Shown here one piece after another: positions 1 through 64,000 of a stretch of 64,000 nucleotides of DNA; within the stretch, counting starts at the first letter, position 1; every line of letters begins with the position of its first letter. Source of the DNA: Pseudomonas mosselii (GTDB taxonomy: Bacteria > Pseudomonadota > Gammaproteobacteria > Pseudomonadales > Pseudomonadaceae). The notes beneath the pieces were generated by a model, which was given only the letters and a program-made list of their open reading frames with translations, had not been told where the DNA came from and ran no database searches. The stretch is taken from the NCBI RefSeq assembly GCF_003205295.1, contig NZ_QJRP01000004.1, positions 62,001 through 126,000 of the forward strand, read 5' to 3'. Position numbers and translations under genes: made by a program.

Positions 1-593
1 GGATGGCCAAGCTGCTGAAGGTCACGGTACCGCCGGACCCGGCACCGATTTCCCGCTCCGCGCTCGAGGTACACGTCACCAGCGAGTGGGAGCTGTTCGT
101 CTATCGCCTGGGCGCCGAAAAATGGTGCATCGGCGCCGCCCTGCGCGAGCTGAAGATGCCCGAGGGCACGCGGATCGCCGCGCTGTTCCGCGGTGAGCAA
201 CTGCTGCACCCGTCGGGCAGTACCGTGCTGGAAGTCGGCGACATGCTCTGCGTGATCGGCCACGAACATAACCTGCCGGCGCTGGGCAAGCTGTTCAGCC
301 AGGCGCCGCAACGTGGCCTGGACCTGCGCTTCTTCGGCGACTTCGTCCTCGAAGGCGATGCCGAGCTGGGTGCGGTGGCCGCACTTTATGGCCTGAAACT
401 CGACGGTCTGGACGCGAATATGCCGCTGGCGCAGTTCATCCGACAGAAGGTCGGAGGCGCGCCAGTAGTAGGCGACCAGATCGAATGGCACGGCACGATC
501 TGGACCGTCGCGGTCATGGACGGGAACAAGATCCAGAAAGTGGGCGTCAGATTCCCCGAAGGCACCCGCCCCGGCCCCGGGCTGTTCCTCTAA
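1..593 (+). CDS. nhaP2: K+/H+ antiporter NhaP2 (CvrA) type, C-terminal part only
   Basis: The window opens inside this gene; only the last ~196 residues are visible, in frame with base 3, and the stop is at 591-593. What remains matches the cytoplasmic tail of CPA1 antiporters of the NhaP2/CvrA type: a TrkA-C (RCK-C) like regulatory domain around the stretch [19 protein letters not shown], followed by a CorC/HlyC-like transporter-associated domain ending in [13 protein letters not shown]. The membrane-spanning exchanger is outside the window. The family expels K+ in exchange for protons under alkaline or high-K+ stress. The mechanosensitive channel gene mscK follows after 35 bp, so both neighbours act on ion balance. 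The family call is fairly sure; which cation it carries is not visible here. Confidence 0.8.
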
Positions 594-628
594 ACTCCGA
601 TTTGCCGCGTAACACAAGAATTCTGCCT

Positions 629-3600
629 ATGTCCCTGCGTGACCATTGCCGCGCAGCCCTGCTGGGGCTGTGCCTGACCCTCTCGTTCGCCGCCGGCGCG
701 GTGGAAATCCCGACCACCCCGGGTATCCAGAGCAGCCTGAGCAAGATCGCCGAGCGCAAGCTGCCGGAAACCGAGCAGAAAGCCGTGCAACAGGTGCTGG
801 AACAGACCCTGGCGCTGCTCAACGCCCGCGACGACAGCGAGAGGAAACTCGAAGCCCTCAAGCAGCAGTTGGCCAATGCTCCCCAGGAGATCCGCGACAG
901 CCAGCGCGAGCTGATCAAGCTCAAGGCCAGCAACGCCGTGCCAGTGGCGCAGCGCTACGCCAGCCTGACGGTGCCGCAGCTCGAGCAGATGCTCAGCGAA
1001 CGCAGCACCCAGCAGGGCGACCTGCAGAAGGCGCTGTCCGAAGCCAACAGCCTGATCATCAACTCGCAGACCCGCCCTGAGCGCGCCCAGGCCGAGATCA
1101 GCAGCAACCAGATGCGCGCCCAGCAGATCAACAACAGCCTCAAGAGCGGCAAGGACAACGGCAAGGCGATCAACGCCGACCAGCGCAACCAGCTCAACGC
1201 CGAACTGGCCTCGCTCAACGCGCTGACCCTGCTGCGCCGCCAGGAACTGGCCGGCAATAGCGTGCTGCAGGACCTGGGCAACGCCCGCCACGACCTGCTG
1301 ATCGAGCGCGCCACCCGCCTGGAGCAGGAAATCCAGGACCTGCAGACGCTGATCAACGAAAAGCGCCTGGCCCAGTCGCAACAGGCCGTCACCCGCCAGT
1401 CGATCGAGGCGCAGAAGGCCGGCGGCAGCAACCTGCTGGCCACCGAGAGCACCGCCAACCTGCAGTTGTCCGACTACCTGCTGCGCAGCACCGACCGCCT
1501 CAACGAGGTGACCCAGCAGAACCTGCGCACCAAGCAGCAGCTCGACAGCCTCACCCAGGCCGACCAGGCCCTGGACGAGCAAATCAATGTGCTCAAGGGC
1601 AGCCTGCTGCTGTCGAAGATCCTCTACAAGCAGAAGCAGGCCCTGCCGCACCTGAAGCTTGACCGCAACCTGGCCGACCAGATCGCCGATATCCGCCTCT
1701 ACCAGTTCGAGATCAACCAGGAACGCGAACAGATGAGCAGCCCGTCCAACTATGTGGACAAGCTGCTGGCCAGCCAGCCCGAGGAAGATGTCACCCCGCA
1801 ACTGCGCAAGGCCCTGCTGGAAGTGGCGATCACCCGCAGCGACCTGCTCGAACGGTTGAACCGCGAGCTGTCGGCGCTGCTCAACGAATGCATCACCCTG
1901 CAGCTGAACCAGAAGCAACTGCTGAGCACCGCCCAGAACCTGCGCACAACGCTGGAAGAGCAGATGTTCTGGATCCCCAGCAACAAGCCGCTGGACTGGC
2001 AATGGTTGCGCGAAGTACCCGAGCGCCTGACCACCCAGGTGGCCAGCCTGCCCTGGGGCGCGGGCATCAAGGAACTGGCTGACGGCCTGGTGCAACAGCC
2101 GCTGCTGTTCCTGCCGCTGATCCTGGTGATCGGCGCCCTGTTGTGGCGGCGCAAGGCGCTATACCGGCGCCTGGGCAAGGTCCACCAGGACATCGGCCAC
2201 TTCAAGCGCGACAGCCAGTGGCACACGCCCCAGGCGATCCTGATCAATATCCTGCTCGCCCTGCCGGTGGCCCTGGCCCTGACCCTGGGCAGCTACGCCC
2301 TGCAGCTCGACGCCCGTGGGCAGAACGCCAACCTCGGCGCCGCCTTGTGGCAGATCGCCCAGGCCTGGCTGGTGTTCTACACCGCCTACCGCATCCTCGC
2401 CCCGGGCGGCGTGGCCGAGATCCACTTCCGCTGGCACAAGCCCCAGGTCGAGTTCCTGCGCGGCTGGGTGCGCCGGCTCGGCACCGTGGTGCTGGCCCTG
2501 GTCGGCGTGGTGGCGGTGGCTGAACACCAGCCGTCGGCACTGGCCGAGGACGTGCTGGGCATCGGCGTGGTGCTGACCTGCTACGCCCTGATGGCCTGGC
2601 TGCTCAGCCGCCTGCTGCTGAGCAGCCCGGCGCACCAGAACACTTCGTTGTTCCGCAAGGCCGTCGGAGTGGCCTTCACCGCCTTGCCCATCGCGCTGTT
2701 CGTGGCGGTGTGCTTCGGCTACTACTACACCGCCCTCAAGCTCACCGACCGGTTGATCTACACCCTCTACCTGCTGCTGTTCTGGCTGGTGATCGAGGCC
2801 GCGTTCGTGCGCGGCCTGTCGGTGGCGGCGCGGCGCCTGGCCTACCAGCGCGCCCTGAGCAAGCGCCAGGCGGCCAAGGAAGGGCTTGACGGCGAGGTGG
2901 TGGTCGAGGAGCCGACCCTGGACATCGAGCAGGTCAACCAGCAGTCCCTGCGCCTGATCCGCCTGGCCCTGCTCGGCGGCTTCATCGGCGGGCTGTACTG
3001 GGTATGGGCGGACCTGATCACGGTATTTGCCTACCTCAACAACATCACCCTCTACGAGTACAGCAGCGGCACCGGCGCGGCGGCCAGCATGGTGCCGATC
3101 AGCCTCGGCGACCTGCTCGGCGCCATGGTCATCGCCGGTATCGCCGTGGCCCTGGCCAGCAACCTGCCGGGCCTGCTCGAAGTGCTGGTGCTGTCGCGCC
3201 TGAACCTGGCCCAGGGCAGCGCTTACGCCATCACCACGCTGCTGTCCTATGTGATCGCCGGCGTCGGCATCGTCAGCACCCTGGCCACCCTCGGGGTCAG
3301 CTGGGACAAGCTGCAATGGCTGGTAGCAGCGCTGTCGCTGGGCCTGGGCTTCGGCATGCAGGAGATCTTCGCCAACTTCATCTCCGGCATCATGATCCTG
3401 TTCGAGCGCCCGGTGCGTATCGGCGACACCATCACCATCGGCAACCTCTCCGGCACGGTGAGCAAGATCCGCATCCGCGCCACCACCATCACCGACTTCG
3501 ACCGCAAGGACATCATCGTCCCCAACAAGACCTTCATCACCGGCCAGCTGATCAACTGGTCGCTGACCGACACGGTCACCCGGGTGACGCTGAAGCTGGG

Positions 3601-3934
3601 CATCGACTACGGCTCGGACCTGGACCTGGTGCGCGACCTGCTGCTCAAGGGCGCCCACGAGAACCCACGGGTGCTCAAGGATCCGGAGCCGCTGGTGTAC
3701 TTCCTCAACTTCGGCGAAAGTTCGCTGGACCACGAGCTGCGCATGCACGTGCGCGACCTGGGCGACCGCAACCCGACGCTGGACGAACTGAACCGCTATA
3801 TCAACCGCGAGTTCAAGGCGCACAACATCAAGATCTCGGTGCGTCAGGTGGAGGTGTTCCTCATGGATACCAAGGGTGGCAAGCAGCAGTTGATCCCGAT
3901 GGAGCGCAAGCCGGACAGCACGCCTCCCGTCTGA
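629..3934 (+). CDS. mscK: Large mechanosensitive channel MscK (KefA family)
   Basis: This 1101-residue protein opens under membrane tension in hypo-osmotic shock; family members are K+-modulated. ATG at 629 is chosen because it starts a clear signal peptide (about residues 1-24, ending in SFAAGA before VEIP). An upstream in-frame extension would read through the antiporter gene. Residues ~25-470 form a long periplasmic Gln/Leu-rich coiled-coil region, followed by several membrane segments starting near QQPLLFLPLILVIGALLW. The C-terminal third is the MscS core with the pore-helix stretch LGLGFGMQEIFANFISG and the beta domain with GDTITIGNLSGTVSKI. The length fits MscK (E. coli 1120) rather than small MscS. 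A REP pair lies between it and selO. Confidence 0.93.
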   Translation: MSLRDHCRAALLGLCLTLSFAAGAVEIPTTPGIQSSLSKIAERKLPETEQKAVQQVLEQTLALLNARDDSERKLEALKQQLANAPQEIRDSQRELIKLKASNAVPVAQRYASLTVPQLEQMLSERSTQQGDLQKALSEANSLIINSQTRPERAQAEISSNQMRAQQINNSLKSGKDNGKAINADQRNQLNAELASLNALTLLRRQELAGNSVLQDLGNARHDLLIERATRLEQEIQDLQTLINEKRLAQSQQAVTRQSIEAQKAGGSNLLATESTANLQLSDYLLRSTDRLNEVTQQNLRTKQQLDSLTQADQALDEQINVLKGSLLLSKILYKQKQALPHLKLDRNLADQIADIRLYQFEINQEREQMSSPSNYVDKLLASQPEEDVTPQLRKALLEVAITRSDLLERLNRELSALLNECITLQLNQKQLLSTAQNLRTTLEEQMFWIPSNKPLDWQWLREVPERLTTQVASLPWGAGIKELADGLVQQPLLFLPLILVIGALLWRRKALYRRLGKVHQDIGHFKRDSQWHTPQAILINILLALPVALALTLGSYALQLDARGQNANLGAALWQIAQAWLVFYTAYRILAPGGVAEIHFRWHKPQVEFLRGWVRRLGTVVLALVGVVAVAEHQPSALAEDVLGIGVVLTCYALMAWLLSRLLLSSPAHQNTSLFRKAVGVAFTALPIALFVAVCFGYYYTALKLTDRLIYTLYLLLFWLVIEAAFVRGLSVAARRLAYQRALSKRQAAKEGLDGEVVVEEPTLDIEQVNQQSLRLIRLALLGGFIGGLYWVWADLITVFAYLNNITLYEYSSGTGAAASMVPISLGDLLGAMVIAGIAVALASNLPGLLEVLVLSRLNLAQGSAYAITTLLSYVIAGVGIVSTLATLGVSWDKLQWLVAALSLGLGFGMQEIFANFISGIMILFERPVRIGDTITIGNLSGTVSKIRIRATTITDFDRKDIIVPNKTFITGQLINWSLTDTVTRVTLKLGIDYGSDLDLVRDLLLKGAHENPRVLKDPEPLVYFLNFGESSLDHELRMHVRDLGDRNPTLDELNRYINREFKAHNIKISVRQVEVFLMDTKGGKQQLIPMERKPDSTPPV

Positions 3935-3987
3935 GTGGACGTCAAAGGGGTAACCGCCCAGAATGCCGGCGAGGGCTTCGCCCTCGT

Positions 3988-5557
<1,570 letters not shown>

Positions 5558-5601
5558 ACCCCGGGGCCGCTACGCGGCCCCAGCAATATCAAGGAGATGA
5601 A

Positions 5602-6036
5602 ATGTCCGAACCACTGGTAATCCCCTGCCCCCACTGCAACGGCCTCAACCGCCTACCCGCCGAGCGCCTGGGCGACAGCCCCAAATGCGGCCGCTGCAAA
5701 CAGGACATGCTGCTCGCTCAGCCCTTCGAACTGAACGAAAGCACCTACGCCGCCCAGATCAAGGGCGACCTGCCGTTGCTGCTGGATGTCTGGGCCGACT
5801 GGTGCGGCCCCTGCAAGAGCTTCGCCCCGGTGTTCGAACAGGCCGCGCGGCAGCTCGCCGGCCGCTGCCGCCTGGCCAAGCTCGACAGCGAGGCCAACCG
5901 CAACCTCGCCGGCCAGCTCGGCATCCGCTCGATTCCCAGCCTGATCCTGTTCAGGAACGGCCGTGAAGTGGCGCGCCAGGCCGGCGCGTTTCCACTGCAG
6001 TCGTTGCTGGAGTGGCTGCGCAGCCAAGGAGTCTAG
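5602..6036 (+). CDS. trxC: Thioredoxin 2 TrxC, zinc-binding type
   Basis: This 144-residue cytoplasmic thiol-disulfide reductase has an N-terminal zinc ribbon (C9, C12, C29, C32) ahead of a thioredoxin fold with active site WCGPC (C68, C71). The ATG at 5602 has a strong ribosome site, AAGGAGATG, just upstream; longer in-frame starts would overlap selO. The four-cysteine ribbon separates TrxC from TrxA; in E. coli TrxC is induced by oxidative stress. It follows selO by 44 bp, which suggests shared transcription with a redox-sensitive enzyme. Its stop is only 6 bp from the stop of the convergent higA gene, with no evident terminator between them. Confidence 0.96.
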   Translation: MSEPLVIPCPHCNGLNRLPAERLGDSPKCGRCKQDMLLAQPFELNESTYAAQIKGDLPLLLDVWADWCGPCKSFAPVFEQAARQLAGRCRLAKLDSEANRNLAGQLGIRSIPSLILFRNGREVARQAGAFPLQSLLEWLRSQGV

Positions 6037-6042
6037 ATACGC

Positions 6043-6399
6043 TCACACACTGGCCAGAAGGGACTCATAGGGAATCCTCAGACCATCGTGCAAGCGCTTG
6101 ATCATCGAGAGGCTCAAGCCTCGCTTGCCGTTCAATACTTCGGAAACGCGACCGCTCGGCCCGATATAACGCTCAAGATCACGCGGCGTCAGCCCTTGCT
6201 GGTCCATGCAGAACTTGATCGCTTCGATCGGGCCCGCTGAATGAATCGGATAGTGCTTGTTCTCATAAACTTCGATCAATGTCACAAGCACTTCCATTTC
6301 ATCCGCCTCCGGTGTCCCGGCTTCGGCCTGGAAAATGGCTTCCAGCCGCTTGAAGGCGGCCTGCAGGTCATCGTCACTGCGAATGGGCTTAATATTCAT
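6043..6399 (-). CDS. higA: Antitoxin HigA, HTH domain
   Basis: This 118-residue antitoxin is the second gene of a toxin-first type II pair. Residues ~1-65 form a HigA-type N-terminal region (IKPIRSDDDLQAAFKRLEAI), and residues ~68-115 form a Cro/C1-type helix-turn-helix with GLTPRDLERYIGPSGRVSEV and LNGKRGLSLSMIKRLHDGL. This matches the COG5499 HigA family, whose members neutralise HigB and repress their own promoter. ATG at 6399 is chosen because it lies inside the last codons of the toxin gene (11-bp overlap), indicating translational coupling; a longer frame lacks family similarity. The gene converges with trxC, leaving 6 bp between stops. Confidence 0.9.
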   Translation of the reverse strand: MNIKPIRSDDDLQAAFKRLEAIFQAEAGTPEADEMEVLVTLIEVYENKHYPIHSAGPIEAIKFCMDQQGLTPRDLERYIGPSGRVSEVLNGKRGLSLSMIKRLHDGLRIPYESLLASV

Positions 6400-6697
6400 T
6401 GATCGTCTCCACGTCGATCTCGTCATAGCGCTTGTGCGTTCCGACGAATTTCACCCAGGCAATACCTGCCCGATACTGCATTTCCACCACGAGCCGGTAC
6501 TTGTTGCCTCCGATGTTGAATACCACACGATTGTTCGCGCAGATGCTGGCATTGCCAATCTGCGCCTTCACGTCCTGCGGAGAACACCAATCGGCCTTGA
6601 GCACCAGGTCATGCCAGCTTTCCAGGGGCGCCTTGGCATCCTCATGCCCGGGCAGCTCCCAGAACCGGACCAACGATCGCTTTGCAATAATTCGCAT
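6389..6697 (-). CDS. higB: Toxin HigB, RelE-superfamily mRNA interferase
   Basis: The 102-residue protein has the RelE/HigB fold signature: RIIAKRSLVRFWELPGHEDA at the start, a central strand around NNRVVFNIGGNKYRLVVEM, and the C-terminal VKFVGTHKRYDEIDV. HigB toxins cleave mRNA at the translating ribosome. The toxin precedes the antitoxin, the hallmark order of higBA, and the genes overlap by 11 bp. A promoter with -35 TTGCGA (6747-6752) and -10 TAGTAT (6724-6729), spaced by 17 bp, lies directly upstream, with a perfect palindrome over the likely transcription start. The ribosome site is weak, as is common for toxins. Confidence 0.9.
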   Translation of the reverse strand: MRIIAKRSLVRFWELPGHEDAKAPLESWHDLVLKADWCSPQDVKAQIGNASICANNRVVFNIGGNKYRLVVEMQYRAGIAWVKFVGTHKRYDEIDVETINEY

Positions 6698-6706
6698 CCC
6701 GGCGCA

Positions 6707-6752
6707 ATCTCCCGTTTTGGGAGATACTAGTCAGGATCGGTACTGCTCGCAA
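6707..6752 (-). promoter_or_regulatory. higBA promoter and operator palindrome
   Basis: On the minus strand, -35 TTGCGA (6747-6752) and -10 TAGTAT (6724-6729) are spaced by exactly 17 bp. ATCTCCC (6707-6713) and GGGAGAT (6719-6725) form a perfect 7-bp inverted repeat with a 5-bp centre that overlaps the -10 end and precedes the higB start at 6697. The layout fits autorepression by HigA; the assignment of the binding protein is inference. Confidence 0.65.
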
Positions 6753-6758
6753 GTACCG
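6738..6758. repeat. Perfect inverted repeat between parA-like gene and higBA
   Basis: CGGTACT (6738-6744) and AGTACCG (6752-6758) flank a 7-bp centre that holds most of the higBA -35 element. It begins right after the stop codon of the parA-like gene (6760). It may be a second operator or a terminator stem for that gene, but there is no T-run after it, so the operator reading is preferred. Confidence 0.5.
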
Positions 6759-6759
6759 T

Positions 6760-7533
6760 TTAGGCGCTGCGCTCCAGCAAATCATGCAACTCGACGAACT
6801 GCTGGGTCAGCTTGTGCCGTGGCTCCAGGTGGATCAGCGGCAGGCTGGCATGGTGGGATTCGCGCATCTTCACCGAACTGCCCAGGTACACCGGCAGCAC
6901 CGGCAGGCCTTCGGCCAGCAGCTCATCGAGCATCTGCTGGGGCAAGCTGGCCCGTGACTGGAACTGGTTGACCACGATGCCCTCGACCATAAGCTCGTCG
7001 TTGTGGTCCTCCTTGAGTTCGTCGATCTCGGCCAGCAGGCCGTACAGGGCCTGGCGCGAAAAGCTGTCGCAGTCGAAGGGTATAAGCACGCGATCGGCGG
7101 CGATCAACGCGGAAACCGCGTAGAAATTCAGTGCAGGCGGGGTATCGATGTAGATCCGCTCGTAATCTTCGTCCAGCTCGTCGAGCAGTTTGCGCAGCTT
7201 GTTGATCTTGTGCTTGGCCTCGAGCTTTGGCTGCAGGTCGGCCAACTCCGCCGTGGCGGTGACCACGTGCAGGTTATCGAAGGGGGTTTCGTAGATATCA
7301 ACCTTGTTCTTCTTGGCGAACGGCCCGCTGGACAGCGACTGCTTGAAGAAGTCGGCGATGCCCATGGGAATGTCGTCACCGGTCAGGCCGGTCAGGTACT
7401 GGGTCGAGTTGGCCTGGGCATCCAGGTCGATCAGCAGGGTCCGATAGCCTTCACTGGCGCTGACCGCCGCAAGATTGCAGGCAATGCTCGACTTGCCCAC
7501 GCCACCTTTCTGATTGAACACCACGCGCCGCAT
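6760..7533 (-). CDS. Orphan ParA-family ATPase
   Basis: This 257-residue deviant Walker ATPase has the ParA/MinD P-loop KGGVGKSS at residues 9-16 with the signature lysine K9, the Walker A' stretch [12 protein letters not shown], and the Walker B-like region [13 protein letters not shown]. ParA proteins move or position cargo such as plasmids, chromosome origins or protein clusters, using ATP-driven binding to DNA. No parB, parS cluster or replication gene is visible nearby, and the lack of an N-terminal HTH argues against a plasmid SopA type. The chromosomal parAB pair of Pseudomonas normally lies near gidB, so this is an extra ParA of unknown cargo. It lies between the divergently organised LysR locus and higBA. 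Confidence 0.85.
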
Positions 7534-7585
7534 GTCAGACCTCCGTGTATCAACGAATGCCCGAGTATGTGGTCAGCGCAGCGGT

Positions 7586-8491
7586 TTAGCCAGCACCTTC
7601 GGGCTGCTCCAGCCCAGCCAGCAGGGCGATGAAGGCATTGGCCATGGCCGAACCGGGCGCCTCGCGACGTACCAGCCACACGGCGGTCATGGCCTCTTCG
7701 TCGAGCAGCGTGCGGTACACCACGCCTTCGATGCGCATGCGCTGGAACGAGGCCGGCAGCACCGAAACACCCAACCCTGCCGATACCAGGCCGATGATGG
7801 TCATCGCCTCCCCCGCCTCCTGGGCGAAATGCGGGCTGAAACCCGCCTGGCGCGCCAGGCTCAGCAACTGGGCATGCAAGCCACTGCCGTAGCTGCGCGG
7901 GAAGAATACGAACGGCTCGTGGGCCAGGGCCTGCATGTGCACACCCTGTTCACTGCCAACGGCCAGCGGGTGAGATGCATTGAGCACGGCCACCAAAGGC
8001 TCGCGGAACAACTCGGTGCAGGCGATCCCTTCGGGCAGCGGCATCGGACGCATCAGGCCGATCTCGATGGACTCGTCGAACACCGCCTCGACCACCTCAC
8101 GGCTGCTCATTTCCTTGAGATTAAGATGAACTGACGGATAGCGCTGGCGGAAGGCACGAATCGCCTGGGGAATCCGCGAAGTGAACGGTGCCGACGAAGT
8201 GAATCCGATCTTCATCTCGCCCAATTCACCCAGTTGCGCTCGCCGCGCCACATCGGCCGCCTTCTCCACCTGCGCCAGCACCTGACGTGCTTCTTCGAGG
8301 AACAATCGCCCGGCCTCGCTCAACTCGACCCGGCGGTTGGTGCGCTCGAACAGGCGGGCCCCAAGCTCCTGCTCCAGGGCCTGGATCTGCTGGCTCAAGG
8401 GCGGCTGGGAAATACCCAGTTGCTGGGCGGCGCGGCCGAAATGCAGTTCCTCGGCCACGGCGATGAAATAGCGCAGATGACGCAGCTCCAT
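7586..8491 (-). CDS. LysR-family transcriptional regulator
   Basis: This 301-residue regulator has an N-terminal winged HTH (residues 1-60, MELRHLRYFIAVAEELHFGR then AAQQLGISQPPLSQQIQALE) and a periplasmic-binding-protein-like effector domain (about 90-295). ATG at 8491 is preferred over an upstream TTG at 8503 because GGAG sits 6 bases before it and the upstream start would lie in a direct repeat of the control region. The sequence is closest to the BenM/CatM-like group that senses aromatic acids, but the ligand cannot be read from sequence. It is transcribed away from an MFS transporter gene, the usual layout for a regulator and its target. Confidence 0.92.
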   Translation of the reverse strand: MELRHLRYFIAVAEELHFGRAAQQLGISQPPLSQQIQALEQELGARLFERTNRRVELSEAGRLFLEEARQVLAQVEKAADVARRAQLGELGEMKIGFTSSAPFTSRIPQAIRAFRQRYPSVHLNLKEMSSREVVEAVFDESIEIGLMRPMPLPEGIACTELFREPLVAVLNASHPLAVGSEQGVHMQALAHEPFVFFPRSYGSGLHAQLLSLARQAGFSPHFAQEAGEAMTIIGLVSAGLGVSVLPASFQRMRIEGVVYRTLLDEEAMTAVWLVRREAPGSAMANAFIALLAGLEQPEGAG

Positions 8492-8501
8492 GATCGACTC
8501 C

Positions 8502-8532
8502 AAACAGGTCGTAAAACGTCTTAAACAGGTCG
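8502..8532. promoter_or_regulatory. Direct repeats in the LysR/MFS intergenic region
   Basis: The decamer AAACAGGTCG occurs at 8502-8511 and 8523-8532, start-to-start spacing 21 bp (two helical turns), between the divergent LysR and MFS genes. This fits binding of a regulator dimer pair on one DNA face. That the LysR protein is the binder is inference. Confidence 0.5.
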
Positions 8533-8613
8533 AACAATATATTGGATCTAATCATTAGCCAGCTATATGCTTTTTTCATCGCAGCACCGGCCCCAGCGCC
8601 CGAGGTACCCTCC

Positions 8614-9855
8614 GTGAGATCCGCCGTAGTCCCCCTGCCTGCCGAACCCGAGCCTGTCGTCAACGATATCTGGATCGAGAAAGGCTCGCCCGCCTTCATG
8701 AAAACCGTGCTGGCCCTGTTCAGCGGTGGCTTCGCCACCTTTGCCCTGTTGTACTGCGTGCAGCCGATGATGCCGCTGCTTTCCCGGGAGTTCTCGATCA
8801 ACGCCGCGCAGAGCAGCCTGGTGCTGTCGGTGTCCACCGCCATGCTGGCGTTCGGGCTACTGGTCACCGGGCCAATCTCCGACCGCATCGGGCGCAAGCC
8901 GGTGATGGTCTTTGCCCTGCTCTGCGCGGCCCTGTCGACCCTGGCCAGCGCGGTGATGCCGAGCTGGGAGCTGGTGCTGGCCGCGCGTGCCCTGGTAGGC
9001 CTGTCGTTGAGCGGCCTGGCGGCGGTGGCGATGACCTACCTGAGCGAAGAAATCCACCCGCAGCACATCGGCCTGGCCATGGGCCTGTACATCGGCGGCA
9101 ACGCCATTGGTGGCATGAGCGGGCGCCTGATCACCGGGGTATTGATCGACTTCGTCAGCTGGCACACGGCGATGCTCACCATCGGCGGGCTGGCCCTGGC
9201 AGCAGCGCTGGTGTTCTGGAAGGTGCTGCCCGAATCACGCAACTTCCGGCCCCAGGCGCTGAATCCGCGCAGCCTGCTGGACGGTTTCGTCATGCACTTC
9301 AGGGATGCCGGGCTGCCCTGGCTGTTCCTCGAAGCCTTCCTGCTGATGGGTGCCTTCGTCACCCTGTTCAACTACATCGGCTACCGCCTGCTGGCCGGGC
9401 CCTATCACATGAACCAGGCGCTGGTCGGGCTGCTGTCGGTGGTGTATTTGTCAGGGATCTACAGCTCGGCACAGGTCGGCGCCCTGGCCGACAGGCTGGG
9501 ACGGCGCAAGGTGTTCTGGGCCAGCATCCTGGTGATGGCCGGCGGCCTGTTGATGACCCTGGCCACCCCATTGGCGATGATCATCGTCGGCATGCTGGTG
9601 TTCACCTTCGGCTTCTTCGGCGCGCACTCGGTGGCCAGCAGCTGGATCGGCCGCCGGGCGCTGAAGGCCAAGGGACAGGCGTCTTCGCTTTACCTGTTCT
9701 GCTACTACGCGGGATCAAGTGTCGCCGGGACTGCCGGCGGGGTGTTCTGGCACCAGTGGGGCTGGAACGGGACAGGGCTGTTCATTGCCAGCCTGCTGGC
9801 GGTCGCATTGCTGGTGGCGCTGCACCTGAGCAGGTTGGCGCCTAAATCGGGCTGA
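8614..9855 (+). CDS. MFS transporter, YnfM-like 12-TM efflux family
   Basis: This 413-residue major facilitator protein has about 12 membrane segments. The MFS loop 2-3 signature appears as GPISDRIGRKPVMV and its second-half echo as GALADRLGRRKVFWA. GTG at 8614 is favoured: GAGG lies at 8602-8605, 8 bases upstream, and the product starts RSAVVPLPAEPEP before the first helix. A TTG at 8542 would add 24 residues but lies close to the regulator repeats. Overall resemblance is to the YnfM/arabinose-efflux-like group; the substrate is unknown. The divergent LysR gene probably controls it. Confidence 0.88.
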   Translation: MRSAVVPLPAEPEPVVNDIWIEKGSPAFMKTVLALFSGGFATFALLYCVQPMMPLLSREFSINAAQSSLVLSVSTAMLAFGLLVTGPISDRIGRKPVMVFALLCAALSTLASAVMPSWELVLAARALVGLSLSGLAAVAMTYLSEEIHPQHIGLAMGLYIGGNAIGGMSGRLITGVLIDFVSWHTAMLTIGGLALAAALVFWKVLPESRNFRPQALNPRSLLDGFVMHFRDAGLPWLFLEAFLLMGAFVTLFNYIGYRLLAGPYHMNQALVGLLSVVYLSGIYSSAQVGALADRLGRRKVFWASILVMAGGLLMTLATPLAMIIVGMLVFTFGFFGAHSVASSWIGRRALKAKGQASSLYLFCYYAGSSVAGTAGGVFWHQWGWNGTGLFIASLLAVALLVALHLSRLAPKSG

Positions 9856-9868
9856 TGCCGGGGCAACT

Positions 9869-9986
9869 GTGAGGCGCTTGTTGCGCGTGGGAAGGGTCTG
9901 AAACGCCTCACTCAATACTCGATTAAAATCCAGGTTAATAATCAACATTAGCAACTCTTTGTTTGTCAGCATCCACCCAAGTGGAT
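9869..9986. repeat. Inverted repeats upstream of the APC permease
   Basis: GTGAGGCG (9869-9876) pairs with CGCCTCAC (9904-9911), a possible terminator or stem after the MFS gene. ATCCAC-CCAA-GTGGAT (9971-9986) lies about 45 bp before the permease start inside an AT-rich stretch and could be an operator. Neither has a T-run. Confidence 0.35.
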
Positions 9987-10030
9987 AAAAATCGATCAAC
10001 CACAACTACAAGAAAAGCCAGGATCGATCG

Positions 10031-11380
10031 ATGGCCAACGCCTCCTGCTCCGCCCCCGCGCAACTGCGCCGTGTCCTGGGCCTTCCCGCCCTGGTGTTCT
10101 TCGGCCTGGTGTACATGGTCCCGCTGACCATCTTCACCACCTATGGCATCGTCACCGAACTCACAGGTGGCCGTACCGCTGGCGCCTACCTGGTCACCCT
10201 GCTGGCCATGCTGTTCACCGCCACCTCCTACAGTTTCATGGTCAAGCGCTTCCCGGTCGCGGGCTCGGCGTACTCCTACACCAACATGGCCTTCGGGCCG
10301 AGCGTGGGTTTCCTCGCCGGCTGGTCGCTGTTGCTCGACTACCTGTTCATCCCGATGATCAACTACCTGCTGATCGGGCTGTTCCTCAACATCGCCTTCC
10401 CGGCCATCCCGGCCTGGACCATCGTGCTGGCCGCCATCGCCCTGGTGACCGTGCTCAACGTGGTCGGCATTCACTCGGTGGCCAAGACCAGCAACCTGAT
10501 CGTCGGCGCGCAGATTGTCTTCATCGGCGTGTTCGTCGCCCTCTCGTGGCAAGGCCTGGCCGGGCAACCGGTGGACCTGCTGGCGCCATTGCGCGGTGAT
10601 GGCAGCGCCCCGGGCTTTGGCGCGTTGATGGCGGGGGCGGCGGTGCTGTGCCTGTCGTTCCTCGGCTTCGATGCCGTGTCGACCCTGGCCGAAGAATGCA
10701 AGGATGCCCGCCGCGACGTGCCCCGGGCGATCATCCTCACCACCCTCGGCGCCGGGCTGCTGTTCACCGTGCTGGCCTATGTCAGCCAACTGGTGCTGCC
10801 GGGCAGCAGCTTCGCCAACACCGATGCCGCGGCCAACGAAGTGATGATGAAAGCCGGCGGGCAGTTCCTCGCCAACTTCTTCACCGCCGCCTTCGTCGCC
10901 GGCAGCCTCGGTTCGGCCCTGGCCTCCCAGGCGGCGGTGTCGCGCATCCTGTTCACCATGGGCCGCGACCGCGTGCTGGCGCAGCGCAGCTTCGGCTACC
11001 TGTCGCCGCGCTTCGGCACACCGGTGTTCGCCATCCTGCTGGTGTCGGCGTTCTCGCTGCTGGCGCTGGTGATCGACCTGGCCACCCTCGCCTCGCTGAT
11101 CAGCTTCGGCGCACTGGTGGCATTCTCGGCGGTGAACCTGGCAGTGGTGAAGACGCACTTGCTGGATGACAGCACGCAACGCAGCCCGATGGGCCTGCTG
11201 CGCTATGGTGTGGTACCGCTGGTGGGACTGGGCCTGACCTTGTGGCTGTGGACCAGCCTGTCGGCGTTGACGCTGGTGATCGGCTTGTGCTGGTTCGCGT
11301 TGGGGTTGGCCTACCTGGCGGTGCTGACTGCCGGATTCCGTCGGCCGGTGCGGATGGTGGATTTCTCCGAAGCTGCGTGA
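10031..11380 (+). CDS. APC-family amino acid/polyamine permease, PuuP-like
   Basis: This 449-residue inner-membrane transporter has about 12 predicted helices. The first-helix stretch VLGLPALVFFGLVYMVPLTI followed by TYGIVTELTGGRTAGAYL, and FPVAGSAYSYTN in helix 2, are characteristic of the putrescine importers PuuP/PlaP within the amino acid-polyamine-organocation family. The loop with ECKDARRDVPRAI after helix 6 is also family-typical. The likely role is proton-coupled uptake of putrescine or a related amine, but no polyamine catabolic gene is adjacent, so substrate assignment is inference. A GC hairpin followed by TTT at 11404-11423 probably ends the transcript. Confidence 0.82.
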   Translation: MANASCSAPAQLRRVLGLPALVFFGLVYMVPLTIFTTYGIVTELTGGRTAGAYLVTLLAMLFTATSYSFMVKRFPVAGSAYSYTNMAFGPSVGFLAGWSLLLDYLFIPMINYLLIGLFLNIAFPAIPAWTIVLAAIALVTVLNVVGIHSVAKTSNLIVGAQIVFIGVFVALSWQGLAGQPVDLLAPLRGDGSAPGFGALMAGAAVLCLSFLGFDAVSTLAEECKDARRDVPRAIILTTLGAGLLFTVLAYVSQLVLPGSSFANTDAAANEVMMKAGGQFLANFFTAAFVAGSLGSALASQAAVSRILFTMGRDRVLAQRSFGYLSPRFGTPVFAILLVSAFSLLALVIDLATLASLISFGALVAFSAVNLAVVKTHLLDDSTQRSPMGLLRYGVVPLVGLGLTLWLWTSLSALTLVIGLCWFALGLAYLAVLTAGFRRPVRMVDFSEAA

Positions 11381-11403
11381 TTCCACACTTTGTGCAGAAC
11401 CTG

Positions 11404-11423
11404 GGGGCGCCTCGCGCCCCTTT
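11404..11423 (+). terminator. Likely intrinsic terminator after the APC permease
   Basis: GGGGCGC-CTC-GCGCCCC (11404-11420) forms a 7-bp perfect stem with a 3-nt loop followed by TTT. A half REP unit (CTTTCGCGGCACAAGGCCGC) directly follows, so the region may also serve as a shared 3' border with the convergent DUF2780 gene. Confidence 0.6.
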
Positions 11424-11460
11424 CGCGGCACAAGGCCGCTCCAGTGCCCGTGTCAGGCGC

Positions 11461-12033
11461 TCAGACCGATGGCTGGCTCAACGGCGCAGGGGTGTTCCAC
11501 AGGCTGCCCAGGTTCTGCAGCAACGACCCGGCAATTCCCTGCTGCCCCAGGTACTGCAGGATCAACGGCGCGAACTGCCCGATCATCCCGGTATCCATCC
11601 CCAGCGCCTTGAAGGCGGTGTCCAGGTCGTTGCGGTTCTGCACCTCGCCCCCCAGTGCATTGCTCAGCGCCGAGCTGTTCTTGTCATTGCCGAGCAACTG
11701 CCCCAGGCCGCTCAGCCCTCCCAGCGCATTGGTGCCCGACAGCAGGTCCAGCCCGGGCACGGCCTTGGTCAGTTGCCCATAGTCGTCGCCGCTGAGGTTG
11801 TTGCGCGCCAGCCCCAGCATCGCCCCGGCGCCGCCGATGGCTTGTTCGGGGGTGATCTTCAACTCACTGCCCAAGGTGTTGAGGAGGTTGGCCTGGCCTG
11901 CCGGAGCCTGCACCTGACCCTGTTGATTCGGGCTCTGCATGGCCGAGACGGCGTTGGCCGCGTCGCTGAGGTTGAAGGCGAACACCGGGCTTGCGGCCAG
12001 GGTCATCAGGGTTGCCAGGGTGAATGCTTTCAT
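11461..12033 (-). CDS. Secreted DUF2780-family protein (VcgC/VcgE-like)
   Basis: This 190-residue protein has a clean signal peptide (MKAFTLATLMTLAASPVFA, then FNLSDAAN). ATG at 12033 is chosen because it begins that signal peptide, with GAGG 9 bases upstream; a longer frame adds only arginine/proline-rich sequence. The mature part is rich in Gly, Leu, Asn and Gln with repeated short motifs (LGGLSGLGQLLGN, LGQQGIAGSLLQNLGSL), typical of DUF2780, a family without known enzymatic function. It converges with the APC permease gene. No cysteine pairs or catalytic motifs are evident. Confidence 0.75.
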   Translation of the reverse strand: MKAFTLATLMTLAASPVFAFNLSDAANAVSAMQSPNQQGQVQAPAGQANLLNTLGSELKITPEQAIGGAGAMLGLARNNLSGDDYGQLTKAVPGLDLLSGTNALGGLSGLGQLLGNDKNSSALSNALGGEVQNRNDLDTAFKALGMDTGMIGQFAPLILQYLGQQGIAGSLLQNLGSLWNTPAPLSQPSV

Positions 12034-12317
12034 CGGGAGGGACCTCGTCGGCCGGAATGGCCGGGAAACGAGGGGTTGGACTGGAGCGTCGGGGGTTTGT
12101 TCCGGGCCGGCCATCGGTGCTCATTGCAAGGCCCGCGATGGACATTTACTGGCCAGCTCTGTTTTCCACCGCACTGGCCAGCGCATCCGCCTGCCCCCAG
12201 GCGATCTGGAATCTGCTGAAGGATAGGTAGGGGGGCCGCAGCCTAGCATTTTTGCCAGTTGTCTATTGCCAGACCACCCGGCAGAGTCAAACTCCACTTC
12301 CTTGCTTTGGAGCTCGT

Positions 12318-13118
12318 ATGAAACGGGAGTCAATACAACACGCTTCACCGACGCTGCTATCAACTGATATGTCCGGTTCAGTATTACGGCATCACCCTCT
12401 AGTAGCAATGCAAGCTTTTTCATACACCGCCTATGGAAGTGAGAAGTCACCCTCCCCGGCAACATCATTACTTGGTTTCAACGGTGAACTTCGCACCCCC
12501 ATCGGAGGCTACCTGCTCGGAAACGGCTACCGCACCTACAATCCTGCACTGATGCGGTTCAACTCTCCAGATAGTTTAAGTCCGTTCGAAGCTGGAGGGC
12601 TCAATCCTTATTCATATTGCTCAGGGGATCCAATCAACAATATCGACCCCAGCGGCCATATGCAGCGTGCCTCGAAACAAACCCAACTGTCCCCTCGACA
12701 ACAAATCGGTAGCATCCTAAGCCGGCAAGTAGAGCTCAAAACAAAAATAAACTCAATAACAGCTGAAATAAGTATAAATAAAAAGGCAGAAGAAAAACTA
12801 AATCCAAAACTTGAAAACATCCAGGCCAGTCTCAAAAAAGATCGTGGCCTGAAAAATAGCCGCTCAGGTCTACATTCCAGTGAGAGGGCCAAAGCAGAAG
12901 AACGCAAGGACAAGATTCTCGGTGAAATGGTTGGTCTTGAGAAGGCACGCACCGCACTACAAAACAAAGTGACCGAATACCAAGATAGCTTCAGAAAGCT
13001 AAATACCGAACTTGACGTTATCGAGGACACTATTGGCACTACAGCGTTCAATGCAATATACGACGACATCATGCAGCCCGCCGACTCAAATTCAAGTACA
13101 CGCAGCAATACAAACTAA
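12318..13118 (+). CDS. Mini-RHS protein with variable coiled-coil C-terminus
   Basis: This 266-residue protein carries only the RHS repeat-associated core: LLGFNGELRTPIGGYLLGNG, then YRTYNPALMRFNSPDSLSPF, GGLNPYSYCSGDPINNIDPSG. After the conserved DPSGH junction comes a ~135-residue variable tail that is rich in Lys, Glu, Gln and Ser and looks coiled-coil (ELKTKINSITAEISINKKAEE). ATG at 12318 has GGAG 5 bases upstream. In RHS proteins the DPxG boundary separates shell from toxin; here the shell is far too short to enclose cargo and no toxin motif is recognised. Base composition is markedly more AT-rich than its neighbours, suggesting horizontal origin. No immunity gene follows: the next gene is fdhA on the other strand. 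Confidence 0.8.
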   Translation: MKRESIQHASPTLLSTDMSGSVLRHHPLVAMQAFSYTAYGSEKSPSPATSLLGFNGELRTPIGGYLLGNGYRTYNPALMRFNSPDSLSPFEAGGLNPYSYCSGDPINNIDPSGHMQRASKQTQLSPRQQIGSILSRQVELKTKINSITAEISINKKAEEKLNPKLENIQASLKKDRGLKNSRSGLHSSERAKAEERKDKILGEMVGLEKARTALQNKVTEYQDSFRKLNTELDVIEDTIGTTAFNAIYDDIMQPADSNSSTRSNTN

Positions 13119-13122
13119 AGAG

Positions 13123-13155
13123 CAGAGCCCCTTCGTGGGGCTCTGGCTGTTCTTA
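13123..13155 (+). terminator. Intrinsic terminator after the mini-RHS gene
   Basis: CAGAGCCCC (13123-13131) and GGGGCTCTG (13137-13145) form a perfect 9-bp stem with a TTCGT loop, followed by GCTGTTCTT. It lies 5 bp after the RHS stop and directly before the fdhA stop, so it may serve both convergent genes. Confidence 0.75.
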
Positions 13156-14355
13156 TCAAGCAGCACTAAACGTCCTATGCGGATCAATCACAAACTTCTT
13201 CGGCACCCCCGCATCAAACTCCCCATACCCCTCCGGCGCCTGGTCCAGGCTGATCACCTGTACCCCCACCACCTCTGCGATATTGATGCGATCCCACATG
13301 ATCGCCTGCATCAACTGGCGGTTGTACTTCATGGTCGGGGTCTGCCCGGTGTGGAAGCTGTGGGACTTGGCCCAACCCAGGCCGAAGCGGATGCTCAGGG
13401 CACCGATCTTGGCAGCGGCATCCACCGCGCCCGGATCCTCAGTCACGTACAGGCCGGGGATACCGATCTTGCCGGCCACGCGGGTCACCTGCATCAGCGA
13501 GTTGAGCACGGTGGCCGGGGCCTCGTGCTTGGCGCCTTCATGGCCATGGCCGCGGGCCTCGAAGCCGACAGCGTCAACGGCGCAGTCCACTTCCGGCTCA
13601 CCGAGGATATCGATGATCTGCTCGTGCAGCGGGGTGTCCTTGGACAGGTCGACCACTTCGAAACCTTGCGACTTGGCGTGGGCCAGGCGGGCCGGGTTGA
13701 GGTCGCCGACGATCACGCAGGCGGCGCCCAGCAGGCGGGCGGAAGCGGCGGCGGCCAGGCCGACCGGGCCGGCACCCGCGACGTAGACGGTGCTGCCCGG
13801 GCCAACACCTGCGGTGACGGCGCCGTGGTAACCGGTGGGGAGGATGTCGGACAGGCAGGTCAGGTCGCGAATCTTCTCCATGGCCTTGTCGCGGTCCGGT
13901 AGTTTCAGCAAGTTGAAGTCGGCGTAGGGCACCAGCACGTACTCGGCCTGGCCGCCGGTCCAGTCGCCCATGTCGACATAGCCGTAGGCGCCACCGGCGC
14001 GCGCCGGGTTGACGGTGAGGCAGACGCCGGTGTGCATCTCCTTGCAGGAGCGGCAGCGGCCGCAGGCGACGTTGAACGGCACCGACACCAGATCACCGAT
14101 CTTCAGGCGTTCGACATCACGGCCCATTTCGACGATTTCACCGGTGATTTCATGACCCAGCACCAGGCCGACCTGGGCGGTGGTGCGGCCGCGGACCATG
14201 TGCTGGTCGGAGCCGCAGATGTTGGTGGAGACCACCTTGAGGATGACACCGTGCTCGATCTTCTTGCCGCGCGGGTCCTGCATCTTGGGGTAGTCGATCT
14301 TCTGCACCTCGACCTTGCCCGCGCCGAGATACACCACTCCACGGTTACCAGACAT
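13156..14355 (-). CDS. fdhA: Glutathione-independent formaldehyde dehydrogenase FdhA
   Basis: This 399-residue zinc medium-chain dehydrogenase oxidises formaldehyde to formate with NAD+ and without a thiol cofactor. Catalytic zinc ligands C47 and H68 (in ICGSDQHMVRG and GHEITGE) are visible, as is the structural zinc cluster CGRCRSCKEMHTGVC near residue 98. The nucleotide-binding stretch VYVAGAGPVGLAAAASARLL is intact. ATG at 14355 has GAGG upstream and gives exactly the P. putida enzyme length. It is the last gene of the glyA-sox-purU cluster and disposes of formaldehyde released by sarcosine demethylation; a REP pair separates it from purU. Confidence 0.96.
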   Translation of the reverse strand: MSGNRGVVYLGAGKVEVQKIDYPKMQDPRGKKIEHGVILKVVSTNICGSDQHMVRGRTTAQVGLVLGHEITGEIVEMGRDVERLKIGDLVSVPFNVACGRCRSCKEMHTGVCLTVNPARAGGAYGYVDMGDWTGGQAEYVLVPYADFNLLKLPDRDKAMEKIRDLTCLSDILPTGYHGAVTAGVGPGSTVYVAGAGPVGLAAAASARLLGAACVIVGDLNPARLAHAKSQGFEVVDLSKDTPLHEQIIDILGEPEVDCAVDAVGFEARGHGHEGAKHEAPATVLNSLMQVTRVAGKIGIPGLYVTEDPGAVDAAAKIGALSIRFGLGWAKSHSFHTGQTPTMKYNRQLMQAIMWDRINIAEVVGVQVISLDQAPEGYGEFDAGVPKKFVIDPHRTFSAA

Positions 14356-14529
14356 GCTTCTTACCTCGCTTGATTTGTATTTATGCAGCGGTGGTGGAAA
14401 GCGCCGCCTTTTCCGTGGGCGGCCTGTGTTACTGGAATGAAGAGGATTGTGGGCTGGATGGGAGGTGGGGCGGTGACTGGATGCGACAGGGGGATGCCTG
14501 TTTGCGGCGCAAGATCTGTCGTAAAAAAG

Positions 14530-14588
14530 CATCGCGGGGCAAGCCCGCTCCCACGCGGTATACGTGGGAGCGGGCTTGCCCCGCGATG
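14530..14588. repeat. REP palindrome pair (GGGC subtype)
   Basis: Two inverted units with core CGGGGCAAGCCCGCTCCCAC, joined by a short CGGTATA centre, lie between purU and fdhA. This is within an apparent transcription unit, so it may also tune read-through or mRNA stability. Confidence 0.9.
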
Positions 14589-14593
14589 GTGGC

Positions 14594-15451
14594 TCAGAGA
14601 ACGACGGTGCGATTGGCGTTGAGGAACACCCGCCGCTCGATGTGATACCCCACCGCCCGCGCCAGGGTCAGGCATTCGATATCGCGGCCTTTGGCGATCA
14701 GGTCCTCGGGATAGTGCGCATGGTCCACCACCTCCACGCCCTGGGCTATGATCGGCCCTTCGTCCAGGTCGTTGTTGATGTAGTGGGCGGTTGCGCCAAC
14801 CATCTTCACACCTTTGTTGTAGGCCTGGTGATACGGCTTGGCGCCCTTGAATCCGGGCAACAGCGAGTGATGGATGTTGATCGCCCAGCCATCCAGCCGC
14901 CGGCACAACTCCGGCGACAGCACCTGCATGTAGCGGGCGAGGATCACCAGTTCGGCGCCGCTCTCCTCGATCACCTGCAGCACCTTGCGCTCCTGCGCCG
15001 GCTTGTCGTTCGGGTCGAGGGCGAAGTGGTAATAGGGGATCTTGTGCCAGTGGGCCAACGGTTCGAGGTCGGGGTGGTTCGATACTACAGCGACCACGTC
15101 CATCGTCAGCTGGCCGATGCGCTGGCGATACAGCAGGTCGTTCAGGCAGTGGTCGGCCTTGGACACCATGATCACCACCTTGGGGCGGTGATTCGGCGCG
15201 GTCAGCTCGAACGCCATGCCGAAGGCTTCGCTGCGCTCGGCCAGGCCTGCGCGAAAACCGTCCTCGTCGAAACCATCGGGGACGCGGAACTCCACACGAA
15301 TGAAGAACCGCCCCGACAGCCGGTCATCGAAGGAATGGTGCTCGGTGACGTAGCAGCGCTGCTCGTAGAGATGACGCGTCACCACATCGACCGTGCCGAG
15401 CATGCTCGGGCAGTCGGCAGTGAGAATCCAGGTGTCCGGTGCCCGACTCAT
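14594..15451 (-). CDS. purU: Formyltetrahydrofolate deformylase PurU
   Basis: This 285-residue enzyme hydrolyses 10-formyl-THF to formate and free THF. It has an N-terminal ACT domain (residues ~1-85, TWILTADCPSMLGTVDVVTR) and a formyltransferase-like catalytic domain with the signature YMQVLSPELCRR, INIHHSLLPGFKGAKPYHQA and the conserved Asp in NNDLDEGPII. It starts 12 bp after the soxG stop, so it is co-transcribed with sarcosine oxidase. In this setting it drains C1 units made during methyl-group catabolism and regenerates THF for SoxBDAG. Confidence 0.96.
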   Translation of the reverse strand: MSRAPDTWILTADCPSMLGTVDVVTRHLYEQRCYVTEHHSFDDRLSGRFFIRVEFRVPDGFDEDGFRAGLAERSEAFGMAFELTAPNHRPKVVIMVSKADHCLNDLLYRQRIGQLTMDVVAVVSNHPDLEPLAHWHKIPYYHFALDPNDKPAQERKVLQVIEESGAELVILARYMQVLSPELCRRLDGWAINIHHSLLPGFKGAKPYHQAYNKGVKMVGATAHYINNDLDEGPIIAQGVEVVDHAHYPEDLIAKGRDIECLTLARAVGYHIERRVFLNANRTVVL

Positions 15452-15463
15452 GGGTAATGCTCC

Positions 15464-16096
15464 TTACGCTTCGATGGCCAGGCCGTATTCGGCCGACGCG
15501 TCCTGCAGCCACAGCCACCAGTAGTCGGAGAAGCTGCGGCGGATCACCAACTCCCAGGTGTCCTCGGCGGTGCGGCGGATCACCAGTTGCGACTTGGCGA
15601 ACACAGTGCCGACGGCCTTGCCCACCGGGAAGTTGTTCGGGTGTACATCATAGCTGGTGGATTTCATCAGCACGTCGCGCACATTGGGGCCGCGCAGCTC
15701 GAGCAAGGTCTGCCCGCCGCTGACGTTGACCACCTGGATATGCTGACCGTCGAGGGCGTCGCGCAGCTTCTGCTCGACGGCGAACTCCTGGCCGCCGGGA
15801 ACGATCAGCAGCCACTCGTCCGGGCCTACCCACTGCAGCGACATCTCGTTGTTGGCGACCACGGTCAGGGCCACCGGCAGCTCCAGGCCGAGGGCCTTGT
15901 GCACGCCGCCGGCGAAGGCCTGGTCATGGGCATTGCCACGGATAGTCAGGTGGCCGAGGAGTTTCTTCTCCCGCAGGGTCACGCCTGCGTTCTTGCGGCC
16001 CTTGCCGACCAGGCTGGCCAGGTCGGCGTGGTGCAGCGGCGACTGGGCCTTGGCATCGCTGCCGGGGTTTTGCTGGAAGACGTTGATAGCGCTCAT
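15464..16096 (-). CDS. soxG: Sarcosine oxidase gamma subunit SoxG
   Basis: This 210-residue subunit belongs to heterotetrameric sarcosine oxidase, which oxidises N-methylglycine to glycine and H2O2 and passes the methyl carbon to THF or releases formaldehyde. The sequence shows the SoxG core (LREKKLLGHLTIRGNAHDQA, QWVGPDEWLLIVPGG, SFSDYWWLWLQDAS). It lies between soxA and purU. A REP pair of 72 bp fills most of the 137-bp soxA-soxG gap, which is unusual inside an operon and could lower SoxG relative to the upstream subunits. The call rests on sequence and on the complete soxBDAG order. Confidence 0.95.
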   Translation of the reverse strand: MSAINVFQQNPGSDAKAQSPLHHADLASLVGKGRKNAGVTLREKKLLGHLTIRGNAHDQAFAGGVHKALGLELPVALTVVANNEMSLQWVGPDEWLLIVPGGQEFAVEQKLRDALDGQHIQVVNVSGGQTLLELRGPNVRDVLMKSTSYDVHPNNFPVGKAVGTVFAKSQLVIRRTAEDTWELVIRRSFSDYWWLWLQDASAEYGLAIEA

Positions 16097-16140
16097 TTCT
16101 TACCTGCCTTGAATTCTTGTGCGAAGAACCACACTGACCT

Positions 16141-16212
16141 CGTGGGAGCGGGCTTGCCCCGCGATAGCGGCATCAAGGCCACCATCGCATCGCGGGGCAA
16201 GCCCGCTCCCAC
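16141..16212. repeat. REP palindrome pair inside the sox operon
   Basis: Inverted units at 16141-16165 and 16189-16212 with core CGGGGCAAGCCCGCTCCCAC lie between soxA and soxG. As RNA it would form a long hairpin separating the distal genes (soxG, purU, fdhA) from the proximal ones. Confidence 0.9.
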
Positions 16213-16233
16213 AGAGATCACGTCATCCTGGAA

Positions 16234-19200
16234 TCAAACGTTCTGCCGCTCACCCTTCGGATCGAAGAACACCGAAGACACGATCTCGGCCTCGATCACG
16301 CTGCCATCGGCCTGGGGCGAATACACCCGCTCGCCCAGGCGCTTGAGGCCGCCCTTGACCACGCCCATGGCGAACGAATAGCCCAGGGAGTTGGCCGCGT
16401 AGCTGGAGGTAACGTGGCCGACCATGTCCATCGGGATCGGTTGCTTGGGATCGAACACCAGCTGGGCGCCTTCCGGCAGCCACACGTTCGGGTCCACAGG
16501 CTTCAGGCCAACCAGCTGCTTGCGGTTCTCGCGCACGGTGTCCTCGCGGTTCATGCCGCGCAGGCCGATCCACGAGAAGGCTTTGTTGCGGCCCACGCAC
16601 CAGCTCATGTTGAGGTCGTCCGGGGTCATCGAACCGTCGGTGTCCTGGCCGACGATGATGAAGCCCTTCTCGGCGCGCAGTACGTGCATGGTCTCGGTGC
16701 CGTACGGGGTCAGGTTGTACTTTTTACCGGCCTCGACGATCTGCTCCAGCACGCCCATGGCGTAGTTGGCCTGGACGTTGATCTCGTACGACAGCTCGCC
16801 GGTGAACGAGATACGGAACACCCGCGCCGGCACACCGCCGACCAGGCCTTCCTTCCAGCTCATGAACGGGAAGCCTTCCTTGTCCAGGTCGATGTCGCTG
16901 ACCTCGGCCAGCAACTTGCGGCTGTTGGGGCCGGACAGGGTCATGGTCGCCCAGTGGTCGGTGACCGAGGTGAAGTACACCTTCATCTCTGGCCATTCGG
17001 TCTGGTGGTACAGCTCCAGCCACTGCAGCACGCGGGCGGCGCCACCGGTGGTGGTGGTCATGATGAAGTGGTTGTCGCCGACGCAGGCGGTAACGCCGTC
17101 GTCGAAGACCATGCCGTCTTCCTTGCACATCAGGCCGTAGCGGGCCTTGCCCACGTCGAGCTTGGTCCAGGCGTTGGTGTAGATGCGGTTGAGGAATTCG
17201 CGTGCGTCCGGGCCCTGGATGTCGATCTTGCCCAGGGTCGAGGCGTCCAGCAGGCCGACGCTGTCACGCACCGCCTTGCATTCGCGGGCCACGGCGGTGT
17301 GGATATCTTCGCCGGGCTTGGGGAAGTACCACGGGCGCTTCCACTGGCCGACGTCCTCGAACTCGGCGCCGTTCTTGATGTGCCAGGCATGCAGGGCGGT
17401 GAAGCGCACCGGCTCGAACAGGTGGCCGCAGTGCCGGCCTGCTACCGCGCCGAAGGTCACCGGCGTGTAGTTGGGGCGGAACATGGTGGTGCCCATTTCC
17501 GGGATGCCGATCCCGAGCGAGCGGGCGGCGATGGCCAGGCCGTTGATGTTGCCCAACTTGCCCTGGTCGGTGCCGAAGCCTAGGGCGGTGTAGCGCTTGA
17601 CGTGCTCGACCGACTCGAAGCCTTCGCGGGTGGCCAGCTCGATGGCGGCGGCAGTGACATCGTTCTGCTGGTCGACGAACTGCTTCGGCGCACGGGCGGT
17701 GCCCTTGTCGTGGGGCACCTGGAACAGGGCCACGGTGGCCTCTTCCTTGCGCGCCAGGGTTTTCGGCAGGGTACCGACGCTGGCCTTGAAGCCGGCTTCG
17801 GTGGCCGCACGCACACCGCCCTCGAAGCCGTCGGCGATCACATCGCCCAGGGCATAGACGCCGTTCACGCCACCGACGCACACGCGTTTCTGCGGGGCAT
17901 CGCCCGGCACGAAGCCGAGGATGTCTTCGCGCCACACCGGGCGACCGCCCAGGTGCGAGGCCAGGTGAACCACCGGGCTGTAGCCGCCGGAGGTGGCGAT
18001 CAGGTCGCAGTCGAGGGTTTCACCTGGGCTTGTGACCTTGTGCGCCTGCACATCGATGGCCGCCACGCGGGCACCGGTGACGTGCTTGCTGCCCTTGGCC
18101 TCGATCACGGCGCTGGAGGTGAGGATGCGAATGCCCTTGGCACGTGCTTCCTCGACCAGCGATCCGCGTGGGTTGTGGCGGGCGTCGGCGATGGCGACCA
18201 CTTGCAGGCCAGCATCGTGCCAGTCCAGCGCGGCGCGGTAGGCGTGGTCGTTGTTGGTCGACAGCACCAGCTTGCGGCCCGGCGCCACGCCATAACGACG
18301 CACGTAGGTAGAGACGGCGCCAGCGAGCATGTTGCCCGGCAGGTCGTTGTTGCCGTACACCAGTGGACGCTCATGGGCGCCGGCGGCCAGCACCACGCGG
18401 TTGGCACGTACACGGTGCACCCGCTGACGCACCTGGCCGATCGGGGCGCGGTCGCCAAGGTGGTCGGTGAGGCGCTCGTGGATGGTGAGGAAGTTGTGAT
18501 CGTGGTAGCCGTTGACCGTGCTGCGCGGCAGCAGGGTGACTTCCGGCAGGTTTTCCAGCTCGGCCACCACGGCATTGACCCAGTCAGCGGCCGGTTTGCC
18601 GTCCAGCGTCTCGCGGCTGTCGAGCAAGGTGCCGCCGAACTCTTCCTGCTCATCGGCGAGGATCACCCGGGCACCGCTGCGGGCGGCAGCCAGTGCAGCG
18701 GCCAGGCCGGCAGGGCCGGCGCCGACGATCAGCACGTCGCAGTGCTGGTTCATGTAGTCGTAGCTGTCCGGATCGTTCTGCAGCGGCGCACGGCCCAGGC
18801 CCGCCGCCTTGCGGATGTACTTCTCGTAGGTCATCCAGAACGACTTGGGATACATGAAGGTCTTGTAGTAGAACCCGGGCGGCATCATGTTGCCGCCGAC
18901 CTTGCCGATGATGCCCATCATGTCGTTGTTGACGTTCGGCCAACCGTTGGTGCTGGTGGCCACCAGGCCTGCATAAAGGGCCTGCTGGGTGGCGCGCACG
19001 TTGGGGATCTGGGTGGCTTCGCTGGAGCCGATCTGCAGGATCGCATTCGGCTCTTCGGTGCCGGCGGCGATGATCCCGCGCGGGCGCGAGTACTTGAAGC
19101 TGCGCCCGACGATATCGACACCGTTGGCCAGCAGCGCGGCGGCCAGGGTGTCGCCGGCATAGCCCTGGTAGGTCTTGCCGTTGAAGCTGAAGTTCAGCAC

Positions 19201-19251
19201 CTTGCTGCGGTCGATACGGCCGCCGCTGGCGAGGCGATAGGTCTGGCTCAT
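16234..19251 (-). CDS. soxA: Sarcosine oxidase alpha subunit SoxA
   Basis: This 1005-residue subunit binds NAD+ and, in its C-terminal half, folate. ATG at 19251 is chosen: it overlaps the soxD stop by 4 bp (19248-19251) and starts SQTYRLASGGRIDRS as in the family. A ferredoxin-like N-terminal segment (NFSFNGKTYQGYAGDTLAAA) is followed by a dinucleotide-binding motif (DVLIVGAGPAGLAAALAAAR) and, from about residue 600, a GcvT/aminomethyltransferase-like domain with GARYGLMCKEDGMVFDDG, which makes 5,10-methylene-THF. Neighbours are soxD and soxG. The length is as expected for SoxA. Confidence 0.97.
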   Translation of the reverse strand: MSQTYRLASGGRIDRSKVLNFSFNGKTYQGYAGDTLAAALLANGVDIVGRSFKYSRPRGIIAAGTEEPNAILQIGSSEATQIPNVRATQQALYAGLVATSTNGWPNVNNDMMGIIGKVGGNMMPPGFYYKTFMYPKSFWMTYEKYIRKAAGLGRAPLQNDPDSYDYMNQHCDVLIVGAGPAGLAAALAAARSGARVILADEQEEFGGTLLDSRETLDGKPAADWVNAVVAELENLPEVTLLPRSTVNGYHDHNFLTIHERLTDHLGDRAPIGQVRQRVHRVRANRVVLAAGAHERPLVYGNNDLPGNMLAGAVSTYVRRYGVAPGRKLVLSTNNDHAYRAALDWHDAGLQVVAIADARHNPRGSLVEEARAKGIRILTSSAVIEAKGSKHVTGARVAAIDVQAHKVTSPGETLDCDLIATSGGYSPVVHLASHLGGRPVWREDILGFVPGDAPQKRVCVGGVNGVYALGDVIADGFEGGVRAATEAGFKASVGTLPKTLARKEEATVALFQVPHDKGTARAPKQFVDQQNDVTAAAIELATREGFESVEHVKRYTALGFGTDQGKLGNINGLAIAARSLGIGIPEMGTTMFRPNYTPVTFGAVAGRHCGHLFEPVRFTALHAWHIKNGAEFEDVGQWKRPWYFPKPGEDIHTAVARECKAVRDSVGLLDASTLGKIDIQGPDAREFLNRIYTNAWTKLDVGKARYGLMCKEDGMVFDDGVTACVGDNHFIMTTTTGGAARVLQWLELYHQTEWPEMKVYFTSVTDHWATMTLSGPNSRKLLAEVSDIDLDKEGFPFMSWKEGLVGGVPARVFRISFTGELSYEINVQANYAMGVLEQIVEAGKKYNLTPYGTETMHVLRAEKGFIIVGQDTDGSMTPDDLNMSWCVGRNKAFSWIGLRGMNREDTVRENRKQLVGLKPVDPNVWLPEGAQLVFDPKQPIPMDMVGHVTSSYAANSLGYSFAMGVVKGGLKRLGERVYSPQADGSVIEAEIVSSVFFDPKGERQNV

Positions 19252-19583
19252 ACTTTTTCCCCTTGGCCCTTGGCGGTCGCTGGCGCGGTGCTCTGTTTCG
19301 AGGCGGCGGTGACCTGAGGCTTCTCGCCGATCTTGTAGGTTTCCAGGATCTCGTAGGTCACCGTGTCGCGGGTGACGTTGAAGTACTGGCGGCAGCCGGC
19401 AACGTGGTCCCACAGCTCGTGGTGGATGCCACGCGGGTTGTCGCGGAAGAACATGTAGGTGCCCCACTCCTCGTCGGAGCAGGCGTTGGGGTCCAGCGGG
19501 CGGGCGATGTGCGCCTGGCCCGACGCGTGGAATTCTTCCTCGGAGCGCAGCTCGCCGCAGTGGGGACAGAAGATTTGCAACAT
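19248..19583 (-). CDS. soxD: Sarcosine oxidase delta subunit SoxD
   Basis: This 111-residue zinc-binding subunit has the N-terminal CPHC (residues 6-9) knuckle followed by GELRSEEEFHASGQAHIARP, as in SoxD. It stabilises the SoxABDG complex. It starts 16 bp after soxB and overlaps soxA by 4 bp, a sign of translational coupling between subunits. The C-terminal ~15 residues (TAASKQSTAPATAKGQGEKV) are low complexity and probably disordered. Confidence 0.95.
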   Translation of the reverse strand: MLQIFCPHCGELRSEEEFHASGQAHIARPLDPNACSDEEWGTYMFFRDNPRGIHHELWDHVAGCRQYFNVTRDTVTYEILETYKIGEKPQVTAASKQSTAPATAKGQGEKV

Positions 19584-19599
19584 GACGGTTGTCTCCGGG

Positions 19600-20850
19600 T
19601 CAGTGGGCGACGGCAGCGGCGCCGTGTTCGTCGATCAGCGCGCCGTTGTAGAAACGGTCGATGGAGAAAGGCGCGGCCAGCGGGTGCATCTCGCCCTTGG
19701 CCAGGCTCGCGGCGAACACGTTGCCCGAGCCCGGGGTGGCCTTGAAGCCGCCGGTGCCCCAGCCGCAGTTGAAGAACATGTTCTTCACCGGGGTCTTGGA
19801 GATGATCGGGCAGGCGTCGGGGGTGGTGTCGACGATGCCGCCCCACTGGCGGTTCATGCGCACGCGGGAGAGGATCGGGAACATCTCGACGATCGCCTGC
19901 AGGGTGTGCTCGATGACCGGGTAGGAGCCGCGCTGGCCGTAGCCGACCCAGCCGTCGATACCGGCACCGATCACCAGGTCGCCCTTGTCGGACTGGCTGA
20001 TGTAGCCGTGCACGGCGTTGGACATGATCACGCTGTCGATGATCGGTTTGATCGGCTCCGACACCAGTGCCTGCAGCGGGTGCGACTCCAGCGGCAGGCG
20101 GAAGCCCGCCAGCTTGGCCATGTGCCCGGAGTTGCCGGCGGTGACCACGCCGACGCGCTTGGCGCCGATGAAGCCCTTGTTGGTTTCGACACCGATCACG
20201 GCGCCATTCTCTTTACGAAAGCCAATCACCTCGGTCTGCTGGATCAGGTCCACGCCCAGGGCGTCGGCGGCACGGGCGAAGCCCCAGGCCACGGCGTCGT
20301 GACGGGCCACGCCGCCACGGCGCTGCACGGTGGCGCCGAGGATCGGGTAGCGGGTGTTCTTCGAGCAGTCCAGGTACGGGATCTCGGCCGCGACCTGCTC
20401 GGTGCGGATCAGCTCGCCATCCACGCCATTGAGGCGGTTGGCGTTGACCCGGCGCTCGGAGTCGCGGATGTCCTGCAGGGTGTGGCACAGGTTGTAGACG
20501 CCGCGCTGGGAGAACATCACGTTGTAGTTGATGTCCTGGGACAGCCCCTCCCACAGTTTCATGGCGTGTTCGTACAGGTGCGCCGACTCGTCCCACAGGT
20601 AGTTGGAGCGCACGATGGTGGTGTTGCGGGCGGTGTTGCCACCGCCCAGGTAGCCCTTCTCGACCACCGCCACGTTGGTGATGCCGTGCTCTTTCGCCAG
20701 GTAGTAGGCGGTAGCCAGGCCATGGCCGCCACCGCCGACGATGACCACATCGTAGACCTTCTTCGGGGTCGGCGTGCGCCACATGCGCTGCCAGTTCTCG
20801 TGGTGGCTGAGGGAGTGCTTGAAGAGGCCGAAGCCCGAATAACGTTGCAT
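19600..20850 (-). CDS. soxB: Sarcosine oxidase beta subunit SoxB
   Basis: This 416-residue flavoprotein subunit holds the sarcosine-oxidising site, with noncovalent FAD and covalent FMN in known enzymes. ATG at 20850 is chosen: GGAG lies 9 bases upstream and the product starts [19 protein letters not shown], as in family members; a GTG at 20865 abutting the glyA stop is less likely. The FAD-binding motif [20 protein letters not shown] is near residue 40 and the DAO fold follows. It lies 15 bp after glyA, and soxD follows by 16 bp. Confidence 0.96.
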
Positions 20851-20865
20851 GGTGTTCTGCTCCAC

Positions 20866-22119
20866 TCAGCGGTAGACCGGGAAGTCGGCGCACAGGGCTG
20901 CGACGTTCTTGGCCACATCGGCCTCGACATCGGCGTCGCCCAGGTTGTCCAGCACATCGCAGATCCAGCCGGCCAGTGCCACGCACTGGGCGACCTTGAA
21001 GCCACGGGTGGTGACGGCCGGGGTGCCGATGCGCAGGCCCGAGGTGACGAACGGCGACTGCGGGTCGTTGGGCACGGCGTTCTTGTTGACGGTGATATGG
21101 GCGCGGCCGAGGGCGGCGTCGGCGTCCTTGCCGGTCAGGCCCTGGCGGATCAGGCTGACCAGGAACAGGTGGTTGTCGGTGCCGCCGGAGACCACGTCGT
21201 AGCCGCGGTCGATGAATACCTGGGCCATGGCCTGGGCGTTTTCGATGACCTGCTTCTGGTAGCTCTTGAACCCAGGTTCCAGCGCTTCCTTGAAGCACAC
21301 CGCCTTGGCGGCGATCACATGCATCAGCGGGCCGCCCTGGGCGCCGGGGAATACGGCGGCGTTGAGCTTCTTCTCGATCTCTTCGTTGGACTTGGCCAGG
21401 ATCAGGCCGCCACGCGGGCCGCGCAGGGTCTTGTGGGTGGTGGTGGTGACCACGTCGGCGAAGGGAATCGGGTTCGGGTACAGGCCGGCGGCGACCAGGC
21501 CGGCGACATGGGCCATGTCGACGAACAGCAGCGCGCCGACTTTATCGGCGATCTGACGGAAGCGTGGGAAATCGAGGGTCTTCGAGTAGGCCGAGAAACC
21601 GGCGACGATCATCTTCGGCTTGTGCTCGACCGCCAGGCGCTCAACTTCGTCGTAGTCGATCAGGCCGGTGGTGGTGTCGATGCCGTACTGCACGGCGTTG
21701 TACAGCTTGCCCGAGGACGACACCTTGGCGCCGTGGGTCAGGTGGCCGCCGTGGGCCAGGCTCATGCCCAGGATGGTGTCGCCGGCCTGCAGCAGGGCGA
21801 GGTATACGGCGCTGTTGGCCGATGAGCCGGAGTGCGGCTGGACGTTGGCGTAGTCGGCGCCGAACAGCTGCTTGGCGCGTTCGATGGCCAGCGCCTCGAC
21901 CTTGTCGACATGCTCGCAGCCGCCGTAGTAGCGCTTGCCCGGGTAGCCCTCGGCGTACTTGTTGGTCAGGCCGCTGCCCTGGGCCTGCATCACGCGCTTG
22001 CTGGTGTAGTTCTCCGAGGCGATCAGCTCGATGTGATCTTCCTGGCGCTGCTCCTCGGCATTCATCGCCGCCAGCAGTGCGTCGTCATAACCCTGGATCT
22101 GGTCTTGCTTGCTGAACAT
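20866..22119 (-). CDS. glyA: Serine hydroxymethyltransferase GlyA
   Basis: This 417-residue PLP enzyme interconverts glycine plus 5,10-methylene-THF with serine plus THF. Conserved blocks are present: [35 protein letters not shown], and the PLP lysine motif [16 protein letters not shown] at 22119 has GGAG 8 bases upstream. As first gene of the sox cluster it is placed to turn the glycine and C1 unit made by sarcosine oxidase into serine. P. putida usually has a second glyA elsewhere, so this is likely the catabolic copy; that is inference. Confidence 0.97.
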
Positions 22120-22261
22120 CGTGTATCTCCCGGCAGCGATCGTTTCTTGTCTGGTGAGGGTTTTCCCACCCTTTGCAGCGATGGTATGACCGGGCACGGC
22201 GGTACAGATGCCTGCGCGCGCCTTGCAATGGCGCGTTTACGACATTGGCTGCAGTGTTTGT

Positions 22262-22352
22262 CTGTGCCGGCCTCTTCGCGGGTAAACCCGCTCCCACAGG
22301 GTGTGGCGCAATCCCTGTGGGAGCGGGTTTACCCGCGAAGAGGCCGGCACAG
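22262..22352. repeat. Perfect 39-bp REP palindrome between glyA and ltaE
   Basis: Arms 22262-22300 and 22314-22352 are perfect inverted copies of 39 bp around a 13-bp centre, core CGGGTAAACCCGCTCCCAC. It fills much of the 317-bp gap (22120-22436) between the divergent genes glyA and ltaE. Apart from this element and the ribosome sites, no gene is seen in that gap. Confidence 0.93.
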
Positions 22353-22436
22353 GCGACGCAAGCCTGGGCCTGTATAGGCAACCGCCAAATCGATGGTTTA
22401 GAGTGCGATCCTGCGTCGTACAAAAGGACAGGCGTC

Positions 22437-23477
22437 ATGACCGACAACAACCAACAATTCGCCAGCGACAACTACTCCGGCATCTGCCCCGAAGCCTGGG
22501 CCGCGATGGAAAAGGCCAACCACGGCCACCAACGCGCCTACGGCGACGACCAGTGGACCGAACGCGCCTCGGAATACTTCCGCAAGCTGTTCGAGACCGA
22601 CTGCGAGGTGTTCTTCGCCTTCAACGGCACCGCCGCCAACTCCCTGGCCCTGGCCTCGCTGTGCCAGAGCTACCACAGCGTGATCTGCTCGGAGACCGCC
22701 CACGTCGAGACCGACGAATGCGGCGCGCCGGAATTCTTCTCCAACGGCTCCAAGCTGCTGACCGCCGCCAGCGTGAACGGCAAGCTCACGCCCGACTCGA
22801 TCCGCGAAGTGGCGCTCAAGCGCCAGGACATCCACTACCCCAAGCCACGCGTGGTGACCATCACCCAGGCCACCGAAGTGGGCACGGTGTACCGCCCTGA
22901 CGAGCTCAAGGCGATCAGCGCCACCTGCAAGGAGCTGGGCCTGAACCTGCACATGGACGGTGCGCGCTTTACCAATGCCTGCGCGTTCCTCGGCTGTTCG
23001 CCGGCCGAGCTGACCTGGAAGGCCGGGGTCGATGTACTGTGCTTTGGCGGTACCAAGAACGGCATGGCGGTGGGCGAAGCGATCCTGTTCTTCAACCGCG
23101 ACCTGGCAGACGACTTCGACTACCGCTGCAAGCAGGCCGGGCAGTTGGCGTCGAAGATGCGCTTCCTGTCGGCGCCCTGGGTCGGGCTGCTCGAGGACGG
23201 CGCGTGGATGCGCCATGGCCAGCATGCCAACCACTGCGCACAGTTGCTGGCGTCGCTGGTAAATGATTTGCCGGGGGTGGAACTGATGTTCCCGGTGGAG
23301 GCCAACGGGGTGTTCCTGCAGATGCCGGAGCATGCGCTGGAGGCGCTGCGCAACAAGGGCTGGCGGTTCTATACCTTCATTGGCAGCGGTGGAGCGCGCT
23401 TCATGTGCTCGTGGGATACGCAAGAAGCCCGGGTGCGGGAACTGGCGGCGGACATCCGAGCCATCTTCGGCGTCTGA
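22437..23477 (+). CDS. ltaE: Low-specificity L-threonine aldolase LtaE
   Basis: This 346-residue PLP enzyme splits L-threonine or L-allo-threonine into glycine and acetaldehyde and acts on other beta-hydroxy amino acids. Conserved motifs are seen: DNYSGICPEAW at the start, NGTAANSLAL, LHMDGARFTNA, and the PLP-lysine motif CFGGTKNGM. ATG at 22437 follows AAGGA and gives the P. putida enzyme length. It is divergent from the glyA-sox cluster across a large REP palindrome, so glycine production and use meet at this locus. It converges with creC. Confidence 0.96.
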   Translation: MTDNNQQFASDNYSGICPEAWAAMEKANHGHQRAYGDDQWTERASEYFRKLFETDCEVFFAFNGTAANSLALASLCQSYHSVICSETAHVETDECGAPEFFSNGSKLLTAASVNGKLTPDSIREVALKRQDIHYPKPRVVTITQATEVGTVYRPDELKAISATCKELGLNLHMDGARFTNACAFLGCSPAELTWKAGVDVLCFGGTKNGMAVGEAILFFNRDLADDFDYRCKQAGQLASKMRFLSAPWVGLLEDGAWMRHGQHANHCAQLLASLVNDLPGVELMFPVEANGVFLQMPEHALEALRNKGWRFYTFIGSGGARFMCSWDTQEARVRELAADIRAIFGV

Positions 23478-23502
23478 TCCAATGCAGGAAGGGTCCTGCC
23501 TT

Positions 23503-23684
23503 CTTTCGCGACACAAGGCGGCTCCTGCGGCCTTGTGTCGCGAAAGGGCTGCACAGCAGCCCCATGCCTCATCTGGCCCCGACAGGAAACAACAGCCCGA
23601 TTCAAGCGGCCAACCACCGCCCGGTCTCTCTATCCTCTCTCATACCCTGGGCTGGCCACTTCGCGGGGCAAGCCCGCTCCCACA
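23503..23684. repeat. REP units between ltaE and creC
   Basis: A hairpin unit CTTTCGCGACACAAGG (23503-23518) pairs with its complement at 23531-23546, followed by a GGGCTGC/GCAGCCC hairpin. A separate single unit of core CGGGGCAAGCCCGCTCCCAC ends at 23684, 3 bp before the creC stop. The stems could serve as borders between the convergent genes. Confidence 0.8.
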
Positions 23685-23687
23685 GGG

Positions 23688-25121
23688 TCAGCTAAATCGC
23701 CGCACCGGCAACCAGAGCCGCACCCGCACCCCACCCTCGACGTTATCCACCGCCAACGCCCCACCATGCAACTGCATCACCTCGGCCACGAAGTTCAACC
23801 CCAGCCCGGTGCTCTTGCGCCCGGTCCCGGGCCTTGGCAGCGAATAGAACCGTTCGCTGACCCGCCCCAGGGCATACTCGGGAATCGCCTGCCCCTGGTT
23901 GAACAGGCTCAGCGCCACTCGCTCGCCGTCACGCTCAAGCTCGAAAGCCAGCGCGCCACGCTCGGGGGTGAAATCCAACGCGTTGTCCAGCAGGTTGGCC
24001 AAGGCCTGGCGCATCAGGAACGGATCGCACAGTAACCTGACATCAGCCGGGATGCGCTGGCGCACCTGCAGGCCGGCGCCGTCGATCCTCGCACCATGGG
24101 CCAGCAGCAGCTCGTCGATCAACGCCGCCACCGCCACCTGCTGCTCATCTTCCAATGCCTGCATCTGCTCGACCCGCGCCAGGTTGAGCAGGCGCTCGAT
24201 CATCTGCTGCAGGCGCTCGCTCTCGCGCTCGATATTGCCGGCAAAGCGCGCCCGCTGCTCTTGCGGCATGTCGCCCTGCAGCAGCTCCGAGGCGCCCCGG
24301 ATCGCCGCCAACGGGCTCTTGAGCTCATGGGTGAGCGTGTGCACGTAGCGCTCGACATAGGCCTTGCCTTCCAGCTGGGTGCGCATGCGCTCCACCGCCG
24401 TGGCCAGTTGCAGCAATTCGCCGCCCTTGTAGTGCGGCAACGCGGCGCGCTCGCCCTCGCTGACCGCCTGGGCATAGTGAGTGAGCCGACGCAGCGAGCG
24501 AGTCAGCCACCACGACAGCGCCGCGCCCACCAACAGCCCCAGCACGATCAGCCCCAGGCCGAGGTACAGCAGGCGCCGCTCGGAGCGGTCGATGTACGGC
24601 TGCAGCGAGCTGTTGGGCTTGGCCACCGTAACCACGCCGATGATCCGGCCACCGTCGAGGATCGGCGCCGCCACATGCATCACCGAAGTGCTTTCGTCGT
24701 CCGGATCGCTGCGGGTCGAACGGGCGCCGTACTGGCCGCGCAGGGTCAGGTAGACATCGTTCCAGCGCGCGTAGTCCTTGCCCAGGTCCTTGCCGCTGGA
24801 GTCGAGCAGGACAATGCCCTTGGCGTCGGTCACGTAGATCCGGTGGCTGACCTGGTTCTTCGCCAGCCCCCAGATCTGCGCGCTCGGGCGCCGCTCACCA
24901 TAGGCGCCGAGCACCTGCGACAGGCGGCTCTGGGTCAGGGTGCCGTTCTTCACATCGTCGTGAAGGATCTCGGCCAGCAGGTTGGCGGTGTCCACCAGTG
25001 TTTCTTCCGATGATTGCCTCACCACCGGGCGGATTTGCTCACGTACCGTGTTGAGCAGGAAGTAGCCCGCCAGGCCGACGAACAGGAAGTACACCAGGAA
25101 GATGCGAATCCCCAGGCGCAT
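23688..25121 (-). CDS. creC: Sensor histidine kinase CreC
   Basis: This 477-residue inner-membrane kinase has membrane segments at about residues 7-25 and 184-206 flanking a periplasmic sensor domain, then HAMP, H-box THELKSPLAAIRG with phospho-acceptor H265, N-box LANLLDNALDFTP and the ATP lid TGLGLNFVAEVMQ. It phosphorylates CreB. The start ATG overlaps the creB stop by one base (TGATG), so the pair is translationally coupled. In Pseudomonas CreBC links cell-wall/PBP4 perturbation to beta-lactam response and biofilm. creD, the usual third member, is not downstream: ltaE converges here. Confidence 0.93.
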   Translation of the reverse strand: MRLGIRIFLVYFLFVGLAGYFLLNTVREQIRPVVRQSSEETLVDTANLLAEILHDDVKNGTLTQSRLSQVLGAYGERRPSAQIWGLAKNQVSHRIYVTDAKGIVLLDSSGKDLGKDYARWNDVYLTLRGQYGARSTRSDPDDESTSVMHVAAPILDGGRIIGVVTVAKPNSSLQPYIDRSERRLLYLGLGLIVLGLLVGAALSWWLTRSLRRLTHYAQAVSEGERAALPHYKGGELLQLATAVERMRTQLEGKAYVERYVHTLTHELKSPLAAIRGASELLQGDMPQEQRARFAGNIERESERLQQMIERLLNLARVEQMQALEDEQQVAVAALIDELLLAHGARIDGAGLQVRQRIPADVRLLCDPFLMRQALANLLDNALDFTPERGALAFELERDGERVALSLFNQGQAIPEYALGRVSERFYSLPRPGTGRKSTGLGLNFVAEVMQLHGGALAVDNVEGGVRVRLWLPVRRFS

Positions 25122-25801
25122 CAGGCGTGTTCCGGGCTGTAGCTGTAGCCCAGGCCGCGGTGGGTCTGGATCGCCTCGGCGTCGGGCGCGACCTGGCGCA
25201 GCTTGGCGCGCAGGCTCTTGATATGGCTGTCGATGGTGCGCTCGTAGCCGACGTCCGAGGCCACGCCGAGGCCGTCGAGCAGCTGTTCACGGCTGAATAC
25301 CCGCCGCGGTTGTTCGAGCAGGCTCTGCAGCAGACGGAACTCGTGGCGGGTCAGTGTCAGCGCCTGACCACGGTAGCTGATGCGCATGGCCAGGGTATCG
25401 AGCTGGAACGGCGTGCTTTCGCTGGCCGCGTCCGCTCTGGGCACCATGCGCTTGAGGATGGCCCGTACCCGCGCCGCCACCTCACGAGGGCTGAAGGGTT
25501 TGACCACGTAGTCGTCGGCACCGATCTCCAGGCCCAGCACCCGGTCGATCTCGGCGTCGCGGGCGCTGAGGAACATCACCGGCACCTCGCTGAAGCGGCG
25601 CAGCTGGCGGCAGGTCTCGAAGCCGCTGATGTCGGGCAGGCCGATGTCGAGGATCACCAGGTCGGCCGGGCGCAGGCGCTGCTGCTCGACGGCGGCGCTG
25701 CCGAGGGTCACCCATTCGGTGCTGTGGCCGTCGGCCTGCAGGGCGTAGACCAGGGTGTCGGCGATGGCGGATTCGTCTTCGACGATAAGGATGTGGGGCA
25801 T
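25121..25801 (-). CDS. creB: Response regulator CreB, OmpR/PhoB class
   Basis: This 226-residue regulator has an N-terminal receiver with acidic pocket E8/D9, phospho-acceptor D52 (LVILDIGLPDISG) and the conserved lysine in VVKPFSPRE, then a C-terminal winged helix (LTRHEFRLLQSLLEQPRRVF). ATG at 25801 begins PHILIVEDE as in CreB; a longer frame runs into an inverted repeat. It is followed by creC. A nested palindrome at 25805-25896 lies between it and the upstream retropepsin gene. No creD-type target with a TTCAC-N6-TTCAC box was found in the window. Confidence 0.93.
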   Translation of the reverse strand: MPHILIVEDESAIADTLVYALQADGHSTEWVTLGSAAVEQQRLRPADLVILDIGLPDISGFETCRQLRRFSEVPVMFLSARDAEIDRVLGLEIGADDYVVKPFSPREVAARVRAILKRMVPRADAASESTPFQLDTLAMRISYRGQALTLTRHEFRLLQSLLEQPRRVFSREQLLDGLGVASDVGYERTIDSHIKSLRAKLRQVAPDAEAIQTHRGLGYSYSPEHA

Positions 25802-25804
25802 CTG

Positions 25805-25896
25805 AGCGGCAAGCCTCAAGCTGCAAGCTTCAAGTGAAAGCGGATCGCGGCAACTTACACCGATCCGCCGCTTCTTGCAGCTTGTCGCTTGCCGCT
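25805..25896. repeat. Nested three-arm palindrome upstream of creB
   Basis: Three nested pairs are seen: AGCGGCAAGC (25805-25814) with GCTTGCCGCT (25887-25896), CAAGCTGCAAG (25817-25827) with CTTGCAGCTTG (25874-25884), and CGGATCG (25841-25847) with CGATCCG (25861-25867). It fills the 101-bp gap between the retropepsin gene and creB. The caagctgcaag motif is a different repeat family from the REP units here. Confidence 0.85.
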
Positions 25897-25902
25897 GCCG
25901 CA

Positions 25903-26403
25903 TCAGCAGTCCGGCTTGCCCGCCGTGAACTTCTTCGCCGGGTTCACCGCCGCCTTGAACTCGCGCAGGGCCTTGGCGCCCACCAGCAGCGGGTAGTTGA
26001 AGCTGCTGCGATCGACCAGGTTGACCTCAACGGTACGCTTCACATCGCCCAGGCACAGTTCCAGGTCGACCACCGGGCGGCGTGACAGCTCGGGGGCATC
26101 GCCTTCGTCTTCCTCGTCGGCGCGGTTCTTGATCTTGCTGATGCGCGCCAACTTGTGTTCGTAGACCTTGCCATTGGCATCCTTGGTGGCCAGGCGGAAA
26201 CGCACCCATTCCTCGCCGTCGCGGGTAAACAGCTCGATATCCTTGGCCGACAGCGACGCGGTGTAGGCACCCGTGTCCATCTTCGCCTTGAGGGTCTCGC
26301 CGATCTCCGGCAGGGCGATGTTCTCGTAGCGGCCATACAGGGTGGGCTCGGCGGCCATCACCGGCAGCGCCAGAAGGGACAGCAGGGCAAGCAGGGGTTT
26401 CAC
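25903..26403 (-). CDS. Secreted retropepsin-like aspartic protease (PF05618 type)
   Basis: This 166-residue protein has a signal peptide (KPLLALLSLLALPVMAAEP) and a mature domain with the retropepsin motif DTGAYTASL just after LKAKM, then VRFRLATKD and a final conserved block SSFNYPLLVGAKALREF. This matches the family formerly called ATP-dependent zinc protease, related to cytosolic RimB but here exported. The start is GTG at 26403. It sits 101 bp upstream of creB on the same strand, with a nested palindrome between. A role in the cell envelope is inference; no substrate can be read from sequence. Confidence 0.8.
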   Translation of the reverse strand: MKPLLALLSLLALPVMAAEPTLYGRYENIALPEIGETLKAKMDTGAYTASLSAKDIELFTRDGEEWVRFRLATKDANGKVYEHKLARISKIKNRADEEDEGDAPELSRRPVVDLELCLGDVKRTVEVNLVDRSSFNYPLLVGAKALREFKAAVNPAKKFTAGKPDC

Positions 26404-26585
26404 GGGGCAGGCTTCCTTGAGAGGGGTCAGTGCTTAGACTGCGCAGGCAGGATAGGTTCGTTGCAACAGGTTAAACAACATAATGTGAAACATTTGTCCC
26501 AGCTAATGGGCGTACGACGTTTGGCTAAGGGCCAGACCCTGCTTATCATTGCCAACCGTTCACCTAACACAACAAGAGTCCCTTT

Positions 26586-27473
26586 ATGCGTCGCCTGCTG
26601 ACCGGCATCCTCACCCTCACTTTGCTGCTGCTCAACACCCTGGTGCTGATCGGCCCGTTGCTGGTCTTCGCCCTGCTCAAGCTCGTGCTGCCAGGCCGTG
26701 GCCGCGACTACGCATCGGCTGCGGTGATGTGGATCGCCGAGACCTGGTCGGAGATCGACAAGGCCATCTTCGCCCTGTGTATCCCCACCCAATGGGATAT
26801 CCGCGGCGTCGACACCCTGCGCCAGGACACCTCGTACCTGTGCGTGAGCAACCACCAGACCTGGGTCGATATCCCGGCACTGATCGAAAGCCTCAACCGC
26901 CGCGTGCCATTCTTCAAGTTCTTCCTCAAGAAGGAGCTGATCTGGGTACCGCTGCTGGGCCTGGCCTGGTGGGGCCTGGACTACCCGTTCATGAAGCGCT
27001 ACAGCAAGGCCTTCCTCGACAAGCACCCCGAACTCAAGGGCAAGGACCTGGAGATCACCAAGGCCGCCTGCGAGCTGTTCAAGCGCCAGCCGGTGACCGT
27101 GGTCAACTACCTCGAAGGCACCCGCTTCACCGAGGCCAAGCGCCAACAGCAGCAGTCGCCCTACCGCCACCTGCTCAAGCCCAAGGCCGGCGGCGTGGCC
27201 TTCGTGCTGGCGGCGCTGGGCGAGCAACTGGATGCGCTGCTCGACGTGACCATCGTCTACCCGGGCGACAAGGCACCAGGGTTCTGGGACCTGCTCAACG
27301 GCAGCATCAGCCGGGTGATCATCGACATCCGCGTACGCGAGCTGGACCCCGCGCTGAGCGAGGGCGACTACGAGAACGACCCGGCCTTCCGCCAGACCGT
27401 GCAGTCCTGGGTGAACCAGCTGTGGGTGGAGAAGGACCAGCGGATCGAGGAATTACGCGCCGAAATGCGCTGA
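26586..27473 (+). CDS. 1-acyl-glycerol-3-phosphate acyltransferase-like, YihG/PatB type
   Basis: This 295-residue protein starts with one or two membrane helices (LTGILTLTLLLLNTLVLIG, LLVFALLKLVL). PlsC-family motifs follow: NHQTWVD (the NHx4D catalytic box), FFKFFLKKELIWVPLLG, and YLEGTRFTEAK (EGTR phosphate-binding block). The length and the C-terminal IDIRVRELDPALSEGDYEND fit the YihG/LPLAT subgroup rather than housekeeping PlsC. The likely role is acylation of a lysophospholipid at the inner membrane. It is divergent from the retropepsin gene and convergent with the ygiW-like gene. Confidence 0.88.
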   Translation: MRRLLTGILTLTLLLLNTLVLIGPLLVFALLKLVLPGRGRDYASAAVMWIAETWSEIDKAIFALCIPTQWDIRGVDTLRQDTSYLCVSNHQTWVDIPALIESLNRRVPFFKFFLKKELIWVPLLGLAWWGLDYPFMKRYSKAFLDKHPELKGKDLEITKAACELFKRQPVTVVNYLEGTRFTEAKRQQQQSPYRHLLKPKAGGVAFVLAALGEQLDALLDVTIVYPGDKAPGFWDLLNGSISRVIIDIRVRELDPALSEGDYENDPAFRQTVQSWVNQLWVEKDQRIEELRAEMR

Positions 27474-27567
27474 AGCCAATGGCATCAACGCGGGCAACCC
27501 TGCTCTCGCGAGACGAGAACCGGGCTTGTGCCGCGAAAGGGCTGCAAGGCAGCCCCATAAGTGCCGA

Positions 27568-27915
27568 TCAGTTGATGATCTCGACAATATCCACATCCAC
27601 TTCGCGACTCATCAGGTGCTTCTCCACCTCGCCGGTCAGCTTGACCTTGGTCTTGTCGTTGAAAGGGGTCGGCGGCAGGTCTTCATCGTCGATCTCGACG
27701 GTGATGGTGCCGGTGTTGTCCTTGAATTCGTACTTGTCGTCGTTGTTGATCTTCTTGGTCACAAAGCCCTGCAGCACCACCGGGGTGTCGTCGGCGGCAT
27801 CGTTGGCGGCAGCGACCGTGGTCACGGCCTGGGCGCCAGGGCCGGTGTAGCCGGCGGCCAGTGCGGCAGTGCTGAACAGCGGGGCGAGGATCAGGGGCAG
27901 GTAGCGGGCTTTCAT
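27568..27915 (-). CDS. YgiW/YdeI-family periplasmic stress-tolerance OB-fold protein
   Basis: This 115-residue protein has a signal peptide (KARYLPLILAPLFSTAALA) and a BOF-type OB fold with the typical central block TPVVLQGFVTKKINNDDKYE and FKDNTGTITVEIDDEDL. YgiW-like proteins are linked to oxidative and cation stress tolerance and often accompany two-component systems; here the nearest is creBC, 1.8 kb away. The function in this strain is unknown. It is convergent with the acyltransferase gene and separated from hemE by a REP pair. Confidence 0.88.
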   Translation of the reverse strand: MKARYLPLILAPLFSTAALAAGYTGPGAQAVTTVAAANDAADDTPVVLQGFVTKKINNDDKYEFKDNTGTITVEIDDEDLPPTPFNDKTKVKLTGEVEKHLMSREVDVDIVEIIN

Positions 27916-27989
27916 GGTGATCGGGTCCTGTTTGCGTTTTGATGGCCCCAGATTACCGACGATCGCTGAATTGAAACTTAATACGAAAA

Positions 27990-28053
27990 ATCGCGGGGCA
28001 AGCCCGCTCCCACGCCATATACAAGGGGCGTGGGAGCGGGCTTGCCCCGCGAT
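27990..28053. repeat. REP palindrome pair between ygiW-like gene and hemE
   Basis: Perfect 27-bp arms (27990-28016 and 28027-28053) with core CGGGGCAAGCCCGCTCCCAC flank a 10-bp centre, ending 11 bp before the hemE stop. Confidence 0.92.
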
Positions 28054-28064
28054 CGGTCTGACGC

Positions 28065-29129
28065 TTACTGGTGGTACTGCGCCGACAGCTCATGCACGGC
28101 GTTGATGAACACGCCGGCGTGCTCCGGATCGACCTCGGGGGTAATGCCATGGCCCAGGTTGAACACATGGCCACTGCCCTTGCCATAGCTGGCGAGGATG
28201 CGTGCCACTTCCTTGCGGATCGCCTCGGGCTTGGCGTACAGCACGGTCGGGTCCATGTTGCCCTGCAACGCCACCTTGTCGCCGACGCGGCGGCGGGCGT
28301 CGCCGATTTCGCAGGTCCAGTCCAGACCCAGAGCGTCGGCACCGGCATCAGCAATGCTTTCCAGCCACATACCGCCGTTCTTGGTGAACAGGATGACCGG
28401 TATCTTGCGCCCTTCGTGCTCGCGGATCAGGCCGCTGACGATCTTGCGCATGTAGGCCAGGGAGAACTCCTGGTAGGCCGCCGCCGACAGGTTGCCGCCC
28501 CAGGTGTCGAAGATCTGCACAGCCTGGGCGCCGGCCAGGATCTGGCCATTGAGGTAGCTGGTGACCGACTGCGCCAGCTTGTCCAGCAGCAGGTGCAGGG
28601 CCTCGGGGTTGTCGTAGGCCATGGCCTTGGTCTTGCGGAAGTCCTTCGATGAGCCACCTTCGACCATGTAGGTGGCCAGGGTCCACGGGCTGCCAGAGAA
28701 ACCGATCAGCGGCACGCGACCGTTGAGCTCGCGGCGGATGGTGCTGACCGCGTCCATCACATAGCCCAGGTCCTTCTGCGGATCGGGAATCGGCAGCGCC
28801 TCGATGTCCGCCAGGGTGCTGATGACCTTCTTGAAACGCGGGCCTTCGCCGGTCTCGAAGTACAGGCCCTGGCCCATGGCGTCGGGGATGGTGAGGATGT
28901 CCGAGAAGAGGATCGCCGCGTCCAGCGGGTAGCGGTCCAGCGGCTGCAAAGTGACCTCGCAGGCGAACTGCGGGTTCATGCACAGGCTCATGAAGTCGCC
29001 GGCCTTGGCGCGGCTGGCGCGGTACTCCGGCAGGTAGCGGCCGGCCTGGCGCATCATCCATACCGGGGTGACGTCTACGGGTTGCTTGAGCAGTGCACGC
29101 AGGAAACGATCGTTCTTCAGGGCAGTCAT
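28065..29129 (-). CDS. hemE: Uroporphyrinogen decarboxylase HemE
   Basis: This 354-residue cytosolic enzyme removes four carboxyl groups from uroporphyrinogen III to give coproporphyrinogen III in heme synthesis. The N-terminal signature [14 protein letters not shown] and the second signature block [17 protein letters not shown] are intact, and the length is standard. It needs no cofactor. It is downstream of gltBD on the same strand but separated by 238 bp with a large REP element, so it probably has its own promoter. hemW, another heme-related gene, is elsewhere in the window. Confidence 0.97.
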
Positions 29130-29271
29130 GTCGGCATCCGGAAAAAAAGTGCGGGCATTTTCTCAGACGCGGGCGCAAAAGGCACGGCCATGGCCATGCG
29201 TTTTGTCTATTGGGTGCCTTGGATCAAGCGTTTTTGTATACAAAAATTGAACCTGGGGCTGCTTCGCAGCC

Positions 29272-29341
29272 CTTTCGCGGCACAAGGCCGCTCCTACAGG
29301 TGAATGCGATCCTCTGTAGGAGCGGCCTTGTGCCGCGAAAG
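29272..29341. repeat. REP palindrome pair (CACAAGG subtype)
   Basis: Arms of 28 bp (29272-29299, 29314-29341) with core CGCGGCACAAGGCCGCTCCT form a perfect palindrome between gltD and hemE. Flanking hairpins GGGGCTGC-TTC-GCAGCCC and GGGCCGC-AAA-GCGGCCC extend the structure on both sides. Confidence 0.92.
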
Positions 29342-29367
29342 GGCCGCAAAGCGGCCCCGACAATCGA

Positions 29368-30789
<1,422 letters not shown>

Positions 30790-30828
30790 TCAAAACCTCT
30801 TTACCGCAGTTGCCGGCCTTGGGCCGCA

Positions 30829-30888
30829 AGCTGCAAGACAATCACTTGAGCAGGACAGGCCCCGCGCACAGGGCCGTCACTTGCAGCT
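30829..30888. repeat. Inverted repeat between gltB and gltD
   Basis: AGCTGCAAG (30829-30837) pairs with CTTGCAGCT (30880-30888). The motif equals the inner arm of the nested palindrome upstream of creB, so both seem to be one repeat family. In the gltBD transcript it would form a hairpin between the two cistrons. Confidence 0.65.
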
Positions 30889-30892
30889 GTTC

Positions 30893-35338
<4,446 letters not shown>

Positions 35339-35479
35339 AGACACTTTCTCACCAGGTTCACCTCTCAACCGGAGGCAAATCTCTTTTTTAACAACCACTT
35401 ACCATCCACGCCGATCAAACGCCAGCTTTTTTGCGGTGGTCATGGAAAACCATTGTTGCACAGCGACAGCGACGCCCAC

Positions 35480-35508
35480 AAATTTTCATGTCTCACCATT
35501 GAAAATTT
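35480..35508. promoter_or_regulatory. Perfect AT-rich palindrome upstream of gltB
   Basis: AAATTTTCA (35480-35488) and TGAAAATTT (35500-35508) form a perfect 9-bp inverted repeat with an 11-bp centre, 142 bp upstream of the gltB start, in the most AT-rich part of the 374-bp gap 35339-35712. It could be a site for a nitrogen or amino-acid regulator. The rest of that gap holds no gene: only the end of the damX-like unit and hairpins. Confidence 0.5.
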
Positions 35509-35625
35509 ATGTCGCAATTTTGAATGTTTTTACGCCATGCGCCGTGATAGCGGCTTGGCTAGAGTCTGAAGCGTTTCAGCCATGACTGCAACACAGGGCT
35601 TGTGGCCGGCAGTCTGGGACAGAAA

Positions 35626-35653
35626 AGCCTGCCGCGCTCGGGCGCAGCAGGCT
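35626..35653 (-). terminator. Likely terminator of the damX-aroB-aroK unit
   Basis: AGCCTGC (35626-35632) pairs with GCAGGCT (35647-35653), with inner GC pairing; on the minus strand it is followed by TTTTC. A second stem, GGGCGGC/GCCGCCC at 35683-35704, lies just after the damX-like stop. Confidence 0.6.
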
Positions 35654-35712
35654 GATCGAAAGCTAGAAGTCGCTCAGCAACTGGGCGGCGGGGTGTTGCC
35701 GCCCGGAAGGTA

Positions 35713-37335
35713 TCAGCGGGCCGTGGCCAGCTCTTGTTGGACGCTGCCGACGGTACGTGGCCAAGGTTTACCAGCCTGGACCTTGGCTGGCAAGTTCTTG
35801 ATTGCCGCAGCGGCGGCGTCGCGGCTGGCGAAGTTGCCGTAGGTGACGACGTACAGCGGCTTGCCCTGCAGGTTTTTCTTGAAGTAGCGATAGTCGCCAC
35901 CCTGCGCCTTGACGAACGACTGGGCCGACGCCTCGGAGCTGGTGCCGAAGATCTGCACCACGTAATTGCCCGGTTTCTGGCCCGCATACCAGCTGCTGTT
36001 GCCGGCGCTGCCTGCGGCGGGTTTCTCGGCAGGCTTGCTGGCGGGCTTGGCGCTGGCGACCTGGGTGGGGGCCGGGGCCGGCTTGGAAGGTGCAACCGGT
36101 TTTGCCGGTTGGGTTGCGACAGGCTTAGATACAGGCGCAACCGGCTGCACCGGAGCGCTGGTCACCGGCTGGGCAGGGGCCGGTGCCGGGCTGGCGGTGG
36201 CACCTTGCGGCGGCGCGATGGTGGTCACGGTCGGCGGCACGGCGGCTGACGGCGCGGCAGGCTGCAGAGCGGTATCACCCGCAGGCCCACCCTCTTCGCC
36301 CTCGCCCATGCCGGCGGCCTGGGCCAGGGGCTCGCGCATCACCGGCTGCGACTGGCCGACCAGCGGCAGCGGCATCGGCTGCGAGGAGCCGGAGAACTCG
36401 ATGGCGGGCGCGCCGCCGTTGCCGCCCTGCCCCAGTGGCAGTTGCGCCTGGGCGGCCGGCGCTTCGGTCGGGGCCTTGTCGCCCTTCTTGGGCATCAGGA
36501 CCGCCGCGCCAACGGCGACCACGACCACTGCGGACAACGCGAGCACATGTTTCTTAGGCATTTTGAACCCCATGGATGGTCGCTTGACCGTTGTACGGCT
36601 GGCGATCATGGCTTCGATCAAGGTATCGCGGGCGACCTGGTTGATGTTCCCAGGCCAACCGTCGGAGTTTTCGTGGATGTCGACGATCTGCTCGGCGCTG
36701 AACACCTCGATGCCCCGGCCTGCACCTTCCAGGCGCTGCTCCAGGTACTCGCGGGTCTCTTCCTCGCTGTACGGGGCCAGCTCGATGACATGGAAGCGCT
36801 CGCCATCGGCATTAAGCTCCTCCAGTCCGGCGATCAGCGAAGGTTCGCCGAACAGGAACACATGCGGGCGCCCTTCGGCCACGCCTGCCGCCAACTCCAG
36901 CAACGCTTGGAGTGCCGACTCGTCGAGTTGTTCCGCGTCGTCCACCAACAGATAGACTTCCTGGCCGGTCAGCGCCAACTGCACCACCTGCGACAGGATC
37001 GCCTGCACCTCCGGCTGCGCCACGTTCAGCGACTGCGCCACCTGGCCCAGCACGCTGGCCGCGTCACTGGCGCCACGGGCGGACACCACCACGCTCTGCA
37101 CCGACTGCTTGTTGGTACTGGCCACCAGGGCCTGGCGCAGCAGGGTCTTGCCGCTGCCCACCGGGCCGCTGACCACCAGCATCAGCTGGCTGTAACGCGC
37201 CAGGTGATGCAGCTGGCCCAGCACCGGCTTGCGCTGGGCGGGGAAGAACTTGAAGCCGGGCACCCGCGGTGCGAACGGATCGTGGCTCAACTGGTAATGG
37301 TCGAGGAACGCCTCATCGGCATGCAGACTGGTCAT
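35713..37335 (-). CDS. DamX-like protein: AAA ATPase, one membrane helix, SPOR domain
   Basis: This 540-residue protein combines an N-terminal ExeA/GspA-type AAA ATPase (Walker A GPVGSGKT at residues 57-64, Walker B-like VYLLVDDAEQLDE) with one membrane helix near residues 265-283 (HVLALSAVVVVAVGAAVLM), a long Pro/Ala/Gln-rich periplasmic linker and a C-terminal SPOR domain (WYAGQKPGNYVVQIFG to the end). SPOR domains bind denuded septal peptidoglycan, so a cell-division role like DamX is likely. The aroK-aroB-damX order matches enterobacteria, though E. coli DamX lacks a clear P-loop. It starts 15 bp after aroB. Confidence 0.9.
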   Translation of the reverse strand: MTSLHADEAFLDHYQLSHDPFAPRVPGFKFFPAQRKPVLGQLHHLARYSQLMLVVSGPVGSGKTLLRQALVASTNKQSVQSVVVSARGASDAASVLGQVAQSLNVAQPEVQAILSQVVQLALTGQEVYLLVDDAEQLDESALQALLELAAGVAEGRPHVFLFGEPSLIAGLEELNADGERFHVIELAPYSEEETREYLEQRLEGAGRGIEVFSAEQIVDIHENSDGWPGNINQVARDTLIEAMIASRTTVKRPSMGFKMPKKHVLALSAVVVVAVGAAVLMPKKGDKAPTEAPAAQAQLPLGQGGNGGAPAIEFSGSSQPMPLPLVGQSQPVMREPLAQAAGMGEGEEGGPAGDTALQPAAPSAAVPPTVTTIAPPQGATASPAPAPAQPVTSAPVQPVAPVSKPVATQPAKPVAPSKPAPAPTQVASAKPASKPAEKPAAGSAGNSSWYAGQKPGNYVVQIFGTSSEASAQSFVKAQGGDYRYFKKNLQGKPLYVVTYGNFASRDAAAAAIKNLPAKVQAGKPWPRTVGSVQQELATAR

Positions 37336-37350
37336 TGCGTTGTCACAACC

Positions 37351-38448
37351 TCAAAGCTGGGCCACGATCGCGCGGTAATCCGCCGCCAGGGTGGCCTGAA
37401 GAATCTCTGTCGAATAGTCGTCGGTGACGACGGCCTCGCCCAGCTGGCGCAGCAGCACCAGGCGCAGGCGTCCGTCGAGCACTTTCTTGTCGACCGCCAT
37501 GTGCTCCATGAAATGCGCCGGGGTCATTTCCTGTGGTGGCACCACCGGCAATCCTGCGTCCTGCAGCAGGCGAATTCCGCGATCGCGCGCCGGCTGGTCG
37601 ATCCAGCCCAGGCGCATGGACATTTCCAGGGCCATGACCGTGCCCGCCGCCACGGCTTCGCCGTGCAGCCAGACGCCATAGCCCATGTGTGTTTCGATGG
37701 CATGGCCGAAGGTATGGCCAAGGTTGAGCGTGGCACGCACGCCCGATTCGCGCTCATCGGCGCCGACCACGGCGGCTTTGGCCGCGCAGGAGCGGCGGAT
37801 GGCTTCTGTCAGGGCAACGGAATCCAGGGCGCGCAGCGCCTGCATATTGTCTTCGAGCCAGGCGAGGAACGGCTTGTCGCAGATCAGGCCGTACTTGATG
37901 ACTTCGGCCAGGCCTGCGGACAGCTCGCGCTCGGGCAGGGTCTTCAGGCTGGTGGTGTCGATCAGCACCGCGTTGGGCTGATAGAAAGCGCCGACCATGT
38001 TCTTGCCCAACGGGTGGTTGATGCCGGTCTTGCCGCCCACCGAAGAGTCCACCTGGGACAGCAGCGTGGTCGGCACCTGGATGAAGTCGACGCCGCGCTG
38101 GTAGCAGGCCGCGGCAAAGCCGGCCATGTCGCCGATCACGCCGCCACCGAGGGCAACCACGGTGGTGCGACGGTCATGGCGGGCGGTGAGCAGGGCGTCG
38201 AAGATCAGCTCCAGGGTTTCCCAGTTCTTGTGGGCCTCGCCGTCAGGCAACACCACGGGCAGCACCGAATAGGCGCCCAGGGTCTTGCTCAGGCGTTCGA
38301 GGTACAGGGGCGCGACGGTCTCGTTGGAGACGATGGCGACCTGCCGCCCGGCAATGTGCGGCGCCAGCAGTTCAGGCTGGTCCAGCAGGCCTTCGCCAAT
38401 GTAGATCGGGTAGCTACGTTCGCCCAGGTCGACCTTAAGTGTCTGCAT
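37351..38448 (-). CDS. aroB: 3-dehydroquinate synthase AroB
   Basis: This 365-residue NAD+- and metal-dependent enzyme converts DAHP to 3-dehydroquinate, step two of the shikimate pathway. Conserved blocks are visible: [39 protein letters not shown], and the metal-binding [14 protein letters not shown] at 38448 begins [17 protein letters not shown] and is chosen over an upstream in-frame codon. It follows aroK by 95 bp and precedes the damX-like gene by 15 bp, the common aroK-aroB-damX order. Confidence 0.97.
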
Positions 38449-38543
38449 GTATCCCCACAATGTGCTTGGACGCGGCGGCGGTGCAGCCTCGCGCGGTGAC
38501 GTTCAACCCCGTCTCGGCGTTGGTCGCCGAGGATAGACCCCGC

Positions 38544-39062
38544 TCAGCGGGGCGGCAACTTCTGCAGGCGCTCGAGAATGTCGAGCACCACCATGCGTGG
38601 TGGCCGTTCGTCGGTTTCCACAACCAGGTCGGCGATTTCGCGATAAAGCGGGTCGCGCGCCTCCAGCAGGGCACGCAACGTGGCTTCCGGATTGGCGGTG
38701 CGCAACAGCGGTCGGTTGCGGTCACGGGAGGTGCGTCCCACCTGCTGCTCCACCGAGGCGTGCAAGTAGACCACCCGTCCGCCGGCGCGCAGCGCCGCAC
38801 GGTTGGCATCGCGCATCACCGCGCCGCCGCCGGTGGCCAGGACCACGCCATCGAGCGCGCTGAGCTCGGCAATCATCGCCTGCTCGCGGTCACGAAAGCC
38901 CGGCTCGCCTTCCTTGTCGAAGATCCACGGGATGTTGGCGCCGGTTCGCAGTTCGATTTCCTTGTCGGAATCCTTGAACAGCAGGCGCAGCTCTTTGGCC
39001 AACAGGCGCCCGATGGTGCTTTTACCAGCGCCCATGGGCCCCACAAGTATCAAATTTCGCAC
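38544..39062 (-). CDS. aroK: Shikimate kinase AroK
   Basis: This 172-residue kinase phosphorylates shikimate with ATP. The P-loop GPMGAGKST lies at residues 8-16, the shikimate-binding D-x-D region is FKDSDKEIE, and the second conserved block is [11 protein letters not shown]. It starts only 4 bp after the pilQ stop, so the pil operon and the aro genes can share a transcript, as in other pseudomonads. The length is standard. Confidence 0.97.
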
Positions 39063-39066
39063 AGAA

Positions 39067-40326
39067 TCAACGACTCACAGCAATCGCCTGGTCACTCATG
39101 ATACGCGGAGTCAGGAAGACCAGCAGCTCGGATTTTTTCTCTTGTAATGCATCGCGTCGAAACAGCCGTCCAACATACGGCAGATCGCCAAAAAATGGCA
39201 CCTTGTCGACCACTTTGTTCTGCGACGTCGAGTACACGCCACCAATCACAATGGTCTGCCCATCGGTCACCCGCACCTTGGCGTTGACCTCGTTCTTGCG
39301 GATCGGCGGCACATCGTTGAGGGCATTGATGAAGTCCGGCTCGTCCTTGGTCACCCGCACCGCCATGATCACCTTGTCGTCCGGCGTGATCTGCGGCGTC
39401 ACCTCCAGCGACAGGGACGCCTCTCGGAAAGAAACCGACGTGGCGCCACTGCGGGTGGTTTCCTGGTAGGGCACTTCGGTGCCCTTGAGGATGCGCGCGG
39501 TTTCCTTGTCGGCCGTGACCACCTTGGGCTGGGAGATGATCTCGCCATTGCCGCTTTTTTCCATGGCGCTGAGCTCCAGATCCAAAAGTATGTCGCTGCG
39601 CAGCAAGCCCACACCGAGTCCGGCAGCGGCGCGTTCGACTCCGAGGTCGACGAACAGGTCGCCGCCCAACTGGCGGTCTGTGCCATAGAGAGGGCCACCC
39701 CAGCGCACGCCCAAGGCCTTTTCGTAATCAACATTGGCCTCGACGATCCGTGCCTCGATCATGACCTGGCGCACCGGCACATCCAGCTGCGCGACCAGCC
39801 TGCGCAGTTCGGCGAGTCGGGCGGCAGGCTGGGTGGCTACCAGTGTATTGGTGCGGGCGTCCACACCGAGGCTGCCGCGCCCGGCCAAGGCACCGTCGTC
39901 GGCCAGGCTCGCCAGCAGAAGCTCCGCCAACTCGCCGGCCCCGGCATGGAAGACAGGGATCAATTCACGCTGCAGGGGTTCTAGCAATACTTCCTGGCGC
40001 ATGCCCTGGACCTGTCCGGCGAGCTCCGCCACGGGGGCAACCAGCAGCACATTGCCCTCCTGGCGCCTCCCCAGCCCTTTGCTGCGCAGCACCAGGTCAA
40101 GCGCCTGATCCCAGGGCACACCCTCCAGACGCAAGGTGATCCGCCCTTGCACCGAGTCGCCGGCCACCAGGTTGATACCCGCGTAGTCGGCCATGACCTG
40201 AAGCACCGAACGCAGTTCGACATCCTGAAAGTTGAGCGACATCGGCTCACCCTGAAACGTCTCGGACTGTGCCATCTGAAGCCCCAGCATCAATAGCGCG
40301 CCGCTCAACCATTGCCTCGGTCTCAT
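39067..40326 (-). CDS. pilQ: Short PilQ-type secretin
   Basis: This 419-residue outer-membrane secretin is the proposed pilus exit channel. ATG at 40326 has GGAG 9 bases upstream and gives a signal peptide ([20 protein letters not shown]). An N0/STN-type domain follows ([20 protein letters not shown]), then an N1 domain and the secretin beta-barrel with [17 protein letters not shown] and [10 protein letters not shown] near the end. Full PilQ (about 700 residues in P. aeruginosa) has extra N-terminal AMIN domains; these are absent. The start lies 80 bp inside the upstream pilO-pilP gene, a long same-strand overlap. Whether a pilus is made is open. Confidence 0.9.
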
Positions 40327-41260
40327 CCCTGACCACTCCTTGTTCACGCTTTCCAAGAACCAGATGCCTGGGACGTGCTTGCCAGCGCCCATCGATGTAG
40401 ATCCGTTCCTGGACCTCCACCCGGTCGACCTCGATGGCCACCACGACAGCCTCTTCGAGCCCCAGCCGCTCGCCTTCCGCGATCCGGTACAGGCGACCCG
40501 CGGAGCGCAGTAATGCCTGTCGCTGTCCCGCCCGGCAGAGACTGCCGACCATCTCCAACCGTGCCAAAGGGATGTGCGCCAGCCCACTGCCCTCTTTCGC
40601 AAGCAACCAGGCCCGAAACGGATCGAATGCCGTCCTCGACAAGACTGCCTGGGCCGGCTCATCCGCCAATGACGCCGGGACCGGCAACTCTTCCCCAGGG
40701 TGGTAGGCATGCAGTCGTAACTGAGCATCAACTCGCCCGCCCCCCTCATCTTTCAGTGCCAGCCTGAGCCGCTCCACGCTCAACAGACGCAATTGCCGTA
40801 GCCATTGCTCCAGCCACAGGCGCAACGCCGGATACGGCCCCGACACCGCGATTTCCAGCGGTTGCACTCGATACACTGAAGCCTGCTGCGCCTGCTGCAC
40901 CTCGACTTGCTCGAATACCAGGCCATGCTCATGTCCCGATAACGCCAGCTGGTCGAGCAGCTCACTCATGCCCTCCCCCACAGCCAGCCGCCATCGTGCC
41001 GCCTGCAAAAGCGTCCGTGTATGCTCGAGCGCCTGCTTTTCAACATCCAGTTCGACGAGGCGCGCCCTTCGCCCCTCCAGTTCGTCCTGTAGCTGGAGCT
41101 GTAGCCGGACAGACTCGGCATGCCCCTGAACCGGATCACGCAGACGAACCAGGTAGCCCACGCAAGCGACCATGAGCGCGAGCGACAGGCACACAATGAA
41201 CCTCACCACTCTCGACAGGCCAGCCAGCACCTGCCAGTCGAGGGGCCACAGGCGGTTCAC
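40247..41260 (-). CDS. Fused PilO-PilP alignment-complex protein
   Basis: This 337-residue protein joins two usually separate pilus proteins. Residues ~1-195 look like PilO: a short cytoplasmic start (NRLWPLDWQVLAGLSR), one membrane helix (FIVCLSLALMVACVGYLV), a coiled coil rich in Leu, Gln and Glu, and a ferredoxin-like domain. Residues ~205-320 look like PilP: LSRTAFDPFRAWL, LARLEMVGSLCRAGQRQALL and a beta-sandwich core. A normal PilP is a separate lipoprotein; here its lipobox is absent, as it is tethered by the PilO helix. GTG at 41260 overlaps the pilN stop by 4 bp, and the end overlaps pilQ by 80 bp. Frames are open throughout, so no frameshift is needed. Confidence 0.8.
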   Translation of the reverse strand: MNRLWPLDWQVLAGLSRVVRFIVCLSLALMVACVGYLVRLRDPVQGHAESVRLQLQLQDELEGRRARLVELDVEKQALEHTRTLLQAARWRLAVGEGMSELLDQLALSGHEHGLVFEQVEVQQAQQASVYRVQPLEIAVSGPYPALRLWLEQWLRQLRLLSVERLRLALKDEGGGRVDAQLRLHAYHPGEELPVPASLADEPAQAVLSRTAFDPFRAWLLAKEGSGLAHIPLARLEMVGSLCRAGQRQALLRSAGRLYRIAEGERLGLEEAVVVAIEVDRVEVQERIYIDGRWQARPRHLVLGKREQGVVRDETEAMVERRAIDAGASDGTVRDVSG

Positions 41261-41796
41261 GACTCGCCCGCCAGCAATCGCGCCGCCAGCAGGAACTCGT
41301 CACCCTGGACATGACGCCTGAGATGTACGAGTTCGAGGTCCCGCACCATGCCCACTTGCTCCAGATCGCGCATGAACCGGGCGACCACCGACGCAGAGGC
41401 TGCCAGACCGCCCAGGCGCAAACGCCCTGCCTCGACATCCACCTCCGTCAAGCGAGCACCTTCTGGCAGGGCCTGCTCAAGGGCGAGGAACAGGCCGGGC
41501 ATCTGCGACCGCCCAGCGCCCAGTGCGGACACTGCGGCATGCTCGGCCTGCAGCGCCACCCGCCTGCCGCGCAACTGGTCGATCTGTCTCAATGTGGCAT
41601 CGAGCCGCCCAAGTTCCGCCTGATACGAGGCAACGACCAGTGATTGCCTGACCAGACGCGACCGCGCCATCTGATCGAGCCATATGACCCCGCACAGCGC
41701 CATTACCAGGGTGACAACCAGCATGATCTGAAATCGTCGCACAACCCTGGCCCTGCGCTGCTCACGCCAAGGCATCAGGTTCAGTCTCGCTATCAT
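41257..41796 (-). CDS. pilN: Pilus alignment protein PilN
   Basis: This 179-residue bitopic protein has the PilM-binding N-terminal motif (IARLNLMPWREQ, matching the INLLPWR consensus), a membrane helix at about residues 20-42 (FQIMLVVTLVMALCGVIWL), a coiled coil and a periplasmic ferredoxin-like domain. ATG at 41796 overlaps the pilM stop by 4 bp and follows GGAGG. It pairs with the PilO part of the next protein to bridge cytoplasmic PilM and the secretin. Confidence 0.9.
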   Translation of the reverse strand: MIARLNLMPWREQRRARVVRRFQIMLVVTLVMALCGVIWLDQMARSRLVRQSLVVASYQAELGRLDATLRQIDQLRGRRVALQAEHAAVSALGAGRSQMPGLFLALEQALPEGARLTEVDVEAGRLRLGGLAASASVVARFMRDLEQVGMVRDLELVHLRRHVQGDEFLLAARLLAGES

Positions 41797-42689
41797 GCCC
41801 GGCCTCCCATTGCCAGCCCGCAGGCCAAAACCATCGCAGCTACGCGCAGGCCATTCATTTCCAGCAGGCCGGTCAGAGGGCGCGGGCAACCCACCTGGCA
41901 TTTCACGCCCAAGTGCTCTCGCAAATACGCCGCGCGGCCTTCATCGGCAGCGCAGCCGAACAGGGCAACTTCGTCTGCGGGCGCCTGCTCACCCAATCGC
42001 CAGAGGCTATCGACAGCCTCATCCCATTGCCCCGGCGAGCCCAAGGCGAGCCGCTGGCGCTGCGGCGCGGGCCTGCCGTGCCAGCGGTGCATGACCACTT
42101 CGCCCGGCTCCAACTGCAGCAGCACAGCTCCGCGAGCCGGCACCTCAGGCAACAACGCTCGCCGTAGCGCGAAGCTGTCCACCTCCACGGCCTCAAGCTG
42201 CAATCCGGCCCTGGAGAACACCCGCTCCAGCGGATCGAGCTGGCTTTGCCGGCAGGCCACCACCAGTACCTCGAACTGCCCGGGATCGTCGGCGCATACC
42301 CCCTGCACCCAGAAGTCCAGGGCCAGGTCCTCCAGCGGGAAGGGGAACAGTTGCTCGGCCTGTGCCAGCACGGCTGCCTCGACCTCAAGGTCGGCGAGCC
42401 CGGCAGGTAACCGGCAAACCTTGCAGATGACCTGGGAGGCGGGCAGTGCCAGGGCGACCCGGAACTGCCTCGTCCGGCATTGAACATGGGCCCGCCGCAA
42501 CCCCATGACCAGCCCTTCTGCCTCGTCGGATACGGCGCAGCCAGGCAGCGCAGGCTCGAAGCGCTCCTGCGCCCACCCCTGCACGCGCCAACCGCCGCGC
42601 TGGCGGTGCAGATGCAGCATCCGTATGGAGCCGGAGGCAATTTCCACCCCCAGCAGTGAACCGGCGTCCCTGCCAAAGCGTCCAAGCAT
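41793..42689 (-). CDS. pilM: Actin-like pilus protein PilM
   Basis: This 298-residue cytoplasmic protein has the FtsA/actin-like fold typical of PilM, beginning GSLLGVEIASGSIRMLHLHR with the phosphate-binding region GVEIASGSIR. It is shorter than P. aeruginosa PilM (354), with the ATPase loops reduced. It recruits PilN through the N-terminal motif of that protein. ATG at 42689 follows AAGGAA. It is the first gene of the minus-strand pil operon and is divergent from ponA across 166 bp, the order found in most pseudomonads. Confidence 0.88.
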   Translation of the reverse strand: MLGRFGRDAGSLLGVEIASGSIRMLHLHRQRGGWRVQGWAQERFEPALPGCAVSDEAEGLVMGLRRAHVQCRTRQFRVALALPASQVICKVCRLPAGLADLEVEAAVLAQAEQLFPFPLEDLALDFWVQGVCADDPGQFEVLVVACRQSQLDPLERVFSRAGLQLEAVEVDSFALRRALLPEVPARGAVLLQLEPGEVVMHRWHGRPAPQRQRLALGSPGQWDEAVDSLWRLGEQAPADEVALFGCAADEGRAAYLREHLGVKCQVGCPRPLTGLLEMNGLRVAAMVLACGLAMGGRA

Positions 42690-42783
42690 GGCTGTTCCTT
42701 CCTGGTCATCGGCAGCCCGCGCCGTTGCGGCGCGAGCGGTCGTCCCGCGCCCCGGGCGGTCACCCGGAGGGACGAAAAATGCT

Positions 42784-42789
42784 TATAAT
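42784..42789 (+). promoter_or_regulatory. Candidate -10 element of ponA
   Basis: A consensus TATAAT followed by GGC lies 66 bp before the ponA start codon in the divergent pilM-ponA gap. No good -35 is visible at the right spacing, so this is a moderate-confidence call. Confidence 0.5.
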
Positions 42790-42855
42790 GGCCAGCGTTT
42801 TTCTGTCCGCCGGCCCCGCGCGCAACCCACTCCTCAACCTGGACACCCAAAAGCC

Positions 42856-45309
42856 TTGATACGTCTGCTGAAGTTCTTCTGGTGGTCTCTCGTCGCCGTC
42901 ATCTGTGCGCTCGTGCTCGGTGTGAGCGGTGCGTTTCTGTATCTTAGCCCCAGCCTGCCCTCGGTCGAGTCGCTCAGAAGCGTCCAGTTGCAAATCCCCC
43001 TGAGGGTGTACAGCAGCGACGGCAAGCTGATTGCCGAGTTCGGCGAGATGCGGCGCTCGCCGATCAAGTTCCAGGAAATTCCCCCACAGTTCATCCAGGC
43101 GCTTCTGTCCGCCGAGGACGACAATTTCCTCAACCACTACGGGGTCGACCCGAGCAGCCTGATGCGCGCGGCATCGCAGTTGCTCAAGTCCGGGCATATC
43201 CAGACCGGCGGCAGCACCATCACCATGCAGGTGGCGAAGAACTTCTTCCTCACCAGCGAGCGCAGCTTCTCGCGCAAGACCAACGAGATCCTGCTGGCCC
43301 TGCAGATCGAACGCGAGCTGACCAAGGACGAGATCCTCGAGCTCTACGTCAACAAGATCTACCTGGGCAACCGCGCCTATGGCATCGATGCCGCGGCGCA
43401 GGTGTACTACGGCAAGTCGATCCGCGACGTGAGCCTGGCGCAGATGGCGATGATCGCAGGTCTGCCCAAGGCGCCATCGCGCTTCAACCCGCTGGCCAAC
43501 CCGGTACGCGCCAAGGAGCGCCGCGACTGGATCCTCGGGCGCATGTACAAGCTCGGCAAGATCGACGAAGCCAGCTACCAGGCGGCCCTGGCCGAACCGC
43601 TGAACGCCAGCTACCACGTGCCGACTCCGGAGGTGAACGCCCCCTACGTCGCCGAGATGGCCCGCGCCGAGATGGTCGGCCGCTACGGCAGCGACGCCTA
43701 TACCGAAGGCTTCCGCGTCACCACCACGGTCCCGAGCGACATGCAGCAGATGGCCAACAGCGCGGTGCTCAACGGCCTCAGCGAGTACGACGAGCGCCAC
43801 GGTTACCGCGGCCCCGAGGCACGCTTCCCGGGCAAGACGCGCGCGGCCTGGTTGCAGGAACTGGGCAAGCAGCGCCCCCTCGGCGGCCTGGAGCCGGCCA
43901 TCGTCACCCAGGTCGAGAAGACCGGCCTGAAGGTGATGACCCGCGGCGGCCTGGAAGAGAATGTGGCCTGGGACACCATGAAGTGGGCCCGCCCGTACCT
44001 GAGTAGCAACTCGCAGGGGCGTTCGCCACAGTCGCCCGCCGACGTCGCCCAGGTCGGCGACCTGGTGCGCCTGCAGCGCCTGGAAGACGGCAAGCTCAAG
44101 TTCAGCCAGGTGCCCGGTGCCCAGTGCGCCCTGGTCACCCTCGACCCTTACAACGGCGCCATCCGCGCCCTGGTCGGCGGCTTCTCCTTCGAGCAGAGCA
44201 ACTACAACCGCGCCATGCAGGCCAAGCGCCAACCGGGCTCGAGCTTCAAGCCCTTTGTCTACAGCGCCGCGCTGGACAACGGCTACACCGCCGCCAGCCT
44301 GGTCAACGACGCGCCGATCGTGTTCGTCGACGAGTACCTGGACAAGGTCTGGCGTCCGAAGAACGACACCAATACCTTCCTTGGCCCGATCCGCATGCGC
44401 GAGGCGCTGTACAAGTCGCGCAACCTGGTCTCGATCCGCCTGCTGCAGGCCATGGGCGTGGACCGCACCATCGACTACATCGCCAAGTTCGGCTTCAACA
44501 AGCAGGACCTGCCGCGCAACCTGTCGCTGGCACTGGGCACAGCGACCCTGACTCCGATGGAGATCGCCACCGGCTGGAGCACCTTCGCCAACGGCGGCTA
44601 CAAGATCAGCCCGTACCTGATCGAGCGCGTCGAAAGCCGCAACGGCGAAACCCTGTTCACCGCCAACCCGGCACGGGTGCTCCAGGGCAGCCAGGACCAA
44701 GCCGGCCTCGCCGCCCCCGAACAGGCGATCAGCGTCGCGCCGATGCCGGGCGAAGCACCGTCGGCCCTGGGCCAGGTCGCCCCGGCACCGCAGGTACCCG
44801 CCGTGGCCGAGCAGATCATCGACGGCCGCACCTCGTACATTCTCACCAGCATGCTGCAGGACGTGATCAAGCGCGGCACCGGCCGCCGCGCCCTGGCCCT
44901 CGGCCGCGCGGACCTGGCGGGCAAGACCGGTACCACCAACGAGTCCAAGGACGCCTGGTTCTCCGGCTACAACGCCGACTACGTCACCACCGTCTGGGTC
45001 GGCTTCGACCAGCCGGAAACCCTGGGCCGACGCGAGTACGGCGGCACCGTGGCGCTGCCGATCTGGATGAGCTTCATGGGTGCGGCACTCAAGGACAAGC
45101 CCGAACACGCCCCGGCCGAGCCCGAAGGCATTCTCAGCCTGCGCGTCGACCCGGTCAGCGGCCGCGCCGCCACGCCGGGCACACCCAATGCCTACTTCGA
45201 GCTGTTCAAGGCCGAGGACTCGCCGCCGTCCGTGGACGAGCTGGGCAATGGCGCGGCACCAGGCAGCCCGCTGCCGGCGGACGAAGCGGCGCCGATGGAT
45301 CTGTTCTGA
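42856..45309 (+). CDS. ponA: Penicillin-binding protein 1A, PonA/MrcA
   Basis: This 817-residue bifunctional enzyme polymerises and crosslinks peptidoglycan. It starts at a TTG (42856): the product then begins IRLLKFFWWSLVAV, giving the N-terminal anchor, and no ATG or GTG fits. The GT51 glycosyltransferase domain has catalytic E87 in SAEDDNFLNHYGVD, then GGSTITMQVAKNFFL and KIYLGNRAYGID. An OB-like insert follows, then the transpeptidase with SxxK at S462-K465 and KTGT at K690. The length matches Pseudomonas PonA (about 820). It is divergent from the pil operon. Confidence 0.97.
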   Translation: MIRLLKFFWWSLVAVICALVLGVSGAFLYLSPSLPSVESLRSVQLQIPLRVYSSDGKLIAEFGEMRRSPIKFQEIPPQFIQALLSAEDDNFLNHYGVDPSSLMRAASQLLKSGHIQTGGSTITMQVAKNFFLTSERSFSRKTNEILLALQIERELTKDEILELYVNKIYLGNRAYGIDAAAQVYYGKSIRDVSLAQMAMIAGLPKAPSRFNPLANPVRAKERRDWILGRMYKLGKIDEASYQAALAEPLNASYHVPTPEVNAPYVAEMARAEMVGRYGSDAYTEGFRVTTTVPSDMQQMANSAVLNGLSEYDERHGYRGPEARFPGKTRAAWLQELGKQRPLGGLEPAIVTQVEKTGLKVMTRGGLEENVAWDTMKWARPYLSSNSQGRSPQSPADVAQVGDLVRLQRLEDGKLKFSQVPGAQCALVTLDPYNGAIRALVGGFSFEQSNYNRAMQAKRQPGSSFKPFVYSAALDNGYTAASLVNDAPIVFVDEYLDKVWRPKNDTNTFLGPIRMREALYKSRNLVSIRLLQAMGVDRTIDYIAKFGFNKQDLPRNLSLALGTATLTPMEIATGWSTFANGGYKISPYLIERVESRNGETLFTANPARVLQGSQDQAGLAAPEQAISVAPMPGEAPSALGQVAPAPQVPAVAEQIIDGRTSYILTSMLQDVIKRGTGRRALALGRADLAGKTGTTNESKDAWFSGYNADYVTTVWVGFDQPETLGRREYGGTVALPIWMSFMGAALKDKPEHAPAEPEGILSLRVDPVSGRAATPGTPNAYFELFKAEDSPPSVDELGNGAAPGSPLPADEAAPMDLF

Positions 45310-45346
45310 CCAGGTAAACGACAAACCTCAAAGGCAACTTCGATCC

Positions 45347-45418
45347 TGTGGGAGCGGGTTTACCCGCGAAGGCTTCAGCGAAGCCAACGATGCTTTCGCG
45401 GGTAAACCCGCTCCCACA
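45347..45418. repeat. REP palindrome pair after ponA
   Basis: Inverted units 45347-45370 and 45395-45418 with core CGGGTAAACCCGCTCCCAC flank a 24-bp centre holding a GGCTTC-AGC-GAAGCC hairpin. It is between ponA and the terminator shared with maeB. Confidence 0.92.
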
Positions 45419-45445
45419 ATGGCTTCGGTGAATCCAAAAGCAAAC

Positions 45446-45479
45446 AAAAAGCCCCGACTCTTACGAGCCGGGGCTTTTT
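45446..45479. terminator. Bidirectional intrinsic terminator, ponA/maeB
   Basis: AAAAAGCCCCG (45446-45456) and CGGGGCTTTTT (45469-45479) form an 11-bp outer stem with inner CTC/GAG pairing, with T-runs on both strands. It can end both convergent genes. Confidence 0.92.
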
Positions 45480-45497
45480 CATGACGCTACGACCGGA

Positions 45498-46766
45498 TCA
45501 GCCGTTGAACACGTCATCCACGCTTTTCAGCGGGTAGTGCTTCGGATACGGCAGGGTGGCCACGCCGGATTCGATGGCGGCCTTGGCCACGGCATCGGAA
45601 ACCACGGTGATCAGACGGGCATCCAGCGGCTTCGGAATGATGTACTCGCGACCGAACTCCAGACCTTGCACACCGTAGGCTTCGCAAACTTCCTTGGGCA
45701 CCGGCAGCTTGGCCAGGTCCTTCAGGGCGATGGCGGCGGCAATCTTCATTTCTTCGTTAATGCGCTTGGCGCGAACGTCCAGGGCACCGCGGAAGATGAA
45801 CGGGAAGCCCAGTACGTTGTTGACCTGGTTCGGGTAGTCGGAACGACCGGTGGCCATGATCACGTCGCTGCGGGTGGCGTGAGCCAGTTCCGGAGCAATT
45901 TCCGGGTCCGGGTTCGAGCAGGCGAACACGATCGGGTTGGCGGCCATCGACTTCAGGCCTTCGGCGCTCAGCAGGTTCGGACCGGACAGACCGACGAACA
46001 CATCAGCGCCGTCCAGGGCATCGGCCAGGGTGCGCTTGTCGGTGGCGTGGGCGAATTGGGCCTTGTACTGGTTCAGGTCGTCGCGGCCAGCGTGGATCAC
46101 GCCGCTGCGGTCGATCATGAAGATGTTCTCGACCTTGGCACCCATGCTTACCAGCAGCTTCATGCAGGAGATGGCAGCGGCACCGGCGCCCAGGCAGACG
46201 ATCTTCGCCTCCTCGAGCTTCTTGCCGGCGATTTCCAGGGCGTTGATCATGCCCGCGGCGGTAACGATGGCGGTACCGTGCTGGTCATCGTGGAACACGG
46301 GAATGTCGCACTGCTCGATCAGGGTGCGCTCGATCTCGAAGCACTCAGGCGCCTTGATGTCTTCCAGGTTGATGCCGCCGAAGGTGATGGAGATGCGGCG
46401 AACGGTGTCGATGAAGGCCTGCGGGCTCTCCGACTCGACTTCGATATCGAACACGTCGATACCGGCGAAACGCTTGAACAGAACACCCTTGCCTTCCATT
46501 ACCGGCTTGGAGGCCAGCGGGCCGAGGTCGCCCAGACCGAGGATGGCGGTGCCATCGGAGATCACCGCAACCAGGTTGCCCTTGCCGGTGTACTTGTAGG
46601 CCAGCTCCGGATCACGGCCGATCTCGCGCACGGGTTCGGCGACGCCTGGGCTGTAGGCCAGGGCGAGGTCACGGGCGGTGGCGGTGGGCTTGGAGAGCTC
46701 GACGCTCAGTTTCCCCGGACGGGGCTGGGCGTGGTATTCGAGAGCGGCGGTTTTCAGGTCTGACAT
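45498..46766 (-). CDS. maeB: Malic enzyme MaeB, short form without PTA domain
   Basis: This 422-residue cytosolic enzyme decarboxylates malate to pyruvate with reduction of NAD(P)+. ATG at 46766 (SDLKTAALEYHAQPRPG) is preferred: GGA lies 9 bases upstream, whereas the ATG 9 bases earlier is too close to it. Active-site and metal blocks are seen (YSPGVAEPV, GNLVAVISDGTAILGLGDLG, HDDQHGTAIVTAAG), then the Rossmann motif IVCLGAGAAAISCMKLL. Unlike E. coli MaeB (759) it has no C-terminal phosphotransacetylase-like domain, which is the usual Pseudomonas form. Cofactor choice is not certain from sequence. Confidence 0.95.
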   Translation of the reverse strand: MSDLKTAALEYHAQPRPGKLSVELSKPTATARDLALAYSPGVAEPVREIGRDPELAYKYTGKGNLVAVISDGTAILGLGDLGPLASKPVMEGKGVLFKRFAGIDVFDIEVESESPQAFIDTVRRISITFGGINLEDIKAPECFEIERTLIEQCDIPVFHDDQHGTAIVTAAGMINALEIAGKKLEEAKIVCLGAGAAAISCMKLLVSMGAKVENIFMIDRSGVIHAGRDDLNQYKAQFAHATDKRTLADALDGADVFVGLSGPNLLSAEGLKSMAANPIVFACSNPDPEIAPELAHATRSDVIMATGRSDYPNQVNNVLGFPFIFRGALDVRAKRINEEMKIAAAIALKDLAKLPVPKEVCEAYGVQGLEFGREYIIPKPLDARLITVVSDAVAKAAIESGVATLPYPKHYPLKSVDDVFNG

Positions 46767-46945
46767 GATGGGCATTCCGCTGTTTACTGTTCTGACGGAC
46801 CGCCGAGGATACGCAAAGAGCCGGGGGGCGACAAGACTGCCCGGTCACTATGTGTCAAGGCCTTTGGCCTACGACTTTACGCTATAACCCACGGGGCTTA
46901 CGGAAGCCAGTGTGTACAATCCAGCATAAGAATGTCTACAACTAT

Positions 46946-47767
46946 TTAGCCTGGAACAGTCGCCAGCATGCTCGGATCGGTCAATGGCAACAGCCAGCGT
47001 CGCTGCCCGGGCTTGAGCCCGCCCTTGCGGGATCGATCCAGCACCCAGCCACGCGCCTCGACCTGGCGTCCCTTGAGGTTAGCGAAGAAGCTGGCGGGAA
47101 AGCGCTGCTGCAGACGAGCGGGAACCTGCAGCACTACCGCATCGTCGAGCTCCAGCCAGATACCGCCGCGGTTGCGCTCGATACCCTTGATCTGGCCGCC
47201 GATCACGGCAAAACCGGACTGCCTGACATCCCCCGCACGTACAACCGGCGACTGTCGCCACAACGCGGTTCCGGCGTTGCGCGCCTGCTGCTCGGCCTGT
47301 TGCTGACAGCCCGACAAGGCCACGTTGGGGGCGATGGCGACCCGGTAACCGAGGCCTTCGCTGAGCAGTTGTGCTTCGAGATTGTCGCCAGTACGGCTAT
47401 AGATGTGCGCCAGGGTACGGCCGTACTTGTCCTTGGGCTCTTCGCCCGGAACCAGGCCGACGCGGCCATCGCTGGCCTCGACCAGCGCCTGCAGGCGCCG
47501 CTTCGCGGCCTCGGCGTAGGGCTCGCTGGTGCGACCCTTGCGACCGATCTCGGGCGCATTGATGCCGATCAGCCGCACATTGCGCCCGTCACTCAGACGC
47601 AGGGTATCGCCATCGACCACCTGGCGCACCGTCACCTGCTGCGGCTGCTCGGGCAACGGACAGAAAGCCTGGGCCGGAAAATACCAGATCGCGCCCACAA
47701 AAAAGGCGCCCACAAGGGGCGCCTTCTTTTGCAGCAACGCGAACCTCGAAAGATTCGCCATGCGCAT
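46946..47767 (-). CDS. Exported thermonuclease-family protein (SNase fold)
   Basis: This 273-residue protein has a signal sequence (residues ~4-34, ANLSRFALLQKKAPLVGAFF then VGAIWYFPAQA) and an SNase domain with VRQVVDGDTLRL, VRLIGINAPEI and YGRTLAHIY, which supply the Asp, Arg and Glu of the staphylococcal nuclease active site. The C-terminal ~80 residues form a further OB-like part (KGRQVEARGWVLDRSRKGG). It starts 2 bp after the rpmE stop. Codons 15-23 coincide with a perfect intrinsic terminator on the same strand, so most rpmE transcripts should end inside this gene. Substrate and location (periplasm or outside) are unknown. Confidence 0.85.
   Translation of the reverse strand: MRMANLSRFALLQKKAPLVGAFFVGAIWYFPAQAFCPLPEQPQQVTVRQVVDGDTLRLSDGRNVRLIGINAPEIGRKGRTSEPYAEAAKRRLQALVEASDGRVGLVPGEEPKDKYGRTLAHIYSRTGDNLEAQLLSEGLGYRVAIAPNVALSGCQQQAEQQARNAGTALWRQSPVVRAGDVRQSGFAVIGGQIKGIERNRGGIWLELDDAVVLQVPARLQQRFPASFFANLKGRQVEARGWVLDRSRKGGLKPGQRRWLLPLTDPSMLATVPG
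47699..47725 (-). terminator. Intrinsic terminator of rpmE, inside the nuclease signal-peptide codons
   Basis: On the minus strand, AAGGCGCCC, a CTTGT loop and GGGCGCCTT (47725-47703) form a perfect 9-bp stem followed by TTTT (47702-47699), 44 nt after the rpmE stop at 47770. It is also coding sequence for residues 15-23 of the nuclease. Confidence 0.9.
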
Positions 47768-47769
47768 GA

Positions 47770-47985
47770 TTACTTCTTGGCACCGAACATGCCGAAGCGA
47801 TCGGCGAACTTCTGTACGCGACCACCGGTGTCCAGGACTTTCTGCTTACCGGTGTAGAACGGGTGGCACAGGTTGCAAACGTCGATCGCCAGGACGCTGC
47901 CCAGGGTCGAACGGGTTTCAAACTTGTTGCCGCAGCTGCAGGTGACTGCAACTACTTCGTAGTTCGGATGAATATCTGCTTTCAT
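47770..47985 (-). CDS. rpmE: Ribosomal protein L31 RpmE, zinc-binding form
   Basis: This 71-residue 50S protein is the C+ form: zinc ligands C16, C18, C37 and C40 (CSCG and CNLCHP) are all present. C+ L31 is used when zinc is plentiful, with a cysteine-free paralogue replacing it under zinc limitation. ATG at 47985 follows GAGGAAG and begins [11 protein letters not shown], as in the family. An intrinsic terminator follows 44 nt after the stop, inside the downstream nuclease gene. It is divergent from priA across 169 bp. Confidence 0.97.
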
Positions 47986-48154
47986 GGTCACTTCCTCGAG
48001 CTGCGTGCCGCCACCCAACACCTATTGTTGAATACCGCACGTAATTAGGCGGCGAATAATACCAGAGCACGGCCGCAGCGCAAGTTGTCGCTTGCACCGA
48101 CCGTCGTCTGCTAGGCTCGCCTGATTTGTGAAATGCCCTCCAGAGACCTTCCGC

Positions 48155-50374
48155 GTGTCCGACGTCATCCTGCGCCTTGCCCTGCCCTCGCCCCTGCGTC
48201 GCCTGTTCGACTACCGGGCGCCCGCGAGCATGGCGCGCCAGGCACTGACACCCGGCATGCGCCTGCGCGTGCCGTTCGGCCGCCGCGAGATGATCGGCGT
48301 GCTGGTGGAGGTCGCCACGCACAGCGAAGTCCCCGCCGACAAGCTCAAGCCGGCCAGCGCCCTGCTCGACCCGGTTTCGCCCGTGCCTCCCGCACTGTTC
48401 AAGCTGTGCCTGTGGACAGCCCAGTACTACCAGCACAGCCTGGGCGACACCTTGAGCTGGGCCCTGCCGACCCTGCTGCGCCAGGGCGAGCTGGCCGAGG
48501 CGCGCCAGGAGCGCTTCTGGCACGTCGCCCCCGGCGCACGCCTGGAGGACCCGCGCATCGCCCGCGCCCCGCGCCAGCGCGATGCCCTCAAGACCTTGTC
48601 GCAGCACCCCCACGGCGTGGCCCACAGCCTGTTGAGCAAACTCGGCCTGAACAAGGACAGCCTCGACCTGCTGCTGGCCAAGGAACTGGTGACCGTCGAG
48701 ATCCGCCGTCACCTGCCCGCCGCACGCCACGAGCACTGGCTGGCCCAGCCGGAGCTGCCGCTCAACGAGGAGCAGCGCGCGGCGTTCGAGGCGGTGCGCG
48801 CAGGCTTCGGCGCCTTCCACGCCTACTTGCTGGCCGGCGTTACCGGCAGCGGCAAGACCGAAGTCTACCTGCAGCTGATCCGCGAAACCCTCGAAGCCGG
48901 CAAGCAGGCGCTGATCCTGATCCCCGAGATCAATCTCGGCCCGCAGACCCTGCAACGCTTCGAGCAGCGCTTCAACGCCCGCATCGCCCTGCTGCACTCG
49001 GCGGTGGGCGACCGCGAGCGCCTGGACGCCTGGCTGGCGGCCCGCGACGGCGACGCCGACATCATTATCGGCACCCGCTCGGCGCTGTTCACGCCAATGA
49101 AGAACCCGGGCCTGATCATCATCGACGAGGAGCACGACGGCTCCTATAAACAGCAGGAAGGCCTGCGCTACCACGCCCGCGACCTGGCCGTCGTCCGCGC
49201 CCACCAGGAGAACATCCCGATCCTGCTGGGCTCAGCCACGCCGTCGCTGGAAAGCCTGCACAACGCCCATAGCGGCCGCTACGGCCTGCTGCGCATGAAC
49301 CAGCGCGCCGGCGGTGCCAAGGCACCACGCTTCCTGCGCCTGGATGTGCGCAGCCTGCCGCTCGACAGCGGCATCAGCGGCCCGCTGCAACAGGCTATCC
49401 GCCAGACCCTGGAGGCTGGGCAGCAGGTGCTGGTGTTCCTCAACCGCCGCGGCTTCGCCCCGACACTGCTGTGCCATGACTGCGGCTGGCTCTCTGAGTG
49501 TCCGCGCTGCGATGCGCGAATGACCGTGCACCAGCGCTCCGCCGTGCTGCGCTGCCACCATTGCGGCTACGACGAACGCCTGCCATTGCAGTGCCCACAG
49601 TGCGCCCACGTCGACCTGCGCCCGGTGGGGGCCGGTACCGAGCGCGCCGAAGAGCGGCTCAAGGTGCTATTCCCCGACTACCCGATCCTGCGCGTGGACC
49701 GCGACAGCACCTCGCGCAAGGACGCCATGCACAACCTGTTCGCCACCATCCAGCGCGGTCAGCCGAGCATCCTGGTCGGCACCCAGATGCTGGCCAAGGG
49801 GCACCACTTCCCCCGCGTCACCCTGGTTGCGATTCTCGATGCCGACGGCGGACTGTTCTCCGGCGACTTCCGCGCCAGCGAGCGCATGGCCCAGCTGATC
49901 GTCCAGGTCGCCGGTCGCGCCGGACGCGCCGAGGAACCGGGCAAGGTCATCGTGCAGACCCACCTGGCCGACCATCCGCTGCTGGTGCAACTGACCGAGC
50001 AGGGCTACTTCGCCTTCGCCGAGCAGGCCCTGAGCGAACGTCGCGCCGCCGGCCTGCCGCCGTTCGCCCACCTGGCCCTGCTGCGTGCGGATGCGCACAA
50101 GCCGGGCCAGGCCGAGAGTTTCCTCGACGAAGCCTGCGCCGCCGCCGAGCGGGTCATGGCCGAACAGGGCCTGCACGGCATCGAGCTGCTGGGGCCGGTC
50201 CCGGCACCCATGGAACGACGGGCGGGCCGGTTCCGCGCGCAACTATTGCTCCAGGCCAATGCCCGGGCTCAGTTGCATCGACTGATCAGTGCCTGGTTGC
50301 TAGTGTTGGAGCAGATGCCATCGGGGCGGCAGGTGCGCTGGTCGCTGGATGTCGATCCGGTCGACCTTTACTGA
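48155..50374 (+). CDS. priA: Primosomal protein N', replication restart helicase PriA
   Basis: This 739-residue SF2 helicase reloads the replicative helicase at stalled forks. GTG at 48155 is chosen, giving SDVILRLALPSPLRRLFDYR as in Pseudomonas PriA and the P. aeruginosa length. The 3' DNA-end-binding domain comes first, then Walker A GVTGSGKTEVYL, Walker B IIIDEEHDGSYKQQ, and an eight-cysteine zinc region (CHDCGWLSECPRC, CHHCGYDERLPLQCPQC). Motifs V-VI follow with VGTQMLAKGHHFP and VAGRAGRAEEPG. It is divergent from rpmE, a common bacterial pairing. Confidence 0.97.
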   Translation: MSDVILRLALPSPLRRLFDYRAPASMARQALTPGMRLRVPFGRREMIGVLVEVATHSEVPADKLKPASALLDPVSPVPPALFKLCLWTAQYYQHSLGDTLSWALPTLLRQGELAEARQERFWHVAPGARLEDPRIARAPRQRDALKTLSQHPHGVAHSLLSKLGLNKDSLDLLLAKELVTVEIRRHLPAARHEHWLAQPELPLNEEQRAAFEAVRAGFGAFHAYLLAGVTGSGKTEVYLQLIRETLEAGKQALILIPEINLGPQTLQRFEQRFNARIALLHSAVGDRERLDAWLAARDGDADIIIGTRSALFTPMKNPGLIIIDEEHDGSYKQQEGLRYHARDLAVVRAHQENIPILLGSATPSLESLHNAHSGRYGLLRMNQRAGGAKAPRFLRLDVRSLPLDSGISGPLQQAIRQTLEAGQQVLVFLNRRGFAPTLLCHDCGWLSECPRCDARMTVHQRSAVLRCHHCGYDERLPLQCPQCAHVDLRPVGAGTERAEERLKVLFPDYPILRVDRDSTSRKDAMHNLFATIQRGQPSILVGTQMLAKGHHFPRVTLVAILDADGGLFSGDFRASERMAQLIVQVAGRAGRAEEPGKVIVQTHLADHPLLVQLTEQGYFAFAEQALSERRAAGLPPFAHLALLRADAHKPGQAESFLDEACAAAERVMAEQGLHGIELLGPVPAPMERRAGRFRAQLLLQANARAQLHRLISAWLLVLEQMPSGRQVRWSLDVDPVDLY

Positions 50375-50389
50375 CTGTTTCAGGGTTGT

Positions 50390-50445
50390 CGTGGGAGCGG
50401 GCTTGCCCCGCGATGGCGTCATCGCGGGGCAAGCCCGCTCCCACG
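50390..50445. repeat. REP palindrome pair between priA and argS
   Basis: Inverted units with core CGGGGCAAGCCCGCTCCCAC surround a centre of about 6 bp (GGCGTC). The remainder of the 188-bp priA-argS gap holds no gene. Confidence 0.92.
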
Positions 50446-50562
50446 CCGACAATGGCTTGTGCCCCAAAAGGTTGGCAACCCGCCCCCGGCAACGGATAAT
50501 GCCCAGTTTTTCCACCTGCGCATCGAAGCGCTCACCGCGCTTGCGGTCGAAAAGAGAATCCC

Positions 50563-52299
50563 ATGAAAGACACCATTCGCCAGCTGATCCAGCAAGCCCT
50601 CACCCAACTCGTCGCCGACGGTGTGCTGCCTGAAGGGCTGACGCCGGCGATCCAGGTGGAAAACGCCCGGGACAAGACCCACGGCGACTTCGCCAGCAAC
50701 ATCGCCATGATGCTGGCCAAGCCAGCCGGCATGAAGCCCCGCGACCTGGCCGAAAAACTCATCGCCAGCCTGCCGGCCAGCCCCGACATCACCAAGGTCG
50801 AAATCGCCGGCCCCGGCTTCCTGAACTTCTTCCAGAACACCGAGGCCCTGGCCACCCGCCTCGACGCCGCCCTGGCCGACGAGCACCTGGGCGTGCGCAA
50901 GGCCGGCCCGGCCGAGAAGGTGGTGATCGACATGTCGGCGCCGAACCTGGCCAAGGAAATGCACGTCGGTCACCTGCGCTCGACCATCATCGGCGACAGC
51001 GTGGCCCGCGTGCTGGAATTCCTGGGTGACAACGTCATCCGCCAGAACCACGTTGGCGACTGGGGCACCCAGTTCGGCATGTTGATGGCCTACCTGCAGG
51101 AAAACCCGATTACCAGCGACGAGCTGTCTGACCTGGAAAACTTCTACCGCGCAGCGAAAAAGCGCTTCGACGAATCTGAAGAGTTCGCCACCCGCGCCCG
51201 CGGCCTGGTGGTCAAGCTGCAGGCCGGCGACCCGGACTGCCTGGCGCTGTGGACGCGCTTCAAGGACATCTCGCTGTCGCACTGCCAGAAGACCTACGAG
51301 CTGCTCAACGTCAAGCTGACCATGGCCGACGTGATGGGCGAGAGCGCCTACAACGCCGACCTGGCCAACGTGGTCGCCGACCTCAAGGCCAAGGGCCTGC
51401 TGGTCGAGGACCAGGGCGCCCAGTGCGTGTTCCTCGAGGAATTCAAGAACGCCGAGGGCGAGCCGCTGCCGGTGATCGTGCAGAAGGCCGACGGCGGCTA
51501 CCTGTACGCCACCACCGACCTGGCCGCCGTGCGCTACCGCAGCAACAAGCTCCAGGCCGACCGCGCCCTGTACTTCGTCGACCAGCGCCAGGCCCTGCAC
51601 TTCAACCAGGTGTTCGAAGTGGCCCGCCGCGCCGGCTTCGTCGGCCATCCGATGAAGATGGAGCACATGGGCTTCGGCACCATGAACGGCGCCGATGGCC
51701 GCCCGTTCAAGACTCGCGATGGCGGCACCGTCAAGCTGATCGACCTGCTCACCGAAGCCAAGGACCGCGCCTACGCGCTGGTCAAGGAGAAGAACCCGTC
51801 GCTGGCCGAGGACGAACTGCGCCACATCGGCGAGGTGGTCGGCATCGGCGCGGTCAAGTACGCCGACCTGTCCAAGCACCGCACCAGCGACTACAGCTTC
51901 AACTTCGAGCTGATGCTCAACTTCGAAGGCAACACCGCGCCGTACCTGCTGTACGCCTACACCCGCGTGGCCGGCGTGTTCCGCAAGCTCGGCAAGGGCT
52001 TCGACGAAGTCGACGGCAACATCGTCCTGCAGGCAGCGCACGAGCAGGACCTGGCCGCGCGCCTGGCGCAGTTCGGCGAGATCCTCAACAACGTCGCCGA
52101 AAAAGGCACGCCGCACGTGCTGTGCAGCTACCTGTACGACCTCGCCGGCCTGTTCTCCAGCTTCTACGAGAACTGCCCGATCCTTTCCGCCGAAACCGCC
52201 GAACAGCAGCAGAGCCGCCTGCGCCTGGCTGCCCTGACCGGCCGCACCCTCAAGCAGGGCCTGGAACTGCTCGGCCTGGAAACCCTGGAGCGCATGTAA
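50563..52299 (+). CDS. argS: Arginyl-tRNA synthetase ArgS
   Basis: This 578-residue class I synthetase charges tRNA-Arg. The N-terminal Add1 domain (residues ~1-90) is followed by the HIGH-type motif in [16 protein letters not shown], the arginine-binding [10 protein letters not shown], and the C-terminal anticodon-binding alpha domain with EFKNAEGE and [16 protein letters not shown]. As in most ArgS proteins, no canonical KMSKS is present. The FtsN-like SPOR gene starts 1 bp after the stop, indicating one transcript. Confidence 0.97.
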
Positions 52300-52300
52300 G

Positions 52301-53005
52301 TTGGCTGCAAAGAAGAAACCCGCACCCAAGCGCGGCGCCAGCCGCTCCCAGCCGCCTGCCAGCAAGCAGCCGATCCCGGGCTGGGTGTGGCTGGCGGTCG
52401 GCCTGACGGTCGGCGCCTTCATCGTCTTCCTGATGAAACTCGAGCCCGGCGGTGACGACATCAAACGCACCAAGCCCGAGCAGCACAAGCCGGAGAAAGT
52501 CGCCGAGGCGAGCAAGACCACCACGCCGACACCACAGCAGCCGGTGAAGCCGAAGTACGACTTCTACACCCTGCTGCCGGAGTCGGAAGTGATCGTGCCG
52601 CCCGAGGCCGTGCCTGAGAAGACCCCACCGGTACCGGCGCAGCCGCCTGTGCCGAGCACGCCGGTCACGCCAGCGGAAGCGGCGAAGATCGACACCGCCC
52701 GCGCCCAGGCCGCGCTGCTGGGGCAGACGCCGCCACCGCCGCCACCAGTGATCAAGCCGGCGGCCACCACGCAGTTCTTCCTGCAGGCCGGCTCGTTCCG
52801 CAAGCAGGCAGATGCCGACAAGGTTCGCGCGCAGATCATCCTGCTCGGCCAGGCGGTCAAGGTGGAGTCGGGCACGGTCAAGGAAGAAACCTGGTACCGC
52901 GTGATGGTCGGCCCGTTCAGCAACCGCGAGCAGCTGACCGTGGCGCAGAAGCAACTGGCCGGTGCGGGCTTCAGCAACCTGCTGCTGCAACAGCGGCGCC
53001 AGTAA
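52301..53005 (+). CDS. SPOR-domain membrane protein, FtsN-like
   Basis: This 234-residue bitopic protein has a short cationic cytoplasmic tail (AAKKKPAPKRGASRS), one membrane helix at about residues 27-46 (GWVWLAVGLTVGAFIVFL), a Pro-rich periplasmic linker and a C-terminal SPOR domain (QFFLQAGSFRKQADADKVRA). The layout is that of the divisome protein FtsN, which activates septal peptidoglycan synthesis. It starts at TTG (52301), one base after the argS stop, with GGAG 10 bases upstream inside argS. An intrinsic terminator follows. A clear functional assignment as FtsN is likely, but SPOR paralogues exist. Confidence 0.85.
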   Translation: MAAKKKPAPKRGASRSQPPASKQPIPGWVWLAVGLTVGAFIVFLMKLEPGGDDIKRTKPEQHKPEKVAEASKTTTPTPQQPVKPKYDFYTLLPESEVIVPPEAVPEKTPPVPAQPPVPSTPVTPAEAAKIDTARAQAALLGQTPPPPPPVIKPAATTQFFLQAGSFRKQADADKVRAQIILLGQAVKVESGTVKEETWYRVMVGPFSNREQLTVAQKQLAGAGFSNLLLQQRRQ

Positions 53006-53010
53006 CGAAC

Positions 53011-53045
53011 AAGGCCTTGCCGCACTCCGCGACAAGGCCTTTTTT
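53011..53045. terminator. Intrinsic terminator after argS and the SPOR gene
   Basis: AAGGCCTTG (53011-53019) pairs with CAAGGCCTT (53033-53041), followed by a run of T to 53045. The stem also lies just after the stop of the convergent TM2 gene, so it can end both transcripts. Confidence 0.9.
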
Positions 53046-53470
53046 CATACCCGGCGACGCTCGGCGTTGACCTGGGAGATCTGGCTGTTGAGCGTCCAGA
53101 AGTCATACAGCACACCCAGCAGGAACAGACCGCCGGTGAACAGGTAGATCAAGGCACTGATCCACTTGCCCTGGTACAGCCGGTGCACGCCGAAGATGCC
53201 CAGGAAGGTCAGCAGGATCCACGCCAGGTTGTAATCCACGCCACCCGACTCGAAGCGCATGTCCGCCTCGCGGTCCATCGACGGGATCAGGAACAGGTCG
53301 ATCAGCCAGCCAATACCCAGCAGCCCGAGGGTGAAGAACCAGATCGTCCCGGTGATCGGCTTGCCGTAGTAGAAACGGTGCGAGCCGGTGAAACCGAAGA
53401 TCCACAGCAGATAGCCGAGGACCTTGCTGTGGGTGTCGTGCGAAGGGGCACCCTGTTGATAACCATTCAT
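53045..53470 (-). CDS. TM2-domain membrane protein
   Basis: This 141-residue protein has a TM2 domain: two helices with the conserved turn motif, first GYLLWIFGFTGSHRFYYGKP then TGTIWFFTLGLLGIGWLIDL, and a second similar pair near the end (LLTFLGIFGVHRLYQGKWIS, ALIYLFTGGLFLLGVLYDFW), so the domain is present twice. ATG at 53470 (NGYQQGAPSHDTHSK) with GAGGG upstream is chosen over a longer frame. TM2 proteins occur in bacteria and animals; their bacterial role is unknown. It is convergent with the argS-SPOR unit and divergent from the NlpC/P60 gene. Confidence 0.9.
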   Translation of the reverse strand: MNGYQQGAPSHDTHSKVLGYLLWIFGFTGSHRFYYGKPITGTIWFFTLGLLGIGWLIDLFLIPSMDREADMRFESGGVDYNLAWILLTFLGIFGVHRLYQGKWISALIYLFTGGLFLLGVLYDFWTLNSQISQVNAERRRV

Positions 53471-53628
53471 TCGAAGCCCTCGTGGGATAGCCGAAAATTT
53501 TCTAACGAAAAATGTGACTTTTTCGTTTTGACCCGACATATGGTACGTGGCTGTGCGACCAACGGATCAGAATTTGATCAAAAAGCTGTTATAAAGTTGC
53601 GCGCCAACACTTATAAAGAGCTTCATCT

Positions 53629-54276
53629 ATGCCACCTTTCTTCAAGACATGGCTGACCCTCTGCCTTTTATTGCCCCTGGCCGCCCACGCCACCAACCGT
53701 GAGCAACGACTTCCAAGCGGATTCACCGGTTACACGACCAACGCCGATACCACGGTGAAACGCGCCCCGATCCAGTACCGCAGCACCACCAGCCTGCGCG
53801 CGCGCCCGGCCAATGCGGCCAAGCAGCACGCCGTGGGCATGCAGGCGGTGGCGATGTCGCCCAAGCAAAGCAGCGAAGTGCTCAGCCGTGCGGTGAACGT
53901 GCTCGGCACGCCCTATCGCTGGGGCGGCAGCAGCCCGAAGAAGGGCTTCGACTGCAGCGGCCTGGTCAAGTATGCGTTCAACGATGTGGCGGATGTCGAC
54001 CTGCCACGCACCTCCAATGCCATGGCCCAGGGTCAGGGCGTCAAGGTGGCCAAGGGCGACCTCAAGCCAGGCGACCTGATCTTCTTCAACATCAAGAGCC
54101 GTCGGGTCAACCACGTCGCCATCTACCTGGGCAACGACCGCTTCATCCACGCGCCGCGCACCGGCAAGCGGGTGAGCATCGACAGCCTGGAGAAGCCTTA
54201 CTGGCAGAAGCACTACGTGGTAGCCAAGCGCGTGCTGCCCAAGCAGCAACAGGCGCTGAGCCTGGCCAAACGCTGA
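53629..54276 (+). CDS. NlpC/P60 peptidoglycan endopeptidase
   Basis: This 215-residue exported cysteine peptidase has a signal peptide (FFKTWLTLCLLLPLAAHA) and an NlpC/P60 domain with catalytic C109 (FDCSGLV), H162 (NHVAIYLG) and H174 (FIHAPRTG). These enzymes cut within the peptide stems of peptidoglycan. Between the signal and the domain lies a ~65-residue basic linker rich in Thr and Arg. The lipobox is absent, so it is probably soluble in the periplasm or wall-associated. It is divergent from the TM2 gene and convergent with the pilT-like gene. Confidence 0.92.
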   Translation: MPPFFKTWLTLCLLLPLAAHATNREQRLPSGFTGYTTNADTTVKRAPIQYRSTTSLRARPANAAKQHAVGMQAVAMSPKQSSEVLSRAVNVLGTPYRWGGSSPKKGFDCSGLVKYAFNDVADVDLPRTSNAMAQGQGVKVAKGDLKPGDLIFFNIKSRRVNHVAIYLGNDRFIHAPRTGKRVSIDSLEKPYWQKHYVVAKRVLPKQQQALSLAKR

Positions 54277-54283
54277 AACCCCA

Positions 54284-54364
54284 ATCGCGAGACAAATCGC
54301 ACCGGCGCACCGCCGCTCCCACGGACCAGGCAAGGCTGGCATGGGAGCGGGCTTGCCCCGCGAT
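54284..54364. repeat. Degenerate REP pair
   Basis: The right unit is intact (GGGAGCGGGCTTGCCCCGCG), while the left (ATCGCGAGACAAATCGCACC onward) has diverged. It is in the convergent gap between the NlpC/P60 and pilT-like genes. Confidence 0.7.
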
Positions 54365-54368
54365 CGTT

Positions 54369-55367
54369 TTAAGACGTATCGATTATCCCCCGCGCCTCCA
54401 GCGCCTGCAGCGCCCCCTCCATCGTGCACATCCCCACCGCCGCACCAGCCTGCATCAGCGAATGGATCTGCGCCAGGCGCCCCTCGCGGATCAGGTTGCG
54501 CACCGCAGGCGTCGCCACCAGCACCTCCCGCGCCGCGACACGCCCACCGCCTGATCGCCGAACCAGCACCTGCGCGACCACCAGCCGCAGGGAGTCAGCC
54601 AGCATGCTGCGCACCGGCGGTTTTTCCTCCGGCGCGAACACCTCCACCAGCCGGTCGATACTGTTCACCGCCGACCGCGTATGCACCGTGGCCAGCACCA
54701 GATGCCCAGTCTCCGCGGCGCGCAACGCCAGGCGAATGCTGTGCAGATCGCGCAGCTCGCCGATCATGATCACATCCGGGTCCTGACGCAGGGCGCTGCG
54801 CAGGGCCTGGGCAAAGTCACGGCTATGCAGGCCGATCTCACGCTGGTTGACCAGGCTGCGCTGACTGCCGTGGATGAACTCGATCGGGTCCTCGAGGGTG
54901 ACGATATGCAATGCGTATTCGCGGTTGAGCCGACCGATCAGCGCCGCGAGGGTGCTCGACTTGCCGCTGCCGGTGGCACCACCGACCAGGACCAGGCCAT
55001 CCCGGTACCGGGAGATGATTTGAAACACATCCACCAGTTCAAGTGCCTCCAGACAGGGCACGCTCGCGGGGATCAAACGTACGCTGGCACTCGGACCATT
55101 GCGCTGGCGGAACAGGTTCAGCCGAAAACGCCCCAGTCCATCCAGGCTCACCGCCAGGTCCAGCTCATCCCCGGCCGCCCACTGCCGCCGCTGCTCGCTA
55201 TCAAGCAGACCCGCCATCCCGTCTTCCAGCGCCCCTGCCGTCAGCAGCGCAAGGTCCAGGCGCTGCAACACCCCATCCACACGCAGCAGCGGCCGCTCGC
55301 CAGCAGCCAGATGCAGGTCGCTGGCACCGACGGCCAAGGCCCGGCCCAACAGGTCGGTCACATCCAT
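54369..55367 (-). CDS. pilT: PilT-family retraction ATPase, orphan
   Basis: This 332-residue hexameric ATPase has the PilT layout: N-terminal PAS-like domain (ASDLHLAAGERPLLRVDG), Walker A GGATGSGKSST, Asp box LEDPIEFIHGSQ, Walker B-like PDVIMIGELRD, His box TGHLVLATVHT, and the PilT-specific C-terminal motif VRNLIREGRLAQI (AIRNLIRE consensus). ATG at 55367 is chosen over a TTG 12 bases earlier. It would power pilus retraction or DNA uptake, but no pilU or pilin genes are adjacent and the alignment operon is about 13 kb away. It is divergent from yggS, as in many pseudomonads. Confidence 0.92.
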   Translation of the reverse strand: MDVTDLLGRALAVGASDLHLAAGERPLLRVDGVLQRLDLALLTAGALEDGMAGLLDSEQRRQWAAGDELDLAVSLDGLGRFRLNLFRQRNGPSASVRLIPASVPCLEALELVDVFQIISRYRDGLVLVGGATGSGKSSTLAALIGRLNREYALHIVTLEDPIEFIHGSQRSLVNQREIGLHSRDFAQALRSALRQDPDVIMIGELRDLHSIRLALRAAETGHLVLATVHTRSAVNSIDRLVEVFAPEEKPPVRSMLADSLRLVVAQVLVRRSGGGRVAAREVLVATPAVRNLIREGRLAQIHSLMQAGAAVGMCTMEGALQALEARGIIDTS

Positions 55368-55433
55368 GAGACTCCCCAACGGCGATCAAGCAGGTAGAAT
55401 GCCGCAGACCCCCAAAGCCGTCGGCGACGAACC

Positions 55434-56120
55434 ATGTCCACCCTAGCAGACAACATTGGCGCCATTGCCACCCGCATCGACAGCGCGGCCAGGGCCGCCG
55501 GACGCGACCCGGCCAGCATCCAGCTGCTGGCAGTGAGCAAGACCAAGCCCGCCAGCGCGATTCGCGAGGCCTACGCCGCCGGGCTGCGCGATATGGGCGA
55601 GAACTACCTGCAGGAAGCCCTGACAAAACAACAGGCGCTTTCCGACCTGCCCTTGATCTGGCACTTCATCGGCCCCATCCAGTCGAACAAGACCAAGGCT
55701 ATCGCCGAGCATTTCGACTGGGTACATTCCGTGGACCGCCTGAAGATCGCCCAACGTCTCTCCGAGCAGCGCCCTGCTGGCCTGGCGCCGCTGAACATCT
55801 GCCTGCAGGTCAACGTCAGCGGCGAGGACAGCAAGTCCGGCTGCATGCCCGACGAGCTGCCGGCCCTGGCCCAGGCGGTGAACGCTTTGCCCGGCCTGCG
55901 CCTGCGCGGCCTGATGGCGATTCCGGAGCCGACCGAGGACCGCGCTGAACAGGAGGCCGCCTTTGCCATCTTGCGCCAGCTCCAGAAGCAGCTGGGCCTC
56001 GGCCTGGACACCCTGTCGATGGGCATGAGCCATGACCTGGAAGCCGCGATCGCCCAAGGTGCGACCTGGGTCCGCATCGGCACCGCCCTGTTCGGTGCCC
56101 GCGACTACGGACAGCCCTGA
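55434..56120 (+). CDS. yggS: PLP homeostasis protein YggS
   Basis: This 228-residue single-barrel PLP-binding protein (fold type III, alanine racemase-like) has the PLP lysine at K36 (LLAVSKTKPA) and the conserved LIWHFIGPIQSNKTKAIAEH. It buffers pyridoxal phosphate and affects amino-acid pools; no enzyme activity is known. It precedes proC by 38 bp and is likely co-transcribed with proC and yggT, the widespread yggS-proC-yggT order. ATG at 55434 is preceded by only a weak ribosome site. Confidence 0.96.
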   Translation: MSTLADNIGAIATRIDSAARAAGRDPASIQLLAVSKTKPASAIREAYAAGLRDMGENYLQEALTKQQALSDLPLIWHFIGPIQSNKTKAIAEHFDWVHSVDRLKIAQRLSEQRPAGLAPLNICLQVNVSGEDSKSGCMPDELPALAQAVNALPGLRLRGLMAIPEPTEDRAEQEAAFAILRQLQKQLGLGLDTLSMGMSHDLEAAIAQGATWVRIGTALFGARDYGQP

Positions 56121-56158
56121 ATCCATGCTTAACTCACTCTTTCCCTCAAGGACCTGAC

Positions 56159-56977
56159 ATGAGCAAGACTCGTATTGCCTTTATCGGTGCCGGCAACATG
56201 GCCGCCAGCCTGATCGGCGGCCTGCGCGCCCAGGGCCTGGACGCCGCGCAGATCCGCGCCAGCGACCCGGGTGCCGAAACCCGCGCGCGGATCCAGGCCG
56301 AACACGGCATCGAAACCTTCGAAAGCAACGCCCAGGCCATCGAGGGCGTGGACGTGATCGTGCTGGCGGTCAAGCCGCAGGTCATGAAGGCGGTCTGCGA
56401 AACACTGAAGCCGAACCTGAAGTCCGGCCAGCTGGTGGTGTCCATCGCCGCCGGCATCACCTGCGCCAGCCTGCAGGCCTGGCTGGGCGCGATCCCGGTG
56501 GTGCGCTGCATGCCCAACACCCCGGCGCTGCTGCGTCAGGGCGTCAGCGGCCTGTACGCCACCGGGGAAGTGTCGACCGAGCAGCGCCAGCAGGCCGAAC
56601 AGCTGCTATCGGCTGTCGGCACCGCCTTGTGGCTGGACGAAGAACAACAACTGGATGCCGTCACCGCCGTCTCCGGCAGCGGCCCGGCCTATTTCTTCCT
56701 GCTGATCGAAGCCATGACCGCCGCCGGCGAGAAACTCGGCCTGCCGCGTGAAACCGCCTCGCAACTCACCCTGCAGACCGCCCTGGGCGCCGCCCGCATG
56801 GCGGTTGCCAGCGACGTCGACGCCGCCGAGCTGCGCCGCCGCGTAACCTCGCCGGCCGGCACCACTGAAGCGGCGATCAAGTCGTTCCAGGCCAGCGGTT
56901 TCGAGGCGATCGTCGAGCAGGCACTTCAGGCCGCGGCGAAACGTTCCGCCGAACTGGCCGAACAACTGGGCAAATAA
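56159..56977 (+). CDS. proC: Pyrroline-5-carboxylate reductase ProC
   Basis: This 272-residue NAD(P)H-dependent enzyme makes proline from P5C. The Rossmann start is IAFIGAGNMAASLIGGL, and the C-terminal signature VTSPAGTTEAAIKSFQ is intact. It follows yggS by 38 bp and precedes yggT by 7 bp. The length is standard for ProC. The ATG follows a short AAGGA-like site (CTCAAGGACCTGAC). Confidence 0.97.
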   Translation: MSKTRIAFIGAGNMAASLIGGLRAQGLDAAQIRASDPGAETRARIQAEHGIETFESNAQAIEGVDVIVLAVKPQVMKAVCETLKPNLKSGQLVVSIAAGITCASLQAWLGAIPVVRCMPNTPALLRQGVSGLYATGEVSTEQRQQAEQLLSAVGTALWLDEEQQLDAVTAVSGSGPAYFFLLIEAMTAAGEKLGLPRETASQLTLQTALGAARMAVASDVDAAELRRRVTSPAGTTEAAIKSFQASGFEAIVEQALQAAAKRSAELAEQLGK

Positions 56978-56984
56978 GGAGCCA

Positions 56985-57578
56985 TTGATGAATGCATTGT
57001 CCGGCGCCGCGATCTTCGTGGTGCAAACCCTGGTCAGCCTGTACCTGGTGATCGTCCTGCTGCGCTTCGTGCTGCAGCTGGTCAAGGCCGACTTCTACAA
57101 CCCGCTGAGCCAGTTCGCCGTGCGCGCCACCCAGCCGCTGCTCAAGCCGCTGCGCCGGGTGGTCCCCAGCGTCGCCGGCCTGGACACCTCCTCGCTGCTG
57201 CTGTCGATCCTGATCCAGGCGCTGCTGATGGCCTTCGTGCTGATGGTCACCTACGGCACCTTCGGCGACATACTGCACCTGCTGATGTGGTCGATCCTGG
57301 GCATCACCTCGCTGTTCCTGAAGATCTTCTGGGTGGCAATGATCGTCATGGTCATCGTCTCGTGGGTCGCGCCGAACAGCCACAACCCGGCCGCCGAACT
57401 GGCCTACCAGATCAGCGAGCCGGTGCTGGCGCCGTTCCGCCGCCTGGTGCCGAACCTCGGCGGCATGGACATTTCGCCGATCTTCGCCTTCATCGCCATC
57501 CAGGTGATCCAGTCGTTCCTGATGCCCCAGCTGGCGGCCTACGCCGGCATGCCACAAGAGCTGTGGCGGATGATCTGA
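56985..57578 (+). CDS. yggT: YggT-family membrane protein
   Basis: This 197-residue inner-membrane protein has two YggT repeats, each with a pair of helices: FVVQTLVSLYLVIVLLRFVL with the adjacent FYNPLSQFAVRATQPLL, and later IVMVIVSWVAPNSHNPAAEL with LAPFRRLVPNLGGMDISPI. It starts 7 bp after proC, following AAGGAG. YggT proteins have been tied to osmotic and secretion phenotypes; the mechanism is unknown. A perfect 11-bp hairpin follows the gene. Confidence 0.93.
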   Translation: MMNALSGAAIFVVQTLVSLYLVIVLLRFVLQLVKADFYNPLSQFAVRATQPLLKPLRRVVPSVAGLDTSSLLLSILIQALLMAFVLMVTYGTFGDILHLLMWSILGITSLFLKIFWVAMIVMVIVSWVAPNSHNPAAELAYQISEPVLAPFRRLVPNLGGMDISPIFAFIAIQVIQSFLMPQLAAYAGMPQELWRMI

Positions 57579-57591
57579 CCCGCCCTGCATC

Positions 57592-57617
57592 CAGCGGCAA
57601 GCCTTTGCTTGCCGCTG
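57592..57617 (+). terminator. Strong hairpin after yggT
   Basis: CAGCGGCAAGC (57592-57602) and GCTTGCCGCTG (57607-57617) pair perfectly over 11 bp with a CTTT loop. The following bases are GGGGTAGCG, so it lacks a T-run; it may still stop or protect the yggS-proC-yggT transcript. Confidence 0.6.
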
Positions 57618-57666
57618 GGGGTAGCGCTCTTTAGACTTACGCCTCCGTCAAGCGTGAGCAGGGTCG

Positions 57667-58806
57667 ATGTCCACTGTCCTTCCCGAAGATTCCGTCGGTC
57701 TGGTAACACCGCAGATTGCCCGGTTCGATGAACCGCTGGCCCTGGCTTGTGGCCGCTCCCTGGCCTCGTACGAGCTCATCTACGAAACCTATGGCACCCT
57801 CAACGCCGCCGCCAGCAATGCCGTGCTGATCTGCCATGCGTTGTCCGGCCATCACCATGCCGCCGGCTACCATGCCGCCACCGACCGCAAGCCGGGCTGG
57901 TGGGACAGCTGCATCGGCCCCGGCAAGCCGATCGACACCAACCGCTTCTTCGTGGTCAGTCTGAACAACCTGGGTGGCTGCAACGGCAGCACTGGTCCCA
58001 GCAGCCTCAACCCGGCCACCGGCAAGCCCTACGGCGCCGATTTCCCGGTACTGACCGTGGAGGACTGGGTGCACAGCCAGGCGCGCCTGGCCGACCGCTT
58101 AGGTGTACAGACCTGGGCCGCCATCGTCGGTGGCAGCCTCGGCGGCATGCAGGCCCTGCAGTGGACCATCACCTACCCGGACCGCGTGCGTCACTGCGTG
58201 GATATCGCCTCGGCGCCCAAGCTGTCGGCGCAGAACATCGCCTTCAACGAAGTGGCGCGCCAGGCCATCCTCACCGACCCCGAGTTCCACGGCGGCTCGT
58301 TCCAGGACCAGGGCGTGATCCCCAAGCGCGGCCTGATGCTGGCACGCATGGTCGGCCACATCACCTACCTGTCCGACGACTCGATGGGCGAGAAATTCGG
58401 TCGCGAGCTCAAGAGCGACAAGCTCAACTACGACTTCCACAGCGTCGAGTTCCAGGTCGAGAGCTACCTGCGCTACCAGGGCGAGGAGTTCTCCGGCCGC
58501 TTCGACGCCAACACCTACCTGCTGATGACCAAGGCGCTGGACTACTTCGACCCGGCCGCGGCCCATGGCGGCGACCTGGCCGCGACCCTGGCCCATGTCA
58601 CGGCGGACTACTGCATCATGTCGTTCACCACCGACTGGCGCTTCTCGCCGGCCCGCTCGCGGGAGATCGTCGACGCCCTGATGGCCGCGCGCAAGAACGT
58701 CTGCTACCTGGACATCGACTCGCCCTACGGCCACGACGCCTTCCTCATCCCGACGCCCCGCTACATGCAGGGTTTCGCGAACTACATGAACCGCATCGCC
58801 CTCTGA
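57667..58806 (+). CDS. metX: Homoserine O-acyltransferase MetX
   Basis: This 379-residue alpha/beta-hydrolase acylates homoserine, the first step of methionine synthesis. The nucleophile elbow is VGGSLGGMQ with S157; the conserved stretch [14 protein letters not shown] and the final block FLIPTPRYM are present. Pseudomonas MetX enzymes use succinyl-CoA rather than acetyl-CoA (known for the genus), so the product is likely O-succinylhomoserine. metW follows by 7 bp, the fixed MetXW pair of pseudomonads. Confidence 0.96.
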
Positions 58807-58813
58807 GGACAGC

Positions 58814-59434
58814 ATGAGAGCCGACCTGGAAATCATCCAAGACTGGATCCCCGCCGGCAGCCGGGTCCTCGACCTGGGCTGCGGCAACGGCGAACTGCTG
58901 GCCTCCTTGCGCGAGCGCAAGAATGTCACCGGCTATGGCCTGGAGATCGACGCCGACAACATCGCCGCCTGTGTGGCCAAGGGTGTCAACGTCATTGAGC
59001 AGGACCTGGACAAGGGCCTGGGCAACTTCGCCAGCAACAGTTTCGACGTGGTGGTCATGACCCAGGCCCTGCAGGCCGTGGAGTACCCCGACCGGATCCT
59101 CGACGAGATGCTGCGGGTGGGCCGCCAGTGCATCATCACCTTCCCCAATTTCGGCCACTGGCGCTGCCGCTGGTACCTGGCGACCAAGGGTCGCATGCCG
59201 GTTTCGGACTTCATGCCGTATACCTGGTACAACACCCCGAACATCCACTTCTGCACCTTCGAAGACTTCGAGAACCTGTGCCATGAGCGTCACGCCAAGG
59301 TCCTCGACCGCCTGGCCGTCGACCGTCTGCACCGTAACGGGTTGGGCGGGCGGCTATGGCCTAATCTTCTAGGTGAGATCGGTATCTATCGGGTCAGCAG
59401 CCCGGGCCTGCAGGAGCATCAACTCGCGGTCTGA
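58814..59434 (+). CDS. metW: Methionine biosynthesis protein MetW
   Basis: This 206-residue protein has a SAM-dependent methyltransferase-like fold with the motif GSRVLDLGCGNGELLASL near residue 15. MetW is required, with MetX, for methionine synthesis in some pseudomonads and is thought to activate or partner MetX. It starts 7 bp after metX, which predicts coupled translation. The DUF4426 gene follows by 25 bp in the same direction. Confidence 0.95.
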   Translation: MRADLEIIQDWIPAGSRVLDLGCGNGELLASLRERKNVTGYGLEIDADNIAACVAKGVNVIEQDLDKGLGNFASNSFDVVVMTQALQAVEYPDRILDEMLRVGRQCIITFPNFGHWRCRWYLATKGRMPVSDFMPYTWYNTPNIHFCTFEDFENLCHERHAKVLDRLAVDRLHRNGLGGRLWPNLLGEIGIYRVSSPGLQEHQLAV

Positions 59435-59459
59435 CTCTCGCGAACGGAGGAATGGGATC

Positions 59460-59894
59460 ATGCGTCGACTAGCACTGTTTCTGATCAGCCTGTGCCTGGC
59501 CTTGCCGGTGCTGGCTGCCGATGCCGCCAAGCCGGAACGCAAGGAAGTCTTCGGCGATGTGACGGTCCACTACAGCGCCTTCACCTCGAGCATGCTGCAA
59601 CCGGACATCGCCGCCGCCACGGGCCTGACCCGCAGCAAGAACCAGGGCGTGCTCAACATCGCCGTGCTCAAGGCCGAAAAGCCTTCGACAGCGGTGGTCA
59701 GCGGTACGGTGAAGGACCTGACCGGGCGCAGCAACCCGCTGTCGTTCAAGCAGATCACCGATCAGGGCGCGGTCTACTACATCGCCCAGTTCAAGATCGA
59801 CCAGGCCGAGACCGTCACCTTCGACATCAACGTCGAAACCGGCGGTGTCAGCCATAAACTCAGCTTCAACCAGGAAGTGTTCCCAGGCGAATGA
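59460..59894 (+). CDS. Exported DUF4426-family protein
   Basis: This 144-residue protein has a signal peptide ([18 protein letters not shown]) and a mature domain with the DUF4426 features [20 protein letters not shown] and [12 protein letters not shown]-like block, all beta-rich. ATG at 59460 has GGAGG upstream. The family is found in gammaproteobacteria beside metXW and rdgB and has no known function. Its last four bases overlap the rdgB start, so it lies in a metX-metW-DUF4426-rdgB-hemW transcript. Confidence 0.88.
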
Positions 59895-60487
59895 TGAATC
59901 TTACGCAACTCGTATTGGCTAGCCATAACGTCGGCAAGCTCAAGGAACTGCAGGCCATGCTCGGCGAGTCCGTGCACCTGCGTTCGATCGGCGAATTCAG
60001 CCAGGTGGAGCCGGAAGAGACCGGCCTGTCGTTCGTCGAGAACGCCATCCTCAAGGCGCGCAATGCCGCACGCATCTCCGGCCTGCCGGCGCTGGCCGAC
60101 GACTCGGGCCTGGCGGTGGACTTCCTCGGCGGCGCGCCGGGCATCTACTCGGCGCGCTACGCCGACGGCAAGGGCGACGCGGCTAACAACGCCAAGCTGC
60201 TCGAAGCGCTCAAGGACGTGCCTGAAGACCAGCGCGGCGCGCAGTTCGTCTGCGTCCTGGCCCTGGTACGGCATGCCGACGACCCGTTGCCGATCCTCTG
60301 CGAAGGCCTGTGGCACGGCAGCATCCTGTTCGAGGCCAGCGGTGAGCACGGCTTCGGCTACGACCCGCTGTTCTGGGTCCCGGAGCGCCAGTGCTCCAGC
60401 GCCGACCTCGCCCCGGTCGACAAGAACCAGCTCAGCCACCGCGCCCGCGCCATGGCCCTGCTGCGTCAACGTCTGGGCCTGGCATGA
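59891..60487 (+). CDS. rdgB: XTP/dITP diphosphatase RdgB
   Basis: This 198-residue nucleotide-pool cleanup enzyme hydrolyses dITP, XTP and related purine NTPs to monophosphates, preventing their use in DNA. The Ham1 signatures are seen: [34 protein letters not shown], and [12 protein letters not shown]. It overlaps the DUF4426 stop by 4 bp and the hemW start by 4 bp (60484-60487), so translation is coupled on both sides. The second Met (59894) is an equally possible start. Confidence 0.96.
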
Positions 60488-61662
60488 CCGAAAAGCTGTT
60501 CGTGCAACCGGCGGGCCTGATCCTTCCCGAGCTCCCGCCGCTGTCGCTGTACATCCATATTCCCTGGTGCGTGCGCAAGTGCCCGTACTGCGACTTCAAC
60601 TCGCACCAGGCCGGCCCGAAGCTGCCTGAAGCCGAATACATCGACGCCCTGCTGGCCGACCTCGACCAGGAGCTGCCTGCCGTCCAGGGCCGCTTCATCA
60701 GCACGATCTTCTTCGGCGGCGGCACTCCCAGCCTGTTCAGCGCCGATGCACTGGGTCGCCTGCTGCGTGGCGTCGAGCAACGCATCCCGTTCGCCCCGGA
60801 CATCGAGATCACCCTCGAAGCCAACCCGGGCACCTTCGAGCAGGAGAAGTTCAAGGCCTACCGGCAGACCGGCATCAACCGTCTGTCCATCGGCGTGCAG
60901 AGTTTCCAGCCCGCCAAGCTCGAGAAGCTCGGGCGCATCCACAATGGTGCCGAAGCGGTGCGCGCCGCCGACATGGCCCGTGCGGCAGGCTTCGACAACT
61001 TCAACATGGACCTGATGCACGGTTTGCCGGACCAGTCGCTCGACGACGCCCTGGGCGACCTGCGCCAGGCCATCGAACTGGCGCCGACGCACCTGTCCTG
61101 GTACCAGCTGACGGTAGAGCCGAACACGGTGTTCTGGAACCAGCCACCTGAACTGCCCGCGGACGACATCCTCTGGGATATCCAGGAAGCCGGCCAGGCG
61201 CTGATGGCCGACCACGGTTACCGCCAGTACGAAGTCTCGGCCTACGCCCAGGCCGGTCGTGCCGCGCGGCACAACCTGAACTACTGGCGCTTCGGCGACT
61301 TCATCGGCATCGGTGCCGGCGCCCATGGCAAGCTGTCGTTCCCCGACGGACGCATCCTGCGCACCTGGAAGACCCGCCTGCCCAAGGACTACCTGAACCC
61401 GTCCAAGCCGTTCAAGGCCGGCGAGAAGCTGCTGCCGGCCGATGAGCTACCCTTCGAGTTCCTGATGAACGCCCTGCGCCTCACCGACGGCGTGGAGGCC
61501 GAACTGTTCAGCCTACGCACCGGCCTGCCCCTGGCACAACTGGCCGAAGCCCGCCGTGAAGCCGAACAAAAGGGCCTTTTGCGGGTCGAACCGGATCGGC
61601 TGGCAGCCACGCCGCGTGGCCAGCTGTTCCTCAACGACCTGCTGCAGTACTTCTTGAATTAA
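60484..61662 (+). CDS. hemW: Heme chaperone HemW, radical SAM family
   Basis: This 392-residue protein has the radical SAM CxxxCxxC motif at C29, C33 and C36 ([14 protein letters not shown]), followed by [11 protein letters not shown] and EANPG, and the HemW-specific C-terminal HemN-C region. HemW binds heme and delivers it to respiratory proteins; it is not coproporphyrinogen oxidase, though often misnamed so. The start ATG overlaps the rdgB stop. It is slightly longer than E. coli HemW (378). Confidence 0.95.
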
Positions 61663-61671
61663 GGATGACCC

Positions 61672-61998
61672 ATGGACCTGGTACTTGACCTGCTCTCGAC
61701 CGTTTCCCGCTGGAGCCGCAGCAACCTGTCGGAAATCTCGCTGGCCCTGGTGGGCTGCCTGCTGGTGCTGTTCGGCACCGATATCAAGGGCTGGGTGGAG
61801 GGCCGCCTGGGCGGCCTGGCCGGTGCCCTGCGGGTGCCGTTCATGGCGTTGCTGGTGATGATCGGCAGCGGCGCGGCACTGATCTATGCGACGCCATGGG
61901 TCGTGAAGGGGCTGGGGCAGTTCAACAACTATGCGCTGGCGCCGGTACTGCTGGTGGTGCTGGTGTTGATTGGCGTGGTGGCTGATCGGCGGGGCTGA
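61672..61998 (+). CDS. DUF3392-family small membrane protein
   Basis: This 108-residue protein has three predicted helices: LSEISLALVGCLLVLFGTDI, FMALLVMIGSGAALIYATPW, and LAPVLLVVLVLIGVVADRR. It starts 9 bp after hemW and probably ends that transcript. The family is of unknown function. Its last ~43 bases (from 61956) are also copied 673 bp downstream as the left edge of a tandem duplication, where the copy reads VLVLIAGAADRRG and stop. Confidence 0.85.
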   Translation: MDLVLDLLSTVSRWSRSNLSEISLALVGCLLVLFGTDIKGWVEGRLGGLAGALRVPFMALLVMIGSGAALIYATPWVVKGLGQFNNYALAPVLLVVLVLIGVVADRRG

Positions 61999-62007
61999 GC
62001 GCTTGCT

Positions 62008-62036
62008 AAAAGCCGCCCTGGCGAGCCAGGACGGCT
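62008..62036 (-). terminator. Terminator of small ORF copy 1
   Basis: AGCCGCCCTGGC (62011-62022) pairs with GCCAGGACGGCT (62025-62036) over a 2-nt loop. On the minus strand the one odd pair is a U-G wobble, and the stem is followed by TTTT. The plus-strand side may also end the hemW transcript. Confidence 0.75.
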
Positions 62037-62066
62037 TCTCACCCGACTAACCCTTAGCGGGCATCG

Positions 62067-62237
62067 TCAAAGTGATCGCGCAGGAAGTCCCTGGCGGTCC
62101 TGAAAACGATCAGGATCCGAACCAGCTTCCAGACACGGCTCAGCGTATTCAGCAAACGCTTCATATGCCTTGGCCTCAGTGTTGGCTGGGCCAATCTTCC
62201 AGCGTCTAACCGGCACTTCGACACCTTCGGAGATCAT
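62067..62237 (-). CDS. Small unrecognised ORF, copy 1 of a tandem pair (56 aa)
   Basis: The 56-residue frame starts ISEGVEVPVRRWKIGPANTE and ends RQGLPARSL. The best support is comparison with copy 2: of six base differences in the aligned coding part, five are synonymous third-position changes and one changes Cys35 to Arg. That is the pattern of a real protein. The ATG at 62237 has GGAG 10 bases upstream. The product is soluble-looking, with an acidic central helix (EAKAYEAFAEYAEP) and no signal or membrane segment. No known family is recognised. A terminator follows 31 bp after the stop. A second 36-residue frame (62054-62164) overlaps it. Confidence 0.55.
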   Translation of the reverse strand: MISEGVEVPVRRWKIGPANTEAKAYEAFAEYAEPCLEAGSDPDRFQDRQGLPARSL

Positions 62238-62246
62238 GTGGGGTGG

Positions 62247-62507
62247 TCTCCAGTGAAGTGGCTGGGTAGATGGCCCTTCGAAACTCTGCCGGCGCGGTTC
62301 GTAGGCCGCGTCGAAGGGGCCGAGACAGCAGAACGAATTCGCTTCCCGGCCCGCCACTGGAAATTCCCCCATGAGAGCGGGGCAATCTTACGACAGCGAA
62401 AGGTTCAAGGCTGTTACCTGCTCAGTCACACTTGATGCCTGATATTTCCGTGATTGACGCACTCCACGAGTACTCCTAGTATCGCGTTTGTGGGTGGTCT
62501 CCAGTGA
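62247..62507 (-). repeat. Leader of copy 1 with two TCACTGGAGA boxes
   Basis: TCACTGGAGA (minus strand) occurs at 62256-62247, overlapping the ribosome site of the small ORF, and at 62507-62498, 251 bp upstream. Between them lies a conserved nested stem (CGCGG/CCGCG inside an outer CCTTCG/CGAAGG pair). No other gene is seen in this part of the gap. Confidence 0.6.
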
Positions 62508-62552
62508 CGCTTGAAATGCACAGGCTGAGGATTCGTAACCCGAAGCCCGCAT

Positions 62553-62585
62553 AAAAAAGCCGCCTTTAGCTAGGCGGTTTTTTTT
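62553..62585. terminator. Bidirectional A/T-flanked terminator, copy 1
   Basis: A-run, GCCGCC, loop, GGCGG and a T8 run form an intrinsic terminator working on both strands at the right edge of copy 1, 315 bp upstream of the small ORF start. Confidence 0.75.
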
Positions 62586-62680
62586 GGCTGCAGGCAGACC
62601 TGGCTGGCGCCCTGCCGATGTCTTCCAAGGTGCTGGTGTTGATTGCCGGGGCGGCTGATCGGCGGGGCTGAGCGCTTGCT

Positions 62681-62709
62681 AAAAGCCGCCCTGGCGAGCC
62701 AGGGCGGCT
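62681..62709 (-). terminator. Terminator of small ORF copy 2
   Basis: AGCCGCCCTGGC (62684-62695) and GCCAGGGCGGCT (62698-62709) form a perfect 12-bp stem, followed on the minus strand by TTTT. Confidence 0.78.
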
Positions 62710-62739
62710 TCTCACCCGACTAACCCTTAGCGGGCATCG

Positions 62740-62919
62740 TCAAAGTGATCGCGCAGGAAGTCCCTGGCGGTCCTGAAAACGATCAGGATCCGAACCAGCT
62801 TCCAGACGCGGCTCAGCGTATTCAGCAAACGCCTCATATGCCTTGGCCTCCGTGTTGGCTGGGCCAATCTTCCAGCGTCTGACCGGCACTTCAACGCCTT
62901 CGGAAATCGCGTGAACCAT
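62740..62919 (-). CDS. Small unrecognised ORF, copy 2 of a tandem pair (59 aa)
   Basis: The 59-residue frame starts VHAISEGVEVPVRRWKIG and is identical to copy 1 from ISEGV onward except Arg for Cys. The start differs: a 1-base indel just after the TCACTGGAGA box shifts the upstream frame, so ATG at 62919 overlaps the box and its ribosome site is immediately adjacent, less favourable than in copy 1. It has the same terminator and leader architecture. The overlapping basic/hydrophobic 36-residue frame (62727-62837) is also kept, with a single K-to-R change. The function is unknown, and either frame or an RNA could be the product. Confidence 0.5.
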   Translation of the reverse strand: MVHAISEGVEVPVRRWKIGPANTEAKAYEAFAEYAEPRLEAGSDPDRFQDRQGLPARSL

Positions 62920-63179
62920 CTCCAGTGAAGTGGCCAGGTGAGTGGCCCTTCGAAAACTTCACCGGCGCGGTTCGTGGGCCGCGTCGAAGGGGGCGAGACA
63001 ACGGATTGAATTTGTTCCCGGCCCGACACTGGAAAAAATCACATGAGAGCGGCGCGATCTTACGCCAACTGGAATGGTGAAGCTGTTACTCGCCAAGTCA
63101 CACGTAATGCTGGATATTTCCACGATTGACGCGATCTCCAGGCAACCCTAGTATTTGAACCGTGAACTGTCTCCAGTGA
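62919..63179 (-). repeat. Leader of copy 2 with two TCACTGGAGA boxes
   Basis: TCACTGGAGA (minus strand) is at 62928-62919 and 63179-63170, again exactly 251 bp apart as in copy 1. The intervening sequence is diverged but keeps the CCCTTCG/CGAAGGG and CGCGG/CCGCG nested stem. Confidence 0.6.
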
Positions 63180-63223
63180 AACTGAAACACGCAGGCCAAG
63201 GATTCGTAACCCGAAGCCCGCAT

Positions 63224-63255
63224 AAAAAAACCGCCCTTCTAAAGGCGGTTTTTTT
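63224..63255. terminator. Bidirectional terminator between copy 2 and trmB
   Basis: AAAAAAACCGCC (63224-63235) and GGCGGTTTTTTT (63244-63255) form a perfect 12-bp stem with an 8-nt loop. On the minus strand it ends trmB transcription about 48 bp after its stop. Confidence 0.92.
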
Positions 63256-63303
63256 GTACCTGCCATTTCGCAGGTTTGAAGGTCAGCGCCGAACGAACTT
63301 GGC

Positions 63304-64000
63304 TCAGTCCACCTTCTCGAACTTCAGATCCCACACCCCATGCCCAAGGCGCTCACCGCGGCGCTCGAACTTGGTGATCGGACGCTCTTGCGGGCGCGGC
63401 ACGTAGGCGCCATCAGCCGCCTGGTTGCGATAGCCGGGCGCTGCGCTCATCACTTCCAGCATGTATTCGGCATAGGGCTCCCAGTCGGTCGCCATGTGGA
63501 ACACACCACCGGGCTTGAGTTTGCGGCGCACCAGCTCGGCGAACTCCAGCTGAACGATCCGGCGCTTGTGGTGACGCGCCTTGTGCCAAGGGTCCGGGAA
63601 GAACAGCATCAGGCGATCGAGGCTGTTGTCGGCCACGCAGCGGTTGAGCACTTCGATGGCGTCGCAGTCGTATACCCGCAGGTTCTTCAGGCCCTGGGTC
63701 AGCACGCCGTTGAGCAGTGCGCCGACACCCGGACGGTGCACTTCGACACCGATGAAGTCCAGCTCGGGCGAGGCGGCGGCCATTTCCAGCAGCGAATGGC
63801 CCATGCCGAAGCCGATCTCCAGGGTGCGCGGCGCCGAACGACCGAACACCTGGTCGTAGTCCACCGGGCTGTCGGTCAGCGGCAGGATGAACAGCGGACC
63901 GCCCTGCTCCAGGCCGCGTTGCTGGCCTTCGGTCATGCGCCCGGCACGCATCACGAAGCTCTTGATGCGGCGGTGCGGGCGGGCTTCGCCGTCTTCGGTG
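63304..64000 (-). CDS. trmB: tRNA (guanine-N7-)-methyltransferase TrmB, start outside window
   Basis: The visible 232 residues are open to the window edge; the start lies just beyond. TrmB makes m7G46 in tRNA with SAM. The methyltransferase motif [19 protein letters not shown] and the signatures [15 protein letters not shown] and [20 protein letters not shown] are clear. The upstream stretch [16 protein letters not shown] matches the usual N-terminal region, so only about 15 residues are missing. It is followed by the bidirectional terminator at the right edge of the tandem duplication. Confidence 0.96.

Follow-up and report, generated by a model that had tools for sequence, protein, structure and literature searches.

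Two predicted divergent type I toxin-antitoxin modules in tandem in Pseudomonas mosselii, and their relatives on Pseudomonas chromosomes and plasmids

Among type I toxin-antitoxin systems, those of the divergent subtype (zor-orz, tis-istR and sho-ohsC) share a limited pairing of approximately 18-21 nt with the mRNA 5′ UTR (PMC3919570). In E. coli O157:H7, zorO-orzO and zorP-orzP form two homologous loci in tandem, each joining a small-protein gene to a divergent, target-specific sRNA whose 5′ end is complementary to the mRNA 5′ UTR over 18-19 nt (PMC3919570). The E. coli tisB-istR1 system also has a divergent sRNA, which pairs over about 21 nt at a site far 5′ of the start codon and competes with a ribosome standby site; the tisB mRNA has a long leader, is inactive at full length and encodes a hydrophobic 29-aa protein (PMC4147584). 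The hok-sok module is found on plasmids as well as chromosomes and has been predicted for P. syringae DC3000 (PMC8790059), and its antisense RNA acts via the leader ORF mok (PMC4147584). A further point of comparison is PhrS of P. aeruginosa, a small RNA with a conserved 37-aa ORF that acts via a creg motif on other RNAs, and for which the excerpted description mentions no antisense partner (PMC6700203). A survey of 339 P. syringae genomes, which screened named type I families, reported toxin-antitoxin systems to be almost exclusively type II and reports a hok-sok (PMC8790059); homologues of hok-sok and of ldr are reported in a survey of P. aeruginosa (PMC9424990). Homology searches detect type I systems only with difficulty, and the family described below sits in the same genus as the P. 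syringae survey, unannotated on plasmids such as NAH7.

The locus considered here lies in a 64,000-nt stretch of P. mosselii contig NZ_QJRP01000004.1 (the window), and the best reading of its sequence is that it holds modules of a new, putatively toxic family whose layout is the divergent one already known for type I systems. We consider it probable that each of its two tandem units is a divergent type I toxin-antitoxin module, toxicity itself being our inference. As in zor-orz, two homologous loci stand in tandem, each with a small-protein gene and a divergent sRNA of target-specific pairing, and the units match the divergent-subtype layout with pairing segments of 16 and 20 nt. Unlike in zor-orz, however, the peptide is 36 aa long (32-38 in relatives) and belongs to no named family found, the leader constitutes a distinct covarying RNA family, the module family occurs on Pseudomonas chromosomes and plasmids, and the window pairing segments have the lengths just given. 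The distant upstream pairing by a divergent sRNA recalls tisB-istR1, and the long leader and inactive full-length mRNA of tisB are comparable with the Shine-Dalgarno (SD) masking predicted here, although the window peptide is more charged than TisB. With hok-sok the family shares its presence on plasmids and chromosomes, whereas the window sRNA is encoded apart and divergently. With PhrS it shares a small Pseudomonas RNA bearing a conserved small ORF; judged from published descriptions, it is set apart by the action of PhrS on other RNAs and by the predicted antisense partner of the window module. In the open-access literature searched, no report was recognised as describing this family.

Under this model, the minus strand of each unit would be transcribed into an mRNA whose translation would give a 36-aa basic amphipathic peptide, the putative toxin, behind a long folded leader that can hide the SD sequence. 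A separate plus-strand promoter, facing away, would produce an sRNA of about 95 nt, the putative antitoxin, whose 5′ region would pair with 16-20 nt of the mRNA leader approximately 73-92 nt 5′ of the start codon. Such pairing would block translation and probably trigger cleavage of the duplex. The module would then have been duplicated locally and the pairing regions would have diverged. The first-pass annotation of this DNA did not include the divergent antisense RNA gene, and its addition shifts the meaning of the locus from a duplicated small gene to a duplicated toxin-antitoxin-like pair.

The two units lie between the DUF3392 gene (61672-61998, plus strand) and trmB (63304-63954, minus strand), and their main features, apart from leaders and sRNA genes, are as follows.

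61956-62628, no strand: tandem unit 1, adjoining DUF3392; it opens with 43 nt of the DUF3392 3′ end (direct repeat D1-D6)
62629-63255, no strand: tandem unit 2, adjoining trmB; it starts with a 43-nt DUF3392 3′ scrap (direct repeat D1-D6)
62054-62164, minus strand: peptide ORF copy 1, putative toxin, 36 aa with an ATG start; relatives found
62727-62837, minus strand: peptide ORF copy 2, 36 aa, with K2R and a single synonymous difference relative to copy 1
62174-62178, minus strand: SD of copy 1, TGAGG, within the arm GGCCAA, which is able to pair with UUGGCC (helix 3:4)
62847-62851, minus strand: SD of copy 2, GGAGG (helix 3:4)
62004-62037, minus strand: hairpin terminator 3′ of ORF 1
62677-62710, minus strand: hairpin terminator 3′ of ORF 2

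The first-pass annotation had proposed a local tandem duplication, and the sequence agrees: two direct-repeat units start 671-673 bp apart and share one 285-nt block at 95% identity followed by shorter blocks at 74-86%. Its description of a minus-strand small ORF, a leader and a terminator in each copy also holds, each unit carrying the ORF, the leader and hairpin terminators that were identified by inspection. So does its proposal of unequal exchange, since the 43-nt scrap of the DUF3392 3′ end that opens unit 2 makes local unequal exchange a good account of the origin of that unit. Comparable arrangements occur in P. peradeniyensis BW13M1 (L004/L160), where two copies are separated by a 31-nt DUF3392 scrap, and in P. 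reidholzensis (L187), which has three copies. At least one of DUF3392 and TrmB was present within the 1.5-kb flanks of all 21 window-like loci (L003-L023, window included), and both lay no more than 1.5 kb away in 16 of the 21. A search for Pfam DUF3392 in 14 control genomes found nothing.

Which frame of the minus strand is coding was decided by comparing 118 distinct coding sequences (85 peptides) from all collected loci, with pairs of pS 0 or of at least 0.75 dropped from the means. For the 36-aa group, mean pN/pS is 0.30 in the 36-aa frame vs 0.94 and 1.09 in the other frames; the 32-aa and 33-aa groups give 0.54 and 0.35 in frame, and the other frames of all groups range from 0.94 to 1.24. 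The SD region, ATG and stop of this ORF are conserved across related loci, and comparative sequence evidence thus indicates that the 36-aa frame is the coding one and is under purifying selection. The selection on a small minus-strand protein that the first-pass annotation proposed is accordingly retained, but it had been assigned to a 56/59-aa protein in another frame (62067-62237 and 62740-62919), where it counted five synonymous differences out of six between the copies and one Cys/Arg change. That count was close, a recount finding eight differing codons, of which six are synonymous, one is Cys/Arg and one is the start codon, and the small number of nonsynonymous differences does speak for this frame; yet it is a non-coding one. 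When the register is set relative to the 36-aa ATG, just 15 of the 39 distinct 36-aa loci keep its first 50 codons open, the relatives showing the stops and frameshifts that had been named in advance as telling against it, and the constraint is carried by the 36-aa frame, so that selection on the 56/59-aa protein now appears extremely improbable. A protein search recovered the 36-aa peptide from 38/298 genus genomes. A profile search with the 36-aa peptide extends to 89/398 genomes if a weak tail is included, in which matches near 20 bits, some within frames of at least 400 codons, are probably due to chance.

Peptides of this family are 32-38 aa long, and their C-terminal R-D does not vary among the 21 that were aligned. 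Across the 85 peptides, mean GRAVY is -0.09 and the median best 19-aa window scores 0.93; the mean net charge is +3.0, and the mean hydrophobic moment has a z of 1.64, exceeding 1.5 in 52 of the 85 (amphipathic). Proteins of the divergent subtype are small and hydrophobic; these peptides are only moderately hydrophobic, below what is expected of a membrane toxin. A Pfam scan of five of them returned 0 families at E<=10 (some type I toxins have no Pfam model), no match to Hok was found, and PHROGs and PADLOC scans of the 36-aa peptide and relatives gave no convincing named family, two PHROG matches of a single peptide (E 0.05-0.08) being left aside. Longer frames containing or overlapping the ORF, scanned with NCBIfam among others, similarly gave no convincing named family.

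The plus strand of each unit carries a predicted sRNA gene directed at the leader of the peptide mRNA.

62454-62482, plus strand: promoter of sRNA 1, TTGACG-N17-TAGTAT, from a sigma-70-like scan
63126-63154, plus strand: promoter of sRNA 2, TTGACG-N17-TAGTAT, from a sigma-70-like scan
62489-62585, plus strand: predicted sRNA 1, putative antitoxin; pairing segment 62492-62507, terminator hairpin 62553-62585, ends predicted from promoter and terminator
63161-63256, plus strand: predicted sRNA 2, putative antitoxin; pairing segment 63161-63180, terminator hairpin 63224-63256, ends likewise predicted
62241-62256, minus strand: antisense target site in leader 1, 16 nt, a perfect match to sRNA 1
62910-62929, minus strand: antisense target site in leader 2, 20 nt, with 18 Watson-Crick and 2 G-U pairs to sRNA 2

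Throughout the family, the stretch complementary to the leader lies on the divergent strand, in most cases 280-430 nt 5′ of the leader motif, and the predicted sRNAs are approximately 95 nt long. Among the 125 distinct elements that passed the leader pattern, a complementarity score of at least 11 was reached with the own partner in 114, as compared with 45/625 for swapped and 3/125 for shuffled partners, counts that are not independent because many elements come from related genomes. Differences between leader and partner in 104 segments also tend to preserve pairing: at site positions 2-22, 84 leave a G-U pair in place, 9 are transitions that break it, and a further 22 are transversions, two edge positions with 24 further breaking transitions having been excluded after the table was seen; with these included the ratio of keeping to breaking is 84 vs 33, and with no limits 91 vs 55. 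A promoter pattern stands directly 5′ of the partner in 117/120 elements, vs 81/2400 in shuffles and 3/120 on the other strand, and a hairpin-T terminator pattern follows the partner in 114/120, a count with no control for the pattern. In the window itself, a separate scan of 61950-63310 returned exactly two sigma-70-like sites (0.4 expected), namely the two sRNA promoters. The corresponding terminator scan of 61950-63310 returned one terminator-like site vs 1.4 expected, which is not above chance, and the window terminators therefore rest on inspection. The terminator hairpin of sRNA 2 may double as a terminator for trmB, read from the opposite side. From these data we predict that the locus encodes an antisense RNA complementary to the peptide mRNA.

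Pairing between the two window copies is predicted to be selective. Leader 1 forms a duplex of -38.2 kcal/mol with sRNA 1 and of -23.4 kcal/mol with sRNA 2, and leader 2 a duplex of -34.5 kcal/mol with sRNA 2 and of -29.8 kcal/mol with sRNA 1 (all predicted); in L004 and L187, too, the cognate duplex is the best in each row. By these calculations the pairing specificity of the two window copies has diverged, and since the pairing regions would have changed after duplication, each sRNA now fits its own mRNA best. A different outcome is seen in the tandem pair at L070, where copy 2 is without a partner of its own and its leader pairs with the sRNA of copy 1 (-40.6 kcal/mol); one sRNA may there cover two mRNAs.

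The leader of each copy matches a structured RNA model.

62153-62410, minus strand: structured leader RNA copy 1, model R1 match of 212 bits; putative -10 TAAGAT at 62385-62390
62826-63082, minus strand: structured leader RNA copy 2, model R1 match of 222.9 bits; putative -10 TAAGAT at 63057-63062

In an alignment of 49 leaders, kept from 66 after removal of near-identical ones, a probable -10 precedes a conserved RNA of approximately 220 nt, and the specified structure places standard pairs in 91.6% of cells. Double-change cells number 166 vs 58 (sd 9.7) in shuffles, which ignore relatedness, and at most 33 when the structure is slid by 1-3 columns. Helices 1:2, 2:3 and 3:4 each pair in most cells. 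Of the alternative helices, 1:2 is paired in 79 and 90% of cells, and helix 3:4, which joins UUGGCC with GGCCAA and covers the SD, in 94.5%. When partners were swapped, the own partner was better in 45/49 leaders for helix 1:2 and in 27/49 for helix 2:3, giving the latter no clear support, and in 13/49 for helix 3:4, which is nearly invariant and hence uninformative. In predicted folds of 110 full-length leaders the SD is paired for the most part (0.27 unpaired), which is in line with a silent full-length mRNA as modelled. With the antisense site blocked, the SD was unpaired at 0.26 vs 0.27 (n=110), no change, and the step by which the sRNA would act is thus argued by analogy. Pairing of helix 2:3 is 0.13 at full length, 0.39 in a shortened leader and 0.24 in one both shortened and antisense-blocked, and the SD remained paired in all states modelled. 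Because the swap test backs helix 1:2 alone and folding keeps the SD paired, a riboswitch or switch was dropped as a firm claim, and the leader switch is kept solely as part of the bolder reading given at the end. An RNAalifold consensus that paired the SD with a distant CCCUUC was discarded, and an Rfam scan produced only matches below the families' own thresholds. Two further elements were observed. A second SD-like GGARG upstream of the real SD is conserved across classes (motif CCGGTNAG..CTGGARG..TTGGCC) and could be a ribosome standby or protein-binding site, and a block like GTGTGAC-N7-GTAACAGC, common to window-class loci, lies between the two divergent promoters (window 63060-63110) and is a possible operator for the peptide mRNA.

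So marked a conservation of the leader, which between classes about equals that of the peptide, raises the question of whether leader and sRNA are simply a pair of base-pairing regulators with an incidental ORF, a dual-function RNA in the manner of PhrS, itself an sRNA of Pseudomonas that contains a conserved ORF of 37 aa (PMC6700203). Purifying selection in the ORF frame, the conserved SD, ATG and stop, and the locus-specific antisense partner all run counter to this idea, and we judge it very unlikely. A toxin-antitoxin module, in which the peptide is the product under selection, remains the preferred reading.

Model R1 of the leader matched 55/398 family genomes in 2/19 genera, a 25-bit match in G513 being probably due to chance, and class-wide it matched 1/369 genomes, the window's own. 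The leader pattern was present in 58 stretches of named genome contigs, two of them from unrelated MAGs, and its hosts include P. putida, P. entomophila, P. koreensis, P. gingeri, P. brassicacearum and P. viridiflava. The MAG matches are to a Dehalococcoidia and a Nannocystis, and one element sits on a contig labelled Pantoea sp. Ap-967 (L146), a label that may be wrong. On plasmids, searches of 72,556 records with three queries gave 8, 14 and 4 matching records, 18 of them distinct, and an 8.5-kb plasmid contig of P. serbica holds a complete-looking module; phage records, searched with one query, gave no match. Twelve of the 18 records and the P. serbica contig were examined, and R1 matched all 13 loci. 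The same layout with a partner scoring at least 20 was found in 9/13, including NAH7, pDR208, pPHE101 and pPT14-32, and the promoter pattern in 8 of those 9; a partner of that score was missing from pJ20133, the P. aeruginosa AR19438 plasmid, p716811 and pSTY. In NAH7 and the other plasmid matches the module is unannotated, the gene table being incomplete. Genes for a Y-family DNA polymerase and a DUF1173 protein flank it in NAH7 (5794-8871, L203), and pDR208 and a relative in P. viridiflava have the same neighbours.

Several loci depart from the common layout. Partners lie further upstream in L054 and L073, and in L140, there with a mismatch; L145 has neither a partner nor a clear ORF. No sRNA matching the intact ORF was found in the L135 sequence examined, and the same combination, an intact ORF and no matching divergent sRNA in the examined DNA, marks a plasmid lineage (L055, pSTY, pJ20133, p716811 and AR19438). 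The leader site of the large-plasmid lineage (L055, L201, L202, L211 and L212; pSTY and relatives) is partly palindromic or self-complementary, so that the pSTY lineage may use another partner or none. In other copies the leader is kept and the ORF is broken or replaced (L109, L111, L115, L116, L117, L121, L132, L023, L026, L063 and L069); in several the replacing sequence resembles Pseudomonas REP elements. Five of these 11 broken copies keep a matching sRNA and promoter and six do not. Over all copies an sRNA was found in 107/121 intact vs 12/20 broken ones, figures too rough to lean on, as some rows without an sRNA have good repeats but fail the promoter pattern or match an adjacent copy, and the locus end truncates some of the broken rows.

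The loci in which an intact ORF stands without an sRNA, few as they are, would suit a peptide that is not toxic at all but a regulatory small protein, binding for example a membrane protein, with the sRNA only setting its dose. Its basic amphipathic rather than strongly hydrophobic character agrees with this, and the invariant C-terminal R-D points to a specific partner. A selfish or addiction module nevertheless accounts better for the patchy spread (38/298 genus and 55/398 family genomes), for copies on different plasmid types and for tandem recoded and decayed copies, and we regard the non-toxic alternative as unlikely. The toxin-antitoxin interpretation, with repression by the sRNA and any role in plasmid maintenance or stress as its conjectural extensions, is therefore the one we carry forward.

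A bolder reading, which we offer tentatively as possible and somewhat short of probable, is that this is a large unnamed type I family on Pseudomonas chromosomes and plasmids, in which one RNA scaffold and peptide would be combined with many codes of about 20 nt, duplication and recoding would yield orthogonal pairs, the leader would be a three-way switch (1:2, 2:3, 3:4) keeping the mRNA silent until its 5′ part is removed, and the plasmid copies would be addiction modules. The many pairs with different codes of about 20 nt constitute a natural data set on antisense specificity after duplication, and the module is a candidate explanation for the stability of plasmids in environmental Pseudomonas.
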